Made by a program: the position numbers and the translations under genes. Positions 1 through 64,000 of a DNA stretch of 64,000 nucleotides are shown here, in pieces. The stretch spans positions 1,047,501 through 1,111,500 of the forward strand of contig NZ_CP090975.1 in NCBI RefSeq assembly GCF_021513215.1, written 5' to 3'. Within the stretch, counting starts at the first letter, position 1. The number at the start of each line of letters is the position of its first letter. The notes beneath the pieces are model-generated. The model saw nothing but the letters and a program-made list of their open reading frames with translations, did not search any database and had not been told where the DNA came from. This DNA is from Suttonella sp. R2A3. Lineage in GTDB: Bacteria > Pseudomonadota > Gammaproteobacteria > Cardiobacteriales > Cardiobacteriaceae.

Positions 1-54
1 TGGCATTATGGGATATCACCCGCCCTGCCGATCTTGCCTATCAGATAGGACTAA

Positions 55-288
55 ATCCTATTGGAGGTACTATGGTTCAAGGGCAGTGGCGTTAATCACA
101 GCAAAAATTTGGGGATCTCCACTTCTAATGGTGGCGCAATCGCGCTTGGCCACCCACTTGGTGCTTCTGGAGCACGCCTTGCAGGGAGTGCCCTACACGA
201 CATCAGTGGTAAACCAGGCCAAAAGGCCTTGATTACGATGTGTGTTGGCGTTGGACAAGGGATTGCTATGGCGATAGAAGCCGTATAA
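55..288 (+). pseudogene. 3' remnant of a thiolase (acetyl-CoA acetyltransferase family)
   Basis: The last ~55 codons read as a thiolase C-terminus: [18 protein letters not shown] (the loop with the catalytic His) is followed by [14 protein letters not shown], which holds the second catalytic Cys. The same frame has stops at 46-48 and 52-54, and the other two frames upstream show no recognisable thiolase sequence. The body of the ~390-residue enzyme is therefore missing or frameshifted here, or lies in another frame before the window edge. No start codon or ribosome site is convincing. A complete, different thiolase sits at 17006-18271. The family call is secure from the motif. That it is a pseudogene is inferred from the in-frame stops. 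Confidence 0.7.
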
Positions 289-447
289 AACGCCATTCGT
301 ATTATTAGTAAACCCTGCGCTGCCGGATTTATAGCATAATTCGTGCAGCGCGTTAATCTCACTGAACCTTTAACCATGAACAGGCTGTCATCCCGCTTTC
401 ATAGGTCATTACCTGCGATATACTGAGGTTTTTGAGCCTAGGGCATT

Positions 448-1263
448 ATGAAACCACTGACGCCTGAAATTGTTTTTTTCGATATCGACGAAACCCTGCA
501 CCGTAAAAAAACGCAGTATATGCCCGAATCTGCCGTTGATGCGATTAAAGCCTTACATGAGCGCGGGATTCATACTGCGATCGCCACTGGTCGTGCACAA
601 GTTATTTTACCACCGCACATTAATCACCTGTTTACCAGCGGGATTATGGATACGTTGATTAGCATTAACGGCCAATATAACTGTCGTTTTGACGACGGCG
701 AGCGCGTCACCCTATCGCATCATCCGCTTGATCCTGCCATGGTTGAGCGATTGATCACACTACTGCGTAAGCGCGATTTTGCTTATGCCGCGATTGCGCC
801 TGATGCAGTAGCGCTATCTACAGATCATTCACGTATCGACGCGGTGTTAGACGGCATTAGCGGTCAGCATATTGACCCAGATTACGCGCTAAACAACCCG
901 ATTTATCAAATGTTGTTGTTTACCGACGAAGCAGAGACTCAAGCGTTGGTAGATGATGAAGCGATTGCGCCAAACCTCGACCTGATACGCTGGCATCAGT
1001 ACTGTACCGATGTACTCAATACCAATGGCGCTAAAGCGCGCGGCATACGCGATGTCTGCGCCGCGATGAATATCCCTTTAGAACGCACGATGGCTTTTGG
1101 TGATGGTTTTAATGATATTGAAATGATGCAAACGGTGGGCTTTGGAGTGGCAATGGGCGATGCGCGTGATCCTGTGAAAGCAGCTGCGAACTACATCACT
1201 GGTACAGTCGAAGAACACGGCATCGCCAACGCTTTATACGACCTAGGTGTGCTAAATAAATAA
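448..1263 (+). CDS. Cof-type HAD-IIB phosphatase
   Basis: Predicted Mg2+-dependent sugar-phosphate or phosphometabolite phosphatase of the HAD superfamily, cytosolic, 271 aa (normal for Cof/YidA proteins). Visible motifs: motif I FFDIDETL with nucleophile Asp12 and general acid Asp14; motif II ATGR around residues 46-49; a Lys near residue 196 (GAKARG); and motif IV GDGFNDIEM at 218-226. The long middle stretch (about 80-190) fits the C2B cap of the IIB subclass, which sets substrate choice, so the substrate cannot be named. The gene stands alone and is followed within bases by a terminator shared with the convergent symporter gene. Confidence 0.9.
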   Translation: MKPLTPEIVFFDIDETLHRKKTQYMPESAVDAIKALHERGIHTAIATGRAQVILPPHINHLFTSGIMDTLISINGQYNCRFDDGERVTLSHHPLDPAMVERLITLLRKRDFAYAAIAPDAVALSTDHSRIDAVLDGISGQHIDPDYALNNPIYQMLLFTDEAETQALVDDEAIAPNLDLIRWHQYCTDVLNTNGAKARGIRDVCAAMNIPLERTMAFGDGFNDIEMMQTVGFGVAMGDARDPVKAAANYITGTVEEHGIANALYDLGVLNK

Positions 1264-1291
1264 AAAAGGGTGATCAACATCACCCCTTTTT
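1263..1291. terminator. bidirectional intrinsic terminator
   Basis: Inverted repeat GGGTGAT-caac-ATCACCC flanked by an A-run on the left and a T-run on the right, with one bulged C. It can terminate the HAD gene on the plus strand and the symporter gene on the minus strand. It occupies the 44-bp gap between the two convergent stops. Confidence 0.85.
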
Positions 1292-1307
1292 ACAGATAAT
1301 GAACAGA

Positions 1308-2695
1308 TTATTGAACGGGTCCAGCGAGCCATTGCCAAACTTGATCGAGTATGCCAATTTGACCGGCGAAAACTAACACCACAGACAATGGCGCAATCAC
1401 TTTCACCACTAGCTGCCAAAGCGCCCACCAAAAGCCGTTTAAATTCAACTCCTGTTTGATGCTTTGCTGACGCATAAACCAGCCTAAGAAAATAATCGTT
1501 GCGAGGCCGGTGAGTGGCAGCATGATATTCGAGGTGAATTTTTCCAAGAAATCAAAGATATCCAAATCGAATAGTTTAATATCGGCCCAACGGTTCTGTG
1601 ACAACAACGCCGCCACACCCAGTGCCCAGATCGCCACCCCAGAGGTTAACGTACTCATCGCACGATTAAGGATCGTTTTTTCCTCTAAAAATTCAACCAC
1701 TGGTTCCATCAGTGACATCGCTGAAGTGATCGCCGCAAAGGTCAGTAATAAGAAAAAGAGCGCGCCTAAAATGACCCCGCCACTGATTTGGCCAAAGGCA
1801 ATTGGCAAAGTGATGAAGATTAGACTGGGTCCTTGATTAGTCTCTAGACCATTAGCAAAAACAATTGGGAAAATCGCCAACCCGGCAGCGATGGCAATTA
1901 CAGTATCCATCACAATCACAACGCCAGCGGTGCGTAACAGGTTCACTTCTTTGCCTAAATATGAGCCATAGCTCAGCATAACCCCCATCCCCAAAGAAAG
2001 CGTGAAAAACGCCTGTCCCATCGCATCAAGCACCACTTTCTGATTGATTTTGCTCCAGTCAGGCGAGAAGAGGTAGTCGATGGTTTGGCTCATCCCGCCG
2101 TTGGTAAAGCCATAGCCCACCAACACAAACAGGCAAATACCCAGCAACGGCATCAGTAATTTGGCAGCACGCTCCAAGCCACTGGCCACCCCTAAAGCAA
2201 CAATGGCTACGGTCATAATCATAAAAACCGTATGCCAAATCAGCATTTCGGCAGGGTTAGCCAGCAAGTTAGCAAACAGATCACCAGCAGTTTCCCCACT
2301 GATGCCATTAAAAGTACCTGTACCTGACTGAAGAATATAGTTGAGTGCCCAACCACCGATCACACTATAAAAGGATAAGATCAGGAACGCAGCTATCACA
2401 CCACTCGCGCCGACCAAAAACCATATCTTTGGTTGTAAATTCTCTTCGGCCGCTTTTTTCATCGCCGCAATCGGGTTGGTTTGTCCGCGACGGCCGATCA
2501 ACCATTCGGCAACCAAGATCGGAAAGCCGACCAACGCCAAACACAGTAAATAGGTGAAGACAAACGCTGAGCCACCGCCTTCACCAATCATATAGGGAAT
2601 TTCCAAATATTGCCCAGGCCAACAGCAGAGCCAACCGCTGCTAAGACAAAGCCTAGGCGACTACTCCACTGTGAGTGGCTATGTTTATGATTCAT
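1308..2695 (-). pseudogene. Na+-dependent transporter of the neurotransmitter:sodium symporter family, single-base frameshift
   Basis: Inner-membrane Na+-coupled amino-acid-type symporter (NSS/LeuT family), with about 11-12 hydrophobic helices. The natural start is the ATG at 2695: [20 protein letters not shown], then [13 protein letters not shown], the hallmark helix-1 sequence that binds Na+ and substrate. That frame hits TGA right after WKFP-I. The continuation [13 protein letters not shown] lies in the next frame, which stays open to 1308. One base is missing around 2595-2604 (AAATTCCC on the coding strand, complementary to GGGAATTT). Adding one base gives a 462-aa protein of family size and restores the canonical WKFPYM join. 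The only in-frame alternative, a TTG at 2606, would lack helix 1 and could not work as a symporter. Either the gene is a fresh pseudogene or the base call is wrong. Substrate unknown. Confidence 0.88.
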
Positions 2696-2876
2696 TGTCA
2701 TCGATTATCTCCCTTCTTAACCAATCGTTGCGCACAAACGCGCCTAACGACCAGCACTTAAAACCGCCAAAAAGTGCGAAATTATGGCAAAAAATTAAAC
2801 AATTAGCAATATTTATATGCTGTATTTATGGCAAAAATCCCCTTGGAAGACTAGAGGATAAAACTAACAAGATACC

Positions 2877-3344
2877 CTATTGAGCAATATCAGCCCACAC
2901 ACCTTCGCTCAAAGTGAGTAAATCTTGTGGGGTGAGTTCAATATCCAGACCACGCCGACCGCCGCTGACAAAGATGGTGTGGTAATTCTTGGCCTGCTGA
3001 TCAAGATAGAGTGCACAAGGGCGTTTATGCGCGAGTGGACTCATACCGCCTAATAAGTAGCCGCTGCGAGATTGCGCTGTTTTTGCCTCAGCCAGGCTGA
3101 TTTTTTTAACACCCATCGCGCTGGCCATTTTTTTCAAATCCAACGAACCACTCACCGGCACAATGGCGAGCGCAAACTGCTGTGCTCCAGCGCTAACCAT
3201 CAACGTTTTGAATACTTGCGCGGCATCAACACCGAGCGCACTAGCCGCTTCTTCGCCAAAATGGCGGTTACTCGGGTCATGGGTAAATTCATGAATGGTT
3301 ATCGTCACGCCTTGCGCGCGACATAAATCAATCGCCGGTGTCAC
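2877..3344 (-). CDS. ybaK: Cys-tRNA(Pro)/Cys-tRNA(Cys) deacylase YbaK
   Basis: Trans-editing deacylase of the YbaK/ProX-like superfamily, which clears Cys mischarged on tRNA-Pro. The 155 aa match the family's usual size. Visible signatures: HDPSNRHFGEEAASALGV near the N-terminus, the conserved VFKTL, VPVSGSLDLKK with the functional Lys, GYLLGGMSPL and the C-terminal FVSGGRRGLDIEL. The gene lies 3 bp after the P-II gene on the same strand, so the two are probably cotranscribed. Confidence 0.93.
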   Translation of the reverse strand: MTPAIDLCRAQGVTITIHEFTHDPSNRHFGEEAASALGVDAAQVFKTLMVSAGAQQFALAIVPVSGSLDLKKMASAMGVKKISLAEAKTAQSRSGYLLGGMSPLAHKRPCALYLDQQAKNYHTIFVSGGRRGLDIELTPQDLLTLSEGVWADIAQ

Positions 3345-3347
3345 GCG

Positions 3348-3689
<342 letters not shown>

Positions 3690-4742
3690 TTAATCCTTAT
3701 TCAATGTGTAAAAAGGCGCGTCCAGCTCGCTATAGCGCGTCGGACGGAAGCCGCGTTGTTCGCTGAAATACTGCTCGATATTATCCGCCACACCGAGTAC
3801 CGCAGCAAAAATAGCCATCCGCATGGTCACGCCGTGATCGGTTTGGCGGAAAATAGCCAGCTGTGGTGCGCTATCAAGATCGGTCGCTAAATCAAACGCC
3901 CCTTCACGACTATCGCGTGGTAATGGATGCATGATCACCACATCGCTAGGTGCGTAGCGATCAATGGTTTGACGATTAATGCGAAATTGCTCACTATACC
4001 CTTCTGGCGCTTCTTCTGTGCCAAAGCGTTCTTTCTGAATACGGGTGGCATAAAGCACATCAGCATCAGCAATTCCCGCACCTACGCTATCAAAGATAGT
4101 CACGGTATGGCCCTTCTCGCGTAACATTTCCACCAATGCATCGGGGGCGCGCAGGGCATGCGGGGCGATAAAATGAAAGGTTATGCGCTCAAACAACGCG
4201 AGCAATTTGCTCAAAGAGTGGATCGTGCGTCCGTGTTTTAAATCGCCAACCATGGCAATCGTCATACCATCGATGGTTTTGCCCAAACGATCAAATTCAG
4301 CGCTGATGGTGTAGTAATCAAGCAACGCTTGGCTCGGATGTTCGCCCGCGCCATCACCAGCATTAATCACCGGTACTTGAATATGCTCGGCAAATTGCGC
4401 CACTGAACCCTGCTCGGGATGACGCATAACAATCGCGTCAGCATACCCGGCAATCACCCGCGCAGTATCGGCGAGCGACTCCCCTTTAGAAATTGAGGAA
4501 AAGGTAAAGCCGGTCGTGTCACACACGCTACCACCTAAGCGCGAAAAAGCGGTGTGAAAACTCATACGCGTACGCGTACTCGCCTCAAAAAACAAATTCG
4601 CAAGTACCGCCCCTTCAAGCGCATGGCAACGCACTTTGCGTTGCGCTACTGGTTCAAGACGAGTAGCTAAGGCGCGTAGCGCTTCTAAATCCGCACGACT
4701 AAAAGGGTCAATCGATAACACATGACGACCAACGAACGACAT
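3690..4742 (-). CDS. pyrB: aspartate carbamoyltransferase catalytic chain
   Basis: Condenses carbamoyl phosphate with aspartate in the first committed step of pyrimidine synthesis. The start at 4742 is supported by AAGGA nine bases upstream; the frame stays open to 4889, but that extension overlaps the dtd promoter region. Visible: the carbamoyl-phosphate loop FFEASTRTRMSF (residues 51-62), MRHP, the HPSQALLDYYT segment and HPLPRDSREGAFD near 280. At 350 aa it is longer than the 311-aa E. coli chain; the surplus includes a roughly 30-residue C-terminal tail after the family core. No pyrI regulatory gene follows, and the next gene is the P-II protein. Confidence 0.95.
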   Translation of the reverse strand: MSFVGRHVLSIDPFSRADLEALRALATRLEPVAQRKVRCHALEGAVLANLFFEASTRTRMSFHTAFSRLGGSVCDTTGFTFSSISKGESLADTARVIAGYADAIVMRHPEQGSVAQFAEHIQVPVINAGDGAGEHPSQALLDYYTISAEFDRLGKTIDGMTIAMVGDLKHGRTIHSLSKLLALFERITFHFIAPHALRAPDALVEMLREKGHTVTIFDSVGAGIADADVLYATRIQKERFGTEEAPEGYSEQFRINRQTIDRYAPSDVVIMHPLPRDSREGAFDLATDLDSAPQLAIFRQTDHGVTMRMAIFAAVLGVADNIEQYFSEQRGFRPTRYSELDAPFYTLNKD

Positions 4743-4814
4743 AACAGAATTCCTTATCCAGAATATTATGCGCATTATGCCATAATGAGGCGCAACAATT
4801 AGCAAGAGGATTCT

Positions 4815-5252
4815 ATGATTGCCCTGATCCAACGCGTCAACCAAGCGGCTATTCATGTGGAAAACCGCACCGTCAGCGAGATAGAACACGGTATGCTCGC
4901 CCTCATCGGTATCGAAAAAACCGACACTTGGGCCAACGCCGAAAAATTAGCCAACAAACTACTCAGCTATCGTCTGTTTGCCGATCATGAGGACAAAATG
5001 AACCTCAATATTGTGCAAAGTGGTGGCGAATTGCTGCTGGTCTCGCAGTTCACCCTCGCAGCGAACACCCAAAAAGGCAACCGTCCTGGCTTTGATCCTG
5101 CGATGCCACCTCAGGAAGCCGAAGCATTTTTTGCCCGCTTTTGTGCGCATACCCAATCGCTCTATGAACACGTATCCACCGGTGAATTCGGCGCGAATAT
5201 GCAAGTCAGTCTGGTCAACGACGGACCCGTCACATTTTGGCTACAAACATAA
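4815..5252 (+). CDS. dtd: D-aminoacyl-tRNA deacylase
   Basis: Proofreading enzyme that hydrolyses D-amino acids, and Gly on tRNA-Ala, from tRNA. It has 145 aa, the family length. The two active-site motifs are intact: SQFTLA (77-82) and NDGPVTF (135-141), which carries the Gly-cisPro-type element. The start ATG has AAGAGGA upstream. It is divergent from pyrB across a 72-bp gap that must hold both promoters. Confidence 0.96.
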
Positions 5253-5314
5253 GTTCGCCATCAAATCCACGATGCTGATACACTAAGACCTTCAGCGATC
5301 ATTAAAGGAATGTT

Positions 5315-5734
5315 ATGAAGCGCCTTGCCACCCTACTGATTATTTTCTTGAGTACGTATAGCCTTTCTGCACACGCGATTTACGGTACAGCGGATAAAAT
5401 CGTTCAAGTGGCTGATTGGCCCGATACATTCGAGCTCCAGCTGGCATCTGGCGAATATGTCGATGTTGGGTATTGCTACCGACAAGCGCATATTTTTTTC
5501 ATCCCTTTGTGGAATTATAATGAGCGCTATTGTGGCTATCTTGGAACAGATGAAGAATACTTAGATATTAGTAAAACGGATTTATTAGGGATTGCTAAAG
5601 AACTTGACCTAGATACTTCCTGGGATAACGACCAAGCAAAAATCCCTTTGATGGATCGTATTGGTGGCAAGATCGGCTTGGTGGTGTTAATCATCATGTT
5701 CATCCTTTATCACCGGCGCAAAAAAGACCGCTGA
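5315..5734 (+). CDS. unknown exported protein with C-terminal membrane anchor (possible frameshift near its end)
   Basis: Not recognised. Residues 1-21 form a Sec signal peptide ending SLSAHA; next comes a roughly 90-residue exported part with two Cys (VGYCYRQ, ERYCGYL) that could pair; then one hydrophobic helix (IGLVVLIIMFILY) and a basic stop-transfer tail. The frame stops at 5732-5734 just after an A6 run (5720-5725). With one A fewer it would continue 24 codons through an acidic tail (TAEPEQSPEQTAEDDFNQ) to a TGA at 5796-5798 that overlaps the next gene's ATG as ATGA. That arrangement is typical of translational coupling, so I suspect the longer form is the original. AAAGGA ribosome site before ATG 5315. 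Confidence 0.7.
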   Translation: MKRLATLLIIFLSTYSLSAHAIYGTADKIVQVADWPDTFELQLASGEYVDVGYCYRQAHIFFIPLWNYNERYCGYLGTDEEYLDISKTDLLGIAKELDLDTSWDNDQAKIPLMDRIGGKIGLVVLIIMFILYHRRKKDR

Positions 5735-5794
5735 ACCCGAGCAATCACCTGAGCAAACTGCCGAAGACGATTTTAATCAAGGCGGCCCGAACGC

Positions 5795-6301
5795 ATGATT
5801 TGGGAACTGATTGCGACATTGATCGCCGGTGTTGGCGGCGCCGGCATTGTGATTGGCTTACGCTTTTTATTCAAAGGACTATCGAAAGCATTTATTCCTG
5901 CCGCTGCCGGCATAGGGATGCTCACTTTTCAAATTTATAGCGAATATACCTGGTTTTCGCACACCCAATCACTACTACCAGAAGAAAGTAAAGTGGTGGC
6001 AAAAGTCGCCCAGCCTTCATGGTACAAACCATGGTCGACTTGGCGCCCACCAGTGCTCAAATTCGTCACCTTAGATACCACGAGCCAAACACCGGTTACC
6101 GATCACCCAAATCTGGTGCAGGCACGTTTGTATTTTTTTGAACGCCGTATGAGCGCACACAGTTTGTCGATTATCTTTGACTGCCAAAGTGAGCGCCAAG
6201 CCAACACCCCACCAGAAGGCACTTCACTTGAATCGCTGAACTGGTACGATAATGCCTATAGCAAACGCGTCGCCGAACTGCTGTGTTCAAATCAAACATA
6301 G
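5795..6301 (+). CDS. unknown membrane-anchored protein
   Basis: Not recognised, 168 aa. An N-terminal hydrophobic block (about 4-27, Gly-rich) and a second one (about 32-48) look like one hairpin or two helices. They are followed by a soluble, Pro/Trp-containing part (WYKPWSTWRPP) with two late Cys (IFDCQSE, ELLCSNQT). It lies directly behind the unknown exported protein at 5315 and may be translationally coupled to it (see that entry), so the two probably form a two-gene operon. No terminator is obvious in the 118 bp that follow. No function can be assigned. Confidence 0.75.
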   Translation: MIWELIATLIAGVGGAGIVIGLRFLFKGLSKAFIPAAAGIGMLTFQIYSEYTWFSHTQSLLPEESKVVAKVAQPSWYKPWSTWRPPVLKFVTLDTTSQTPVTDHPNLVQARLYFFERRMSAHSLSIIFDCQSERQANTPPEGTSLESLNWYDNAYSKRVAELLCSNQT

Positions 6302-6419
6302 TCACTAACCAGCGACATAGCGAAGAAAAATCGTATAAAAACCCCATCAGTTACATCCAACTTATGGAGTTCTGTTCAAAGGTGGCGGTTTTCTATGCTC
6401 TGTGTACACTATAGGTGGA

Positions 6420-7328
6420 TTACTTTTCGCCTAGCGAGTCAAGCATACGACGAGCTTCAGCATACCCTTGAGCAGCCGCTTTTCGATACCAATACACCGC
6501 TGCTTCATCATCTTGCGCAACACCTCTTCCCTCCGCATACATGACACCAAGTTTGGTTTGCGCCAAAGGAAACCCCTGTTCAGCCGCTTTTCTAAACCAT
6601 CCCACCGCTGCTACGTCATCTTGCGCAACACCTTTTCCCTCCTCATACATGACACCAAGATAGATTTGTGCCAAAGCATTTCCCTGCTCAGCCCCTTGAC
6701 GATACCAATACACCGCTTCTCCATAATCTTGCGTAACGCCGAATCCAAGTTCATACTTCGAACCGAGCCCTAATTGTGTATTGATATCCCCCTGCTCCGC
6801 CGCTTTGCGATACCAATACACCGCTTCTTCATGATTTTGCACAACTCCGAATCCAAGTTCATACATTTCACCAAGTTTTGTTTGCGCTTCAGCATATCCC
6901 TGCTCCGCCGCTTTTCTAAACCAAACCACCGCCGCTTCATCATCTTGCACAACACTTCTTCCCAGAGCATACATAACACCAAGAAGAGTTTGTGCCTCAG
7001 CATTCCCCTGTTCTGCCGCTTTGCGATACCAATTCACTGCCGCTTCATCATCTTGCGCGATGCCGAATCCGAATTTATACATTTCGCCAAGCTTAGTTTG
7101 TGCTTCAGCATACCCCTGCGTTGCCGCTTTTCGATACCAATTCACCGCTGCTTCATTATCTTGCGCGACGCCTTGTCCATAAAAATACATCTCACCAAGA
7201 TTAAACTGTGCCTCAGCATTTCCAGCTTCAGCGCTGATTTTAGTCGTATTAAATGTATCATCTGCTAATGCCGCGCCCGTAAAACACAGCAGCAATAAAA
7301 ACACCACCACTTTATTAATGCTCTTCAT
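6420..7328 (-). CDS. secreted Sel1-like repeat protein
   Basis: Periplasmic or secreted adaptor-type protein. Residues 1-22 are a signal peptide (basic start, VVVFLLLLCF, cleavage after ALA). Residues 34-285 are exactly seven 36-residue Sel1/TPR-like units of the form AxAQxxLGxMYxxGxGVxQDxxxAVxWYRKAAEQG, and a 17-residue half repeat closes the protein. Such repeats form an alpha-solenoid that binds other proteins. Partner and role cannot be told from sequence: family members range from surface virulence factors to signalling scaffolds. It is a single gene, with AT-rich DNA upstream and no partner nearby. Confidence 0.88.
   Translation of the reverse strand: MKSINKVVVFLLLLCFTGAALADDTFNTTKISAEAGNAEAQFNLGEMYFYGQGVAQDNEAAVNWYRKAATQGYAEAQTKLGEMYKFGFGIAQDDEAAVNWYRKAAEQGNAEAQTLLGVMYALGRSVVQDDEAAVVWFRKAAEQGYAEAQTKLGEMYELGFGVVQNHEEAVYWYRKAAEQGDINTQLGLGSKYELGFGVTQDYGEAVYWYRQGAEQGNALAQIYLGVMYEEGKGVAQDDVAAVGWFRKAAEQGFPLAQTKLGVMYAEGRGVAQDDEAAVYWYRKAAAQGYAEARRMLDSLGEK
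6474..7229 (-). repeat. seven tandem 108-bp coding repeats (Sel1 units)
   Basis: The DNA encoding the Sel1 units is a head-to-tail array of 7 x 108 bp (756 bp), with enough nucleotide similarity between units to allow unequal recombination and copy-number change. The repetition also keeps the opposite strand open in places, which produces spurious antisense frames. Confidence 0.85.
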
Positions 7329-7506
7329 ATTTTTTCCCTGAATAAATAGATTCGTTATCTATTAAACATCATGCCATTTTATCCTAAAGACATCAAAGCA
7401 ATACTACAGACAAAAACGCCGTCGCCAGCCCGCTACATAGCAAAAGATTGTTTCCATCCGCATTTATGTATAAGCTGAGCTGATACAGTGTAGATAATCT
7501 ATTAGC

Positions 7507-8418
7507 ATGGAACTTAAAAGAGATTTATTCAAACCGTTATGTATCTTCCGCATTGCCGCCGAAGAACACAGTTTCTCTCGCGCAGCCAATCTGTTGGGCC
7601 TGTCTCAACCTGCCATATCTATGGCGATTTCACGCTTAGAAAAAGAATACGATTGCGTGTTATTTGAGCGTAAACGCCCCCAAGTGATCCTCACTCCGGC
7701 CGGCAAAATATTTTATGATTTGGTTGTGCCGCTGCTTGATGGCCTGCAAAACATCCCCGATTCATTTGCTGATGCGATTGGTAATATCGACGATGGCGAG
7801 GTGCGTGTGGCTGCGAGTGAGGCGGTTTTGCTCAACTTTATGCCGGAAATTGCGGCTTTTTTTAAAAAACGCCACCCCGGCATTTTATTGTCCTTAAGCG
7901 CAACGATTGCCAGCAATATCCCCGACCTATTACTCAACGATGAAGTTGATTTTGCCATCGGCAGTTTGATGGAAGAAGACACCCGTCTGCGACAAACAGA
8001 AATCTATGATTTTCCAACTATGTTGGTGCTGCCTATTGATCACCGCTTAACCCGTAAGGTTAATGTCAGCTTGCGCGATGTAGCGCGCTATCCGTTGATT
8101 GTCCCGCCACGCCATTCTTATACCTGGCAGATGCTGCAAGTGATCTTTGCGCAAAATGAAATCAGCTATCACATCGCCCTTGAAGCTTCGAGCAGCGAAG
8201 TCGCCAAACGGTGTGTCGCTGAAGGTCTAGGGGTTGCAATCCTTAGTGAGGCGTGCGCGATGGATGATGATACGATTGTCGCGCGTCCATTTGAGCATTT
8301 TTTCCCGCATCGGGCGTATAGCTTAATTGAGCGCCGCGGTAAATTTCTTACCCCACAGGCGCAGCGTTTTCGTCAGGCAGTGCTCAAATGGCATAGCCAG
8401 AAACACGCTGAAACTTAA
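7507..8418 (+). CDS. LysR-family transcriptional regulator
   Basis: DNA-binding regulator, 303 aa, the family norm. The N-terminal winged helix-turn-helix spans about 8-66 (HSFSRAANLLGLSQPAISMAISRLE). The C-terminal periplasmic-binding-protein-like effector domain runs from about 95 to 295 (GEVRVAASEAVL, LVLPIDHRL, GLGVAILSE). The effector and targets are unknown: LysR proteins usually control a divergent neighbour, but the Sel1 gene on the other strand starts 178 bp away with no obvious metabolic link. It is convergent with the HutZ-like gene, only 9 bp between stops. Confidence 0.92.
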   Translation: MELKRDLFKPLCIFRIAAEEHSFSRAANLLGLSQPAISMAISRLEKEYDCVLFERKRPQVILTPAGKIFYDLVVPLLDGLQNIPDSFADAIGNIDDGEVRVAASEAVLLNFMPEIAAFFKKRHPGILLSLSATIASNIPDLLLNDEVDFAIGSLMEEDTRLRQTEIYDFPTMLVLPIDHRLTRKVNVSLRDVARYPLIVPPRHSYTWQMLQVIFAQNEISYHIALEASSSEVAKRCVAEGLGVAILSEACAMDDDTIVARPFEHFFPHRAYSLIERRGKFLTPQAQRFRQAVLKWHSQKHAET

Positions 8419-8427
8419 GACAAAATA

Positions 8428-8901
8428 TTAACCAATCGGTACGCTAAACGCTTTGCCAAACCCAGTCACTAATTGCCCATCGGTGGGCGTTAGACGAATA
8501 AGATGAAAATCAGGCAAGCTACGTAACAGCGTCAGTGTTTTGCCATGCCGGGCTTGTAAAGCATCAAGCAGCATCGCACCTTGTTCACTATCACACTCAA
8601 CTTCTTGAGCGCGCACCCGTTGAATCAAGCGCCGCCGTGCATAAATATTGCCGGTTGTGCTTTCATCTTTAATCAGCATGATTTGCCCACCACCATGGTC
8701 TAGCAACCCTCGCGTATGCGCAGCAAGCTCGGAGACAAAAATGATGTAGCTGCCTGCTACAAAAATAAACGGCGCGTAGCTCAACGTTCCCTCGCCACAC
8801 ACCAAGATCAAACTCTGACACTGCTCACGCAAAGTGTTAATAAAATCCGCCTGCACCTCGGTAAAAGGTTGGCGTAAATCGCTCGGTTCTCGTTCGCTCA
8901 T
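8428..8901 (-). CDS. HugZ/HutZ-like heme-utilisation protein (PNP-oxidase fold)
   Basis: A 157-aa split-barrel flavin-reductase/PNPOx-like protein resembling HutZ/HugZ, which bind and degrade heme in the cytosol. Matching features: a short N-terminal helix, the strand pattern SLILVCGEGTLSYAPFIF, SYIIFVSELAAHTRGL, MLIKDESTTGNIYARRRL and a C-terminal GFGKAF element. The start at 8901 is chosen because GGAGGG sits six bases before it; an ATG eight codons upstream has no such site. No hutW or hutX genes are nearby. The family is clear from the pattern, but the exact activity is inference. Confidence 0.75.
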   Translation of the reverse strand: MSEREPSDLRQPFTEVQADFINTLREQCQSLILVCGEGTLSYAPFIFVAGSYIIFVSELAAHTRGLLDHGGGQIMLIKDESTTGNIYARRRLIQRVRAQEVECDSEQGAMLLDALQARHGKTLTLLRSLPDFHLIRLTPTDGQLVTGFGKAFSVPIG

Positions 8902-9092
8902 CGCACCCTCCAAAACATAGCACACTTGTCCATCGCGTCTTTTGCCACTAACTAATTAGCGCATTATCAAAAAAATACCTTCCATCAGCAAGTACGAAGG
9001 GGGTTTTTCTAGGATTTTAAAACGTTTATCTGCATAACCCCACCAGATTGGTATAGAATAACCGCGCTTATTTATAGGACACAGGAGAACAC

Positions 9093-9626
9093 ATGAGCCT
9101 AAACGACATTCCTGCCGGGGATAATCTGCCCGAAACATTTAACGCCATCATTGAAATTGCTGCTAATGCTGGGCCGGTCAAATACGAAATTGATAAAGAC
9201 AGTGGCACCCTGGCTGTTGATCGATTCTTACCTACAGCGATGTTCTACCCCGCCAATTATGGCTATATCCCGCACACACTCTGTGACGATGGTGATCCAT
9301 TAGATGTTTTGGTGCTTACCCCACACGCAGTTATGCCAGGCTGTTCTTTAGAAGCACGCGCACTTGGCGTGTTGCGTATGACCGATGAAAAAGGTGGCGA
9401 TGCAAAACTCCTCGCTGTGCCTACGGAAAAAAGTTGCCCAATGTACGCGCACTACCAATCATTAGACGACTTACCCCCGCTGACTCTTGAGCAAATTCGT
9501 CACTTTTTCGAACAATACAAAGCGTTAGAAAAAGGCAAATGGGCGAAAATTGACGGCTGGGGCGATAAAGCTGAAGCGATAACCGAAATCGAAAACAGCG
9601 TGAAGCTGTATCAGGAAAAAGGTTAA
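9093..9626 (+). CDS. ppa: inorganic pyrophosphatase (family I)
   Basis: Hydrolyses PPi released by biosynthetic reactions; soluble hexamer, Mg2+-dependent. It has 177 aa, close to the 176 of E. coli. The signature DGDPLDV is at 66-72, with preceding YPANYGYIPHT and later KSCPMYAH and FFEQYKALEKGKW. An AGGAG site precedes the ATG. RNase D starts 3 bp downstream, so the two are likely one operon. Confidence 0.97.
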   Translation: MSLNDIPAGDNLPETFNAIIEIAANAGPVKYEIDKDSGTLAVDRFLPTAMFYPANYGYIPHTLCDDGDPLDVLVLTPHAVMPGCSLEARALGVLRMTDEKGGDAKLLAVPTEKSCPMYAHYQSLDDLPPLTLEQIRHFFEQYKALEKGKWAKIDGWGDKAEAITEIENSVKLYQEKG

Positions 9627-9628
9627 AT

Positions 9629-10675
9629 ATGCATACTGCGTGGCGTTGGTCGGAAAATAAAGACGCTTTTGCCGATCGGCGCACGCTGTTCTACGACAGC
9701 GAATTTGTTCGTGAGCGCAGTTACTATCCGCAGCTTGCCTTAGTACAATGGCAAGTGAGCGGCCAAACGACCGCTGTCTTGTGTGATCCCTTAGAACAGA
9801 CCCCGCCTTGGCAGGCTTTAAACCAGCACAATGCGCCGATTGTGATGCACAGTGGCAGCCAAGATCTGGAATTAATCCGTCAGGAATCTGGCACATTACC
9901 GCAGCAAATTCGCGACACACAAATTGGTTTTGCCTTGTGTCACCCCAATCTAAGCGTCAGCTTCGCCGAGCTGGTTAAACATTATCTTGATATCGATGTC
10001 GATAAAAGCGCCACGCGCAGCGACTGGATCAAACGGCCATTGAACAATAAACAGCTCGATTATGCTGCCAACGACGTTGGGTTATTGGCACGTGTTTACC
10101 CCTTATTATGCGCTGAACTCAACCAACTCGGGCGATTGTCTTGGTGGGCAGAAGAATGTGCTGCGTTAAAACGCGCCGCTGTGCAACATCAACTAAGCCA
10201 ACCTTGGTATAAGCTCCGTCGCGCACCACAGCTCAAAGGCAGAGAAACAGCGGTTGCCGCGCTGCTGCACCAAATCCGTGAAGACCTCGCACGTGAACAC
10301 GACCAACCGCGGCGGCGTATTTTAGACGATGGCATTATTGTTGATATTGCCAAAAGCGCACCGCAACACATCGAAGACCTCGCCGAACACCTCAAACCCA
10401 AACACCTGTTGTTTACTCGACAAAATGAACTAATCGCCGGGCTCGCTAACATTGATCAGCAACCGTATCCGATCATCCCACGCAGCCCACGGCTTAATGC
10501 GCAGCAACGCCAACGCTACAACGAATTGGTTGATCGTTGCCAAACGCTTGCTGATAAGCTCAACATTCATCCTGATCTACTCACCACCCAGAAAAACCTT
10601 CGCGCCTTCTGTGCCGGTCAACCCAACAACTGCCGTATTGATCAAGGCTGGCGTAAGGTACTATTTGTTGATTAA
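9629..10675 (+). CDS. rnd: ribonuclease D
   Basis: 3'-5' exoribonuclease for tRNA and stable-RNA 3' maturation, 348 aa. The DEDD core is visible: FYDSEFVRERSYYPQLALVQ (Asp23, Glu25), HSGSQDLEL, and RPLNNKQLDYAANDVGLL in exo motif III with its Tyr. One or two HRDC domains fill the C-terminal half (about 205-345). It immediately follows ppa. An inverted repeat AACGATTT...AAATCGTT at 10710-10743, followed by a T-rich stretch, may end the transcript, but it is weak. Confidence 0.93.
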   Translation: MHTAWRWSENKDAFADRRTLFYDSEFVRERSYYPQLALVQWQVSGQTTAVLCDPLEQTPPWQALNQHNAPIVMHSGSQDLELIRQESGTLPQQIRDTQIGFALCHPNLSVSFAELVKHYLDIDVDKSATRSDWIKRPLNNKQLDYAANDVGLLARVYPLLCAELNQLGRLSWWAEECAALKRAAVQHQLSQPWYKLRRAPQLKGRETAVAALLHQIREDLAREHDQPRRRILDDGIIVDIAKSAPQHIEDLAEHLKPKHLLFTRQNELIAGLANIDQQPYPIIPRSPRLNAQQRQRYNELVDRCQTLADKLNIHPDLLTTQKNLRAFCAGQPNNCRIDQGWRKVLFVD

Positions 10676-10825
10676 CGCAGCTAGGCATTAATCAGCCATA
10701 GCGACACAAAACGATTTCTCAAATCATTGTTCATCAAATCGTTGTTTTATTAATCACAGTCTGTGGTGTTAATGTCAGGCAAGTTCTACTAGAATGAATC
10801 GTCTAACTTTCATCATCAGGCTATT

Positions 10826-12688
10826 ATGAAAAAAAATCGTTATCGCTCTAAGACGTCCACATCAGGACGCAATATGGCTGGTGCGCGTGCGCTATGGCGC
10901 GCAACCGGGATGACAGACAGCGACTTTGCTAAACCGATTGTGGCGGTGGTTAACTCGTTTACCCAGTTTGTTCCTGGTCACGTTCACCTCAAAGACCTCG
11001 GGCAAATGGTTGCGCGCGAAATCGAGAAAGCCGGCGCTGTAGCTAAAGAATTTAACACCATCGCCGTCGATGATGGGATCGCGATGGGTCATGACGGCAT
11101 GCTGTATTCACTGCCTTCACGCGACATCATCGCCGATAGCGTGGAATATATGGTTAACGCACATTGCGCAGATGCGATGATTTGTATCTCCAACTGCGAC
11201 AAGATTACCCCGGGGATGTTGATGGCGGCGATGCGCCTGAATATCCCTACGATTTTTGTCTCCGGCGGCCCGATGGAAGCGGGCAAAACCAAACTCGCTG
11301 AGCATGGACTTGATCTCGTTGATGCGATTGTGATGGCTGTTGACCCAACAGTGAGCGATGAAACCGTTGATGAAATCGAGCGTAGCGCTTGCCCAACCTG
11401 CGGTTCTTGCTCAGGGATGTTCACCGCTAACTCAATGAACTGCTTAACCGAAGTAATGGGGCTATCCTTACCCGGTAATGGCACACTGCTTGCCACCCAC
11501 GCTGACCGTCGCGAACTCTTCCTCGAGGCCGCAAGACAGATCGTTGCCAACTGCCGGCGCTATTATGATGAAGGAGATGACAGCGTGCTACCACGCAGCA
11601 TTGCCTCATTTGAAGCGTTTCAAAATGCGATGACGCTAGATATCGCGATGGGCGGCTCAACCAATACCATTTTGCACTTACTTGCCGCCGCGCAAGAAGC
11701 TAAGGTGAACTACACCCTCGCTGATATCGATGCGCTGTCGCGCAAAGTCCCGCAGCTGTGTAAGGTTGCACCGAATATCGAAACGTATCATATTGAAGAT
11801 GTGCACCGTGCCGGTGGGATTATGAATATCTTAGCCGAGCTAGACCGCGCAGGTATTCTCTTCAGTGACCTGCCAACAGTGCATGCGAGTACACTCAAAG
11901 AAGCGATTACCCATCATGATTTGATTGATGGGAGCGGTGGGGAAGCCATACGCCATTTTTATCTTGCCGGTCCTGCCGGCATCCCGAGCCAACAGGCTTT
12001 CAGTCAAGATTGTCGCTACCCGAGCTTGGACGAAGATCGCGAGCGCGGCTGTATCCGCAATATAGCGCATGCTTATGGTAGCGAAGGCGGGCTTGCGGTG
12101 CTCTTTGGCAACATTGCGCTCGACGGTTGTGTGGTTAAAACCGCCGGCGTTGATGAGTCAATCCATGTCTTTAGCGGCACCGCGCGGGTTTACGAAAGCC
12201 AAGACGCTGCGGTTAATGGTATTTTGAAAAAAGAAGTCCAAGCGGGCGATGTGGTGATTATTCGTTACGAAGGCCCGCGTGGCGGACCAGGCATGCAGGA
12301 AATGCTCTACCCCACCAGCTATCTTAAATCGATGGGGCTTGGTCAAGCTTGTGCACTGCTCACCGATGGACGATTTTCTGGTGGCACATCCGGCCTATCG
12401 ATTGGCCACGCATCACCTGAAGCAGCAGCCGGTGGTGCGATTGGTTTGGTTGAAAATGGCGACCGTATTGAGATTAACATCCCACAGCGTAGCATTAATC
12501 TCATGGTTGATGACGCGGAGCTTAACCGCCGTCGCAGCGAACAAGACGCCAAAGGCTGGCAACCGGCCGAACCGCGTGAACGCAAAGTCAGCACTGCCTT
12601 ACAAACCTATGCTTTACTTGCTACCAGCGCAGATAAAGGCGCCGTGCGCGATATAGCGCGTTTACAAGCACTCAGTAAGAACGTTTAA
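10826..12688 (+). CDS. ilvD: dihydroxy-acid dehydratase
   Basis: Fe-S enzyme that dehydrates dihydroxy-isovalerate and its methyl analogue to the 2-keto acids in valine, leucine and isoleucine synthesis. It has 620 aa, full length. Cluster ligands and substrate motifs: [11 protein letters not shown] (Cys124), [19 protein letters not shown] around 192-210, GGSTNT, and the C-terminal [10 protein letters not shown]. It is a single gene with its own 150-bp upstream region and a strong terminator. No leucine/isoleucine-rich leader peptide is evident upstream. Confidence 0.97.
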
Positions 12689-12700
12689 TACGGATATAAA

Positions 12701-12736
12701 AAAAAGCCCCACAAACAAACTGTTTATGGGGCTTTA
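12701..12736. terminator. intrinsic terminator between ilvD and groEL
   Basis: GCCCCA(c)...(t)TGGGGC stem with A-tract on the left and TTT on the right, placed between convergent ilvD and groEL. It is usable from the ilvD side; the A8 on the left gives a U-tract for transcripts from groEL as well. Confidence 0.85.
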
Positions 12737-12766
12737 CTGACAGGGGTCAGCGTGGTGGGGTCATGA

Positions 12767-14428
<1,662 letters not shown>

Positions 14429-14471
14429 CTAAACTCCTTAAAATAAAAATTCTGTATGAGGTTGGTTGCGC

Positions 14472-14759
14472 TTAACCAATAACTGCGAAAATTTCGTCTT
14501 CGCGCATGATGATGTATTCCTCACCATTGACCTTAACTTCTGAGCCAGAGAATTTACCGAACAGGATTTTATCCCCAGCTTTAACGTCTAATGGACGCAC
14601 TTCGCCGTTATCCAGCTTTTTACCATTACCTACAGCAATCACCTCACCTTGTGATGGTTTTTCTGCTGCACTGCCTGGTAGCACAATCCCACCAGCAGTT
14701 TTAGTCTCTTCTTCCTGGCGCTTAACGATCACACGATCATGTAAAGGACGCAGATTCAT
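14472..14759 (-). CDS. groES: co-chaperonin GroES
   Basis: Seven-subunit lid of the GroEL cage, 95 aa. [14 protein letters not shown] is the standard N-terminus; [17 protein letters not shown] covers the mobile loop; the protein ends EDEIFAVIG. The start at 14759 is set by GAGGAG upstream; an in-frame codon five residues earlier lacks a site. First gene of the heat-shock operon. Confidence 0.98.
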
Positions 14760-14821
14760 AAAAATACTCCTCAAATCAAAAAAATTCCGGTGGTCGCACC
14801 GGGCGTTAAACCTATGAGCCT

Positions 14822-14849
14822 AGATCGGGTCGGCCTGTGTTTTTTCAAG
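14822..14849 (-). promoter_or_regulatory. sigma-32 (RpoH) type promoter of groESL
   Basis: On the minus strand CTTGAAA (14849-14843) is followed by 13 bp and CCCGATCT (14829-14822). The heat-shock consensus is CTTGAAA, 11-16 bp, CCCCATnT. It lies about 63 bp upstream of the groES start. No CIRCE element (TTAGCACTC-type inverted repeat) is visible, which argues for RpoH rather than HrcA control. Confidence 0.82.
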
Positions 14850-14993
14850 AAAGATTAACTATATTTAATGATAAGAATGGTACTCCCTTTGCTCCTTTAT
14901 TTACCTAAGACCACCCATCGACAAACCGCTTTGTCACAATACAATACGGCGATTTATGGCATCATGCGTCTATGCACATTTTCTGGAGTAGCG

Positions 14994-15176
14994 ATGAGCT
15001 ATCAATACCGCCTCCCAGCAAACTCACACAGCCCAGCTGTAAGTTATATCTTATGGATTTTTGGCTTTATTGGTGCGCACCGCTTTTATTACGGCAAAAC
15101 CCTCAGTGGCGTGGTGTATTTTTTCACCCTAAATGAACAAATTACCGAAATCCATCACAAACAAGGACACCGTTAA
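14994..15176 (+). pseudogene. TM2-domain membrane protein with internal deletion
   Basis: The 60-residue product starts MSYQYRLPANSHSPAVSYIL and contains one half of a TM2 domain: WIFGFIGAHRFYYGKTLSGVVYFFT. It then jumps straight to LNEQITEIHHKQ. From memory, full gammaproteobacterial homologues have two TM2 modules and end DFWTLNEQ-like, so about 70-80 residues seem to be missing in frame between FFT and LNEQ. What remains cannot form the usual four-helix protein. The ATG has TGGAG upstream, and its stop overlaps the next ATG (TAATG). The deletion is inferred from remembered family architecture, not from an alignment. Confidence 0.65.
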
Positions 15177-15823
15177 TGCCGGCGATTTATATCATCCGTC
15201 ACGCAGAGAGCACCACTAACATCGGCGAGCTATCGCGTCCCAACCCTGTTGTACCATTAACCACCAAAGGTCGCGAACAAGCACGCAAACTCGCGGAACG
15301 GCTAACAATCGAGCCGAGCGAGGTGATCGTTTCTGAATTTATCCGTACCCGCCAAACGGCACAACCCTGGCTCGATAAATTAGGTTTAGACGCACGTGAG
15401 GATGGCCTAATCAATGAATTCAACATGCTGGGTTATAGCATGGTTGAAGGGATGACTGGTGAGCAGCGTCGCCCGATCGCTTCGCGCTATTGGCGCAAAG
15501 CGGATTTGAACGCACGTTGTGGGGAAGACGGCGAAACGTTTAACGAATTTACCACGCGGGTGAACAAGTTTTTGAACACCTTAGCTGAGCGCCGCGATAA
15601 CAGCGTTTTATTCTCCCATGGGATGTTTATTCGTTTGCTGATGTGGCGCTTACTCGGCTACCCAATGCACACCGCGCATCACCTCAAGCTATTCCAGAAT
15701 TTTCACCAAGGCTCACAAGTGCACAACACAGCCGTATTTCGCCTGCATTGGCAAACAGGCCGTGAAGACGCCGCGATCCGCATTTTGCCGCAGTTCACCC
15801 CGGAAGCGTTTATAACCCGTTAA
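15176..15823 (+). CDS. histidine phosphatase (phosphoglycerate-mutase-like)
   Basis: Cytosolic phosphatase of histidine branch 1, 215 aa. The catalytic RHAE motif is at residues 8-11 (nucleophile His9); TTKGREQARKLAERL and FIRTRQTAQPW follow as in the family; the second catalytic His is in LFSHGMFIR. The substrate is unknown, since the branch covers mutases, sugar phosphatases and SixA-like proteins. Its start overlaps the stop of the deleted TM2 gene, suggesting coupled translation. Confidence 0.85.
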   Translation: MPAIYIIRHAESTTNIGELSRPNPVVPLTTKGREQARKLAERLTIEPSEVIVSEFIRTRQTAQPWLDKLGLDAREDGLINEFNMLGYSMVEGMTGEQRRPIASRYWRKADLNARCGEDGETFNEFTTRVNKFLNTLAERRDNSVLFSHGMFIRLLMWRLLGYPMHTAHHLKLFQNFHQGSQVHNTAVFRLHWQTGREDAAIRILPQFTPEAFITR

Positions 15824-15850
15824 ACAGCAACCTGACTAACGCAACACTCG

Positions 15851-16909
15851 CTATTTCTGGGCGTCCTGGCGAGCTTTAGAAGCTTTTGCTAAGCGCTCAA
15901 GCATGATCACAGTTTCATCCCAACCAATACAGGCATCAGTAATACTTTGCCCATAGGTCGCCGCCTTACCATCAACCAGTTTTTGATTACCTTCGACCAA
16001 GTGGCTTTCTACCATCACCCCAAAAATCGATTGGTTGCCGGCTTCGATCTGCGTACACACATCCTCCGCGACATTCTTCTGCTTGCGATGATCTTTAAGG
16101 CTGTTGGCATGGCTGAAATCAATCATGATTTTTTCAGCTAACCCAGATTTAGCGAGCTGCGCTTCAACGTCTGCAACATCTTGCGCACTATAATTAGGTT
16201 CGCGCCCACCGCGCAGGATAATGTGCGCATCTTCGTTGCCAGTGGTTTCAACAATCGCCGAATGACCAAATTTGGTGACCGATAAGAATGAATGTGGTGC
16301 GTTCGCCGAACCAATCGCGTCAATCGCAATTTGCACATTCCCATTGGTGCCGTTTTTAAACCCTACTGGACACGACAAGCCCGAGGCCAACTGACGATGC
16401 ACCTGACTTTCTGTGGTGCGCGCACCAATCGCACCCCAAGCCACCAAATCGGCGATATATTGTGGGGTGATCATATCGAGGTATTCGACAGCCACTGGCA
16501 TACCTTGTTCGTTTAAATCGAGCAACAGTTTGCGCGCCATACGCAGCCCATCGTTGATCGCGTAGGTATCATTTAAATGCGGATCGTTGAGCAACCCTTT
16601 CCAGCCAACCGTGGTGCGTGGCTTTTCAAAATACACCCGCATAACGATCTCTAATTGATCCTGGTATTGCTCGCGTAAAGGTAACAAGCGCTCAGCGTAT
16701 TCAAGTGCTGCACGAATATCATGAATCGAACATGGCCCAACAATCACCAACAACCGTGAATCATCATCACGCAGCATATTATGGATACTCCGCCGCGTTC
16801 GATACGTCGTTTCAACAGCCTCCGCGGTCAACGGAAACTTTTCCATTAACGCCACTGGCGGTAACAATTGCTTAATATCCTTAATTCGCACGTCGTCGGT
16901 TTGATGCAT
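15851..16909 (-). CDS. 3-deoxy-7-phosphoheptulonate synthase (class I DAHP synthase)
   Basis: First step of the shikimate pathway: PEP plus erythrose-4-phosphate to DAHP. It has 352 aa. Conserved stretches: RLLVIVGPCSIHD (substrate Cys/His region), YFEKPRTTVGWKGL, GARTTESQVHR, GFKNGTNG and IDFSHANS. Whether it is the Phe-, Tyr- or Trp-sensitive type (AroG/F/H) cannot be told here. It is a single gene, convergent with the histidine phosphatase. Confidence 0.95.
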   Translation of the reverse strand: MHQTDDVRIKDIKQLLPPVALMEKFPLTAEAVETTYRTRRSIHNMLRDDDSRLLVIVGPCSIHDIRAALEYAERLLPLREQYQDQLEIVMRVYFEKPRTTVGWKGLLNDPHLNDTYAINDGLRMARKLLLDLNEQGMPVAVEYLDMITPQYIADLVAWGAIGARTTESQVHRQLASGLSCPVGFKNGTNGNVQIAIDAIGSANAPHSFLSVTKFGHSAIVETTGNEDAHIILRGGREPNYSAQDVADVEAQLAKSGLAEKIMIDFSHANSLKDHRKQKNVAEDVCTQIEAGNQSIFGVMVESHLVEGNQKLVDGKAATYGQSITDACIGWDETVIMLERLAKASKARQDAQK

Positions 16910-17005
16910 GTTTGATCCTCATGAAGATGCAAAGGGTTAAACTTACCGCAATCGGGCTTAATATGATAGAGTTATTCTGTTTTTTCACGCAAAGGGATCT
17001 TTTAT

Positions 17006-18271
17006 ATGACTGAGATTGTCATTCTCGAAGGTCGTCGCACGCCATTTGTTCGTGCGCATGGCCGGTTTAAAAAATTCAGTAATCTAGAACTCGCCACCCA
17101 CAGCGTTAAAGCGCTGGTCAAGGACAGCGGCATTGACCCAGAAAAACTCGGCGCATTAATCTACGGGCACGTGGTGCTTGATCCGCGAGTGCCGCATTTA
17201 GCGCGTGAAGTCGTTTTACAAAGCGGACTACCGGCCTCTATTCGGGCGGTTTCACTCAATGATAACTGTATCAGTGCGCTTTCTGCTGCCGAGTATGGCG
17301 TGTGGATGCTACAAAATACCGACCGTGAGTACGCGATTATTGGTGGGGTTGAATCGATGTCAAACCCGGCGCTGATGTTTTCTGACAGCGCGCGACGCAT
17401 TTTCCTAAACGCCAATTTTGCACGCTCAACTGGTGAGCGGATTAAAACGTTCTTAAAATTACGCCCGCGCCATTTTGCGCCTAAAGCCCCTGGGGTGAAA
17501 GAGCCGTCAACCGGCAAGTCGATGGGTGAGCACTGTGAGGACATGGTCAAAGAATGGCATATTGGCCGTGAAGCGCAGGACGAAATCGCCTTTAACAGCC
17601 ACCAAAATGCCGCTTATGCAACACAACGTGGCCCGCTGAAAGATGAAATTGCCGCCTTAGATGGCTTGGATCACGACGATACGATCCGTGCTGACACCAC
17701 CTTAGCAAAACTAGCCAAACTACGCCCGGCTTTTGACAAGTCTGGCTCTGGCACCATCACTGCCGGATCGTCTAGCCCACTCACTGATGGCGCAGCGAGC
17801 ACTTTAATCGCGACGCGTGAAGCGGCTGAGCGTGATGGATTTACCCCGCTTGCAGTGATTAAAGATATGGAATTTGCAGGCATCCTACCTGAAGAAGGAT
17901 TATTGATGGCGCCAGCGCTCACTGTACCACGCTTGCTCAAGCGCCAAAACTTGACCTTAGAAGACATCGATATTTTCGAAATCCATGAAGCCTTTGCTGG
18001 GCAAGTTCTGTGCAACATCAAGGCTTGGGAAGAAGGCTGGAAAGAGCCAGCGATCGGCAAAGTGGATCGTGAAAAGCTCAATATCTACGGCGGTTCTATT
18101 GCCCTAGGTCATCCATTTGCGGCCACCGGTGCGCGCATCATGACCACCCTGTCTCACGAGCTCAAACGCAGCGGTAAACGTTATGGGTTGATCAGTATTT
18201 GTGGGGCGGGCGCAACCGCTGGCGCATTCTTGCTTGAAAACCCTAACGCGGGTGGTAAGAAAGAAGCCTAA
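17006..18271 (+). CDS. acetyl-CoA C-acyltransferase (FadI-like thiolase)
   Basis: Cleaves 3-ketoacyl-CoA with CoA in beta-oxidation. It has 421 aa, like anaerobic FadI and trifunctional-beta chains. Catalytic residues: Cys88 in LNDNCISAL, His in EIHEAFAGQ, His in ALGHPFAATGAR and Cys in SICGAGATAG. A hydrophobic/basic insert near 130-165 (RIKTFLKLRPRHFAPKAP) is the loop typical of this subfamily. AGGGA ribosome site before the ATG. No fadJ partner is adjacent, so the pathway context is incomplete in this window. Confidence 0.9.
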   Translation: MTEIVILEGRRTPFVRAHGRFKKFSNLELATHSVKALVKDSGIDPEKLGALIYGHVVLDPRVPHLAREVVLQSGLPASIRAVSLNDNCISALSAAEYGVWMLQNTDREYAIIGGVESMSNPALMFSDSARRIFLNANFARSTGERIKTFLKLRPRHFAPKAPGVKEPSTGKSMGEHCEDMVKEWHIGREAQDEIAFNSHQNAAYATQRGPLKDEIAALDGLDHDDTIRADTTLAKLAKLRPAFDKSGSGTITAGSSSPLTDGAASTLIATREAAERDGFTPLAVIKDMEFAGILPEEGLLMAPALTVPRLLKRQNLTLEDIDIFEIHEAFAGQVLCNIKAWEEGWKEPAIGKVDREKLNIYGGSIALGHPFAATGARIMTTLSHELKRSGKRYGLISICGAGATAGAFLLENPNAGGKKEA

Positions 18272-18871
18272 CTAACTGGCCAAAAGCAGCAATTGATCGT
18301 GCAAACGATCTAATTGCTGCTCGCTTGCTTGCCGGCTACCGCCATTATCAATCACAAAATTTGTCTGGCGTAGCCGGTCAAAGCGGGAAAGCTGCGCAGC
18401 GAGCATCCGTCTAATTGCCGATTCTTCTGCGCCATCGCGTGCCATCGCACGCGTTAGCTGCGTGGCTTCATCGACATCAATTACCACTACAGCTTGGCAG
18501 TGCAAGTGTAAGTGGTTTTCAAACAGTAGCGGCACACTCAATATTTGATAAGGCTGCGCACCAGCACTTTGCTCAATACGCTCAAGCATCAGCGTGCGAA
18601 TGCGTGGGTGGGTGATCGTATTCAGCGCTTCACGAACCGCATCATCAGCAAGCATCATCGCGCGTAGCTTAGCGCGATCAAGCGCACCTTGGGTGTTCAA
18701 CACTTGCGCACCAAAGGCTGTAACAATCGCTGACAATCCTTCTGAGCCTGGCTGCACGACTTCGCGCGCAATCACATCAGCGTCAACCACGGCCGCGTCA
18801 TACTGATTATGCAGATAATCACTGCAAAAGGTTTTGCCGCTCGCAATACCGCCAGTCAAGCCAACAATCAT
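18272..18871 (-). CDS. coaE: dephospho-CoA kinase
   Basis: Phosphorylates dephospho-CoA, the last step of CoA synthesis. It has 199 aa. P-loop GLTGGIASGKT (4-14), DADVIAREVV, and HPRIR as the CoA-domain motif. It is the last gene of the minus-strand run pilB-pilC-pilD-coaE, an order common in gammaproteobacteria. Its stop abuts the thiolase stop with no spacer. Confidence 0.96.
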   Translation of the reverse strand: MIVGLTGGIASGKTFCSDYLHNQYDAAVVDADVIAREVVQPGSEGLSAIVTAFGAQVLNTQGALDRAKLRAMMLADDAVREALNTITHPRIRTLMLERIEQSAGAQPYQILSVPLLFENHLHLHCQAVVVIDVDEATQLTRAMARDGAEESAIRRMLAAQLSRFDRLRQTNFVIDNGGSRQASEQQLDRLHDQLLLLAS

Positions 18872-18883
18872 CGCAGGCCGCGC

Positions 18884-19735
18884 TTAATACGAACCATAAA
18901 GCAACGCTTCAACGCTGTTGCCATACATAAACACCAACCAGCCGGCTGCGGCAAGATAAGGGCCAAAGGCCATCGGTATCCCGCGACCTAAGCGACTAAT
19001 CAGCGCAAAAATCAGCCCACAAATCGCGGCCATAAAGAGAATAATCGGCAACATATACGCGCCTTGAAACGCACACAGCGCAGCCAGTAGCTTAAAATCG
19101 CCATATCCCATACCTTCACGGCCAGTCACGAGCTTAAACGCCCAATAGACTACCCACAAACTCATATAGCCGACCATTGCACCAATGACACTCTCCTCCA
19201 AGGAAACAAATAGCCCTAAAAGCCCGGCGATGATGCCTAGCCACATCAGTGGCAAAGTGAGAATATCGGGCAATAATTGGCTTTCAGCGTCGATAAACAC
19301 TAACGCGATCAATGTCCATGTAAATATCAAAGCGAAACCGAGCTGCATCGGCTCTGGATACTGCAAAACCACCAATATACTCAGCACCATAGTCAGCAAC
19401 TCAACCACTAGATAGCGTAATGAAATCGACTCACCACAGCTGGTGCAGCGACCACGTTGCACCAAATAGCTCAAGATGGGAATATTTTGCCAGGCACGGA
19501 TGCCATGCCCACAATGTGGACACGCTGAAGGCGGGTAAAACAAATTAAAACGCCCTTCTTTAACTTCAGAGGGATCCACCCCTTCAACGACGGCGCGCGC
19601 ATAAGCTTGTTCATCTCGTTCCATCATATGCGGCAGACGATAAATCACCACGTTTAGGAAGCTTCCAACCACCAAGCCGAGCAGACCGACTAAGATGATT
19701 CCTGGTGCGCTTTGTAAAAATTCGATGGATAACAT
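18884..19735 (-). CDS. pilD: type IV prepilin peptidase / N-methyltransferase
   Basis: Inner-membrane aspartyl protease that cuts prepilin leaders after Gly and methylates the new Phe1. It has 283 aa. The cytoplasmic zinc-type loop has CPHCG (Cys72, Cys75) and CTSCG (Cys97, Cys100). The catalytic Asp pair is Asp149 (FIDAE) and Asp213 (GYGDFK). About eight hydrophobic helices. Its start overlaps the pilC stop (TAATG), so translation is coupled. Substrates in this window would be the two pilins at 40402-41373. Confidence 0.96.
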   Translation of the reverse strand: MLSIEFLQSAPGIILVGLLGLVVGSFLNVVIYRLPHMMERDEQAYARAVVEGVDPSEVKEGRFNLFYPPSACPHCGHGIRAWQNIPILSYLVQRGRCTSCGESISLRYLVVELLTMVLSILVVLQYPEPMQLGFALIFTWTLIALVFIDAESQLLPDILTLPLMWLGIIAGLLGLFVSLEESVIGAMVGYMSLWVVYWAFKLVTGREGMGYGDFKLLAALCAFQGAYMLPIILFMAAICGLIFALISRLGRGIPMAFGPYLAAAGWLVFMYGNSVEALLYGSY

Positions 19736-20954
19736 TAAAACATTGAACCTAAGTTAAAGATTGGCATATACATCGCGATCAAGAGGCCACCAACGACAAC
19801 CGCAAGAAACGCCATGATAAACGGCTCAATCATCGAGGTCAGGTTATCGATACGCCAGTCGAGTTCTTCTTCGTAAAAATTCGCCACCCGTCCGAGCATT
19901 TCCCCGAGATTACCCGACTCTTCACCAATAGCGGTCATTTGCACCGCAATCGTTGGAAACAGGTTGGTATTTTTCATCGCAAAACTGAGCTGCTGACCGT
20001 TCTGCACATTTTCACGAATATCATAAACTGCTGCCTCATAAATAGGGCTGCCGGTGGCGGGGGCTGTAGAAGACAGGCCGCGCAACATCGGCACACCGGC
20101 GTTAAACAGCGTAGCCAAAGTTCGTGCAAAGCGCGCATTCGCCCCACATTTTAAGATCCCACCAATAATCGGGATTTTAAACGCAAATTTATTGGCGCCT
20201 TCTTGAAGGCGTTTATTGCGTTTCTTTGCATATATAAAGGCAGCCACCAAAGCCACTAAAACCACTAAAATATATACCCCATAATTGACCATGAAATCAG
20301 AAATACTGACCACCATTTGTGTGACAGCGGGTAACTCGCCACCATTAGATTCAAAAAAATCTGCAAAAACCGGCACCACTTTAATCAACAAGATGGCGGT
20401 AACCACCACTGCGAAAATCATCACGATTGCTGGGTAAGTGAGCGCCTTTTTAACTTTCTTCTTGGTCGCTTCACCTTTTTCCATGTTCAGCGCAATGTTG
20501 TCCATGGTACTTTCTAGCATACCCGCATCTTCACCGGCCGCAACCAAACTGGTGTATAGGCTATCAAATTGTATTGGGTGGGCGGCAAGTGCTTCAGCAA
20601 AGGTGGCGCCGTTTTGAATACGGTCATGGATATCAAACACCATGTCGCGCATTTTTTTCGGTTTTTCAATACTTTGCCCGACCAAATCAAGCGCGCGCAG
20701 TGCGGGCATCCCCGCACGCAACATCGTCGCCATTTGCCGGGTAAAGAAGAGCACGTCTTTAGATTTAATCCGCCCCTTACTTTCATAAATCGGCTTAGGC
20801 TTTTCTTTTACGCTGACATGCGTCAACCCCTGTTTACTGAGTGTGGCCTTGAGGATCGCATCATTTTGCGCATCCATTGTGCCGTTCATCACCTTGCCTT
20901 GCTTGGTTTTCCCACTCCAAAGGTAGGTTTTAAGCACTTTTTTTGTCTTGCCAT
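19735..20954 (-). CDS. pilC: type IV pilus inner-membrane platform protein PilC (start codon out of frame by one base)
   Basis: Platform protein of the pilus assembly motor. The body is intact: LKTYLWSGKTKQGK, two T2SSF domains (about 65-190 and 270-395; FFTRQMATMLRAGMPALRAL and ARFARTLATLFNAGVPMLRGL), three hydrophobic helices and LTSMIEPFIMAFLAVVVGGL. The best start, ATG 20954 with AGGAG five bases before, reads MARQKK and then leaves the frame at an A7 run (20938-20944). With eight A's it reads MARQKKVLKTYLWSG, a normal PilC beginning. As written, translation would need slippage, a GTG at 20937 (400 aa, no good ribosome site) or a start inside pilB. The real cause is undetermined. Confidence 0.9.
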
Positions 20955-20965
20955 GCTGGCTCCTA

Positions 20966-22657
20966 TTAGTCGCTGGTGACCCGCAGTATTTCTTCAATAC
21001 TGGTGATCCCCTGCTTAACTTTATTGAGCGCCGACTGACGCAAATCCCAATGGCCTTCTTTCTGACACTGCTCTTCAATATCACTCGCTGAGGCGTTATG
21101 CAAGATCAGCTCCGCCAATTCATCAGAAATCGGCACGACCTGATAAATACCGGCGCGCCCACGATAACCCTGATAACTGCACCGCTCACATCCTTTAGCG
21201 GTATAGATGCGCAAATCATCGACCTCTTCTTCCTCGAAACCGAGCGCAATCAGCTCGTCATGATGGTGCTTACGGTCGCGTACTTTACAATAGGAACATA
21301 AACGCCGCGCCAAACGCTGCGCCATAATCAAATTGACGCTGGCGGCAATATTATACGAAGGAATGCCAATATTAACCAAGCGCGCAATCGTCTGCGGCAC
21401 GTCATTGGTATGCAGCGTGGATAGCACCAAGTGCCCGGTTTGCGCCGCTTTGACCGCGATCTCGCCGGTGGTGATATCACGAATCTCCCCAACCATGATG
21501 ATATCGGGATCCTGACGCAAAAATGCTTTCAGCGCAGCCGCAAAATCCAACCCGGTTTTGGTGTTGACGTTGACCTGATTAATCCCGGGCAAGTTGATTT
21601 CCACCGGATCTTCAGCAGTTGAAATATTGACCGTGGGTTTGTTGAGTAAATTTAAGCCCGTATAGAGTGACACCGTTTTACCCGACCCGGTAGGCCCGGT
21701 AACCAACACCAACCCTTGCGGTTTATTGATCGCGTCAAGATAGTGTTGTTTTTGCTCCGGTTCAAAGCCGAGCACATCGATATCGAGCTTCGCTGCCGAG
21801 CTATCGAGAATACGCAGAACGATTTTTTCGCCATAGAGCGTTGGCAGCGAGCTGACACGAAAATCAATCGCTTTGGTTTCAGAAACTTGCAGCTTAATGC
21901 GCCCGTCTTGCGGCACGCGTTTTTCGGCGATATCCAAATCCGCCATGACCTTCAAACGTGCAGTAATCCGGTTGGCAATACTCGGCGGCGGCGCAGCAAC
22001 TTCTTGCAGCACCCCATCGCGACGAAAGCGCACTCGGTAGGTTTGTTCATACGGCTCAAAGTGTAAATCTGACGCCCCAGTGCGGATGGCATCAAGCAGC
22101 ATACCGGTCACAAAACGCACCACTGGTGCTTCTTCTTCGCCATCAAGCGCGCCCAAAGCATCGCTGATTGCCTCGATATCGACGTCCTGTTCTTCATCAT
22201 CGAACATCCGATCCATACCACCGACACCGGCATAATGCTCTTCAATCAGCGCCTCAATCACGTCCATATTCGCCACCACTGGCTCGACAGACGTAAAATT
22301 ACCCTGATACTTAAACTCATCGAGCATCATGCGGTTTGCCGGATCAAACGTGGCTAAAAACAGCCGTCCACTATTAAGATAGACCGGCAGCGCCATGTGT
22401 TTACGCACCGCAGTTTCTTTAAATTGCGCAGTCAGTTCCCGGCGAATATCCATTTCACGCAACATCACCTGCGGCAAGTTATACACATCGCGGTTAATTT
22501 CCGACAGGCGATTTGCATCGAGCAAACCATCGCTGATCAGCTGTTGCAAAAAGTTCGCTTTTTTCTTTTGTGCACTGACTTGCGATTCGCGAATTTGCTC
22601 AGGCGTACAGATTTTATGCTGCACCATATAAGAAACTATTTGATCGTACTGACTCAC
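20966..22657 (-). CDS. pilB: type IV pilus extension ATPase PilB
   Basis: Hexameric GspE-type ATPase that powers pilin addition, cytosolic at the inner membrane. It has 563 aa. The N-terminal MshEN domain covers about 1-140. Then GASDLHFEPYE, Walker A GPTGSGKT (321-328), the Asp box VGEIRDITTGEIA, and the His box TGHLVLSTLHTND. The tetracysteine zinc site is CSYC...CERC near 460-490. It is the first pilus gene of the run, 11 bp before pilC. Confidence 0.97.
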   Translation of the reverse strand: MSQYDQIVSYMVQHKICTPEQIRESQVSAQKKKANFLQQLISDGLLDANRLSEINRDVYNLPQVMLREMDIRRELTAQFKETAVRKHMALPVYLNSGRLFLATFDPANRMMLDEFKYQGNFTSVEPVVANMDVIEALIEEHYAGVGGMDRMFDDEEQDVDIEAISDALGALDGEEEAPVVRFVTGMLLDAIRTGASDLHFEPYEQTYRVRFRRDGVLQEVAAPPPSIANRITARLKVMADLDIAEKRVPQDGRIKLQVSETKAIDFRVSSLPTLYGEKIVLRILDSSAAKLDIDVLGFEPEQKQHYLDAINKPQGLVLVTGPTGSGKTVSLYTGLNLLNKPTVNISTAEDPVEINLPGINQVNVNTKTGLDFAAALKAFLRQDPDIIMVGEIRDITTGEIAVKAAQTGHLVLSTLHTNDVPQTIARLVNIGIPSYNIAASVNLIMAQRLARRLCSYCKVRDRKHHHDELIALGFEEEEVDDLRIYTAKGCERCSYQGYRGRAGIYQVVPISDELAELILHNASASDIEEQCQKEGHWDLRQSALNKVKQGITSIEEILRVTSD

Positions 22658-22662
22658 GTCGC

Positions 22663-23238
22663 CTACCTTCCCTTATTCGCCAAAAATTGCTTGAGCATCG
22701 GCTGCCCATATTCGCTTAAAAAAGACTCTGGATGGAATTGTACACCTTCTAGCGCCATTTTTTTATGGCGAATCCCCATAATCGTCTGATTTTCATCATC
22801 GCTACAGGCGGTAATGTCAAATTCTGCAGGAAAATTTTGCCGAGAAACCGCTAGAGAATGATAGCGGGTTACGTGTAGTGGATTAGGCAATCCATGAAAT
22901 ACACCATGATCGTTATGGCGGATACGGCTGATTTTACCGTGCATTGGTGGCACGCGCTCAATCGTTGCGCCAAAGACTTGAGCAATGCACTGATGCCCTA
23001 AACACACGCCCAAAATTGGCACGATACCGGCAAAATGGCGGATAATCGTATTACTCATCCCCGCCTCATTAGGGCTACACGGGCCGGGCGAAATCACGAT
23101 ATAATCTGGGTTAAGCGCGACAACATCCGCCACACTAATCGCCTCACGAGAGCATACTCGAACCGTCTGCCCTAATTCGCTAAAATAGCGTACTAAGTTA
23201 TAGGTAAACGAATCATGATTATCAATCATCAACAACAC
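22663..23238 (-). CDS. anthranilate / aminodeoxychorismate synthase glutamine amidotransferase subunit
   Basis: Releases ammonia from glutamine for PabB or TrpE. It has 191 aa from GTG 23238, chosen because GAGGAAA sits eight bases upstream; a GTG six codons earlier is the other option. Class-I amidotransferase signature: GVCLGHQ with Cys79, and HPES near the end. The oxyanion motif is [12 protein letters not shown]. TrpG and PabA cannot be separated without a partner, and neither trpE nor pabB is nearby. It lies 5 bp before pilB. Confidence 0.93.
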
Positions 23239-23267
23239 ATTAGTTTCCTCTCGCACCAGCTCGGCCG

Positions 23268-23930
23268 ATGATCACTTTTAATCAAGATCGCGTCGTGGTG
23301 CTCAAGCGCCAACCTTACCGCGAAAACCATTATTTAGTAGAGTTATTCCACCACGCCCTAGGCCGCTTTCGCGCCAGCGCACGCATTCCAAAGCAAAAAC
23401 AATACCGCTTTACCGACAACCTCGCCTTATTCAACGAAATACTGATTGACGGACGACGCAAAAGCGAGCTCGCAAACATCTGGCAAGCCGATATCGCGCG
23501 GCGAATGAACCTTACGCCAAAAAACCGCTTACACGCCCATTATCTCAATGAATTATTGCTAACCAACTTACCTTATGAAGACCCAGCACCTGAGCTTTAT
23601 GAAGCGTATTTTGCGAGCCTTGCCAAGCCTGATGCAGCCGCTTTTCGTTTATTTGAGTATCGCCTGATCGATCATTTGGGTTTAATCCCTGAGGTTCATG
23701 GGGATAGCACGCATTATCTATTAAGTTTTTATCACGGCACAGCGCAGCTTCATGCTGCCGAACAAGGCTTTGAACGTTCTTTAGTGCTGGCTTTGAGCGA
23801 ACATCGCGTGAGTGACATCCTCGCTCACCACCAAAGTAAAGCCTTACATCGCTTGATTCTTAGCCAGCATAATCCTCGCCAACACACCCGCAACACCACG
23901 CAAGCGCTGCAACAGCTGATTAAATCTTAA
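23268..23930 (+). CDS. recO: DNA repair protein RecO
   Basis: RecFOR-pathway mediator that loads RecA on SSB-coated DNA. It has 220 aa, slightly short for the family. The N-terminal OB fold ([19 protein letters not shown]) and helical C-terminal domain ([26 protein letters not shown]) match RecO in order and spacing. I see no zinc-binding Cys cluster. It is divergent from the amidotransferase gene (29 bp between starts), and its last 4 bp overlap erpA tail-to-tail. Confidence 0.82.
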
Positions 23931-24280
23931 GGTGAGAATGACGACCCACAGCCACAAGTGGTCTGCGCGTTCGGATTGCGGATAATAAACTGCGCCCCTT
24001 GTAGGTCTTCTTTGTAATCAATCTCCGCACCCGCCAGATACGCATAGCTGATGCTGTCGATAAGCAGCGTTACGCCATTTTTTTCCGCCAAAGAATCACC
24101 TTCTTGAATCGCCTCATCAAAGGTAAAGCCGTACTGAAAGCCCGAGCAACCGCCGCCGGTGACAAACACCCGCAGTTTGAGCTGATCGTTTTCTTCCTCG
24201 ACCAATAATTCAGCCACTTTATCGGCTGCCGCATCACTAAAATCCACTTCGGCGACAAAAGTTTCTAATTCGCTCACCAA
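23927..24280 (-). CDS. erpA: iron-sulfur cluster insertion protein ErpA
   Basis: A-type carrier that delivers Fe-S clusters to apo-enzymes. It has 117 aa. The three cluster Cys are present: [13 protein letters not shown] and the C-terminal [16 protein letters not shown] before the last motif is the usual ErpA form. Convergent with recO, with a 4-bp overlap. In this window IlvD, MutY and probably PilD-independent redox enzymes would be clients only in a general sense; no specific link is visible. Confidence 0.96.
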
Positions 24281-24349
24281 GCCCCCACTTTATTTCATAG
24301 TTGGTGTAGATTATAGCGGTAAGCAGAGCTTTTGACGATGACGGTTTCT

Positions 24350-25639
24350 TCAATCCCAGATTTGCGGCAAATCTTCATGCTCTTCGAGGACAAATAATTT
24401 ATGGTAAAGCGCCTCGATATAGGCCTTATCTTCATCAAGCATATCTGAGTCGTGATGAATACGCAGCGCCCGTTTAGCCTGCCAGTGCGCGGCCTCACGA
24501 ACCCGAGATTCCAACGCTTTACGCCACAGGCCAGCGAGAATTTTCTGCGCGCGCTGCGCGATATCGACATTACTCGCGCCATCGCGCAGCAATGGATCAA
24601 ACGCCTGGATCAACAAGTCTTCTTCGCTAAATTCGACGATACTCAAACGATAATAAGGCGGATCAATCCGGCTTCCCTCATCGCCTTTCACCGCAATCAA
24701 CAAACGCGCAAATACATTCATCACTTTGATCGCCGTCCCCGGATCATTAACCGCAGGTGACAGCGCACGTTCTGCAACCTCACCAAGCACAATCATCCCA
24801 TAACGCGGATCTTGATCGTAGCTACGGTTCGCCTGCACCACAAATCCATCGCGCAACGCCTGCACATCTTTATCTTCAGGTAAATACCCATAGACCTTAG
24901 CTAAATAATCACCGGGATAAAGCAGCTTTCCCGGTCGCACAACAATATGCAGGCGGAAATCGCCCTTCTCCGCCAAGTTGTTAATTGACGACATATTGAT
25001 ATGGGTAAGATAGCCCATTGCTTTATTGGTTAGCCACAACACCGGCTCACCATCTGGTTCACGCGCACCAGCGCCCAAATAAGGATTACTGCGATAAGCA
25101 CGCAAGGTGCTCTCAGACTGCAGCTCAATCTTATGGATGGTGTTATTCATGCGCCCGAGTTGCGATAAGGTATGCACCCAGCGAATCAAAATAGCGATCA
25201 GATACAAAAGCACCAGAATCGTGGCGATAAACAACAAAAAGCGCCCATTTTGCTGGTAATACCCCATACCGAGCGCCGTTTTCGCAATCACCGAATAAAT
25301 AAACGCTGAAATAAAACTGGCGATAGCCAAACGCGTATTATCATCAGCCATCACTAACTGTGTCGCACGAGGGGTAGCGCCACCAGCAGCTGAAGCAAAA
25401 GCAGAGACCATGATTGACAGTGAAAACGTGGTCACCGCCAACATCGAGCTCGCCAGCACATCAAGCAACGATTCAATCGTGCTCAATTCAATATCGGGCA
25501 ATGAGATGTCTTGCGGCCATAAATAATCCGGCAACAACGCAGAGGCCACCACAATCAACGTGGCAAATAGCGCGCCCAAGGTTGGCATCGCCCAAAGGGT
25601 GTTTTCAGGCTGACGCAGCCATAACCAGAATCGATACAT
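24350..25639 (-). CDS. DUF2254 family membrane protein
   Basis: Predicted inner-membrane protein, 429 aa, of unknown function. Four hydrophobic helices lie in the first ~175 residues (ALFATLIVVASALL, MLAVTTFSLSIMVSAF, IASFISAFIYSVIA, LLFIATILVLLYLIAILI). A soluble C-terminal domain follows, with HINMSSINNLAEKGDF, RPGKLLYPGD, ALSPAVNDPGTA and DPPYYRLS, which are characteristic of DUF2254. Start ATG 25639 with GGTGGAG upstream; a GTG three codons earlier overlaps that site. Confidence 0.85.
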   Translation of the reverse strand: MYRFWLWLRQPENTLWAMPTLGALFATLIVVASALLPDYLWPQDISLPDIELSTIESLLDVLASSMLAVTTFSLSIMVSAFASAAGGATPRATQLVMADDNTRLAIASFISAFIYSVIAKTALGMGYYQQNGRFLLFIATILVLLYLIAILIRWVHTLSQLGRMNNTIHKIELQSESTLRAYRSNPYLGAGAREPDGEPVLWLTNKAMGYLTHINMSSINNLAEKGDFRLHIVVRPGKLLYPGDYLAKVYGYLPEDKDVQALRDGFVVQANRSYDQDPRYGMIVLGEVAERALSPAVNDPGTAIKVMNVFARLLIAVKGDEGSRIDPPYYRLSIVEFSEEDLLIQAFDPLLRDGASNVDIAQRAQKILAGLWRKALESRVREAAHWQAKRALRIHHDSDMLDEDKAYIEALYHKLFVLEEHEDLPQIWD

Positions 25640-25707
25640 GATCTCCACCTATCCAGATATTCATCCTATGATAACCTAGCGATTTAGTGAAACGCGAGCA
25701 ATCGATT

Positions 25708-26397
25708 ATGGCCCATATTGACCCCACGCAAATTACCCTTGAAGCGAGTTGGAAAAAAGCGCTTTATGACGAATTCAGCCAGGATTATTTTGCCCACATC
25801 AAACAAGCCCTGCTTGATGCCAAAGCGCGCGGTGAGCACGTGTTTCCACCGGGTAAATGGATATTTAATGCCTTTGATCGCACCCCACTATCAGAGGTTA
25901 AGGTGGTTATTTTAGGACAAGACCCATACCATCGCGCCGGGCAAGCGATGGGGTTGTCTTTTTCTGTCCCAGAAGGTGTGACCATCCCACCCTCACTACG
26001 CAATATTTACAAAGAGCTCGCGCGCAGTATTGAAGGGTTTAACACACCAAAACATGGCGATCTTAGCGCGTGGGCTGATCAAGGCGCGCTCCTGCTTAAC
26101 GCATCGCTGACGGTGCTCGAAGGTCGCGCGGGTAGTCATAGTAAAATCGGTTGGCAACGCTTTACCGACCGCGTTATTGAGACAATATCGCGCGAACGCG
26201 AAGGAATTATCTTTTTATTGTGGGGTAACTTTGCCAAACAAAAAGCCGCACTGATTGATCAAGATAAACACCATATTCTCACCGCCGTTCATCCATCACC
26301 ACTAAATGGCAACGCCTTTATCGGCTGTGATCATTTCCGAGCAACCAACCATCTGTTAGAGCAAGCCGGCAAAGTGCCGATTGATTGGCAAATCTAG
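25708..26397 (+). CDS. ung: uracil-DNA glycosylase (family 1)
   Basis: Removes uracil from DNA. From ATG 25708 it has 229 aa, the same as E. coli Ung; a start seven codons earlier is less likely. Active-site motifs: GQDPYH (70-75, catalytic Asp72) and HPSPLNG near 195, with the SKIGW minor-groove region between. A perfect palindromic hairpin follows 18 bp after the stop. Confidence 0.96.
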   Translation: MAHIDPTQITLEASWKKALYDEFSQDYFAHIKQALLDAKARGEHVFPPGKWIFNAFDRTPLSEVKVVILGQDPYHRAGQAMGLSFSVPEGVTIPPSLRNIYKELARSIEGFNTPKHGDLSAWADQGALLLNASLTVLEGRAGSHSKIGWQRFTDRVIETISREREGIIFLLWGNFAKQKAALIDQDKHHILTAVHPSPLNGNAFIGCDHFRATNHLLEQAGKVPIDWQI

Positions 26398-26415
26398 TCA
26401 CGGTATCGAGAATAC

Positions 26416-26444
26416 GGACGCTGCATCATCGTGATGCAGCGTCC
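26416..26444. other. perfect 13-bp stem hairpin without T-tract
   Basis: GGACGCTGCATCA-tcg-TGATGCAGCGTCC: a fully paired 13-bp stem with a three-base loop between convergent ung and the PepSY gene. There is no T-run on either side, so it is not a standard intrinsic terminator. It could still stall polymerase, protect a 3' end or be a protein site. Confidence 0.8.
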
Positions 26445-26463
26445 TAGCGGTGAGTTAATACAT

Positions 26464-27870
26464 TTACTTAACCAAAGCACCTACTGGCTTAATGCGTGAA
26501 AACAGCACATAGTCGAGGCAAAACACCGCGACAATCACCAGCATCGCGGTTGGAAAAATAACCGCTAATGCGAGTAACGGAGCAGCCAATCCCCAGCTCA
26601 CGGTTGAGTTTCTCGCAGGTGGTGGCGCCAAACCAACCGCTTTACTTGGTCGACGCTTCCACCACATCACAAATCCGCTGACACACATAAACACCACAGC
26701 TAAGCAAAATAGCGCATTCGCAAGCACACTCCACCAACCTAAGTTCCCCATATGTAGCGCAACACCGGCTGCCATAAACTTCCCAAACAGGTTGTAATCC
26801 TGGAAGCGAATATCGGCGAGGATTTCTCCACTGTATTGATCAAGGTGCATGGTGCGATCAGCCATCGGGTTGTTACTGTCATAACTCATCGAATCCTGAC
26901 TTAGCGTCCAAACGCCTATCTCACCGTGAGGGAAATTGATTTGATAACGCCCCTCAAAGCCTTGCTCGCGCGCAAATTGATCTAATGTGTCAAGGTTTTT
27001 GCTCACCGCAGCTTTAGCCGATGTATTGCTGGTGTCGGATGTTGGCATCGGGGTCAGCTCAAGCACCCAAGGAACTTCTTTCGTCAACCCATCATTGAGC
27101 ACATCGCCATGGGTTGGTGCAGAAACCGGCATCGGCGGATTACCAAATTTGCCCGCAGGAAACTGGCTCCACGCTTGCACCATTCTCTCACCCCAAATAC
27201 CAGCCCATGACAAACCAGAAATCAAAAAGAACAGCAAGATTAGCGAAATCCAAGATCCGGTTGCACCATGCAGCCTGCGCCACCAGCCGCTTTTTTTACC
27301 CAATTTCGGCATAAACACCTGACGCAAACGCCGCTGTCGCTTCCACCATAAATACCAGCCGGTTGCGATCATTAAAATCGCCAAAGACGCCGCTGTTTCA
27401 ATCAAATAATCGCCAAATTTCCCTAAGAACAGCGTCCCGTGAAAGGCTTCCATTTTCTGATATAGCCCATCGCGGCGTGGATAGACCTTAACCACTTCGG
27501 CGGTGTAGGGGTCGACCGCAACCATCATCGCACGCTCAGCACCATCCACCCGAAACACCGCGACCCTATCATCGGCGCGTGGGGCAATATATTGTTTGAT
27601 CGTGCCATTTGGTATTGAAGCAACTGCAGCATCAGCTTGTGCAGATATTGGCTGTGGATTGGCTTGCACCGCTACCTTAATTTGCTCGCCATCCCGGCCA
27701 TTAGTATAAGCAAGCATCATCATGCACAAACCCGTCACTGCCAAAATAGTCAAAAAAGGTGCAACAAACACCCCAGCATAAAAATGCCATCGCCAAATTC
27801 GACTATAACTCGAATCTTCCTTCATCGATTGACGAGAAGCACCCTTATTAACCTCATGATTTTGTGACAT
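26464..27870 (-). CDS. PepSY-associated TM protein (PiuB/iron-uptake-like)
   Basis: Inner-membrane protein of 468 aa with the PepSY_TM layout: helix near 25-50 (FYAGVFVAPFLTILAVTGL), extracytoplasmic PepSY-like domains, helices near 145-160, 205-225 and 385-410, and two more at the C-terminus. Conserved HAFHGTLFLG-like element is here EAFHGTLFLGKFGDYL. The ATG at 27870 has GAGG eight bases upstream. Such proteins often accompany ferric-siderophore uptake and may reduce or release iron. The Fur-like boxes just upstream support that, but no TonB receptor is adjacent. Confidence 0.85.
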   Translation of the reverse strand: MSQNHEVNKGASRQSMKEDSSYSRIWRWHFYAGVFVAPFLTILAVTGLCMMMLAYTNGRDGEQIKVAVQANPQPISAQADAAVASIPNGTIKQYIAPRADDRVAVFRVDGAERAMMVAVDPYTAEVVKVYPRRDGLYQKMEAFHGTLFLGKFGDYLIETAASLAILMIATGWYLWWKRQRRLRQVFMPKLGKKSGWWRRLHGATGSWISLILLFFLISGLSWAGIWGERMVQAWSQFPAGKFGNPPMPVSAPTHGDVLNDGLTKEVPWVLELTPMPTSDTSNTSAKAAVSKNLDTLDQFAREQGFEGRYQINFPHGEIGVWTLSQDSMSYDSNNPMADRTMHLDQYSGEILADIRFQDYNLFGKFMAAGVALHMGNLGWWSVLANALFCLAVVFMCVSGFVMWWKRRPSKAVGLAPPPARNSTVSWGLAAPLLALAVIFPTAMLVIVAVFCLDYVLFSRIKPVGALVK

Positions 27871-27890
27871 TATTTGCCTCACATATTATT

Positions 27891-27916
27891 GATAATAATT
27901 CGTATTGAATATTATC
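27891..27916. promoter_or_regulatory. candidate Fur box (PepSY gene side)
   Basis: Inverted repeat GATAATA-12 bp-TATTATC, 21 bp before the PepSY start, in the A/T-rich style of Fur operators (GATAATnATTATC halves). The spacing is looser than the 19-bp consensus, so Fur binding is inference from motif plus neighbour. Confidence 0.5.
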
Positions 27917-28036
27917 ATTACTCTTAATGACTCACAATATCCTTCTTTATCAGCCACATATACCCTCAACACTTCAAGACAAATACGCACTTAATGACTC
28001 CGTGATAAAAACCCTAGCGCTTTATTTTTAAAGATT

Positions 28037-28056
28037 TAATGAGAATGATTGCTTAT
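28037..28056. promoter_or_regulatory. candidate Fur box (Bcr/CflA side)
   Basis: TAATGAGAATGATTGCTTAT resembles the left half and centre of the Fur consensus (GATAATGATAATCATTATC, often seen as ATGAGAATGATT). It lies 66 bp before the divergent MFS gene. Together with the box at 27891 it would couple both genes to iron supply. Confidence 0.45.
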
Positions 28057-28121
28057 AGTTTAAGCAAAAAACGGTTTAAATATGCTAACGTTCTCGCTTA
28101 GTCTAATCGTAGAAAAATAAC

Positions 28122-29327
28122 ATGAACCCGTTCTTTACCTCCCGACGCTTTATCCTTTTTATCGCGTTAATGATCAGCCTTGCCGCACTCGGCATCGACG
28201 CTGTCCTCCCGGCCTTTGAGCAGATGACCGACGCTTTTGGTCTATCCGCTGCCGAAGAAAACCGTATCCAGCAAGTCATTTTTTCATTCATGCTTGGCTT
28301 GGCATTATTCCAACTACCATTTGGCATATTCGCCGATATTTACGGGCGAAAAATCATGCTGTGTATTGGCGTTGGTATCTACATCCTCGCTTCGTTTTCT
28401 GTGCTGTTTATCGACAGTTTTAGCGGGTTATTGATCGCACGGTTTGCTCAAGGCGCAGGGTTGGCTTCAGCGCGCGTTTTAAGCCTGACGATTGTGCGTG
28501 ATGTGAGCTCCGGGCGCGAAATGTCGCGGATTATGTCGTTTGTGATGATGGTGTTTATCTTTGTGCCGATCCTTGCGCCATCAATTGGCCAGCTAGTGAT
28601 GCTACAAGGCTCGTGGCATTCGGTATTTTGGTTATTCATCATCATGGGTAGCATTATGATCACCTGGACGCTACTAGAGCTCCCAGAAACCATCACCCCA
28701 GAACAGCGCAGCCGATTTGACGCAAAGCATATTCTTGCCTCTATTCGCGCGTGTTTAACCCATGTACCAACGCTGATTTATCTTGCGATGCTTGGGCTGC
28801 TCTTCACCATGTTGATGGTCTATATCAGCCAATCTGAACAAATTTTCCAACGTGATGTGTATGGCTTAGGAAAATGGTTCCCCGTGGTCTTTGGGGTAAC
28901 TGCCAGCGGGATGATTCTTGCCTCATGGACTAACTCGCGTTTAGTGATGCGCGTTGGCATGCATAAAATGGTGGTTTTTGCGCTAACAGGCATGTTGCTC
29001 AACGATGTCGTCTTGCTGTTATGTGCTTTTTCAGGTGGCGGCATCATGCCACTGCCTTTATTTGTTGCTTTGCTCATGGGGCATATGTTCTTCTATGGCA
29101 TCGCCATGCCTAACTTAAACAGCTTAATCCTCGAGCCACATTTTAAGATTGCCGGGACGGCTTCAGCATTGGTAGGCATGGTCATGACCATTGTTGGCGT
29201 GGCGCTCGCACATGCTATTTCTGGGCAATTTAACGGCACGCTCTACCCACTAACCTTGGGTTATGCGAGCATTAGTCTAGTGATTTTTATCCTAAATATT
29301 ATGGTTAATCGTTATACCGCTCGATAA
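28122..29327 (+). CDS. Bcr/CflA-family MFS efflux transporter
   Basis: Proton-driven drug/H+ antiporter of the 12-helix DHA1 type, 401 aa. Family marks: N-terminal LAALGIDAVLPAFEQM, LPFGIFADIYGRKIML (motif A between helices 2 and 3), and ARFAQGAGLASARVLSLTIVRD (Bcr/CflA motif with Arg). Homologues export bicyclomycin, chloramphenicol or small peptides and cysteine; some iron-regulated MFS pumps release siderophores. The shared upstream region with the PepSY gene hints at an iron link, unproven. Confidence 0.88.
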   Translation: MNPFFTSRRFILFIALMISLAALGIDAVLPAFEQMTDAFGLSAAEENRIQQVIFSFMLGLALFQLPFGIFADIYGRKIMLCIGVGIYILASFSVLFIDSFSGLLIARFAQGAGLASARVLSLTIVRDVSSGREMSRIMSFVMMVFIFVPILAPSIGQLVMLQGSWHSVFWLFIIMGSIMITWTLLELPETITPEQRSRFDAKHILASIRACLTHVPTLIYLAMLGLLFTMLMVYISQSEQIFQRDVYGLGKWFPVVFGVTASGMILASWTNSRLVMRVGMHKMVVFALTGMLLNDVVLLLCAFSGGGIMPLPLFVALLMGHMFFYGIAMPNLNSLILEPHFKIAGTASALVGMVMTIVGVALAHAISGQFNGTLYPLTLGYASISLVIFILNIMVNRYTAR

Positions 29328-29457
29328 ACGCGTTACAATAGCAGTCATAATACGGCGGATACGCATGACAGGCACGAATAGCACAATATGCCTGAGGTAA
29401 GACGATATGTTGTAGCGCCGCTAATTTAAGCAACAACTCAGTATTAGAGACTCATTC

Positions 29458-30582
29458 ATGAAAGATTCGCGCCTATTTTTATGGCTGGTCGTCGTATTCG
29501 CTATTGGCTGGCTACTGTTTAAACTCAGCCCGATTCTCACCCCATTTCTCATGGCGGCATTGATCGCGTATTTAGGCGACCCGCTTGCTGATCGCTTAGA
29601 AGCGAGAAAAATACCCCGAGCGATGGCGGTTACGATCGTTTTTGCCAGTTTCTTTATTGGTATTGCGCTGATTATCCTGGTCTTAATCCCGACACTCGAT
29701 AGCCAAGTCAGCCGCCTCGCGCAGAACGTTCCTGATTATTTTTCTTGGGCACGCGAGCAAATTGGCCCGATGATGGAAAAATACTTAAGTATTGATCCAG
29801 CAACGTTTAATCTCGAAGGTGTGCAAAAAGCGCTAAAGGAAAACCTTGGCGATACCTCTTCATTTCTCAAAAAACTAATCGCCGGTCTTGCCAAACCAGC
29901 AAACTTTATCGTCACCTGGGGCACTTATTTATTCTTGATCCCGGTAGTGGCTTTTTACTTACTGCGTGACTGGGATATTTTGCTCGCTAAAATTAACGAT
30001 TTAATCCCACGCTCAAAGCAAGACATGGTTAAAGAATTAGCAAGCCGTTGTGATTACGTTTTAGGTGGTTTTTTACGCGGACAAGTTCTGGTTATGTTAG
30101 CACTTGGCGTCCTTTATGCCGTAGGCTTATCGGTACTCGGACTCGATTTGGCGATTATTATCGGCCTATTCGCGGGTTTAGTGAGCTTTGTGCCGTATTT
30201 AGGCTTGATCGTCGGGATTCTTATCGCCGGCCTTATGGCGATCATCCAATTCCAGGATTGGGTTCATCCGCTGGGCGTGGTGATTATTTTCACCCTGGCG
30301 CAGATGATTGAAGGAACTATCCTTACGCCAAAATTTGTCGGTGAGCGCACCGGCCTGCATCCAGTCGCGGTTTTGTTTTCTGTGCTCGCTGGCGGTCAAT
30401 TATTTGGCTTTTTGGGGATTTTGTTGGCGCTACCGATTGCGGCGATGATTAATGTATTCCTTGGCTATTTCAAGGAGCATTATTTGCAAAGCGAGCTGTA
30501 CAACGACGAAGAATCCGCTATTATGGACGATTCGACTATTAATACCTCAGATCAGCCTGATACCCATCATGACGAAGCTTAA
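29458..30582 (+). CDS. AI-2E transporter family permease (PerM/YdiK type)
   Basis: Inner-membrane protein of 374 aa with about eight helices and the family's conserved core: two N-terminal helices, a soluble segment (about 70-145), then PVVAFYLLRDWD, GGFLRGQVLVMLALG, LGLIVGILIAG and VGERTGLHPVAVLFSVLAGGQLFGFLGILLALP. Members export diverse small molecules; the name reflects one member and the substrate is unknown here. An acidic cytoplasmic tail ends the protein. mlaA starts inside its last 14 bp. Confidence 0.9.
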   Translation: MKDSRLFLWLVVVFAIGWLLFKLSPILTPFLMAALIAYLGDPLADRLEARKIPRAMAVTIVFASFFIGIALIILVLIPTLDSQVSRLAQNVPDYFSWAREQIGPMMEKYLSIDPATFNLEGVQKALKENLGDTSSFLKKLIAGLAKPANFIVTWGTYLFLIPVVAFYLLRDWDILLAKINDLIPRSKQDMVKELASRCDYVLGGFLRGQVLVMLALGVLYAVGLSVLGLDLAIIIGLFAGLVSFVPYLGLIVGILIAGLMAIIQFQDWVHPLGVVIIFTLAQMIEGTILTPKFVGERTGLHPVAVLFSVLAGGQLFGFLGILLALPIAAMINVFLGYFKEHYLQSELYNDEESAIMDDSTINTSDQPDTHHDEA

Positions 30583-31312
30583 TCTTAAACACACCCTGCT
30601 ATGCAGTAGCTTGATTGTCCTCACCGCTTGTTCGAGCGCGATTGGCCCCGACGGCTATACAAATGACCCATGGGAGCCGATGAATCGTGGGATTTTTAGC
30701 TTCAATGAAACGCTCGATACAGCGCTTTTAAAACCGATTGCCACCGGCTATGATGCGGTTGTGCCCGACCCGGTACAAACCGGGGTCAGCAACTTTTTTG
30801 GCAACATCGCCGATATGGGCGCTGTGGTGAACAGTGTGTTGCAGTTTAAATTTGACCAAGCCGCTTGGGGAACCGCGCGGGTGATTAATAATACCTTCTT
30901 TGGCTTGGGTGGGATTTTTGATGTCGCCACCCCACTTGGCAACAATAAAATACACGCCGATTTCTCCAGTACGCTCGCCCACTACGGTGTAGAATCCGGG
31001 CCGTATTTAGTGCTTCCTGTGCTCGGACCGAGCACGCCTCGCGATGCCTTTGGTCGTTTGGTCGATAAAACAGCGATCGATCCCTTTGATTATGTGAACA
31101 GCGATGAAATCAATTGGACAGCGTTTGCCCTGGACGGCATTAACACCCGCGCAAGATTATTAGATCTTGAACAATCGATGGGCGATGATGTTGGTGATAA
31201 ATACACCTTGATTCGTGATAGCTGGATCCAGCACCGTTGGAGCAGGCTTAACGATGGCAAACGTAACGCATCCCAACAGCAGGCGATTGACGACGTATTC
31301 GAGTCGGAGTAG
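30569..31312 (+). CDS. mlaA: phospholipid-binding lipoprotein MlaA (VacJ)
   Basis: Outer-membrane lipoprotein that removes misplaced phospholipids from the outer leaflet and passes them to MlaC. It has 247 aa from ATG 30569. Lipobox LTAC with Cys21. The core is typical: DPWEPMNRGIFSFNETLD, GVSNFFGNIADMGAVVNSVLQ, INNTFFGLGGIFDVAT and PYLVLPVLGPSTPRDAFGRLVD. It overlaps the upstream permease and is 6 bp before rsgA. No mlaBCDEF genes are in the window. Confidence 0.95.
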   Translation: MTKLNLKHTLLCSSLIVLTACSSAIGPDGYTNDPWEPMNRGIFSFNETLDTALLKPIATGYDAVVPDPVQTGVSNFFGNIADMGAVVNSVLQFKFDQAAWGTARVINNTFFGLGGIFDVATPLGNNKIHADFSSTLAHYGVESGPYLVLPVLGPSTPRDAFGRLVDKTAIDPFDYVNSDEINWTAFALDGINTRARLLDLEQSMGDDVGDKYTLIRDSWIQHRWSRLNDGKRNASQQQAIDDVFESE

Positions 31313-31318
31313 CGCTGC

Positions 31319-32272
31319 TTGAGCAAAAAACTCAGCAAACAACAACAACGCCGGATTGCCGAGCAGCACGACAGCAAGCTTGGCGACCAACACCATGATC
31401 ACGCCGCGATTGTCGTCGCGCATATGGGTTATCAAACCATTGTTGACGACCAAGGTACGCTGCTCGCCGCCGATTGGCGTAAATCACTCGGCGATATTGC
31501 AGTTAATGATCGGGTTAGAATCAGTAAAACGGATGCAACGCATGCGGTAATTGAAGCGATTCACCCACGCCAGCAAACGCTTTATAAATGGCAAGGCCGC
31601 AAACCGCGCGCGGTCGCGAGCCATGTTGCCCAATTATTGGTTGTCATTGCTGCTAAACCTCAGTGGCAGTCTGGACTAATTGACCGCTATTTAATCGCCG
31701 CCTACGAAGCTGGAATCTCGGTGGCGATTGCGTGCAATAAACTGGATTTACTTGATGAAGCCGCGCAAAACGACTGGCAACAAGAACTCGCGGCTTATCA
31801 CCAGCTCAATTACACCCTTTTCCCACTGAGTGTTCATCAGAGTGAGGGTATTGACGCGCTCAAAACATGGCTTGATAACAAAGAAACGGTGATTTGTGGA
31901 CAATCAGGTGTTGGTAAATCAAGCCTGATCCGCACCTTAGTTCCAGACAGTGATATCTGGGTACAAAGCCTATCGGAAGTTACCAATCTAGGTCGCCACA
32001 CCACCACCAATTCACGTCGTTATCCCCTACCTGGAGGTGGTGCAGTCATCGACACCCCAGGCGTGCGCGGTTTCGCGGTCACCCATTTGACGCGCGAGGA
32101 TATCATCTGTGGTTTTCGCGATATTGCGCCATTTGTGGGACAATGCCGTTTTAGCAACTGCAGCCACCAGCACGAGCCGGATTGTGCGGTACTTGAGGCG
32201 GTTAATAAAGAGCAGATCAGCGCTGCGCGCTATCACAGTATGATGCAAATTTTAGAGGAACACCCATCATGA
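31319..32272 (+). CDS. rsgA: ribosome small-subunit GTPase RsgA
   Basis: Circularly permuted GTPase that checks 30S maturation. It has 317 aa. The start is TTG 31319 (MSKKLSKQQQRR) with GGAG about ten bases before. The OB fold is at about 30-85. Permuted motifs in order: NKLD (G4), GQSGVGKSSL (G1), DTPGVRGF (G3). A zinc finger follows (CRFSNCSHQHEPDCAV). It opens the overlapping run rsgA-xseB-ispA-mutY. Confidence 0.96.
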   Translation: MSKKLSKQQQRRIAEQHDSKLGDQHHDHAAIVVAHMGYQTIVDDQGTLLAADWRKSLGDIAVNDRVRISKTDATHAVIEAIHPRQQTLYKWQGRKPRAVASHVAQLLVVIAAKPQWQSGLIDRYLIAAYEAGISVAIACNKLDLLDEAAQNDWQQELAAYHQLNYTLFPLSVHQSEGIDALKTWLDNKETVICGQSGVGKSSLIRTLVPDSDIWVQSLSEVTNLGRHTTTNSRRYPLPGGGAVIDTPGVRGFAVTHLTREDIICGFRDIAPFVGQCRFSNCSHQHEPDCAVLEAVNKEQISAARYHSMMQILEEHPS

Positions 32273-32511
32273 GCGACACCAACCCTGTGCTCAATTACGA
32301 AGCGCACCTCAGCGCTTTAGAAAAAATCGTCAACGCGATGGAATCTGGTGATTTGCCGTTAGAAGAAGCCTTAAAACGCTACGAAGAAGGCATTAAACTG
32401 GTTCGTCAGTGCCAGCAGGCGCTCAACCATGCCGAGCAAAAAATCAACGTCTTGAGCCGCAACGCACAAGGTGAAGAAACCCTCAGCCCGTTTGATGCCG
32501 ATCAGGAATGA
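32269..32511 (+). CDS. xseB: exodeoxyribonuclease VII small subunit
   Basis: Small subunit of the single-strand exonuclease ExoVII, 80 aa. LNYEAHLSALEKIVNAMESG, DLPLEEALKRYEEGIKL and VRQCQQALNHAEQKI are the family pattern. ATGA overlaps with rsgA upstream and ispA downstream indicate coupling. xseA is not in the window. Confidence 0.95.
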   Translation: MSDTNPVLNYEAHLSALEKIVNAMESGDLPLEEALKRYEEGIKLVRQCQQALNHAEQKINVLSRNAQGEETLSPFDADQE

Positions 32512-33362
32512 ACGCCCTCAACGCTTACCAACAGCGCGCTGAAGCTGCGCTTGAGCACGCTGTACCCAACGATTGCGGTCAACTAAGCGAAGCTATGCGC
32601 TACGCGACCCTTGGTGGCGGTAAACGATTGCGCGCCGCATTGGTTTATGCCTGCGCGGCAGATTTTTCAGTATCAGACAGTGACAGTGACCCAGCAGCAG
32701 CGGCTGTTGAGTTTATCCACGCCTATTCTTTAGCTCATGACGATCTGCCGGCGATGGACGATGATGACCTTCGTCGCGGCAAACCCAGCCTGCACAAAGC
32801 TTTTGATGAAGCGACTGCCATTCTCGCTGGTGATGCGCTAAACACGCTTGCTTTTACCCTGCTTACGCACGCGCCGCTCCCGAGCGCTATCGCACTACGA
32901 CAAATTCGGCGCCTTGGCGAGGCCTCTGGCGGCATGATTTACGGACAAATGCTCGATATGGCGCACACCGGCCAAAAGCCCGATCTCGCAGCCATCCAAC
33001 ACATACACACTCACAAAACGGGTGATCTACTGAATGCGTGTTTACACCTTGGTGCACTGCCAAGCCCAGATTATGACGCGCATAAGCAAGCGCTTGAAGC
33101 AATAGGCAAAGCGATCGGCATCGCCTATCAAATCGCCGATGATGTCCTCGATGCGACGGTCGATAGCGCACAATTAGGCAAAACAGCGGGTAAAGATAGT
33201 GCACAAGGCAAGAACACCTATCCTGCTTTACTCGGCTTGGAAGCTAGTCGTGATGAAGCGGCAAAACAGTTTGATCTAGCACTAGAGCGCTGCAAGCAAT
33301 TACCCAACCAAGGCGCACATCTTGCGGCGCTAATTGCGCTGATTGCCAAACGCGATCATTAA
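32508..33362 (+). CDS. ispA: (2E,6E)-farnesyl diphosphate synthase
   Basis: Adds two isopentenyl units to make farnesyl-PP, the precursor of quinone and undecaprenyl chains. It has 284 aa. First Asp-rich motif DDLPAMDDDDLRRG, second QIADDVLD. Upstream GGGKRLRAALV binds the diphosphate. The xseB-ispA pair with overlap is conserved in many gammaproteobacteria; dxs, the usual third gene, is replaced here by mutY. Confidence 0.95.
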   Translation: MNALNAYQQRAEAALEHAVPNDCGQLSEAMRYATLGGGKRLRAALVYACAADFSVSDSDSDPAAAAVEFIHAYSLAHDDLPAMDDDDLRRGKPSLHKAFDEATAILAGDALNTLAFTLLTHAPLPSAIALRQIRRLGEASGGMIYGQMLDMAHTGQKPDLAAIQHIHTHKTGDLLNACLHLGALPSPDYDAHKQALEAIGKAIGIAYQIADDVLDATVDSAQLGKTAGKDSAQGKNTYPALLGLEASRDEAAKQFDLALERCKQLPNQGAHLAALIALIAKRDH

Positions 33363-33365
33363 ACG

Positions 33366-34397
33366 ATGACCCAAGCGACCTTTGCTGAACGCATAAGCCA
33401 CTGGCAGCGCGATCATGGTCGCCATCATTTACCTTGGCAAGTCAGCGATCCTTACCGGATCTGGCTATCGGAAGTGATGCTCCAACAAACCCAAGTCAGC
33501 ACCGTGCTTGACTATTTCCCGCGCTTTATCGCGCGTTTTCCCGATGTCGCCAGCCTTGCTGCAGCACCGCTTGATGATGTGCTTGCGCTCTGGAGTGGCT
33601 TGGGCTATTACAGTCGCGCACGCAACCTACACCATAGCGCGCAGCAAGTCGTTAACGACTATGCAGGTACTTTCCCGCGCGAACGCGTAGCGCTTGAATC
33701 GCTCAAAGGCGTAGGTCGCTCAACCGCAGCAGCGATTGCTGTTTTTGCTTTTGGTGCGCGTGAAGCCATTCTTGATGGCAATGTGAAACGGATTCTTACG
33801 CGCCATGAGGGGATCGAAGGTGTTTCTTCAAATGCGGCAACCTTAAAGCAGCTATGGGCTAGCGCTGAAGCACGACTACCGGCTGATGACGCTTTACTCA
33901 AACCTTACACGCAGGGGCTAATGGACTTAGGCAGCTTGGTCTGTACGCGCTCACGCCCTGATTGTGCTGTGTGTCCGGTGCGTAGCGATTGCTATGCTTA
34001 TCTTAATGATTGTACCGAGACGCTGCCGAGCAAAAAACCACGCAAAGCACTGCCAAAAAAACATACCGTGATGCTGCTTGCGCATAGCAAGCGCGGCATC
34101 CATCTCAATCGCCGCCCTGATCACGGCATTTGGCGCAATCTCTGGAGCTTTCCAGAATTTGCTGATCTAGACACGGCACACACCTTTGCTCGCTCACTCG
34201 GCAAAACTGATCAACAAAAAACGCTTACCCCCTTCACCCACCGCTTTACCCATTACCAGCTGCATATTCAGCCGCTGGTCGTACGTATTAATGCACCCAA
34301 CACAGAGCAAAACTGGCTGCCAGTTGAGTATGCACTCGCTAAAGGACTGCCCAAACCAATCCGTCAGCTGATTGAGGAAACATTTCCTAACGACTAA
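33366..34397 (+). CDS. mutY: A/G-specific adenine glycosylase MutY
   Basis: Removes adenine opposite 8-oxoguanine. It has 343 aa. MLQQTQVSTVLDYF, WSGLGYYSRARNLH, HhH with LKGVGRSTAAAI, and DGNVKRIL with the catalytic Asp. [4Fe-4S] ligands C-x6-C-x2-C-x5-C (CTRSRPDCAVCPVRSDC). The NUDIX-like C-terminal domain covers about 225-340. It ends the rsgA operon, 3 bp after ispA, and is followed by a terminator. Confidence 0.95.
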   Translation: MTQATFAERISHWQRDHGRHHLPWQVSDPYRIWLSEVMLQQTQVSTVLDYFPRFIARFPDVASLAAAPLDDVLALWSGLGYYSRARNLHHSAQQVVNDYAGTFPRERVALESLKGVGRSTAAAIAVFAFGAREAILDGNVKRILTRHEGIEGVSSNAATLKQLWASAEARLPADDALLKPYTQGLMDLGSLVCTRSRPDCAVCPVRSDCYAYLNDCTETLPSKKPRKALPKKHTVMLLAHSKRGIHLNRRPDHGIWRNLWSFPEFADLDTAHTFARSLGKTDQQKTLTPFTHRFTHYQLHIQPLVVRINAPNTEQNWLPVEYALAKGLPKPIRQLIEETFPND

Positions 34398-34410
34398 TCC
34401 TGCAGCATAA

Positions 34411-34436
34411 AAAACGCGACTGAAAGGCCGCGTTTT
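34411..34436. terminator. intrinsic terminator between mutY and hemE
   Basis: AAAACGCG-loop-CGCGTTTT, an 8-bp symmetrical stem with A/T arms, between convergent mutY and hemE. Works in both directions in principle. Confidence 0.75.
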
Positions 34437-34442
34437 AACGTT

Positions 34443-35504
34443 TTATTCGTGATAAGCCGGACTTATCTCATGCACCGCGTCGATAAACGCGCTGACATGA
34501 TCTGGTGGAATATCAGGGGTAATCCCATGGCCGAGATTAAAAATATGGCGGTGACCCATACCATAATCACTCAATACGCGCTGCACTTCGCTATGAATGG
34601 TCGCCGGATTGGCGCGTAGCATCCCTGGATCTAAATTCCCTTGTAGCACGATATCCTCACCTACCATTTTTCTGGCGCTCGCGAGTGAGGTGGTCCAATC
34701 CAGGCCCAGACCTTGTGCGCCACTGTCTTTCATTAAGTGCAGCCATTGCCCGCCGCCTTTGGTGAACAACATCGCCGGCACACGATTGCCCTCGCTGTCT
34801 TTGTTCAGCCCTGCAACAATATTTTTCATGTAATCGAGTGAGAATAGCGGATACGCCCAGTGCGGCAGCGCCCCACCCCAAGTATCAAAGATCATCACAA
34901 TCTGCGCACCAGCGGCAATTTGCGCATTCAAATAATCAGTAACCGATTGGGTGAGTTTAGCGAGTAAGGCATGCATCACTTCCGGTTGCTGATAAGCAAG
35001 CGTTTTCGCCTGCGCAAACTCACGGCTCGATTGTCCTTCAACCATATAAGTCGCCAGCGTCCACGGACTGCCACTAAAACCAATCAGCGGTACTTTGCCA
35101 TTCAGCTCGCTGCGAATCGTACGCACCGCATTCATCACATAAGCCAACTCGTCGTCCATCTGCGGAAACGGCAGCCCGTCAACATCGGCCTCGCTGCGTA
35201 CGGTTTTCGCAAATACCGGCCCGCGACCGGGAATAAATTCCAAACCCAAACCCATCGCATCAGGGATGGTGAGAATGTCTGAGAATAAAATCGCCGCATC
35301 GAGCGCGTAACGGCGCAACGGCTGCAGAGTCACTTCACAGGCCAAATCCGCATTACGGCATAAATCCATGAAACTGCCAGCCTGCTCACGGGTCGCGCGA
35401 TATTCTGGCAAATAACGCCCAGCCTGACGCATCATCCACACCGGTGTGCGCGAGACTTTTTCGCCACGCAACACGCGCAGCATCAAATCATTTTGTTCGC
35501 TCAT
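34443..35504 (-). CDS. hemE: uroporphyrinogen decarboxylase
   Basis: Converts uroporphyrinogen III to coproporphyrinogen III in heme synthesis. It has 353 aa. The substrate-site motif [16 protein letters not shown] is at 21-36, with [25 protein letters not shown] and the late [11 protein letters not shown]. Single gene with its own promoter region (35505-35636), divergent from ppiD. Confidence 0.97.
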
Positions 35505-35636
35505 GTCGATACTCTTTATAATAAAACGCTACTATCTTAACAAATCCACGCGCCGATACCCGGATATTTCCGAGCCCTCACTTGCCCTGCCTCGCTCGCT
35601 CGCTTAAAATTGCTTTTTTAAGTAAATGAGATAGCT

Positions 35637-37445
35637 ATGCTTGATAATATCCGCGAAAAAAAGACCAGCGTCACCACTTATATCCTTGTGGGGCTTGCCG
35701 GCCTAGGCATGCTGTTTCTTGGTGTACCACTTTTTAGCGGCGGTCAGGGCAGCACCAGCATTGCCGAGGTCAATGGTGAGAATATCAGCATCAGCGCATT
35801 TAACAATGCGGCACAAAATCTGCGCGCTCAATTCCCCGATGCTGAACTCGCCACAGTTGAACGCGCCGCACTCAACCAGTTGATCAATAAACAGCTGTTT
35901 AACCAAACCGCAGCCAACAGTGGCTATCGTTACCCAGATCAGGCGCTATATAACGACCTCAAAGCACAGTTCCCAGACGACGCAAGCTACAAAACCTTTT
36001 TAGAACGCAGCGGCATCAGCGCGGGCGCGTATGAAAACAGCTTACGCAACGACCTTACCGCGCGGCGCTACGGTGAGTTGATGGCGATAACCCATATCGA
36101 TAACCCGCAAATCGCGCGTCAATTTGCAGCCAATTTCGCGCAAACCCGCGATGTGACGCTGATTCGCTTACCGCTTGCTGCCGCGGTTAGCGAAACCTCC
36201 CTCAGCGAAGAACAAATCAGCGATTATTACAACGATCATCAGCAAAGTTATCTCACCCCAGACCGGGTTAACATCGATTACTTCATCACCAGCGTCGATG
36301 ATTTTGCTGACCCGCAGTCAATCAGCGACGAAGAACTCGCCCAAGCGCGAGACGAGATGCAAAAAACCGACAGTCGTCGCGCCGGAAGCTACCTGTTATT
36401 CGACCAGCAAGAACAGGCCGACAATGCACGCGCACAACTCAGCGATGGCACACTGCGAGATAGCCTCACCCAAGCGATTGATGCGGGCGAGATCAGCGGT
36501 GAATATGGCGAATTAAACCTACACAAAGCCGGCGAAGGCATCAGCCCTGCTGCCGATAAAGCATTATTTGCGCTCGACGCTATTGGTGATTATTCACCGG
36601 TGGTTGAAACCGATTATGGCTATATGATTATCGGACTGAGCAAGATTGACGCCCCTGAGGCACTCGGTGACGGCGCTTTACGCGCGCAGATCGCCAACAA
36701 ACGCGCCGAGGAAACCTACCTCAGCCAAACCAACCAGGCTTTTGATGCGGCACAAAACGGCACCGCGCTTGCGCAAATCGCCACCTTGCTCAATCAAAAC
36801 GTGCAAAACAGCGATTGGTTTAGCGCAGAACGACCGCCTCAAGACTGGATGAGCCAACCGGAAGTGAGCGAGCAACTCTTTGGCGAACGCGCTTTAGAAG
36901 CTGAAGAAATGGCGCAACCCGTGGCCATTGACGATCAGCGCAGTGTCTTTTTCACTGTTACAGCGCGTGAAGCCGCTGCTGTCCCTGAGCTCGATACCAT
37001 CCACGCGCAAGTGAGCGATGACGCTCGCCAAGCTGCAGCACGCGAAGCGTTAGAAGATAACGGTAACGCGGTATTACAAGCGTGGAAAGATGATCCGCAA
37101 GCGCTTGATGAGCTGATTAGCGCCCATCAAGGCGAACGTCTGAGCTATCAAGGGCTCAGCTTTACGGATGAAAATAGCGCGCTTGATGAGGCGGTCTTGC
37201 AGCAGATTTTCCAGCAAAACGCACGCGATCACGCGTTTTTCGCCCCGAATGGTGATTATCTGATCAGCCATCTTGATGCGGTTCACACCCCAGCGGTTGA
37301 TGGCGAGATTAACAACCTCGATCAGTGGACTTCGCTATGGCAACGCACCAGTCAAGATTTATTCGCTGTTGGGCTTACTGAGTGGCTGCGCGACAACGCG
37401 AAGATCAGCGTCAACCAAGACGTGTTATCACGCAGCGCAAACTAA
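35637..37445 (+). CDS. ppiD: SurA-N/PpiD-like periplasmic folding factor
   Basis: Membrane-anchored chaperone with a parvulin-like domain that assists exported proteins near SecYEG. It has 602 aa. One N-terminal helix (YILVGLAGLGMLFLGVPLF) follows a short basic cytoplasmic start (MLDNIREKKTS), then a SurA_N-like chaperone region (about 40-190) and a PPIase-like domain around 200-345. The parvulin part is divergent, as in many PpiD proteins, and may be inactive. Strong terminator 26 bp after the stop. Confidence 0.88.
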   Translation: MLDNIREKKTSVTTYILVGLAGLGMLFLGVPLFSGGQGSTSIAEVNGENISISAFNNAAQNLRAQFPDAELATVERAALNQLINKQLFNQTAANSGYRYPDQALYNDLKAQFPDDASYKTFLERSGISAGAYENSLRNDLTARRYGELMAITHIDNPQIARQFAANFAQTRDVTLIRLPLAAAVSETSLSEEQISDYYNDHQQSYLTPDRVNIDYFITSVDDFADPQSISDEELAQARDEMQKTDSRRAGSYLLFDQQEQADNARAQLSDGTLRDSLTQAIDAGEISGEYGELNLHKAGEGISPAADKALFALDAIGDYSPVVETDYGYMIIGLSKIDAPEALGDGALRAQIANKRAEETYLSQTNQAFDAAQNGTALAQIATLLNQNVQNSDWFSAERPPQDWMSQPEVSEQLFGERALEAEEMAQPVAIDDQRSVFFTVTAREAAAVPELDTIHAQVSDDARQAAAREALEDNGNAVLQAWKDDPQALDELISAHQGERLSYQGLSFTDENSALDEAVLQQIFQQNARDHAFFAPNGDYLISHLDAVHTPAVDGEINNLDQWTSLWQRTSQDLFAVGLTEWLRDNAKISVNQDVLSRSAN

Positions 37446-37470
37446 GCAGCGTATCTCGCATTATTCGCAT

Positions 37471-37511
37471 AAAAATGGCCGGTGAACCTATATGATTCAC
37501 CGGCCATTTTT
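37471..37511. terminator. bidirectional intrinsic terminator (ppiD / argF)
   Basis: AAAAATGGCCGGTGAA-loop-TTCACCGGCCATTTTT: a 16-bp perfect stem with A- and T-runs, between convergent ppiD and argF. Confidence 0.93.
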
Positions 37512-37530
37512 GTTGATGTAATGTGTTGCC

Positions 37531-38532
37531 CTAATTAGTGTGGCTAAGGGTAGCTACCAGCAACGCTTTGATCGTATGCATGCGGTTTTCTGCCTGATCA
37601 AACACCACCGCCGCCTCGCTTTCAAATATCTCATGCGCGACTTCAATCCCAACCAGACCATGGTCTTCATAAAACTGCTCACCAAACGAGGTACTGCGGT
37701 CATGATAGGCTGGCAAGCAATGCATAAACTTCGCCTGTTTACCCGCGGCCTGCATCAGCCTGGCATCAATGCGATACGGCAAAAGCAGCTCTGTGCGCTC
37801 CTGCCACACGCTGCTATCCTCACCCATCGACACCCAAACATCAGTATGGATAAAATCACAGCCCGCAACGGCTTGTTCGGCATCATCAGTGACCATCACT
37901 TGTGCGCCAGTTTCTTTAGCCAAAGCCTGTGCGCGCTCGATAATCGCTTGATCGGGTTGTAACGCATTGGGTGCGGCAATCCGCACATCCATCCCCAGCA
38001 GTGCGCCGGTAAGTAGCAAAGAATGCCCCATATTGTTGCGTGCATCACCAAGATAGGCAAAAGATACTTCTGCCAGCGGTTTATCACTATGCTCGCGCAT
38101 GGTCAACACATCAGCGAGCATTTGGGTGGGATGATAATCATCGGTCAAACCGTTATACACCGGCACACCGGCATAGCGCACTAAGCCATCGACCACGCTC
38201 TGTAATGAGCCACGGTATTCAATCGCGTCATAAAACCGCCCAAGCACACGTGCGGTATCAGCAACGCTTTCCTTAGTACCAAGCTGTGAGCGTCCAGGGC
38301 CGATATAGCTGCAATTTGCGCCTTGATCAAAACACGCCACTTCAAAGGCACAACGTGTACGGGTTGAGGTTTTTTCAAAGATTAGCGCAACGTTTTTACC
38401 AGTTAATCGCGGCTGTTCGACACCTGCGCGCTTATCGGCTTTAAGCGCCGCTGCCAAATCCACTAGCGCCAACACTTCCGCCGGCGGATGCTCAATCAGC
38501 GCAACCAGCGATTTCCCCGTCCAATACCCCAT
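37531..38532 (-). CDS. argF: ornithine carbamoyltransferase
   Basis: Ornithine plus carbamoyl phosphate to citrulline. It has 333 aa from ATG 38532, with AAGGAG six bases before. STRTR (about 56-60), [12 protein letters not shown], and the ornithine loop [12 protein letters not shown]. Close overall to the anabolic E. coli ArgF/ArgI type (C-terminus [15 protein letters not shown]), though ArcB-type catabolic enzymes are similar. No arc operon genes are adjacent, and argB lies separately at 49672. Related by family to PyrB at 3690. Confidence 0.93.
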
Positions 38533-38614
38533 CACGCACTCCTTACAGGCAAAAAGTGATTATGGATAAAAAAACGCGTGGCGTCAAAGCCAAGCTTGTA
38601 CTGATTAGTTACAA

Positions 38615-40315
38615 CTATTGATCAGCAGCGTGTTTTTCGATATAGCGATACGCCCCTTCACACACAATAAAGCCTGGCTCACAAAAACTGCTATATCGTT
38701 CACCCAGAAAATCATTACTTCTGACCATCACACGCATTAACTGGTAGTGTTCGGCAAGTGCCGCGTCATCACCTTCTAAAACGGCAAGCTGCATCGCTTT
38801 AAAGCGAATATCCGGCGTTGGCCGTATTAATAACATACGCTGTAAATCTTTCCGGTATAGCTCAAGAAACTCTTCACTCACGTACGGATTATCAAGGTTA
38901 AACAACACCAAAAAGGCAGAGGAAAAATCATAGCCATAAATTGGGTTCGCGGTGTATTCATAGAACTTATCGGCGTTGGTTTGCGAATAGGCATGTTGAT
39001 TACTCACAACATACAATGGTGCAGTAATCACTCCGAGCAATGCGAATACGACTGGTACCAGCCAAAGCAGTTTATGCGACAGGCGAAATGCCGCGGCTCT
39101 TTGCGGCACAAACGCTGCCCATAAAAAAGCGAAAAAGACCGCGAACGACAGATACCACAGCACATACTCAATCAATGAGTTCATCAAAAATGCAATAAAC
39201 AGTGCGTAAACGAACCAACGATATTTTTTAACCTGCAACAACTGCCACATTAACACCCCAGCGAGCATAATCGCAAACACCCCACCGAGCAAGCCAAATT
39301 CAGCCAATAGCTGAAAAAAGATATTATGACTGTGCGCTGGGAATGTATTGTTTGTAACTGCCCATGGATAGTCATACATCAGAACACTGTACGCGCCATA
39401 ACGCTCAAAGCCGACACCTGTCCAAGGGTGATCCATAAAGAGCAGCCACGCCTTATGCCATTCAGAAAACCGCCAAGTTATACCACCACTGCCACGATCC
39501 AAATAATGATTATCGACTGTTTGCACCATATTAAAGCGCGACAGCAGCTCAATAATCGCCTCATTAAACAGCCAAAAACTGGCAGCACCTAAAAGCAGTG
39601 CGATAAACACAGCGCGCACATTGCGACGCTCTGCTTTAGTGCTCAACAGCGCCATTAACAGCAGATACCCCACAAAACCCACCAGCAAGCCTCGTGACAG
39701 AGTACCGAGCATCACATAACCAAATAGCCAGGCAATCACGAGTGCGGACATTCGTCGCATGTGTCGCTGACTGCTTAGCTCAAACAACGCACCAATCGCC
39801 ACAAACATGGTGACTGCTAGCAAGTTTGCTTGCGCGATCGGTCCACTAATCCGTGTTCTCACCACGCCAGCCAAGCGTTGCACCACCACCCAATCTGGAA
39901 AATAAAAAATCACTAAGCTGAGCAGGCTGACCAAAACGCCACCGGCAACAATCACAAAAAGCAAACGCTGGTGAGAAAACTGCAGCGTATCTTTTTGTGC
40001 ACCAAGTAATATTGCGCACAAAACCGCCAAGGCGTAGATCAACAGCTGATAGCGGTATTGTGCAAACGTGCCATTAAAGACGCTTAAGGCCAGTAACAGC
40101 GCAAAAGAAGCTGCTAGAAATATAAAAAGTCGGGGTGGCAGAAAAGCTGCTCTGGTTTTGGCAAGCACTAACACCAATAAAAGCGTTATTCCGGTAAGTG
40201 AAAACGCTGATAATAGGTAGTGTGGCACGATTGCCACATGATGCGTGAAAGTAAACGGGAATACCAATACGCAGAGTAGCGCAAAGCAGCCCAGCCCTGT
40301 TTTGATCCGATGCAA
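38615..40315 (-). CDS. Wzy/O-antigen-ligase-like protein, probable pilin O-oligosaccharyltransferase (PglL/TfpO type)
   Basis: Polytopic inner-membrane enzyme of 566 aa with about 12 helices and a large C-terminal periplasmic part (about 415-566). The O-antigen-ligase signature is visible in the loop: DHPWTGVGFERYG, then FPAHSHNIFFQLLAEFGLLGG with the conserved His. It sits directly behind two pilins on the same strand, the classic place of pilin glycosyltransferases, so transfer of lipid-linked glycan to pilin Ser/Thr is the likeliest role. LPS ligase or O-antigen polymerase are alternatives. The family is sure, the substrate inferred from context. Confidence 0.8.
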   Translation of the reverse strand: MHRIKTGLGCFALLCVLVFPFTFTHHVAIVPHYLLSAFSLTGITLLLVLVLAKTRAAFLPPRLFIFLAASFALLLALSVFNGTFAQYRYQLLIYALAVLCAILLGAQKDTLQFSHQRLLFVIVAGGVLVSLLSLVIFYFPDWVVVQRLAGVVRTRISGPIAQANLLAVTMFVAIGALFELSSQRHMRRMSALVIAWLFGYVMLGTLSRGLLVGFVGYLLLMALLSTKAERRNVRAVFIALLLGAASFWLFNEAIIELLSRFNMVQTVDNHYLDRGSGGITWRFSEWHKAWLLFMDHPWTGVGFERYGAYSVLMYDYPWAVTNNTFPAHSHNIFFQLLAEFGLLGGVFAIMLAGVLMWQLLQVKKYRWFVYALFIAFLMNSLIEYVLWYLSFAVFFAFLWAAFVPQRAAAFRLSHKLLWLVPVVFALLGVITAPLYVVSNQHAYSQTNADKFYEYTANPIYGYDFSSAFLVLFNLDNPYVSEEFLELYRKDLQRMLLIRPTPDIRFKAMQLAVLEGDDAALAEHYQLMRVMVRSNDFLGERYSSFCEPGFIVCEGAYRYIEKHAADQ

Positions 40316-40401
40316 AAATATCGTCCTTTAATAATCAATTAAGGGCTGAGCATAGAGGGAAATAATCGAGATCACAACCGATAATGGTAAATTATGGCAG
40401 A

Positions 40402-40836
40402 TTATTGGCAAGTTTGTGGTAAACGCTGCGCTTCAATGCTACCACCATTACAACGCCAGGTAATTAATTGTCCATTACCTGCATTAGCTTCCGGCGTCAT
40501 CACTACCGTTTTCCCAGCATTCGCACCTGAATTAAATGCTACAGTCACCACACCACTGGTGCCCACACTAATATTACCTGGATCAAAATATTTACCATCG
40601 AGGGCTGTTGCACTACTGGCGAGCGCATGTCCAGCTGGTGGGAATACACGGTTCTCCCCCCAATACACGGCAATATCATTGCGCAAACCACTGGTAACGA
40701 TCAACGCTTCGCTAGCTTGTGCTCGCGCGACATAATCTTGATACGCCGGTAAGGCAATCGCCGCCAAGATACCGATAATTGCAATCACAATCATCAGTTC
40801 AATCAAGGTGAAGCCTTGTTCTTTCATGCATGACAT
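40402..40836 (-). CDS. type IV pilin (second copy)
   Basis: Prepilin of 144 aa. The leader MSCMKEQG is cut by PilD before Phe9; the mature helix [18 protein letters not shown] follows with Glu5. The C-terminal D-loop Cys pair is [15 protein letters not shown]. Start ATG 40836 has AAGGA seven bases before; an ATG three codons in is the other option. It is about 60% alike to the pilin upstream, most alike in the first 45 residues, so it arose by tandem duplication. The terminator before it suggests lower expression or a separate promoter. Confidence 0.92.
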
Positions 40837-40858
40837 CGTAACATCCTTGTCTCTGAGT

Positions 40859-40888
40859 AAAAAAGCCCAGCAGTTGCTGGGCTTTTTG
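40859..40888 (-). terminator. intrinsic terminator between the two pilin genes
   Basis: AAAAGCCCAGCA-gt-TGCTGGGCTTTT stem with T-run on the minus strand, 23 bp after the first pilin's stop. Typical of a highly expressed major-pilin gene that is partly insulated from what follows. Confidence 0.9.
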
Positions 40889-40911
40889 TTAATCCGTCTA
40901 GAGTTTATGGA

Positions 40912-41373
40912 TTATTGGCAGCTTGATGGTAAGCGTTTTGCATCGATACCATTTGTCGTGCCAGGAGCACACGTCCAACTAGCAATTTGTCCACCAGCAG
41001 CGTTCTGATTTGGTGTCAATGTCACAGTATTACCACTATTTGCACCATCATCAAAGGTAACTGTAATCATCCCAGTAGTCGCTGCTACTGTTACACCGCT
41101 AGCACCGAAATATTTACCCTCTAATTCAGCAGCAGCATCAAAAATAGGTTGACCTGAAACAAGATCTGATGCTGTTGGGAAGTTACCTTGATCCGCTAAA
41201 AATACACCAATATCAGATTGCAAACCGGTGGTTGCTTTCATCGCTTCAGATGCTTGTGCGCGAGCAATGTAGTCTTGATACGCTGGAAGCGCGATGGCTG
41301 CTAAAATACCAATGATCGCGATCACAATCATGAGTTCGATTAGGGTAAAACCCTTTTGCATTTGTTTTTTCAT
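40912..41373 (-). CDS. pilA: type IV pilin, probable major subunit (PilA)
   Basis: Prepilin of 153 aa. Leader MKKQMQKG, then mature [18 protein letters not shown] with Glu5 and [18 protein letters not shown]-loop Cys pair [18 protein letters not shown]. It is the promoter-proximal copy: a sigma-54-type promoter lies 64 bp upstream, AAGGAG precedes the ATG and a terminator follows, so it is the best candidate for the main fibre subunit. Assembly would use PilB/PilC/PilD at 18884-22657. Confidence 0.95.
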
Positions 41374-41436
41374 TTAAATTCTCCTTAAGAGAGTAACATC
41401 GTATTTAAAAACAGCTTGTGCTGTCGGAGATGAGTA

Positions 41437-41453
41437 ATGCTTTGCATGTGCCA
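41437..41453 (-). promoter_or_regulatory. sigma-54 promoter of the pilin genes
   Basis: Minus strand TGGCACATGCAAAGCAT: perfect -24 element TGGCAC and GC at the -12 position with the exact sigma-54 spacing (consensus TGGCACG-N4-TTGCA); the two bases before GC are AA rather than TT. In other gammaproteobacteria pilA is driven by RpoN with PilR. pilSR are not in this window. Confidence 0.78.
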
Positions 41454-41597
41454 CATTTTCTTTGTCGTTAATTTTCAGCAACTTAAGATTTTTTATTTGT
41501 CACAAACACGCATTAGCCACATATTCTGTCACACTTTAGCTGCTTCAACACCTCATTTTCTCTATAATTTAGCCTTTACTGCACCACATGGATTGTT

Positions 41598-42851
41598 ATG
41601 ACCGCTTTTTACACTGGGGTGATTTGCTTATGCATCACCGCCTGCTTCGCCTACATCAATAAACGCTTTATCGGCTTGCCGACCACGATCGGGGTGATGT
41701 TCGTCGCCTTGCTCATCTCGCTGCTGTTGATTGGCTTGAACTCACTTGGCTTTGCTGAGCTGCTTGTTTATGAGCGTCGTCTGCTGGCGAATATTGATTT
41801 TGCCGATGTGCTAATGGATATCATGCTCTCGATGTTGCTTTTTGCTGCAGCGCTGCATGTAAAAGTCACCGACCTACGCGCGCACAAATGGCGGGTTGGC
41901 ATACTCGCCGTGTTCGGCACGTTACTCTCCACCGCGATCGTCGCTGGCCTCACCTATGCCCTGCTGCAATGGTTAGGCTTTGAGATTGCCTTTATTTGGT
42001 GCGTTTTATTCGGTGCGCTCATCTCACCCACTGACCCGATCGCCGTGATGGGGATTTTAAAATCCGCTGGTGCACCACAATCGGTCTCAACCGTGATCTC
42101 CGGCGAGTCGTTATTTAACGACGGGATCGGCGTGGTGCTTTTCGTCTTGCTATTAGAAATTCTACGCTTAGGCGAACTACCGAGTGTGTGGCAGGCGCTG
42201 GAATTATTCACGGTCGAAGCTGGCGGCGGTATGCTGTTTGGTTTTGCGCTTGGCTGGCTAGGATTTCGCCTAATGCGCAGCATCGATAGCTATCAAGAGG
42301 AAGTGTTGATCACCCTCGCCCTTGTACTCGGCGGCTATTCTTTAGCGTCTTACTGGCATCTCTCAGGCCCACTGGCCATGGTCATCTCAGGGTTGATGCT
42401 CGGCAACCACGGGCGCGAATATGCGATGAGCACGCAAACCCAGCAATACGTCGACCTATTCTGGGAATTGATCGATGAAATCTTAAACGCTTTACTGTTC
42501 GTATTGCTCGGTTTAGAAATCGTGATTTTGAGCGTCAACGGCAATATGTTACTCGCTGCCACCCTCGGCATTGGAATTGCACTATTCGCGCGCTTTATCG
42601 CCGTGAGCAGCGTGATGACCATTTTGCGGCGCGATATGGTCTTACCCGAGCGCTCGTGGCAGGTTTTAGTATGGGCCGGTCTGCGCGGCGGTATTTCTGT
42701 CGCTCTCGTGCTCTCGCTACCAGCAGGCGGCGAACGCGAACTCTTACTCACCATGACCTACGCAATTGTGCTCTTTTCGATCATCGTGCAAGGCCTCACC
42801 ATCGGCCCGCTCGCCAAACGCTTATCTAATCCTGATCTTCCTGGCATGTAA
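41598..42851 (+). CDS. Na+/H+ antiporter of the CPA1 (NhaP-like) family
   Basis: Inner-membrane cation/proton antiporter of 417 aa with about 12 hydrophobic helices. Marks: LLFAAALHV, GALISPTDPIAVMGILKSAG (transport-site TDP), GESLFNDGIGVVLF (family ND motif) and WAGLRGGISVALVLSLP. It lacks the long C-terminal TrkA-type domain of larger NhaP proteins. Single gene, divergent from the pilin operon. Confidence 0.92.
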   Translation: MTAFYTGVICLCITACFAYINKRFIGLPTTIGVMFVALLISLLLIGLNSLGFAELLVYERRLLANIDFADVLMDIMLSMLLFAAALHVKVTDLRAHKWRVGILAVFGTLLSTAIVAGLTYALLQWLGFEIAFIWCVLFGALISPTDPIAVMGILKSAGAPQSVSTVISGESLFNDGIGVVLFVLLLEILRLGELPSVWQALELFTVEAGGGMLFGFALGWLGFRLMRSIDSYQEEVLITLALVLGGYSLASYWHLSGPLAMVISGLMLGNHGREYAMSTQTQQYVDLFWELIDEILNALLFVLLGLEIVILSVNGNMLLAATLGIGIALFARFIAVSSVMTILRRDMVLPERSWQVLVWAGLRGGISVALVLSLPAGGERELLLTMTYAIVLFSIIVQGLTIGPLAKRLSNPDLPGM

Positions 42852-43420
42852 GCCAACTAACCTTAGCGCTGCTCAGGCTGTCGTTCGGCCATTCTAGAGA
42901 ATGGTCTTGATAGCCTCGCTAAAGAACTGTACGAAAGATGAGTGACAAAAATGGTCAGGTTAGTTCAATCGATGCACGACAGGCAAATTTTATAGCTAAG
43001 ATGCTTTTTATTATTCGAGCAACATCTTACATCATAAAGGATTTTCCCCCTGATCACTCAGCCATATTCTTTATGAATTGAACGTATTGAAAAAGTGACA
43101 ATTTTTGGCAACCCCGGGTAAAGCATACTCAAGCGTGATTCACCTTGCGCCTAGACTCCTACGAAAGCTCGCTAAACAGGTGATATGTGGCAACAAGATT
43201 TAATGATGTTAGGCGAGATGATGCTTAATATTGCTCGATAACTGCCCATAATGAGTACACAGCGCACAAAATTTAACCCATTGACTACTCATATATAAAA
43301 TTATATAAATATATCAATTATTTCATTTGAATAAGTTTTCCCTATCCATCCCCAAATAAGTTAATTGATATCAGTAAAGTGTGTTTTATGAACTTTATTT
43401 AATTAAATTGATAGGTAGTT
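42852..43420. other. gene-free intergenic stretch upstream of the candidate small RNA
   Basis: No frame here looks coding. It contains a perfect 16-bp palindrome (42889-42904) and, from about 43265 to 43420, a markedly A/T-rich segment that includes TATCAATTATTTC at about 43312, one base off an IHF-type site. With the sigma-54 promoter directly downstream, this is a plausible place for a bent enhancer region; that role is inference. No activator site is recognised. Confidence 0.55.
42889..42904. repeat. perfect 16-bp palindrome
   Basis: CCATTCTAGAGAATGG, fully self-complementary, 38 bp after the antiporter stop. It has no T-tract, so it is not a normal terminator. It could be an operator or a chance palindrome. 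Confidence 0.6.
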
Positions 43421-43436
43421 TGGCATGCTCATTGCT
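43421..43436 (+). promoter_or_regulatory. sigma-54 promoter of the candidate small RNA
   Basis: TGGCATGCTCATTGCT fits the consensus TGGCACG-N4-TTGCW at all positions except C to T in the -24 box. The -24 GG and -12 GC are exactly spaced. Predicted start of transcription is near 43447. It agrees with the -12 element better than the pilin promoter does. Confidence 0.75.
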
Positions 43437-43446
43437 TACTATACTC

Positions 43447-43608
43447 CCGAGTTCTTTGTATCGTTTATGGACGAACGTCATTTGCACAATGGATTGAGCA
43501 AGATATGAAGGGTTCCGTGCGCAAGGATGCGCTCGTCTACCTTAAACCTTTCGGGGTTTAGCGCCAGAAAATCACTCAGGGCTGATTATGATTTTCTTGG
43601 CGTTTTTT
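43447..43608 (+). ncRNA. candidate sigma-54-dependent small RNA
   Basis: About 160 nt bounded by the sigma-54 promoter and a strong intrinsic terminator, inside an 800-bp gap without protein genes. Predicted stems: ATGGAC-gaac-GTCAT (43467-43481), GCGC-aaggat-GCGC (near 43519-43532, loop with AGGA), TAAACC-tttcgg-GGTTTA, and the terminator. Three GGA motifs are present, one in a hairpin loop, the style bound by CsrA/RsmA proteins. Two tiny frames (43467-43508 and 43505-43561) overlap as ATGA and could make it dual-function. It does not match 6S, tmRNA, RNase P or SRP RNA as I know them. GlmY/GlmZ, CrcZ and Qrr show that sigma-54-driven sRNAs exist. Direction is toward gshB. Confidence 0.6.
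43562..43608 (+). terminator. intrinsic terminator of the candidate small RNA
   Basis: CGCCA-GAAAATCA ... TGATTTTC-t-TGGCG followed by six T's on the plus strand: 13 paired bases with one bulge. The minus strand lacks a T-run, so it serves plus-strand transcription and not gshB. Confidence 0.88.
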
Positions 43609-43654
43609 ATCAGCTGGATTTACGTCCCCCTTTGAAACCCGACTCTCTAAATCC

Positions 43655-44602
43655 TCAATGAGTCTCGCCCAAATCCAATCCTTGCCAAAAGCGCTTAGCG
43701 ATCTCTTGACCAGTGTGGTTTTCGATCTCGCGCAGACACGTTGGGCTGGTCACATTCATTTCCGTGATAAACCCACCGATCACATCGAGGCCAACAAGGT
43801 ACAACCCTTGCTCTTTGATAATCGGGCGCACTTGTTCAACCAACCAATAATCCCGATCGCTGAGCGCCTGTACCACACCGCGTCCACCGGCCGCGAGATT
43901 GGCGCGGAACTCACCCTTAGCCGGCAGTCGCGCCAAACCATGGTCCACTGCCTCACCATTGATAATCAAAATACGCTTATCACCAGCGCTGACTTCCGAT
44001 AAATATTGCTGCACCATCAGCGTGGTTTCGCCATCTGGGTTGATTGCATCGAGGATTGCACTGAGGTTGGTATCTTCCTCGGCAAGACGGAATATTCCTG
44101 CGCCACCCATACCGTCCATTGGCTTGACCACCGCAGTGGTAAATTCGCGCACAAATTCGCGAATTTCACGACGCGATTTAGTCACCAACGTTGGCGGAGT
44201 AGCTTGCGGCAGACGGGTGATAACGAACTTTTCGTTGATGTTACGCAGCGCCTGCGGCGGATTCACCACCCGCACCCCATCGCGCACGAGGATATCGAGC
44301 ATATAGCTGTCGTAGATATAATCCATATTAAACGGCGGATCTTTGCGCTGCAGCACCACATCGACCTCGTTGAGCACGATCATTTCTTCGTTGCGTACGC
44401 GGTAATAATCATCAACATCATCGGTTAATACCACGCTTTGTACATACGCCTGTACTTCGCCATCACGCACCTGCCAATCGCGCTGACCAAAAATCATCAC
44501 TTGATGGCCCAATTCTTGTGCGGCAAGCATCAAAGCAAAGGTGGTGTCTTTATACGTTTTAATGTCGTCGATATCATCCATCAGAATGGCAATATCAGCC
44601 AT
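43655..44602 (-). CDS. gshB: glutathione synthetase
   Basis: ATP-grasp ligase that adds Gly to gamma-glutamylcysteine. It has 315 aa from ATG 44602, set by AGGAGG; an ATG two codons earlier is too close to that site. ADIAILMDDIDDI, VLQRKDPPFNMDYIY, VVKPMDGMGGAGIF, GDKRILIINGEAVDHGLAR and FITEMNVTSPTCLREIE are standard. Divergent from gshA, 79 bp between starts, so both steps of glutathione synthesis share one control region. Confidence 0.97.
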   Translation of the reverse strand: MADIAILMDDIDDIKTYKDTTFALMLAAQELGHQVMIFGQRDWQVRDGEVQAYVQSVVLTDDVDDYYRVRNEEMIVLNEVDVVLQRKDPPFNMDYIYDSYMLDILVRDGVRVVNPPQALRNINEKFVITRLPQATPPTLVTKSRREIREFVREFTTAVVKPMDGMGGAGIFRLAEEDTNLSAILDAINPDGETTLMVQQYLSEVSAGDKRILIINGEAVDHGLARLPAKGEFRANLAAGGRGVVQALSDRDYWLVEQVRPIIKEQGLYLVGLDVIGGFITEMNVTSPTCLREIENHTGQEIAKRFWQGLDLGETH

Positions 44603-44681
44603 GATCATTCCTCCTCAAGGCAAAAACGCATCATAACAGCAAAATGCGTTATGATGGCGGCATTTATCATTAGGACAATCC

Positions 44682-46196
44682 ATGACTCATATCGAACACC
44701 TACCGCTACATGGCGGCACTATCGGCATTGAGCGTGAAATGCTACGCGTGGATTCCGAGGCTCATTTAGCCACCACCCCACACCCACCATCTTTAGGCCA
44801 CAGCTTTACCCACCCGCAAATTACGATTGATTTTGCCGAAGCGCTGCTCGAACTCGTCACCGACCCTCACGATAGCGCCGAAGCCGCCTATCAAGAGCTG
44901 CTCGAGTTACACCGCTACACCCGCGCACATACTGGCAATGAGCGCTTATGGGCGGCGAGCATGCCGTGCATTCTGCCGGATGATTTAAGCACGGTTGAAA
45001 TTGGTCAATTTGGGCAAAGCAACGCCGGACGCTTAAAACGCCTCTATCGCATCGGCCTGTACCACCGCTATGGAATGGCGATGCAGATGATCGCCGGGGT
45101 GCATTTTAATTATTCGCCACCGCAGGCATTATGGGAAGCCTTAGGCATTACCGATCGAAAAGCGCGTGATGCACGTTATATGATGATGCTGCGCAACTTG
45201 CAGCGCTACGGCTGGATGATATGTTATTTATTTGGCGCCTCTCCTGCGGTGCACAATAGCTTTCAGCCCGCTCATGGCATCTTAAACCGCTTTAATGAGC
45301 ACACCCTGGGCTGGGCAAACGCGACCAGCCTGCGCATGAGCGAACTTGGCTATCAAAATAAAGCCAATTTCACCGTGAGCTTTAATGATTTACACGACTA
45401 TATTCGCGATTTAGTCACCGCCGTGATGACGCCTGCGCCAAATTTTGAATATCTAGGTCTCAAAGACGACGCCGGTAATTATCAGCAAATTTCCACCCAT
45501 ATCTTGCAAATTGCCAACGAATATTACACCGCAGCGCGTCCTAAAGAGCCGCTCAAAACTGGTGAGCTACCGGCTAATGCACTCAATGAACGAGGAATTG
45601 GCTATGTTGAGCTACGCTTGTTGGATATTAATCCGTATGACCCTTGCGGGGTATCGCTCGAGCAATTGCGCTTTTTAGAAATCTTTATGCTTTATGCACT
45701 ACTCGAAGACGCAGCAGAATTTACCCATGCTGATTGGAACGAGCTCAACAGCAATCGTCTGCGCATAGCCTGCTGTGGGGTTAACGACATTCGTCTATTC
45801 GATCACGGACAGGAGCGCTGCGCCAAAGCCTGGACGCGTGAGCTGCTTGAGGCGATGACCCCGATTGCCAGGCGTCTTGATCAGCAGCGTAAAGATGATG
45901 CCTACGAACAAACGCTTACCACCTTACAGCGCGAACTAGAGCAAGGCGAGCGCCTACCGCAACGGGTACAACATGATTTAAAAGACCAGCCGTTTATTAA
46001 CTGGGCACAAGCGCTCACACAAACCCACGATAAAGTACTCAGCGAGCCTTGCTCACCAGCAGCGCAAACACGGCTTGATCAAGCCGCAGCCGAGGCGCGT
46101 GAGGCCTTTTTAGCGCGCGAGGCAGCAGCAAGTGAGGAGCCTTCATTTGAGGCATTTCTCGCGCAGTATTTTGATCCTTTGGCAGCACTGCACTAA
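44682..46196 (+). CDS. gshA: glutamate-cysteine ligase (type 1)
   Basis: First and limiting step of glutathione synthesis. It has 504 aa. GIEREMLRV near the N-terminus (ATP/Mg Glu), THPQITIDFAEALLELVT, GRLKRLYRIGL, AGVHFNYS and RGIGYVELRLLDINPY match the gammaproteobacterial type. Followed within 6 bp by the YgjP-like protease gene. Confidence 0.97.
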   Translation: MTHIEHLPLHGGTIGIEREMLRVDSEAHLATTPHPPSLGHSFTHPQITIDFAEALLELVTDPHDSAEAAYQELLELHRYTRAHTGNERLWAASMPCILPDDLSTVEIGQFGQSNAGRLKRLYRIGLYHRYGMAMQMIAGVHFNYSPPQALWEALGITDRKARDARYMMMLRNLQRYGWMICYLFGASPAVHNSFQPAHGILNRFNEHTLGWANATSLRMSELGYQNKANFTVSFNDLHDYIRDLVTAVMTPAPNFEYLGLKDDAGNYQQISTHILQIANEYYTAARPKEPLKTGELPANALNERGIGYVELRLLDINPYDPCGVSLEQLRFLEIFMLYALLEDAAEFTHADWNELNSNRLRIACCGVNDIRLFDHGQERCAKAWTRELLEAMTPIARRLDQQRKDDAYEQTLTTLQRELEQGERLPQRVQHDLKDQPFINWAQALTQTHDKVLSEPCSPAAQTRLDQAAAEAREAFLAREAAASEEPSFEAFLAQYFDPLAALH

Positions 46197-46202
46197 TCCT
46201 TG

Positions 46203-46928
46203 ATGAGCCAAGGCACGATAAATACTTACATTCACGAGGGTGAAACGCTCCACATTCGCACCCGGATTGGTAATCGGCGGCAAAAAAATCTTCGCCTGAT
46301 TATTAAACCCTGTGGTGAGATTCTCTTAAGTACACCGCCACAGGTGAGCAAGCGCGTACGTGAACGTTTTGTTGGCGAGCGCCTGGCTTGGCTGGTCACA
46401 AAACAACGTGAATTGGCTAAACACGCAGCTGCAAAGCCGCAATACCATCACGGCAGCGAACATTGGTTGTTAGGCTCTCCTTATCCGCTGGTGATTGACA
46501 AACAACCTCACCGCTCACACCAGTTTTCAGAGCGGGTAATCATCCTGCGCCTGCCAAATCCGAATAACGAACGGGTGGCAGCGCAACTCAACGCGTTTTA
46601 CCGCGATGAGGCGCAACGCTATTTTGCCGAGCGTTTACACGCAGTCATGCCACTGACGCCCTGGGTGAATAAAGCACCAGAATTACGCGTGCGACGTATG
46701 AAAAGACAATGGGGAAATTGTGCCGCGAAGGGTCATATCACACTCAATCAGCATCTGATCAAAGCGCCACCAGAATGTATTGATCAGGTGATCATCCATG
46801 AGCTATGTCATTTAAAACACTTCAACCACAGCGCAGCGTTCTACGGGCTGATGGATCAAGCGATGCCAGATTGGCGCAACCACCGGCAACATTTACGCAC
46901 CCTCGCGCCGCATCTGTTGCCAGTTTAA
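46203..46928 (+). CDS. YgjP-like (DUF45/M48-type) zinc metallopeptidase
   Basis: Predicted metalloprotease of 241 aa. The zinc motif HELCHLKHFNHS is at the C-terminal end; RMKRQWGNCAAKGHITLNQ before it is the family's second signature. IRNRRQKNLRLIIKP-type strand pairs form the N-terminal half. Start ATG 46203 (a TTG precedes it). Function in cells is poorly known. Close behind gshA; tail-to-tail with zapE, 8 bp apart. Confidence 0.88.
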   Translation: MSQGTINTYIHEGETLHIRTRIGNRRQKNLRLIIKPCGEILLSTPPQVSKRVRERFVGERLAWLVTKQRELAKHAAAKPQYHHGSEHWLLGSPYPLVIDKQPHRSHQFSERVIILRLPNPNNERVAAQLNAFYRDEAQRYFAERLHAVMPLTPWVNKAPELRVRRMKRQWGNCAAKGHITLNQHLIKAPPECIDQVIIHELCHLKHFNHSAAFYGLMDQAMPDWRNHRQHLRTLAPHLLPV

Positions 46929-46936
46929 GTTGGCGT

Positions 46937-48070
46937 TTAAGGAAGGTGCCCTTCACGCCAATATTCCTGACTGCGCATTTCGGCCAAACGACTTTGTACG
47001 CGTTGGTATTCAAAGCTCAGGCGCTTACCTTGATAAATGGCTTCCATCGGCGCTTCTGCGGTCAGCGTCAGCTTCACGCGACGATCATAAAACTCATCGA
47101 TTAACAGCAAAAATCGCCGTGCGGCATTTTCGGCCAGCTCATCCATTACCGGCACCCCAATCAGCCCGACATAAGGAAAGCGGCGCGCAATCTCGATATA
47201 ATCTTTTTGTGAATAGTTGCCCTCACAAAGCACCGAAAACTCAAAGATAATCGCATGCTCATCACGATAATGAATTGGAATCTCACGACTGCCGGCGCGA
47301 AAATAATGCCGTACGGACTTGTCCATTTTTTCTTCACTAATCGCACCGGAAATTTGCCGCAAATTATCCTCTAAAGCTTCGCGCTGCTCTGGCGTATCCG
47401 GGGTGCGGAAAATATGCGCTTTTTTAATAAAATGATCGCGGTGATCCTCGCCATCGTCAATATGGTGTATATGAAGATGGTCATGAATCCAGGCTATCGC
47501 TGGGAGAAATTGCTCACGCTGCAAGCCATTTTTATATAGTTCATCGGGTGGGATATTGGATGTGGTGACCAAAGTGATGCCATTTTGCCGCATCGCGCTA
47601 AAGACCTTGCTCAACAACATCGCATCCGTGATATCGGAGACAAAAAACTCATCCAAACAAATAATATCGATATCTTCGCCCATCATCCCGACAATACGCT
47701 CAATCGGGTTTTCAATATGCCCGACATTGCTTAGTTGATCATGTAGCTCAAGCATAAAGCGGTGAAAATGGCGACGTAGTTTACGGTTTGTGGGCAGGTG
47801 CGCGTAAAACAAGTCCATTAAAAACGTTTTCCCACGTCCAACACCACCCCAGCAATACAGGCCAGGAATCCAAGTATCTTCTGGTTGATCACTAGAAAAC
47901 AAGCGCGCTAAAAGCCCTTTTTTTTCGGCGGGTTTCGGGGCTTTACGCCCATCAAGCGCTTCAATGGCATTGTAAATACGCTGCATTTCATCAATCACAG
48001 CGAATTGTGCCGGGTCAATCTGGTAACCTTTTTCTTTTAGAACAGTGTGATATTGGTCAATTAAATTCAT
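46937..48070 (-). CDS. zapE: cell-division AFG1-like ATPase ZapE
   Basis: ATPase that acts on the FtsZ ring late in division. It has 377 aa. Walker A CWGGVGRGKTFLMDLFY near residue 90, FHRFMLELHDQL, Walker B IICLDEFFVSDITDAML, and TSNIPPDELYKNGLQREQFLPAI in sensor 1. All canonical. The first gene of a minus-strand run with sanA-like and HAD genes upstream. Confidence 0.94.
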   Translation of the reverse strand: MNLIDQYHTVLKEKGYQIDPAQFAVIDEMQRIYNAIEALDGRKAPKPAEKKGLLARLFSSDQPEDTWIPGLYCWGGVGRGKTFLMDLFYAHLPTNRKLRRHFHRFMLELHDQLSNVGHIENPIERIVGMMGEDIDIICLDEFFVSDITDAMLLSKVFSAMRQNGITLVTTSNIPPDELYKNGLQREQFLPAIAWIHDHLHIHHIDDGEDHRDHFIKKAHIFRTPDTPEQREALEDNLRQISGAISEEKMDKSVRHYFRAGSREIPIHYRDEHAIIFEFSVLCEGNYSQKDYIEIARRFPYVGLIGVPVMDELAENAARRFLLLIDEFYDRRVKLTLTAEAPMEAIYQGKRLSFEYQRVQSRLAEMRSQEYWREGHLP

Positions 48071-48087
48071 GGGCTCTCACAATGCTG

Positions 48088-48756
48088 CTACGCATTTGGC
48101 GTGTCAACAGATGTTTTAGTGGGTGGAAAAGGAATAGGATCGCCATAATATTTGGCTTTTGTCTTCGTGACGTGCAAATCAATCAGCGCTTTAAGGCGCG
48201 CGCCAAATTCGCGGATATAGGTTTTTAAACCAAATCGCCAAGAAACATCATCGGCATTAAAAGCGACCACATCATGGCCGTTTTGCCGCGCAATATATAC
48301 CGCTCGCGCGTTGTGAAATGCTTGTGAGACGATAATATAGCGAGTATTGCCAAAAATATGCTCTGCGCGCAGGATGCTATCTAAGGTACGCAAACCGGCG
48401 TAGTCTGGCTGAATATGCTCAGCCGGAATCCCTGCGGCGATCAAATCAGCACGCATTTGCGCCGGTTCGTTGTAATACGCGGTGTGATTTGCACCACTGA
48501 CGATAAAATAATCGCTTTTCCCGGCCTGATAAAGCGCGACGGCCGCACGAATACGTGCGCTATAAAAGGGATTGATTTGCCCACCGGCTAGCGTTTTGGC
48601 GGTCCCTAAAATGACAGCGACCTCGTGCTCTGGCACATCCTCTACACGGTCATAAAGGTAGGCACTGCTGCTCGCACCAACCCACCAATACGCCATCAGC
48701 GGTGTGAGTATCACCAGCAGTAATACACTAACAAATGCCAAAGCGATTTTCCTCAT
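48088..48756 (-). CDS. SanA/YdcF-like DUF218 protein
   Basis: Inner-membrane-anchored protein of 222 aa. One N-terminal helix (ALAFVSVLLLVILTPLMAYW), then the DUF218 fold: EVAVILGTAKT, YSARIRAAVALYQAGK, FIVSGANH, LRTLDSILRAEHIFG and IVSQAFHNARAVYIAR. SanA in E. coli affects envelope exclusion of vancomycin at high temperature. The reaction is unknown. Its ATG overlaps the upstream HAD gene's stop (ATGA). Confidence 0.9.
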   Translation of the reverse strand: MRKIALAFVSVLLLVILTPLMAYWWVGASSSAYLYDRVEDVPEHEVAVILGTAKTLAGGQINPFYSARIRAAVALYQAGKSDYFIVSGANHTAYYNEPAQMRADLIAAGIPAEHIQPDYAGLRTLDSILRAEHIFGNTRYIIVSQAFHNARAVYIARQNGHDVVAFNADDVSWRFGLKTYIREFGARLKALIDLHVTKTKAKYYGDPIPFPPTKTSVDTPNA

Positions 48757-49661
48757 AAACGGGGCAACAAATAATCCGGCACAATCCCGCTTTCTTCAAT
48801 ATAAGGCAGCGGATCTAAACCGCGGAAAAACCCTTCGCCACTGACTAAGGCGGTGGCAATCCCATAAGCATTACCGCCAAGGATGTCGGTGTGTAAGGTA
48901 TCACCAAGCATTAAGGTACGCGCGTGATCGAAGTGCTTGCCTTGGTCCTCTAAGCGTTTAGCGACGATATTAAAAATCTCGGCGAATGGCTTACCGAACA
49001 CTTTGGCATGGTCAAATAAATGATCTTCCAGACACAATACATAACTCCCGGGCTCTGTCGAGCTATGATCACCCATCGGCGCAATCAAATCGGGGTTGCC
49101 GAGTAAAATGGGGCGTGGACGATCGTGCAACGCAGCGACAAAATGCTGTTGTTGCGCGTCATCCCAAGACAGACTGGATAAGAATAAGAAGCCATCACAA
49201 TCTAGAAAATCAGGGTCGTCTTGAGTGATGGTGACTACGCCGCGCTCGTGTAAATCTTCTTGCCCGTCGTGTGGAGCTATGAGTCCCCAGCGCATATTAT
49301 CGGGGTAATTATGTAAGCCGTTAAGCAGCGCATCGCGGCTAGTAATAATTTCTTGTTCGCCAAAATCAAAGCCCAAGCGACGGAATTTCGTCACCACATG
49401 CTGTTTGGCGTAACTGGCCGCATTCGAGACAATAAACAGGTTCTTTCCCTGCGCACGAAGTTCTGCCACCTGCGCAGGTGCGTTAATAATCGCGTGTTGG
49501 CCGACATTAAGCACCCCAAACGCATCAAATAAAAAGGTATCAAAGCACTCACTGAGGGCGAGTACATCATCGCACACCTCAGGCTGATGGTGACACAACG
49601 GCGAGGGCGGCAAGCGATGGCGGATATCCTGGTAATGCACAAATGAGCGTTTAGCAGCCAT
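48753..49661 (-). CDS. HAD-IIA-type hydrolase (NagD-like)
   Basis: Predicted phosphatase of 302 aa. Motif I is FLFDAFGVLN (nucleophile Asp then Phe-Gly, the NagD form DxFGxL), motif II IVSNAASY, and motif IV MLGDTLHTDILGG. A large cap region lies between about 85 and 215. The substrate is unknown; TIGR01459-type relatives are mainly in proteobacteria. Upstream lies argB on the same strand, 10 bp away. Confidence 0.88.
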   Translation of the reverse strand: MAAKRSFVHYQDIRHRLPPSPLCHHQPEVCDDVLALSECFDTFLFDAFGVLNVGQHAIINAPAQVAELRAQGKNLFIVSNAASYAKQHVVTKFRRLGFDFGEQEIITSRDALLNGLHNYPDNMRWGLIAPHDGQEDLHERGVVTITQDDPDFLDCDGFLFLSSLSWDDAQQQHFVAALHDRPRPILLGNPDLIAPMGDHSSTEPGSYVLCLEDHLFDHAKVFGKPFAEIFNIVAKRLEDQGKHFDHARTLMLGDTLHTDILGGNAYGIATALVSGEGFFRGLDPLPYIEESGIVPDYLLPRL

Positions 49662-49671
49662 GCAAGTCTCC

Positions 49672-50448
49672 TTAATGAGTAAATACCGTGCCTACGCTGC
49701 CACGTTCGCGCAAGGCATCAAGCAAAAGTTCCGGATGGGTACCGTCAATAATGGCACTATGTTGCGCACCACCACGTAGCGCAGTTAACGCGCAATCAAC
49801 CTTTGGCAGCATCCCACCATAAATCACGCCTTCATCGATCAGTGCACGCACCGCTTTGCCATCAAGGCTGGCAAGCCGTTCGCCCTGCTTATCGAGCACA
49901 CCGCTGACATTGGTCATCAAAATAAAATCATCGGCAGAAAGGGCTGCTGCAATATGGGCGGCGCTATAATCGGCGTTAATATTGAGCGCTTGTTGCGTGC
50001 TATCACAGGCCAATGGCGCAATAATCGGCGTCCAACCACAGTCCAGTAAATCATCGAGTAGTTTAGGGTTTACTGAATTAATTTCACCGACCGCGCCGAG
50101 TTTAGGGTTCTGGGTGGCCTTGAGCAAGCCGCCATCTTCGCCGCTCACCCCGACTGCTACGATACCAGCTTTATCGAGTGCACGCACCAACGCTTTGTTC
50201 ACCTGCCCGCAAAGCGCCATTTCGACCACGGCCAGCGCGTCGGCGTCGGTATAGCGTTGTCCATCGATAAAATGGCTCTGCTGGTTGGTTTTCTCCAACC
50301 AATACGAAATCTGCGGACCACCACCATGGACAACCACCACGCGATAACCTGCCGCACGTACCGCGGCAATCGCGCTTGCAAATTTGTCTAATGCTTGTTC
50401 GTTACCCATGGCGTTACCACCATATTTAACCACCACCGTAGCGCTCAT
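49672..50448 (-). CDS. argB: acetylglutamate kinase
   Basis: Second step of arginine synthesis, ATP-dependent. It has 258 aa, the short non-PII-activated length like E. coli. VVKYGGNAMG, VVVHGGGPQIS and NADYSAAHIAAALSADDFILMTNVSGV mark the amino-acid kinase fold. Its ATG overlaps the dut stop (TAATG). A P-II protein is present at 3348, but the N-terminal helix needed for P-II control of arginine-sensitive ArgB is absent. Confidence 0.96.
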   Translation of the reverse strand: MSATVVVKYGGNAMGNEQALDKFASAIAAVRAAGYRVVVVHGGGPQISYWLEKTNQQSHFIDGQRYTDADALAVVEMALCGQVNKALVRALDKAGIVAVGVSGEDGGLLKATQNPKLGAVGEINSVNPKLLDDLLDCGWTPIIAPLACDSTQQALNINADYSAAHIAAALSADDFILMTNVSGVLDKQGERLASLDGKAVRALIDEGVIYGGMLPKVDCALTALRGGAQHSAIIDGTHPELLLDALRERGSVGTVFTH

Positions 50449-50906
50449 TAATGCGCTCCAGTATGACCGAAGCCGCCTTCGCCGCGCTCACTATCTGAAA
50501 AAGTCTCGACCTGGTTGAGCGCAGGCCGTAATACTGGTGTAATCATCAATTGCGCAATCCGCTCACCAAGGCTTACGGTATAAGGCGTATCGCTGCGGTT
50601 CCAAAGTGATACTTTCAGCTCTCCTTGATAATCGCTATCAATCAACCCGACCAGATTACCGAGAACCAAGCCGTGTTTATGCCCTAAGCCAGAGCGCGGT
50701 AATATCAGCGCGCAGTAGCCAGGATCAGCGATATGAATCGCGATCCCTGTACCGATTAACACGGTTTCACCAGGGCCAATCACACAGGTTTTATCGTCAA
50801 AAACGGCGCGCAAATCCATCGCTGCGCTACCATCGGTCGCGTAAGTCGGTAATTCGATGGACTGTCCGACACGCGGATCGAGGATACGATAATTGAGTTG
50901 TTGCAT
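50448..50906 (-). CDS. dut: dUTP diphosphatase
   Basis: Hydrolyses dUTP to dUMP; trimer. It has 152 aa from ATG 50906, one base after the coaBC stop. The five motifs are intact: [39 protein letters not shown] and the C-terminal [10 protein letters not shown]. The coaBC-dut-argB order is known from other gammaproteobacteria. Confidence 0.97.
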
Positions 50907-50907
50907 A

Positions 50908-52083
50908 TTAGATCTTTTGTTTAAGGATTTCAGTGAGTAAGCATTTTGCCAGCGCGGTTTTATTCTGCCGTGGCAGGGCAATTTCTTGGGATTCGCTCAA
51001 TAACGTCACCCGATTGTCATCGCTGCCAAACACACCCTCGCTAACGTCATTGGCGATAATCATATCGAGGCCTTTAGCGCGCAATTTGGCTCGTGCGTGT
51101 TCAAGAAGCTGTTCGGTTTCTGCGGCAAAACCAATCGTAAATGGGCGTTTATCACGCGCCAGGGACGCCACATCCGCGACGATATCTGGGTTTTCAACCA
51201 GCTCAAGGCTTAGCGCGCCATGCACGGTTTTTTTATGTTTTTGTGCGTGTGGCTCGTTAATCCGGTAATCGCTGACTGCCGCAGCGGCGATAAACACATC
51301 AGCGCTGACGGCAGCGCTCATCGCGGCTGTGTGCATGTCTTGTGCGCTCACCACATCGATGCGCTCAACCCCTGCAGGTGTGGCTAGCGTAGTTGGCCCA
51401 GTGATCAGCGTCACAGCCGCACCTCGGCGCGCGGCAGCAGCTGCGAGTGCATAGCCCATTTTGCCCGAGCTGTGGTTAGTCAGATAACGCACTGGATCGA
51501 TCGCTTCACGCGTTGGGCCAGCGGTAATCACCACTTTTTGTCCCTGCCAATCTTGGGGTGAGGTGAAGGCCGCAACGATTTCCTGTGGCTCGAGCATACG
51601 CCCTGCGCCAAATTCACCACAGGCCTGCTCCCCTTCACCAACCGGCAATAAGCGATGATTATCGCGCGCACTCAAGACATCGATATTGGCTTGTGTGGCT
51701 GGATGTGCCCACATCAAGCGGTTCATCGCCGGCGCTATCACCACTTCTGCATCTGTGGCCAAATATAGCGTACTTAACAAATCATCAGCGATCCCATGGG
51801 CGAGTTTCGCCAGTGTGTTGGCGGTTGCTGGCGCGATCAATAACACATCCGCCCAGCGCGCCAATTCAATATGGCCCATTGCGGCTTCCGCATCTTGATC
51901 AAATAACGCACTACGCACCGGTTCACCAGAAATTGCTTGCAAAGTCATCGGGCTAACAAACGCCTGCGCGGCATCAGTGAGCACAAAACGCACTTTATAA
52001 CCTTGTTTTTGCAACAAACGCGCGGTTTCGATGCTCTTATACGCGGCAATGCCGCCGCAGATGCCGATGAGGATGTTTTTCAT
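50908..52083 (-). CDS. coaBC: bifunctional phosphopantothenoylcysteine decarboxylase/synthetase
   Basis: Two steps of CoA synthesis in one protein, 391 aa from ATG 52083 (the open frame runs 25 codons further but overlaps the radC promoter). The CoaC half has [32 protein letters not shown] and the Cys of [10 protein letters not shown]. The CoaB half begins near 185: [21 protein letters not shown] and later NDVSEGVFG. Shares a 52-bp divergent region with radC, and CoaE is at 18272. Confidence 0.95.
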
Positions 52084-52135
52084 GGTAAAGTGGCAATTAA
52101 AATCAATAGTGTACCGTGACAGGGAAGTTAAGCCA

Positions 52136-52810
52136 ATGACCAAAGCACAAATACACACTGATATGCCGCGCGAGCGCTTACTGCGTTTAGGCGCAGCCGC
52201 GCTTGCCGATTATGAGTTACTCGCCTTATTACTTCGCACCGGTACACGCGAGCACGATGTGCTGAGCTTCGCGCGCACCATCTTAAACGAACGCAATGGC
52301 TTGGTTGGTTTACTCAACAGCGATCAGGACGATTTAGCCGTCATTAAAGGGCTTGGTCAGGCAAAAATTGCTGAACTGCTTGCGGTGATGGAAATTGCGC
52401 GGCGTTACGCCAATGCTGAAGTGAGTCATTCACAGTGGACCTTCACCTCGCCACAAGATGTGCGCGACTTTCTGATGTTGCAATACAAAGGCTTACAGGA
52501 AGAACGTTTAGGGATACTGTTGCTTAATCAGGGTCACCGCCTGCTCAGCTTTGCGCATTTAGCCAATGGCTCAGTTGCTGCTGTTGATGTGCCGATACGT
52601 GAGATTTTACGTCGCGTACTACAAAGCCACGCTGCAGCGGTGATTATGGTGCACAACCACCCGGCGCAGAGCCTCGAGCCCTCAGCAAGCGATCAAGCAG
52701 TAACGCGCAGAATCGAAGAAAGCCTGACGATGATCGATGTGCGTTTACTCGATCATTTTATCGTTGCCGGAAATACACTAGTTTCTATGCGAGAACAAGG
52801 TGGTTGGTGA
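52136..52810 (+). CDS. radC: RadC family JAB-domain protein
   Basis: A 224-aa protein with an N-terminal helix-hairpin-helix region (about 35-75) and a C-terminal JAB1/MPN-type metalloprotease-like domain with HNHPAQSLEPSASD. PRERLLRLGAAALADYELLALLLRTG is the standard opening. Despite the name, a DNA repair role is doubtful in the literature. Start ATG 52136 with GGGAAG upstream. Divergent from coaBC. Confidence 0.95.
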   Translation: MTKAQIHTDMPRERLLRLGAAALADYELLALLLRTGTREHDVLSFARTILNERNGLVGLLNSDQDDLAVIKGLGQAKIAELLAVMEIARRYANAEVSHSQWTFTSPQDVRDFLMLQYKGLQEERLGILLLNQGHRLLSFAHLANGSVAAVDVPIREILRRVLQSHAAAVIMVHNHPAQSLEPSASDQAVTRRIEESLTMIDVRLLDHFIVAGNTLVSMREQGGW

Positions 52811-52858
52811 TATGATAGCGCCCTGTGATGTTAACCACTCAATGAGAGGAGTCTCAAT

Positions 52859-53635
52859 GTGACGATAAGAAGCGCATTGATTGTGGATGATTCGGCGTTG
52901 GCGCGCTTAACGCTGAAACGCCATTTACAAAAATTCAATATTGAAGTTTTAGAGGCTGAGTGTATGGTTGATGCACGCTACTGGTTGTGGCGTGACGAAT
53001 TGCCTGATGTCGTGTTTATGGATATTTCGATGCCCGATATTGATGGCTTTGAAGCTCTGGCTGAGATTCGCCAAAACTCAGACCTGCGCCATTTACCGGT
53101 GATTATGTATTCCGGCGATCATAGCCAAGAAGCCAAACAGCGCGCGAAAGATGAAGGCGCAACCGGCTACCTGCGCAAACCTGTCGATACCGCGCACTTG
53201 CAGATATTGCTCGATCGCCTGGGTAAAATACAACGCAAAAGCGAGCAACCGGTTCCTGAGAATATCGCGATCCCTGAGGAAAGTCTGTATAAAGCACCAC
53301 TTCCAGAAACCATGGTCGTTACCTCACCGATCGTTGATACCGAAGAAGCCGAACAACTGGTGCAGGCAAACCGCAGCATGGGCGCAACACCACGCAGTGG
53401 CATTAAAGATTATGCTGAACTGCGTAGCAGTGTTGATCATAACAACCTTGCCATGCTCGAGCAACGCAGCCAGATCGCTAATTTAGAAACCGTGGCGCAA
53501 CGACAGAGCAATGATATTAACTATTTGAGCAAAACCCTGCTCGAAATCAACAACCGTTCCAAAACACTGATGGTTGTGCTGTTAATTATCGCTGTGCTCG
53601 CTGCCGTGGGCGTAGCTCTCGCCATGTTGCGCTAG
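52859..53635 (+). CDS. membrane-anchored CheY-like receiver protein
   Basis: Response regulator without a known output domain, 258 aa. The receiver is at about 1-120: Asp10/Asp11, phospho-acceptor Asp55 (VFMDISMPDIDG), Ser85 (MYSGD) and Lys107 (LRKPVD). A low-complexity, Pro/Glu-rich linker follows, then a polar, probably coiled-coil stretch (about 185-232) and a single C-terminal helix (about 235-257: LMVVLLIIAVLAAVGVALAML). Start is GTG 52859 with AGAGGAG seven bases before; the overlapping ATG at 52857 is followed at once by TGA. The gene directly precedes a PhoR-like kinase, its likely partner. Confidence 0.8.
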   Translation: MTIRSALIVDDSALARLTLKRHLQKFNIEVLEAECMVDARYWLWRDELPDVVFMDISMPDIDGFEALAEIRQNSDLRHLPVIMYSGDHSQEAKQRAKDEGATGYLRKPVDTAHLQILLDRLGKIQRKSEQPVPENIAIPEESLYKAPLPETMVVTSPIVDTEEAEQLVQANRSMGATPRSGIKDYAELRSSVDHNNLAMLEQRSQIANLETVAQRQSNDINYLSKTLLEINNRSKTLMVVLLIIAVLAAVGVALAMLR

Positions 53636-53642
53636 TTCGTTC

Positions 53643-54911
53643 ATGCCTTGGTTTCCGCTCACCTTAGTCGGCTTAACGTCACTGATTGGTGGGCTATTTA
53701 ACCTTGCATGGCCGACGATGATGCTCGGCTTAGTGCTGGTGATTCTTTGGCAACATCGCCAACAAAATCTCTTGGTTAGTTGGGTCCGTCAAGGCGGTAA
53801 AAATAACCCACCGGATATTACCTCACCGCTTGATGAAGCGGTGAGTTTACTGCTTAAACGTCGCAAACAATCGCGTAAACGTAAACGCCGCCTTCAAGAA
53901 TTGCTCAAAACCTTTCGTGAACTCGCTGAAGCTGTGCCAGATGCGGCCATGGTGGTCGATAGCAATGGCCGACTGCTCAATTTCAACCGCGCCGCACAAA
54001 CGCTTTTAGGCCTGCATCCGCGTATGGACCATGGCACACGCATCGATCACTTATTGCGTGGCGAATCGTTCGAGGCCTTCTGGCATAATCAAACCGGACA
54101 CGCCTCCACCACCCTACGCCTACCTGGCGACATTGCGGTGTACGTTGAGATGAGCCGAGTACCGCTCTCACAAGGCAATATTTTGCTGATCGCCCACGAT
54201 GTGACCAACGTTGTCCTGCTCAATCAAAAACGTAAAGCCTTTATCGATAACGCCTCGCATGAGCTTAAAACGCCACTGACGGTGATTTATGGTTATCTTG
54301 AAGTGATGGCCTCGGGCGAATTACCAGAGCACTTACGCCAACCAGTCGATGAAATGCAAAGCCAGGCGAGTCGCATGAAAACGCTGATTGATGATATGTT
54401 GCGTCTTGCTCGCCTGGAAAACGCACAAGGTTTGCTGCATGAAGAAATTGTTGATATTGAAGCGTTATTCAGCGATTTGGTCGAGACGATGGCGCAACGC
54501 TTTCCCAATGAGGTGGGGGTTAAACTCGCTTATGTCGAGCCTATTGAGCTTTACGCTGATCAATATATTCTTTATTCCGTGCTGAGCAATCTACTCATCA
54601 ACGCCCTTTTACACGCAAAGAGCCGTCACGCTGTGGAGTTATCTGCGGCAGTGAGCGAGGTGGATATTGTGCTGATGGTGCGTGATGACGGCACCGGGAT
54701 TGCGCCAGAACATTTACCACGCGTCACCGAGCGGTTTTACCGCGTTGATGATCAACGCGAGCACAGCAAAGGGTCAGGATTAGGGCTTGCGATTGCCCGC
54801 CATGGCGCTGAGTCACACGGCGGCACACTGGAGATTCAATCAACCCCTGGGGTTGGCAGTACGTTCAGCGTCGTACTACCGCTTAATCGCTTGCGTCAGG
54901 CAACTACTTAA
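53643..54911 (+). CDS. PhoR-like sensor histidine kinase
   Basis: Inner-membrane kinase of 422 aa. Two short hydrophobic helices near the N-terminus (about 5-38), a very basic segment (LLKRRKQSRKRKRRL), a PAS domain (about 95-190), HisKA with FIDNASHELKTPLTVIYGYLE (phospho-His), and HATPase_c: N box NLLINALLHA, DDGTGI, GSGLGLAI. The layout equals PhoR of the phosphate regulon. phoB is absent; the gene before it is a membrane-anchored receiver, 7 bp away. Its last 8 bp overlap the outer-membrane channel gene tail-to-tail. Confidence 0.82.
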   Translation: MPWFPLTLVGLTSLIGGLFNLAWPTMMLGLVLVILWQHRQQNLLVSWVRQGGKNNPPDITSPLDEAVSLLLKRRKQSRKRKRRLQELLKTFRELAEAVPDAAMVVDSNGRLLNFNRAAQTLLGLHPRMDHGTRIDHLLRGESFEAFWHNQTGHASTTLRLPGDIAVYVEMSRVPLSQGNILLIAHDVTNVVLLNQKRKAFIDNASHELKTPLTVIYGYLEVMASGELPEHLRQPVDEMQSQASRMKTLIDDMLRLARLENAQGLLHEEIVDIEALFSDLVETMAQRFPNEVGVKLAYVEPIELYADQYILYSVLSNLLINALLHAKSRHAVELSAAVSEVDIVLMVRDDGTGIAPEHLPRVTERFYRVDDQREHSKGSGLGLAIARHGAESHGGTLEIQSTPGVGSTFSVVLPLNRLRQATT

Positions 54912-56391
54912 GCAATCCGTCCATAGCGCCCGGCGTGCTTGAAGCCTCTACGGGTGCGCTAGCGGTTTCTTTCAGCCCACCACCGAGTGCAGTATAAAGA
55001 TCAACCTGGTTATTGAGTATTTGCTGTTTGGTCACAAGCAGTCCTTGTCGACTGGCATAGCTTTCACGCTGTGCATCAAGCATATCGAGCGCGCTCGACA
55101 CCCCGTTTTCAAAGCGCAGGTTTTCTAAACGCATCCGTTCACTTACTGCCTTACTGCCACGCTGTTGAGCGGCGTATTGATCAGCTAAGGTTTCGCGCGC
55201 AACCAGCGCATCAGCAACATCCGTGAACGCCTGTTGCACCGTCTGCTGGTAATCTTCAATCAACACCTGTTGCTGTAATTCGCTGATTTTTAGGTTCGCA
55301 TCACGTCGTCCACCATCAAAAATCGGCAAGCTGATACTCGGGGCAAACGACCATAGCAGATTGCCACCATCAAAGAGATGGTTTAATTCGGTGCTGCCAT
55401 AACCCAGATTGCCCGTGAGTTTAATGCTCGGGAAAAACGCCGCTTTCGCTGCACCAATATTGGCATTAGCTGCTTTGAGCTGATATTCCACTTCACGGAT
55501 ATCGGGGCGATTAGCGAGCACAGCCGAAGAAACGTTCGAGGCAATCGCCATCTCAGCGAATTGTTCATCTAATCCAGCTGCTTCGGGAAGCTCTAATGCA
55601 GAAACCGGATAGCCTACCAGCATACTCAAGCCATTCATCGCTTGGCGTAAATTGCGTTTTTGCGCCGCATAATCAGCTTTTGCGCCCTCAATCTGGCTTT
55701 CCACCCCGTGCAAGGCTATTGCAGAAATCAGCCCTGCGTCAAATTGCAGCTTGGCTAGCCGGTAGCTTTCAGCGCGCGATTGCATCACTTTTTCTGATAA
55801 CGCCATCGAGGCTTGGGCAATACGGGCTTGGTAATAGGTTTTCGCCACTGCGGCAATCAAAGATAATTGCGCCGCGTCGCGCGCTTCATGGGTTGCAAGG
55901 TATTTATTCAACGCGACATCGCTCAGCGCCTGAACGCGCCCAAAGAAATCCAACTCAAAAGCGCTCATCCCCAAACCAACTTGATACTGTTCGCTGATCG
56001 TCGCCTGTCGTACTGGGCTAAAATCACGCGCTGTACGGCTGCGTGTGTAATCACCTTGCGCGCCTAAACTCGGCAACACATCGGCATGAGTAATGCCGTA
56101 TTGTGCTTGGGCGATTTGGGTGTTGAGCGCGGCTTTACGCAAGTCGTGATTATGCTCAAGTGCTGTGGCGATAAAGCGCTGCAGGCGCGGATCACGGAAA
56201 TAATCGCGCCAACCCAGCTCACTGATCTCTTGGTCATCGGCTGCTTGCTCATCAAGCGCCACATCGATCCATTGCTGGGCAAGCGGCACTTGAGGTTGCT
56301 CATATTGTGGGACAAACGAACACGCGCCTAAAAAGACCGCTAAAGGCAAACTTGCCCAACGACTGCGGATGATTAGCGGTTTGGTTTTCAT
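54904..56391 (-). CDS. RND efflux outer-membrane channel lipoprotein (NodT/OprM family)
   Basis: TolC-like trimeric outer-membrane exit duct, 495 aa. Signal peptide with lipobox LGAC (Cys24). The two OEP domains (about 70-265 and 285-470) contain YRLAKLQFDAGLISAI, RPDIREVEYQLKAANANIGAAKAAFFPSI, FDGGRRDANL and LRFENGVSSALDMLDAQR, all typical of NodT-type channels. Start overlaps the pump gene stop (ATGA); third gene of the efflux operon. Confidence 0.95.
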   Translation of the reverse strand: MKTKPLIIRSRWASLPLAVFLGACSFVPQYEQPQVPLAQQWIDVALDEQAADDQEISELGWRDYFRDPRLQRFIATALEHNHDLRKAALNTQIAQAQYGITHADVLPSLGAQGDYTRSRTARDFSPVRQATISEQYQVGLGMSAFELDFFGRVQALSDVALNKYLATHEARDAAQLSLIAAVAKTYYQARIAQASMALSEKVMQSRAESYRLAKLQFDAGLISAIALHGVESQIEGAKADYAAQKRNLRQAMNGLSMLVGYPVSALELPEAAGLDEQFAEMAIASNVSSAVLANRPDIREVEYQLKAANANIGAAKAAFFPSIKLTGNLGYGSTELNHLFDGGNLLWSFAPSISLPIFDGGRRDANLKISELQQQVLIEDYQQTVQQAFTDVADALVARETLADQYAAQQRGSKAVSERMRLENLRFENGVSSALDMLDAQRESYASRQGLLVTKQQILNNQVDLYTALGGGLKETASAPVEASSTPGAMDGLLK

Positions 56392-59300
56392 ACGGCGCTC
56401 TCCTGTGAAGCCGGTGGTTGTTTACCTTTAAAGAAATGGCGCACCACAACAAAAAAGATCGGCACTAAAAAGATCGATAACAGTGTACCAATTGCCATGC
56501 CTGAAAGCACGCTTGTGCCGATCGCGCGTTGGCTTGCCGCACTTGCCCCAGTAGCAAAGAACAGTGGAATAACCCCGGCAATAAAGGCGATAGAGGTCAT
56601 GATGATCGGACGGAAACGCAAATGCGCTGCGGTTAGCGCGGCTGCCACCCGGCTTCGCCCTGCTTCCTGGGTTTCTTTAGCAAATTCGATAATCAAAATC
56701 GCATTCTTTGCCGAAAGCCCCATCACGGTAATCAAGCCGACTTGGAAGAAAATATCGTTATCCATGCCACGCAATAAAGTCCCCAGTGCCACACCTAAGA
56801 AGCCGAGCGGAATCACGAGCAGCACCGCAAAAGGCACCGACCAACTTTCATAGAGCGCCGCTAAACACAAGAATACTGCGAGCATCGAAAAGGCATAAAG
56901 AACCGTTGATTGAGCACCTGCGCGTTGTTCTTCCAGAGATTGCCCAGTCCATTCCACTGCAAAACCTGGCGGCAATTGCGCGGCGATCTCTTCTATCGCC
57001 TTCATCGCATCACCGCTACTCTTACCTGGTGCTGCACTACCCGTAATTGCCATCGCCGGATAGCCGTTATAGCGCGTAAGCTGCATCGGGCTGTTCTCCC
57101 AATGCATACTCGCCACAGTTGATAGCGCCACTTGCTCACCACTATTGGTCGACACATTGAGCGCGAGCACATCTTCTGGTTGCATACGTGCAGCGGCTTC
57201 AGCCTGCATCACCACGCGCTGCATCCGGCCTTTATTCGGAAAATCATTAACATACGACGAGCCCAAATGGGTCGATAGCGTTTGCGCGATTGCGCCCAAA
57301 GAAACCCCTTGGATTGCTGCTTCATCGCGGTCTATATCAATGACCAGCTGCGGTGCATCCTCCAAACCATTCGGTCGAACCCCCACCAATAACGGATTTT
57401 GCGCGGCCATACCCAACATCTGATTACGCGCATCGATGAGCGCCTGGTGATTTTGGCTGTTGCGTGCTTCTAGGCGCATATTAAAACCACCAGAGCCACC
57501 CAGTTCTGGCAGCGCTGGCAGGTTAACCACAAAGACCATCGCCTCACGAATACTGCCCACCTGAGCATTTAACCGTCCAACCAAGGCGTCAGCTTTTTGA
57601 CCAGCAGCGCTACGTTGCCCCCAATCGGTCAAGCTGATAAATGCCAGCCCCATATTTTGCCCCTGACCGGAGAAGCTAAAGCCCAAAATACTCACCATAT
57701 CTTCGACTTCTTCATTCGCGAGAATGTTTTCTTCGACTTGACGCATCACATCAGTGGTCTGCTGTTGGGTTGACCCTGATGGCAACTGCACACTAACCAC
57801 TAACGCCCCTTGATCTTCTGAAGGTAAAAACGAGGTTGGCAGTTGTTTGAATAAAAAGAATGCCCCAGCCGCAATAGCGAGGAAAATCGCCATCATAAAA
57901 TAACTGCGACGAATGAGTTTCGCGAGTAACCCTTCATAAGATTTGGTCGTACGCTTAACGCTGCGGTTAAACCAGCCAAAAAAGCCTTTTTTCTCGCCCT
58001 CTTTAGGCGGCTTCAGGAACGTCGCACACAAAGCAGGAGTCAGCGAGAGCGCCATAAAGGCTGAAAAACCAATCGCTGAGGCCATCACCAGCGCAAATTG
58101 GCGATAAATATTACCAGTCGCACCTGGGAAAAACGCCATCGGGATGAATACTGAGATCAGCACTACGGTAATCCCAATGACCGCGCTGGAAATCTGTCTC
58201 ATCCCTTTAAGCGCCGCCTCACGGGGCTTAAGCTTCTCATCTTCCATCAAGCGCTCAACGTTTTCCACCACCACAATCGCATCGTCAACAACAATCCCGA
58301 TCACCAGCACCATCGCAAACATCGTCAAGACGTTTATAGACATACCTAAAGGCACCATCAGCGCTATCGCACCAAGCAATGAAATCGGCACCACAATGGT
58401 TGGGATGATGGTGTAACGAATATTTTGTAAGAACAAAAACATCACGAGGAACACCAAACCCACCGCCTCGATTAAGGTATGAAAAACTTTCTCAATCGAG
58501 ATATCGACGAATTTCGAGCTATCGTAAGGGATTTTCCAATTAATCCCTTCAGGGAAATATTGCGCGAGCTCCTGCATTTTTTCGCGTATTCCCTCGGCTG
58601 CCGAAACCGCGTTCCCATCGCCTGAAAGCTGCACACCCAGACCGACCGCCGGCTGACCATTTAAACGCGCAGAAGTGGCATATTGCTGACTGCCCAACTC
58701 AACCCGCGCCACATCATGCAAGCGCACCGTCGCGCCGCTGACGTTACTGCGTAAAACGATATTACCAAACGCCTCGGCGTCAGTAAGCTGTCCGGTAACA
58801 ATCAATGAAGCAGTAAGGCCTTGCCCATCAAGCGCGGGTAAGTCGCCAATACTACCGGCTGGGATTTGCGTATTTTGTGCACTGATGGCCTGCGCAATCT
58901 CAGCGGTGCTCAAGCCATAGTTACGCATCTTATCCGGGTCAAGCCAAATACGCATCGCACGTTCAGAACCAAACACCTGCACCTTACCGACGCCTTCAAC
59001 CCGTTGCAATTCAGGCTCAATATTGCGTACCGCGTAATCGCTAACCTCATCAATACTGAGCTGCGAGTTTTCGCTGGCATAGAGCATCGCAAAGAGTAAG
59101 AAATTCGATTGTGATTTATTCACCTCCACCCCATTGCGACGCACGATTTCCGGCAATCGAGGTTCCGCTCGTGAAATACGGTTTTGCACCTCGACCTGCA
59201 CCATATCCGAATCAGTCCCACTTTTAAAGGTGAGCGTCAATGAGCCCGTCCCATTGGCATTGACCTGAGATTCCATATAATCCAGGCCTTCCATACCATT

Positions 59301-59507
59301 CATTTCCCGTTCAATCAGGGTGAGTACCGCATTTTGGTGCACTTCAGCGGTCGCCCCAGGATAGACGGTACTAACGGTGATTTTCGGGGCGCCAACGCTT
59401 GGGTATTGTTCGACCGGCAATTGGGTAAGCGAGATCGCACCAGCGAGAATAATGAAAATCGCCACCACCCAAGCAAAAATAGGACGATTAATAAAAAACT
59501 TAGCCAT
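56388..59507 (-). CDS. RND multidrug efflux pump, HAE1 family (AcrB-like)
   Basis: Proton-driven inner-membrane drug pump, 1039 aa, with 12 helices and two large periplasmic loops. N-terminus MAKFFINRPIFAWVVAIFII; helix-4 proton relay VVDDAIVVVENVERL with the Asp pair near 407-408; later GFSAFMALSLTPALCATFLKPP; C-terminal GVIPLFFATGASAASQRAIG. Matches the AcrB/MexB/AdeJ/MtrD group. Specific drugs cannot be predicted. Middle gene of the operon. Confidence 0.96.
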   Translation of the reverse strand: MAKFFINRPIFAWVVAIFIILAGAISLTQLPVEQYPSVGAPKITVSTVYPGATAEVHQNAVLTLIEREMNGMEGLDYMESQVNANGTGSLTLTFKSGTDSDMVQVEVQNRISRAEPRLPEIVRRNGVEVNKSQSNFLLFAMLYASENSQLSIDEVSDYAVRNIEPELQRVEGVGKVQVFGSERAMRIWLDPDKMRNYGLSTAEIAQAISAQNTQIPAGSIGDLPALDGQGLTASLIVTGQLTDAEAFGNIVLRSNVSGATVRLHDVARVELGSQQYATSARLNGQPAVGLGVQLSGDGNAVSAAEGIREKMQELAQYFPEGINWKIPYDSSKFVDISIEKVFHTLIEAVGLVFLVMFLFLQNIRYTIIPTIVVPISLLGAIALMVPLGMSINVLTMFAMVLVIGIVVDDAIVVVENVERLMEDEKLKPREAALKGMRQISSAVIGITVVLISVFIPMAFFPGATGNIYRQFALVMASAIGFSAFMALSLTPALCATFLKPPKEGEKKGFFGWFNRSVKRTTKSYEGLLAKLIRRSYFMMAIFLAIAAGAFFLFKQLPTSFLPSEDQGALVVSVQLPSGSTQQQTTDVMRQVEENILANEEVEDMVSILGFSFSGQGQNMGLAFISLTDWGQRSAAGQKADALVGRLNAQVGSIREAMVFVVNLPALPELGGSGGFNMRLEARNSQNHQALIDARNQMLGMAAQNPLLVGVRPNGLEDAPQLVIDIDRDEAAIQGVSLGAIAQTLSTHLGSSYVNDFPNKGRMQRVVMQAEAAARMQPEDVLALNVSTNSGEQVALSTVASMHWENSPMQLTRYNGYPAMAITGSAAPGKSSGDAMKAIEEIAAQLPPGFAVEWTGQSLEEQRAGAQSTVLYAFSMLAVFLCLAALYESWSVPFAVLLVIPLGFLGVALGTLLRGMDNDIFFQVGLITVMGLSAKNAILIIEFAKETQEAGRSRVAAALTAAHLRFRPIIMTSIAFIAGVIPLFFATGASAASQRAIGTSVLSGMAIGTLLSIFLVPIFFVVVRHFFKGKQPPASQESAV

Positions 59508-59519
59508 AATCTTTCCTGT

Positions 59520-60698
59520 TTATTGCCCGGTCGATTCGCTTAACTGCTCTGCTGACCACGGGGTGGTTTGTACCGTTTTCGCCCCACGCAACCCCATTTG
59601 CCCATCAACAATCACTTTATCACCTGGCTCTAGACCGTTTGAGACAATCCAGTTACCCCCTTGGGCTTGATTGATCTCGATAGACTTCGGGGCAAAGGTG
59701 TTATCCTCATTAACCACTAGCACAGAATCCCCTTTATCGCCACGTGTTACCGCACGTTGCGGAATCAAATAGGCGTTTTCGAGCTGTGCGGTTGGGATTT
59801 TTACTCGCACATAGAGCCCAGGCAGTAATAACTGATCAGGATTCGGTACTTCAGCGCGTAAGATGACTTCTCCTGTGGCTGGGTCGACCGTTTGCTCAGC
59901 AAACAGCATCTTGCCTTGATGGTCGTACACACTGCCGTCTTCGAGCAGAATATCGACTTTAAGTTCGCCAGAGGTTTGCGCTAAAGCACCACTGGCAAAC
60001 GCTTTCTTGAGCGCTAAAATCTTATTCGCTGATTGAGAGATGCTGAGTTCTAAAGGATCATTTTGTTGAATCACCGCGAGCGGTGTGGCTTGTGTCGCTG
60101 AAACCAAGGCGCCTTCGCTGACCAGCGCTTTGCCAATTTGTCCACTAATCGGTGCTTTAACCTTGGTATAACCCAACATAATCTCAGCCTGATTAATCGC
60201 TGCTTCTGCGGCATTGATATTGGCCTGCGCGGTGCGTTCTTCAGCTTGTGCTTGTTCGTACTGCTGCGAAGAAATAGCTTTAGCTTTAACCAATGGCGCG
60301 TAACGGCGCACATTGGCGCGCGCCAAATCTCGCGCGGTGATCGCTTGCTCACGTTTGGCTTTTGCGGTTTGTAAATCCGCACGATACACTGCGTCATCGA
60401 TTTGATACAGCGCTTGGTCAGCACTGACTTTGCTGCCTTCTCTAAATAAGCGTTTTTGTACCACACCATTGGCTTGCGCTTGAACCACTGCTTCACGCGA
60501 AGGCTCTAAACGCGCCGGTAAATTCTCGTATAACGTTATCGCCTCGCTCTGAGCGGTTAATACGCCAACCGTTGGTGATGGCGCTTGTTGTTGCGCACTA
60601 TCCTCGGCCGCAGCTCCGGCTTCTTTTTCTTGTTGACAACCAGCCAAGACAGCGAGCGCAACCGCCAACAATCCAGCTTTATACAGATTTTGATTCAT
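59520..60698 (-). CDS. RND efflux periplasmic adaptor lipoprotein (AcrA/MexA family)
   Basis: Membrane fusion protein of 392 aa. Lipobox LAGC (Cys21). Beta-barrel, lipoyl and alpha-hairpin parts in order: EAVVQAQANGVVQKRLF (lipoyl), a heptad-type hairpin about 95-165, GYTKVKAPISGQIGKALVSEGALV, then TGEVILRAEVPNPDQLLLPGLYV. Start ATG 60698 has only a weak GTGGA site; a codon five residues earlier is possible. First gene of the operon, downstream of the AcrR-like operator. Confidence 0.95.
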   Translation of the reverse strand: MNQNLYKAGLLAVALAVLAGCQQEKEAGAAAEDSAQQQAPSPTVGVLTAQSEAITLYENLPARLEPSREAVVQAQANGVVQKRLFREGSKVSADQALYQIDDAVYRADLQTAKAKREQAITARDLARANVRRYAPLVKAKAISSQQYEQAQAEERTAQANINAAEAAINQAEIMLGYTKVKAPISGQIGKALVSEGALVSATQATPLAVIQQNDPLELSISQSANKILALKKAFASGALAQTSGELKVDILLEDGSVYDHQGKMLFAEQTVDPATGEVILRAEVPNPDQLLLPGLYVRVKIPTAQLENAYLIPQRAVTRGDKGDSVLVVNEDNTFAPKSIEINQAQGGNWIVSNGLEPGDKVIVDGQMGLRGAKTVQTTPWSAEQLSESTGQ

Positions 60699-60859
60699 AA
60701 CGTTAATCCACATCAGTTTAACTTTCAGACCTTACGCGACGTGCACAATGGGCAAATTCTTTATAGTAGCGAGAGGACACGCTTATGCAAAGAATAATTT
60801 TGCTTTTGCCCCGCATCATACAGGACACAAATGACATTAAGGCGACTCAAAAAGGTGGA

Positions 60860-60889
60860 ATTATACATACATTGATGTATGTATGTATA
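60860..60889 (-). promoter_or_regulatory. probable promoter of the efflux operon overlapping the operator
   Basis: On the minus strand TATAAT (60865-60860) with a weak TATACA (60889-60884) 18 bp upstream. The operator covers the spacer between these boxes. It lies 162 bp before the adaptor start, leaving a long leader of unknown role. Confidence 0.55.
60864..60887. promoter_or_regulatory. AcrR-type (TetR-family) operator
   Basis: TACATACATT-GATGT-ATGTATGTA: ten and nine bases identical to the E. coli acrAB operator arms (TACATACATT...ATGTATGTA, from memory), with only the central five differing. Repression by an AcrR/MtrR-like protein would block the promoter. No tetR-family gene is next to the operon in this window. 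Confidence 0.72.
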
Positions 60890-60935
60890 CATTTTTACAA
60901 CAGCTATGGGTATTAATTGGTGACGATTTATTTAA

Positions 60936-61574
60936 TCAGCCACGCCCTGAGTACCCTATAACCCAACCATAAATACTGATAAATTGCGCAACTGAGCCTG
61001 CAAGCACAAACACATGCCAGATGCCGTGTCCGTGGCGAATCTTTTCATCATTGACGTACCAATAAACCCCTAGCGTATAAAACACGCCACCCACTGCCAG
61101 CCAAATCAGTCCTGGTGCCGCTAACGCTTCAACAATCGGCATAATGGCGACAAGCACCAACCAACCCATCGTTAAATAGAGCACCAAAGACAGCACACGA
61201 TTGCCTTTAGCAAAGATAAATTCCTGGGCGATACCGATTAATGCCAGCGCCCAACTCACGCCAAAGATCGACCAGCCCCAAGCACCACGCAGGGTAATCA
61301 ACGTATAGGGCGTATAACTGCCGGCAATCAATAAATAAATCGCGCAGTGATCGATTTTTTTGAAAAAACGCTTCGCACGCGGTGAGCGCAAGCTGTGATA
61401 GAACGTTGAGGCACTGTAGAGCAAAATAAGGCTTGAGCCATAGATCGCGGCTGCGACCACATGATAGGCATCACCGTAGCGAGCGCCACGAACAATCAGC
61501 ACTACCGTCGCAATGATGGCCAGTAGCGAGCCAATTAAATGTGACCAGCTATTAAAACGTTCACCGGGATACAT
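60936..61574 (-). CDS. hemolysin III / PAQR family membrane protein
   Basis: Seven-helix inner-membrane protein, 212 aa, of the YqfA/HlyIII branch. SHLIGSLLAI, YGSSLILLYSASTFYHSL (first His/Ser metal-site motif), KKIDHCAIYLLIAGSYTPYTL, and late GHGIWHVFVLAGSVAQF with the final His pair. Such proteins are predicted zinc-dependent amide hydrolases related to adiponectin receptors; the hemolysin label is historical. Between the efflux operon and the ribosomal cluster, with no link to either. Confidence 0.9.
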   Translation of the reverse strand: MYPGERFNSWSHLIGSLLAIIATVVLIVRGARYGDAYHVVAAAIYGSSLILLYSASTFYHSLRSPRAKRFFKKIDHCAIYLLIAGSYTPYTLITLRGAWGWSIFGVSWALALIGIAQEFIFAKGNRVLSLVLYLTMGWLVLVAIMPIVEALAAPGLIWLAVGGVFYTLGVYWYVNDEKIRHGHGIWHVFVLAGSVAQFISIYGWVIGYSGRG

Positions 61575-61638
61575 GATTACCACTCAGCCTGTAAATCTGT
61601 CAGCGATAGCGCTGAAGAAGATAAAAATATTCAGATAA

Positions 61639-61667
61639 TAAAAAAGCAGCCCAAAGGCTGCCTTTTT
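61639..61667 (-). terminator. intrinsic terminator after rpsN
   Basis: AAAAGCAGCC-caaa-GGCTGCcTTTTT with T-run on the minus strand, 14 bp after the rpsN stop. It ends the ribosomal transcript here. Confidence 0.9.
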
Positions 61668-61680
61668 ACGTTCTACTGGA

Positions 61681-61989
61681 TTACCAGCTGGACTTTTTAA
61701 CGCCCGGGACTTCACCACGCATCGCAAGTTCGCGTAGTTTAATCCGTGACAGACCAAACCGGCGGTAAACCGCGTGTGGACGTCCAGTGATGCGGCAGCG
61801 ACGCTGTAAGCGTGCTGGAGAGGCATCACGAGGCAACTTTTGCAGTTTTTCCTGCGCTACCTGACGTTCTTCTTCAGAATAGGTATCAACCTTGCGGATG
61901 ATTTCTTTAAGTTCGTGTCGCTTAGCGGCGTACTTTTGTACGGTTTTGAGGCGCTTTGCTTCACGATTGACCATGCTTCTTTTCGCCAT
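61681..61989 (-). CDS. rpsN: 30S ribosomal protein S14
   Basis: Small-subunit head protein, 102 aa, the long zinc-free form (no Cys-x2-Cys pair; [40 protein letters not shown]-type end). [13 protein letters not shown] is a standard start. In E. coli rpsN is followed by rpsH-rplF-rplR; here a terminator follows instead. Confidence 0.97.
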
Positions 61990-61991
61990 AA

Positions 61992-62531
61992 TTAACCTCT
62001 AAATGGGAAACCAAACGCTTCAAGCAGCGCTTTTGCCGCGGCGTCGTCTTTCGCTGTGGTGGTAAAGGTAATATCCATACCACGCATTGCATCAGTTTTC
62101 TCGAAATCAATTTCCGGGAAAATGATGTGCTCTTTAACGCCGAATGTATAGTTGCCGCGACCGTCGAAAGATTTCGGACTCAAGCCACGGAAATCACGAG
62201 TACGTGGCAATGAAATATTGATCAAACGATCAAGGAATTCATACATTTGCTCACGACGCAGTGTGACTTTACAACCAATTGGCCAACCATCACGAATTTT
62301 AAAGCCCGCAATCGACTTCTTCGATTTGGTAATCAATGGCTTTTGACCTGAGATGAGACTCAGATCACGCACAGCGTTATCCATGATTTTCTTATCGTTA
62401 ACAGCCTCGCCCACACCCATGTTAATGGTGATTTTTTCGAGCTTAGGCACTTCCATAACATTAGCGAGACCAAGCTTCTTTTGCAGCTCAGCCGCTAACT
62501 CATTGCGATACTGTTCTTGTAATCTTGCCAT
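61992..62531 (-). CDS. rplE: 50S ribosomal protein L5
   Basis: Binds 5S rRNA, 179 aa. [48 protein letters not shown] and the end LLEAFGFPF. The start at 62531 is set by GAGG six bases before; an upstream in-frame ATG is not needed. Two bp before rpsN. Confidence 0.98.
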
Positions 62532-62539
62532 GTCAGACC

Positions 62540-62854
62540 TCAATCTACCTGTTCGCCATTAGACTTGAACACACGCACTTTCTTGCCGTCTTCAATTTTG
62601 AAGCCGACGCGATCACCTTTACCGGTGGCAGCGTTGAACAACATGACGTTAGAAATATGAATGGCCGCTTCTTTTTTCATGATGCCGCCTTCAATACCCA
62701 ATTGAGGATTTGGTTTAACGTGTTTTGATACTTGGTTAATACCTTCAACCACCACACGATCACCACGAACCGACTTAACGACGCCGCGCTGACCTTTATC
62801 CTCTTTCTTACCAGCGATTACGATAACCTCATCGCCTTTTTTAATACGTTTCAT
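62540..62854 (-). CDS. rplX: 50S ribosomal protein L24
   Basis: Early assembly protein, 104 aa. [23 protein letters not shown] is the KOW motif; [17 protein letters not shown] and [13 protein letters not shown] follow. Third-last gene of the run, 8 bp before rplE. Confidence 0.98.
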
Positions 62855-62864
62855 ACTCCGCTCC

Positions 62865-63233
62865 TTACAGCACTTCTGGCGCTAGCGAGATGATCTTCAT
62901 GAACTTCTCACCACGCAGCTCACGCGCGATTGGCCCAAACACACGGGTACCAATTGGCTCAAGCTTCTGGTTTAAGAGTACCGCTGCATTGCTGTCAAAA
63001 CGCAACACAGAACCATCGCGACGACGTACGCCTTTTTTGGTACGCACGATAAGCGCATTATACACGTCACCTTTTTTCACACGGCCACGTGGCATCGCTT
63101 CTTTAACCGAAACTTTAACCACATCACCGATGCCGGCGTAACGACGGTGCGAACCGCCTAATACCTTAATACACTGCAGCTCACGAGCGCCGCTGTTGTC
63201 CGCCACTGAGAGGCGTGATTGCATTTGAATCAT
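62865..63233 (-). CDS. rplN: 50S ribosomal protein L14
   Basis: Binds 23S rRNA at the subunit interface, 122 aa. [47 protein letters not shown] and [19 protein letters not shown]. First gene of the spc half, 14 bp after rpsQ. Confidence 0.98.
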
Positions 63234-63247
63234 TATTGGCCCCCTGT

Positions 63248-63511
63248 TTAACCTTCTGCACGTTCAACGATTTCCACCAGACGCCAGGTCTTGGTTTTAG
63301 AAATCGGACGGCTTTGATTGATACGTACGGTATCACCAATATTGCACTCGTTGTTTTCATCGTGCGCATGGCATTTCAACGTACGTCGAATATATTTACC
63401 GTAGAGTGGGTGCTTTTCATAACGTACAACATGCACAGTGATTGATTTATCACCCTTATTGCTCGCTACAACACCCTGCAATACGCGTTGAATGGATTTT
63501 TGTTCACTCAT
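63248..63511 (-). CDS. rpsQ: 30S ribosomal protein S17
   Basis: Primary 16S-binding protein, 87 aa. [42 protein letters not shown] and [17 protein letters not shown]. Start ATG 63511, two bases after the rpmC stop. Confidence 0.98.
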
Positions 63512-63513
63512 GG

Positions 63514-63708
63514 TCACACCTTCACATTGTGTTGTGCCAGCAAGGTTTTCACTCGAGCAATCTCACGACGCACCTCACGGATGTGGTGGGTTTGCTCTAA
63601 TTGACCACTGGCTTTTTGCATGGTTAATTTCATTTGTGCCTGACGCAGAGAGAGTAATTCTTCGCGCAAGCCGTCAACGTCTTTTTCACGTAAATCTTTC
63701 AGACTCAT
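63514..63708 (-). CDS. rpmC: 50S ribosomal protein L29
   Basis: Tunnel-exit protein, 64 aa. [41 protein letters not shown] and [12 protein letters not shown]. Its ATG shares a base with the rplP stop (TGATG). Confidence 0.98.
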
Positions 63709-64000
63709 CACATCACCTTCCGCTCTTCAAACACGGTTTGTACCGGAAGTTTCGCAGCAGCCAAGCGGAACGCTTCACGCGCCAACTCTTCGCTAACCCC
63801 TTCCATTTCATAAAGCACGGTGCCAGGTTGTACCTTAGCGACCCAATACTCCACATTACCTTTACCTTTACCTTGACGGACTTCTAAAGGTTTGTTCGTA
63901 ACTGGTACATCAGGGAAGATGCGGATCCACACTTTACCACCACGCTTAACGTGACGGTTGATCGCACGACGCGCCGCTTCAATTTGACGCGCTGTGATAC
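63708..64000 (-). CDS. rplP: 50S ribosomal protein L16 (3' part, runs out of the window)
   Basis: The C-terminal ~97 of about 137 residues are present: [60 protein letters not shown] and [12 protein letters not shown]. The true start lies past 64000; the internal ATG at 63932 is not the start. Part of the S10 operon half. Confidence 0.97.

Follow-up and report, generated by a model that had tools for sequence, protein, structure and literature searches.

About 162 nucleotides on the plus strand of the Suttonella sp. R2A3 chromosome, preceded by a sigma-54 element and closed by an intrinsic terminator, probably constitute a gene for a sigma-54-dependent small RNA, as judged from sequence. It is a candidate, new as a sequence and ordinary as a kind of gene. 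The whole explanation proposed here, i.e., a stand-alone noncoding RNA gene of about 160 nt that depends on sigma-54 and whose product acts most likely by binding CsrA, is given an even chance. Established directly are the sequence elements, the occurrence in this genome of rpoN, csrA and the activator genes, and the rarity of the promoter pattern; from them we infer transcription, its start, CsrA binding and a regulatory role.

Genomic locus and sigma-54 promoter element

The window, i.e., the whole stretch of DNA analysed, comprises 64,000 nucleotides and corresponds to bases 1047501–1111500 of the complete 1.99-Mb chromosome; the positions given below refer to it. The candidate lies in an 803-bp gap (42852–43654) that contains no open reading frame (ORF) of at least 60 amino acids on either strand, in agreement with an earlier note on this DNA, which had described an 800-bp gene-free gap. 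The gap is bordered on the left by a Na+/H+ antiporter gene (41598–42851, plus strand) and on the right by gshB (43655–44608, minus strand), beyond which lies gshA. The closest named relative found for GshB, the glutathione synthase, is that of Dichelobacter nodosus, with 68% identity. The Cardiobacteriaceae are the family that includes the agent of sheep foot rot and also agents of endocarditis. Two pilin genes are located farther upstream of the gap; these are tandem type IV pilin genes (40402–40836 and 40912–41373) with near-identical starts and an intrinsic terminator in between.

The −24/−12 element, TTGGCATGCTCATTGCT, is read directly at 43420–43436 on the plus strand. It has the form TTGGCATG-N4-TTGCT, in which the GG (43422–43423) and the GC (43434–43435) are separated by ten bases, as in the GG-N10-GC arrangement of sigma-54 promoters, and the flanks are near consensus; the single departure from TGGCACG-N4-TTGCW lies in the −24 block, where T replaces C. 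The earlier note had reported an element differing from the consensus mainly at one −24 base, a description confirmed by the direct reading and strengthened by genome-wide rarity. The pattern YTGGCAYGN4TTGCW has only this one exact match in the 1.99-Mb genome and its reversed control none, while across 12 genomes of the family ten exact matches were counted versus none for the reversed control. When one mismatch is allowed, the number of sites in this genome rises to 62. The search for sister genes covered about 80 one-mismatch sites from this genome and its congener in which GG and GC are kept; few of them lie outside ORFs, only the element at 43420 combines zero mismatches with the absence of an ORF and a strong terminator, and no sister RNA gene was found among them. 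The transcription start is predicted at about 43447, 12 nt past the −12 C.

Upstream of the element, the gap (42852–43419, plus strand) is AT-rich over its last 200 bases (26.5% GC). No significant IHF, PilR or NtrC site was found there; 59% of shuffled sequences also contain an IHF-like site, and an NtrC-like palindrome about 178 bases upstream of the promoter is not significant. Two GTGACAA motifs on the plus strand (42942 and 43095), from a total of six GTGACAA/TTGTCAC in the 64-kb window, are possible distant activator sites that are similar to motifs before pilE, although they do not reach significance.

All 12 genomes of the family encode RpoN, and this one also encodes activators of the kind that a sigma-54-dependent small RNA requires. 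Its NtrC scores above the NCBIfam cut-off and has an intact GAFTGA motif, which is likewise intact in a PilR-like activator encoded next to a histidine kinase gene and lost in an NtrX-like protein. Since these two activators, NtrC and the PilR-like protein, carry GAFTGA, either could drive the promoter. No GlrR or LuxO equivalog was found among the activators of this genome. Sigma-54-like sites outside ORFs are found in the family upstream of a pseudopilin, of autotransporter adhesins and of large adhesins, and the positions of such sites suggest that a surface-attachment programme (pilins, large adhesins) may be under sigma-54 control in this family. Near-consensus sites before very large adhesins or ESPR-type autotransporters were noted at loci L213, L212 and L233 (own genome), L093 (G001) and L057 (G011). 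Additionally, a weak sigma-54-like element, GTGGCACATGCAAAGCA, is located on the minus strand at 41453–41438, about 60 bases ahead of pilE, the first of the pilin genes; two GTGACA motifs that are possible PilR-like sites lie upstream of this element, at distances of 50 and 79 bases.

Predicted RNA structure and the proposed CsrA connection

The candidate RNA is delimited by its predicted start and the end of the terminator (43447–43608, plus strand, about 162 nt). Its computed fold has a free energy of −49.1 kcal/mol (z = −2.07), and 7 of 200 shuffles fold equally well. Hairpin 1 (43462–43477, CGUUU-AUGGAC-GAACG) has an ANGGAN loop and is not stably formed; other folds compete with it, and the mean unpaired probability of its GGA is 0.31. 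The GGA motifs of hairpin 2 (43482–43501, UUGC-A-CAA-UGGA-UUG-A-GCAA) and hairpin 3 (43516–43535, CG-U-GCGC-AAGGAU-GCGC-U-CG) are located firmly in the loops, where their probability of being unpaired is 0.84 and 0.89, respectively, and are 34 nt apart. A short single-stranded CU-rich linker precedes hairpin 4 (43543–43560, AAACC..GGUUU), which contains no GGA.

The terminator (43561–43608) consists of a stem at 43561–43603 with 13 standard pairs, an outer G-U and one bulged T, followed by T6 up to 43608. It lies about 125 bases downstream of the promoter element in the same orientation and within the ORF-free gap, inside the 50–500 nt taken as the range for a sigma-54-dependent small RNA gene. 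A simple terminator scan did not return it, probably because the long interior loop and the bulge exceed the scan's loop limit of 3–8. The RNA of about 160 nt with several short hairpins, one of them with an AAGGAU loop (hairpin 3), and the terminator of 13 paired bases plus T6 had both been proposed earlier and are recovered here, the latter with the bulge and the outer G-U as refinements.

All three GGA motifs of the RNA are in ANGGAN context (AUGGAC, AUGGAU and AAGGAU). At least three ANGGAN occurred in 146 of 20,000 dinucleotide shuffles (0.7%), and two ANGGAN closed by stems of four pairs or more in 4 of 20,000 (0.02%), values that are optimistic since the motif was chosen post hoc, after inspection of the sequence. 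An ANGGAN triple with stems of at least two pairs is found only once in the 128 kb of window strands, and two others are present in 1.5 Mb of control strands. In the computed fold, hairpins 2 and 3 provide two suitably spaced GGA in ANGGAN loops, an arrangement expected of RNAs of the CsrB/RsmZ type. Hairpin 3 shares its AAGGAU hexaloop with RsmZ hairpin 2, which has been crystallised with RsmN, a CsrA-family protein (PMC3791407). The CsrA consensus has been given as RUACARGGAUGU together with ANGGAN loops (PMC7652899), and the AAGGAU loop of hairpin 3 fits it. A canonical csrA (MLILTRR...VHREEVY) is present in the genome. Three ANGGAN hairpin-like motifs were also observed about 230–340 bases upstream of csrA itself (L152), near the 3' end of the preceding gene, which is read from the sequence as an aspartokinase gene; this cluster is one of the two in the control set.

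The density of GGA, in contrast, is low, with 3 in 162 nt versus 22 in 369 nt for CsrB and 14 in 246 nt for CsrC, and is not clearly over chance. The CsrB and CsrC of E. coli scored poorly on the same strict hexaloop test, and E. coli GlmY contains no ANGGAN. The RNA does not match the CsrB, RsmY or RsmZ models of Rfam, and the genome yielded no match to CsrB. Activation by GacA/UvrY has no visible counterpart either: no clear UvrY/GacA was found in the genome, in which the best match to the UvrY model reaches 117.5 bits against a cut-off of 280 and lies beside a NarX-like kinase. By its GGA count the RNA is not of the CsrB type; its sequence would be compatible with binding of CsrA at low valency. 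The link to CsrA through GGA motifs suggested earlier is therefore upheld as regards motif and structure (all three GGA in ANGGAN, two firmly in loops, csrA in the genome) and weakened by a GGA density far below that of CsrB and CsrC.

In the proposed mechanism, sigma-54 polymerase would bind at 43420–43436, with either the PilR-like protein or NtrC, the enhancer-binding proteins that are intact here, as its activator; transcription would run from about 43447 to the end of the terminator at 43608. CsrA dimers would be bound by hairpins 2 and 3, whose ANGGAN motifs are well exposed, and more weakly by hairpin 1, and CsrA-controlled mRNAs would thereby be relieved while the sigma-54 programme is on. 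Titration of CsrA is the leading mechanism, albeit a tentative one. More doubtful still is the reading that, in a bacterium with CsrA but lacking any recognisable Gac/UvrY system and CsrB, a small RNA under sigma-54 control sets the activity of CsrA, such that a PilR-like/RpoN programme of type IV pili and adhesins would be coupled directly to the CsrA network.

Alternative readings and conservation

The main rival to CsrA binding is base-pairing, which is nearly as likely. The sigma-54-dependent RNA would pair with mRNAs, probably assisted by Hfq, through the CU-rich linker UCUACCUUAAACC (43532–43545), and the GGA loops would be incidental. The promoter and terminator evidence is identical for this reading, and a single-stranded linker complementary to the Shine-Dalgarno-like AAGG, together with a U6 tail, is typical of pairing RNAs; GlmZ and Qrr, which are also sigma-54 RNAs, are known to act by pairing. 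For several of the translation starts in the window, the best duplex is the one formed by the linker; however, no specific target is outstanding, and anti-Shine-Dalgarno complementarity is unspecific. The neighbouring genes rank only 17th to 56th of 60, so that the association with the pilus or glutathione genes next door, raised in the earlier note, gains no support from base-pairing; in the congener, moreover, the neighbours differ. Rather unlikely is a chance match to the −24/−12 pattern, in which case the RNA, if made, would have no function of its own and be either the tail of a longer transcript that terminates here or a remnant in decay. In favour of this, our own estimate from simple base frequencies gives an expectation of about 0.5 exact matches in 4 Mb of strands, conservation is wholly absent in the searches, and the gap may evolve fast, since gene order around it is not kept. 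Against chance stand the ten exact matches versus none of the control over 12 genomes and the correct placement and orientation of the sole genome-wide match ahead of a strong terminator in an ORF-free gap.

Two tiny ORFs lie inside the RNA at 43467–43561, and the transcript could be a short sigma-54 mRNA for micropeptides of 13 (ORF1, 43467–43508) and 18 amino acids (ORF2, 43505–43561, MKGSVRKDALVYLKPFGV). The two are neatly joined by an overlap of stop and start (ATGA), and ORF2 closes immediately ahead of the terminator, in agreement with such a role, but neither start has a good ribosome-binding site and ORFs so short are common by chance, which makes this reading very improbable. Least credible of all is a divergent member of the GlmY/GlmZ, Qrr or CrcZ families, which depend on sigma-54 and are comparable in length, given that no Rfam family was matched at E-values up to 10 except three sub-threshold, unrelated ones and that a GlrR or LuxO equivalog is absent among the activators.

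At the Rfam gathering threshold no family matches the RNA, and the earlier impression that it belongs to no described family thus holds even at permissive E-values. A blastn search with the locus in 57 genomes, its own included, detected no homologue in the 56 relatives; at E-values up to 10 nothing related was found within the family, and the top matches examined were coding coincidences. A single-sequence covariance model built with the proposed hairpins identified no relative in the family genomes, its match at E = 0.78 being rejected as lying inside hisG, and no relative was found in the plasmids, phages and viral contigs searched. Because no homologue was detected in the 56 relatives, the structure has no covariation or conservation support, which is the candidate's chief weakness. 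The sole congener searched is already diverged (81% identity in GshB), and the gene order from GshB and the antiporter differs in it, each flanking gene having other neighbours there. Lack of conservation in close relatives had been named in advance as evidence against the candidate; this applies in part, in that no relative was detected and the comparison extended to one diverged congener. The RNA is so far an orphan candidate among the genomes searched.

Relation to known regulatory RNAs and meaning for the family

GlmY/GlmZ, CrcZ and Qrr are sigma-54-dependent small RNAs. The candidate shares with them a stand-alone sigma-54 promoter, a length within 100–400 nt and an intrinsic terminator; unlike them, it lacks an Rfam match, and its genome lacks GlrR or LuxO equivalogs, so that neither the Rfam match nor the GlrR regulator of GlmY/GlmZ is found. 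A locus in a relative (L065; G006:C24, promoter at 205) resembles it in having an exact sigma-54 element followed by 156 nt that are free of ORFs and end in a strong terminator; that locus has no ANGGAN and other neighbours. The RNA of that locus (205–387), which has no Rfam match, was rejected as a homologue, as its local alignment score was reached by 48% of shuffles.

With RsmY, RsmZ, CsrB and CsrC the candidate has in common serial ANGGAN-loop hairpins, the AAGGAU hexaloop of RsmZ hairpin 2, an intrinsic terminator and a csrA in the genome; it differs in its few GGA motifs and in having no sequence match. Moreover, the CsrA-titrating RNAs are activated by GacA/UvrY, while the candidate has a sigma-54 promoter. 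For Pseudomonas syringae, a machine-learning study predicted RNAs that regulate RsmA and have sigma-54-like (RpoN-like) sites, and it predicted such RNAs also in species lacking Gac orthologues (PMC5568370). As in the candidate, a sigma-54-like site precedes an RNA whose GGA motifs are unpaired; the predicted RNAs, however, occur in multiple copies and are conserved within their species, whereas the candidate is single and from another bacterium, and the two are likened by their proposed logic. No validated case of an RpoN-driven CsrA/RsmA-regulating RNA was found in the literature searched. The CsrA connection is a hypothesis, not a result, and its precedent is a prediction.

The literature searched contained no small RNA work on the Cardiobacteriaceae. 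If real, the candidate would provide a concrete sigma-54-dependent RNA in this family. If it binds CsrA, it would furthermore be evidence for the long-suggested idea that bacteria without GacA control CsrA by RNAs under other regulators, such as RpoN (PMC5568370).
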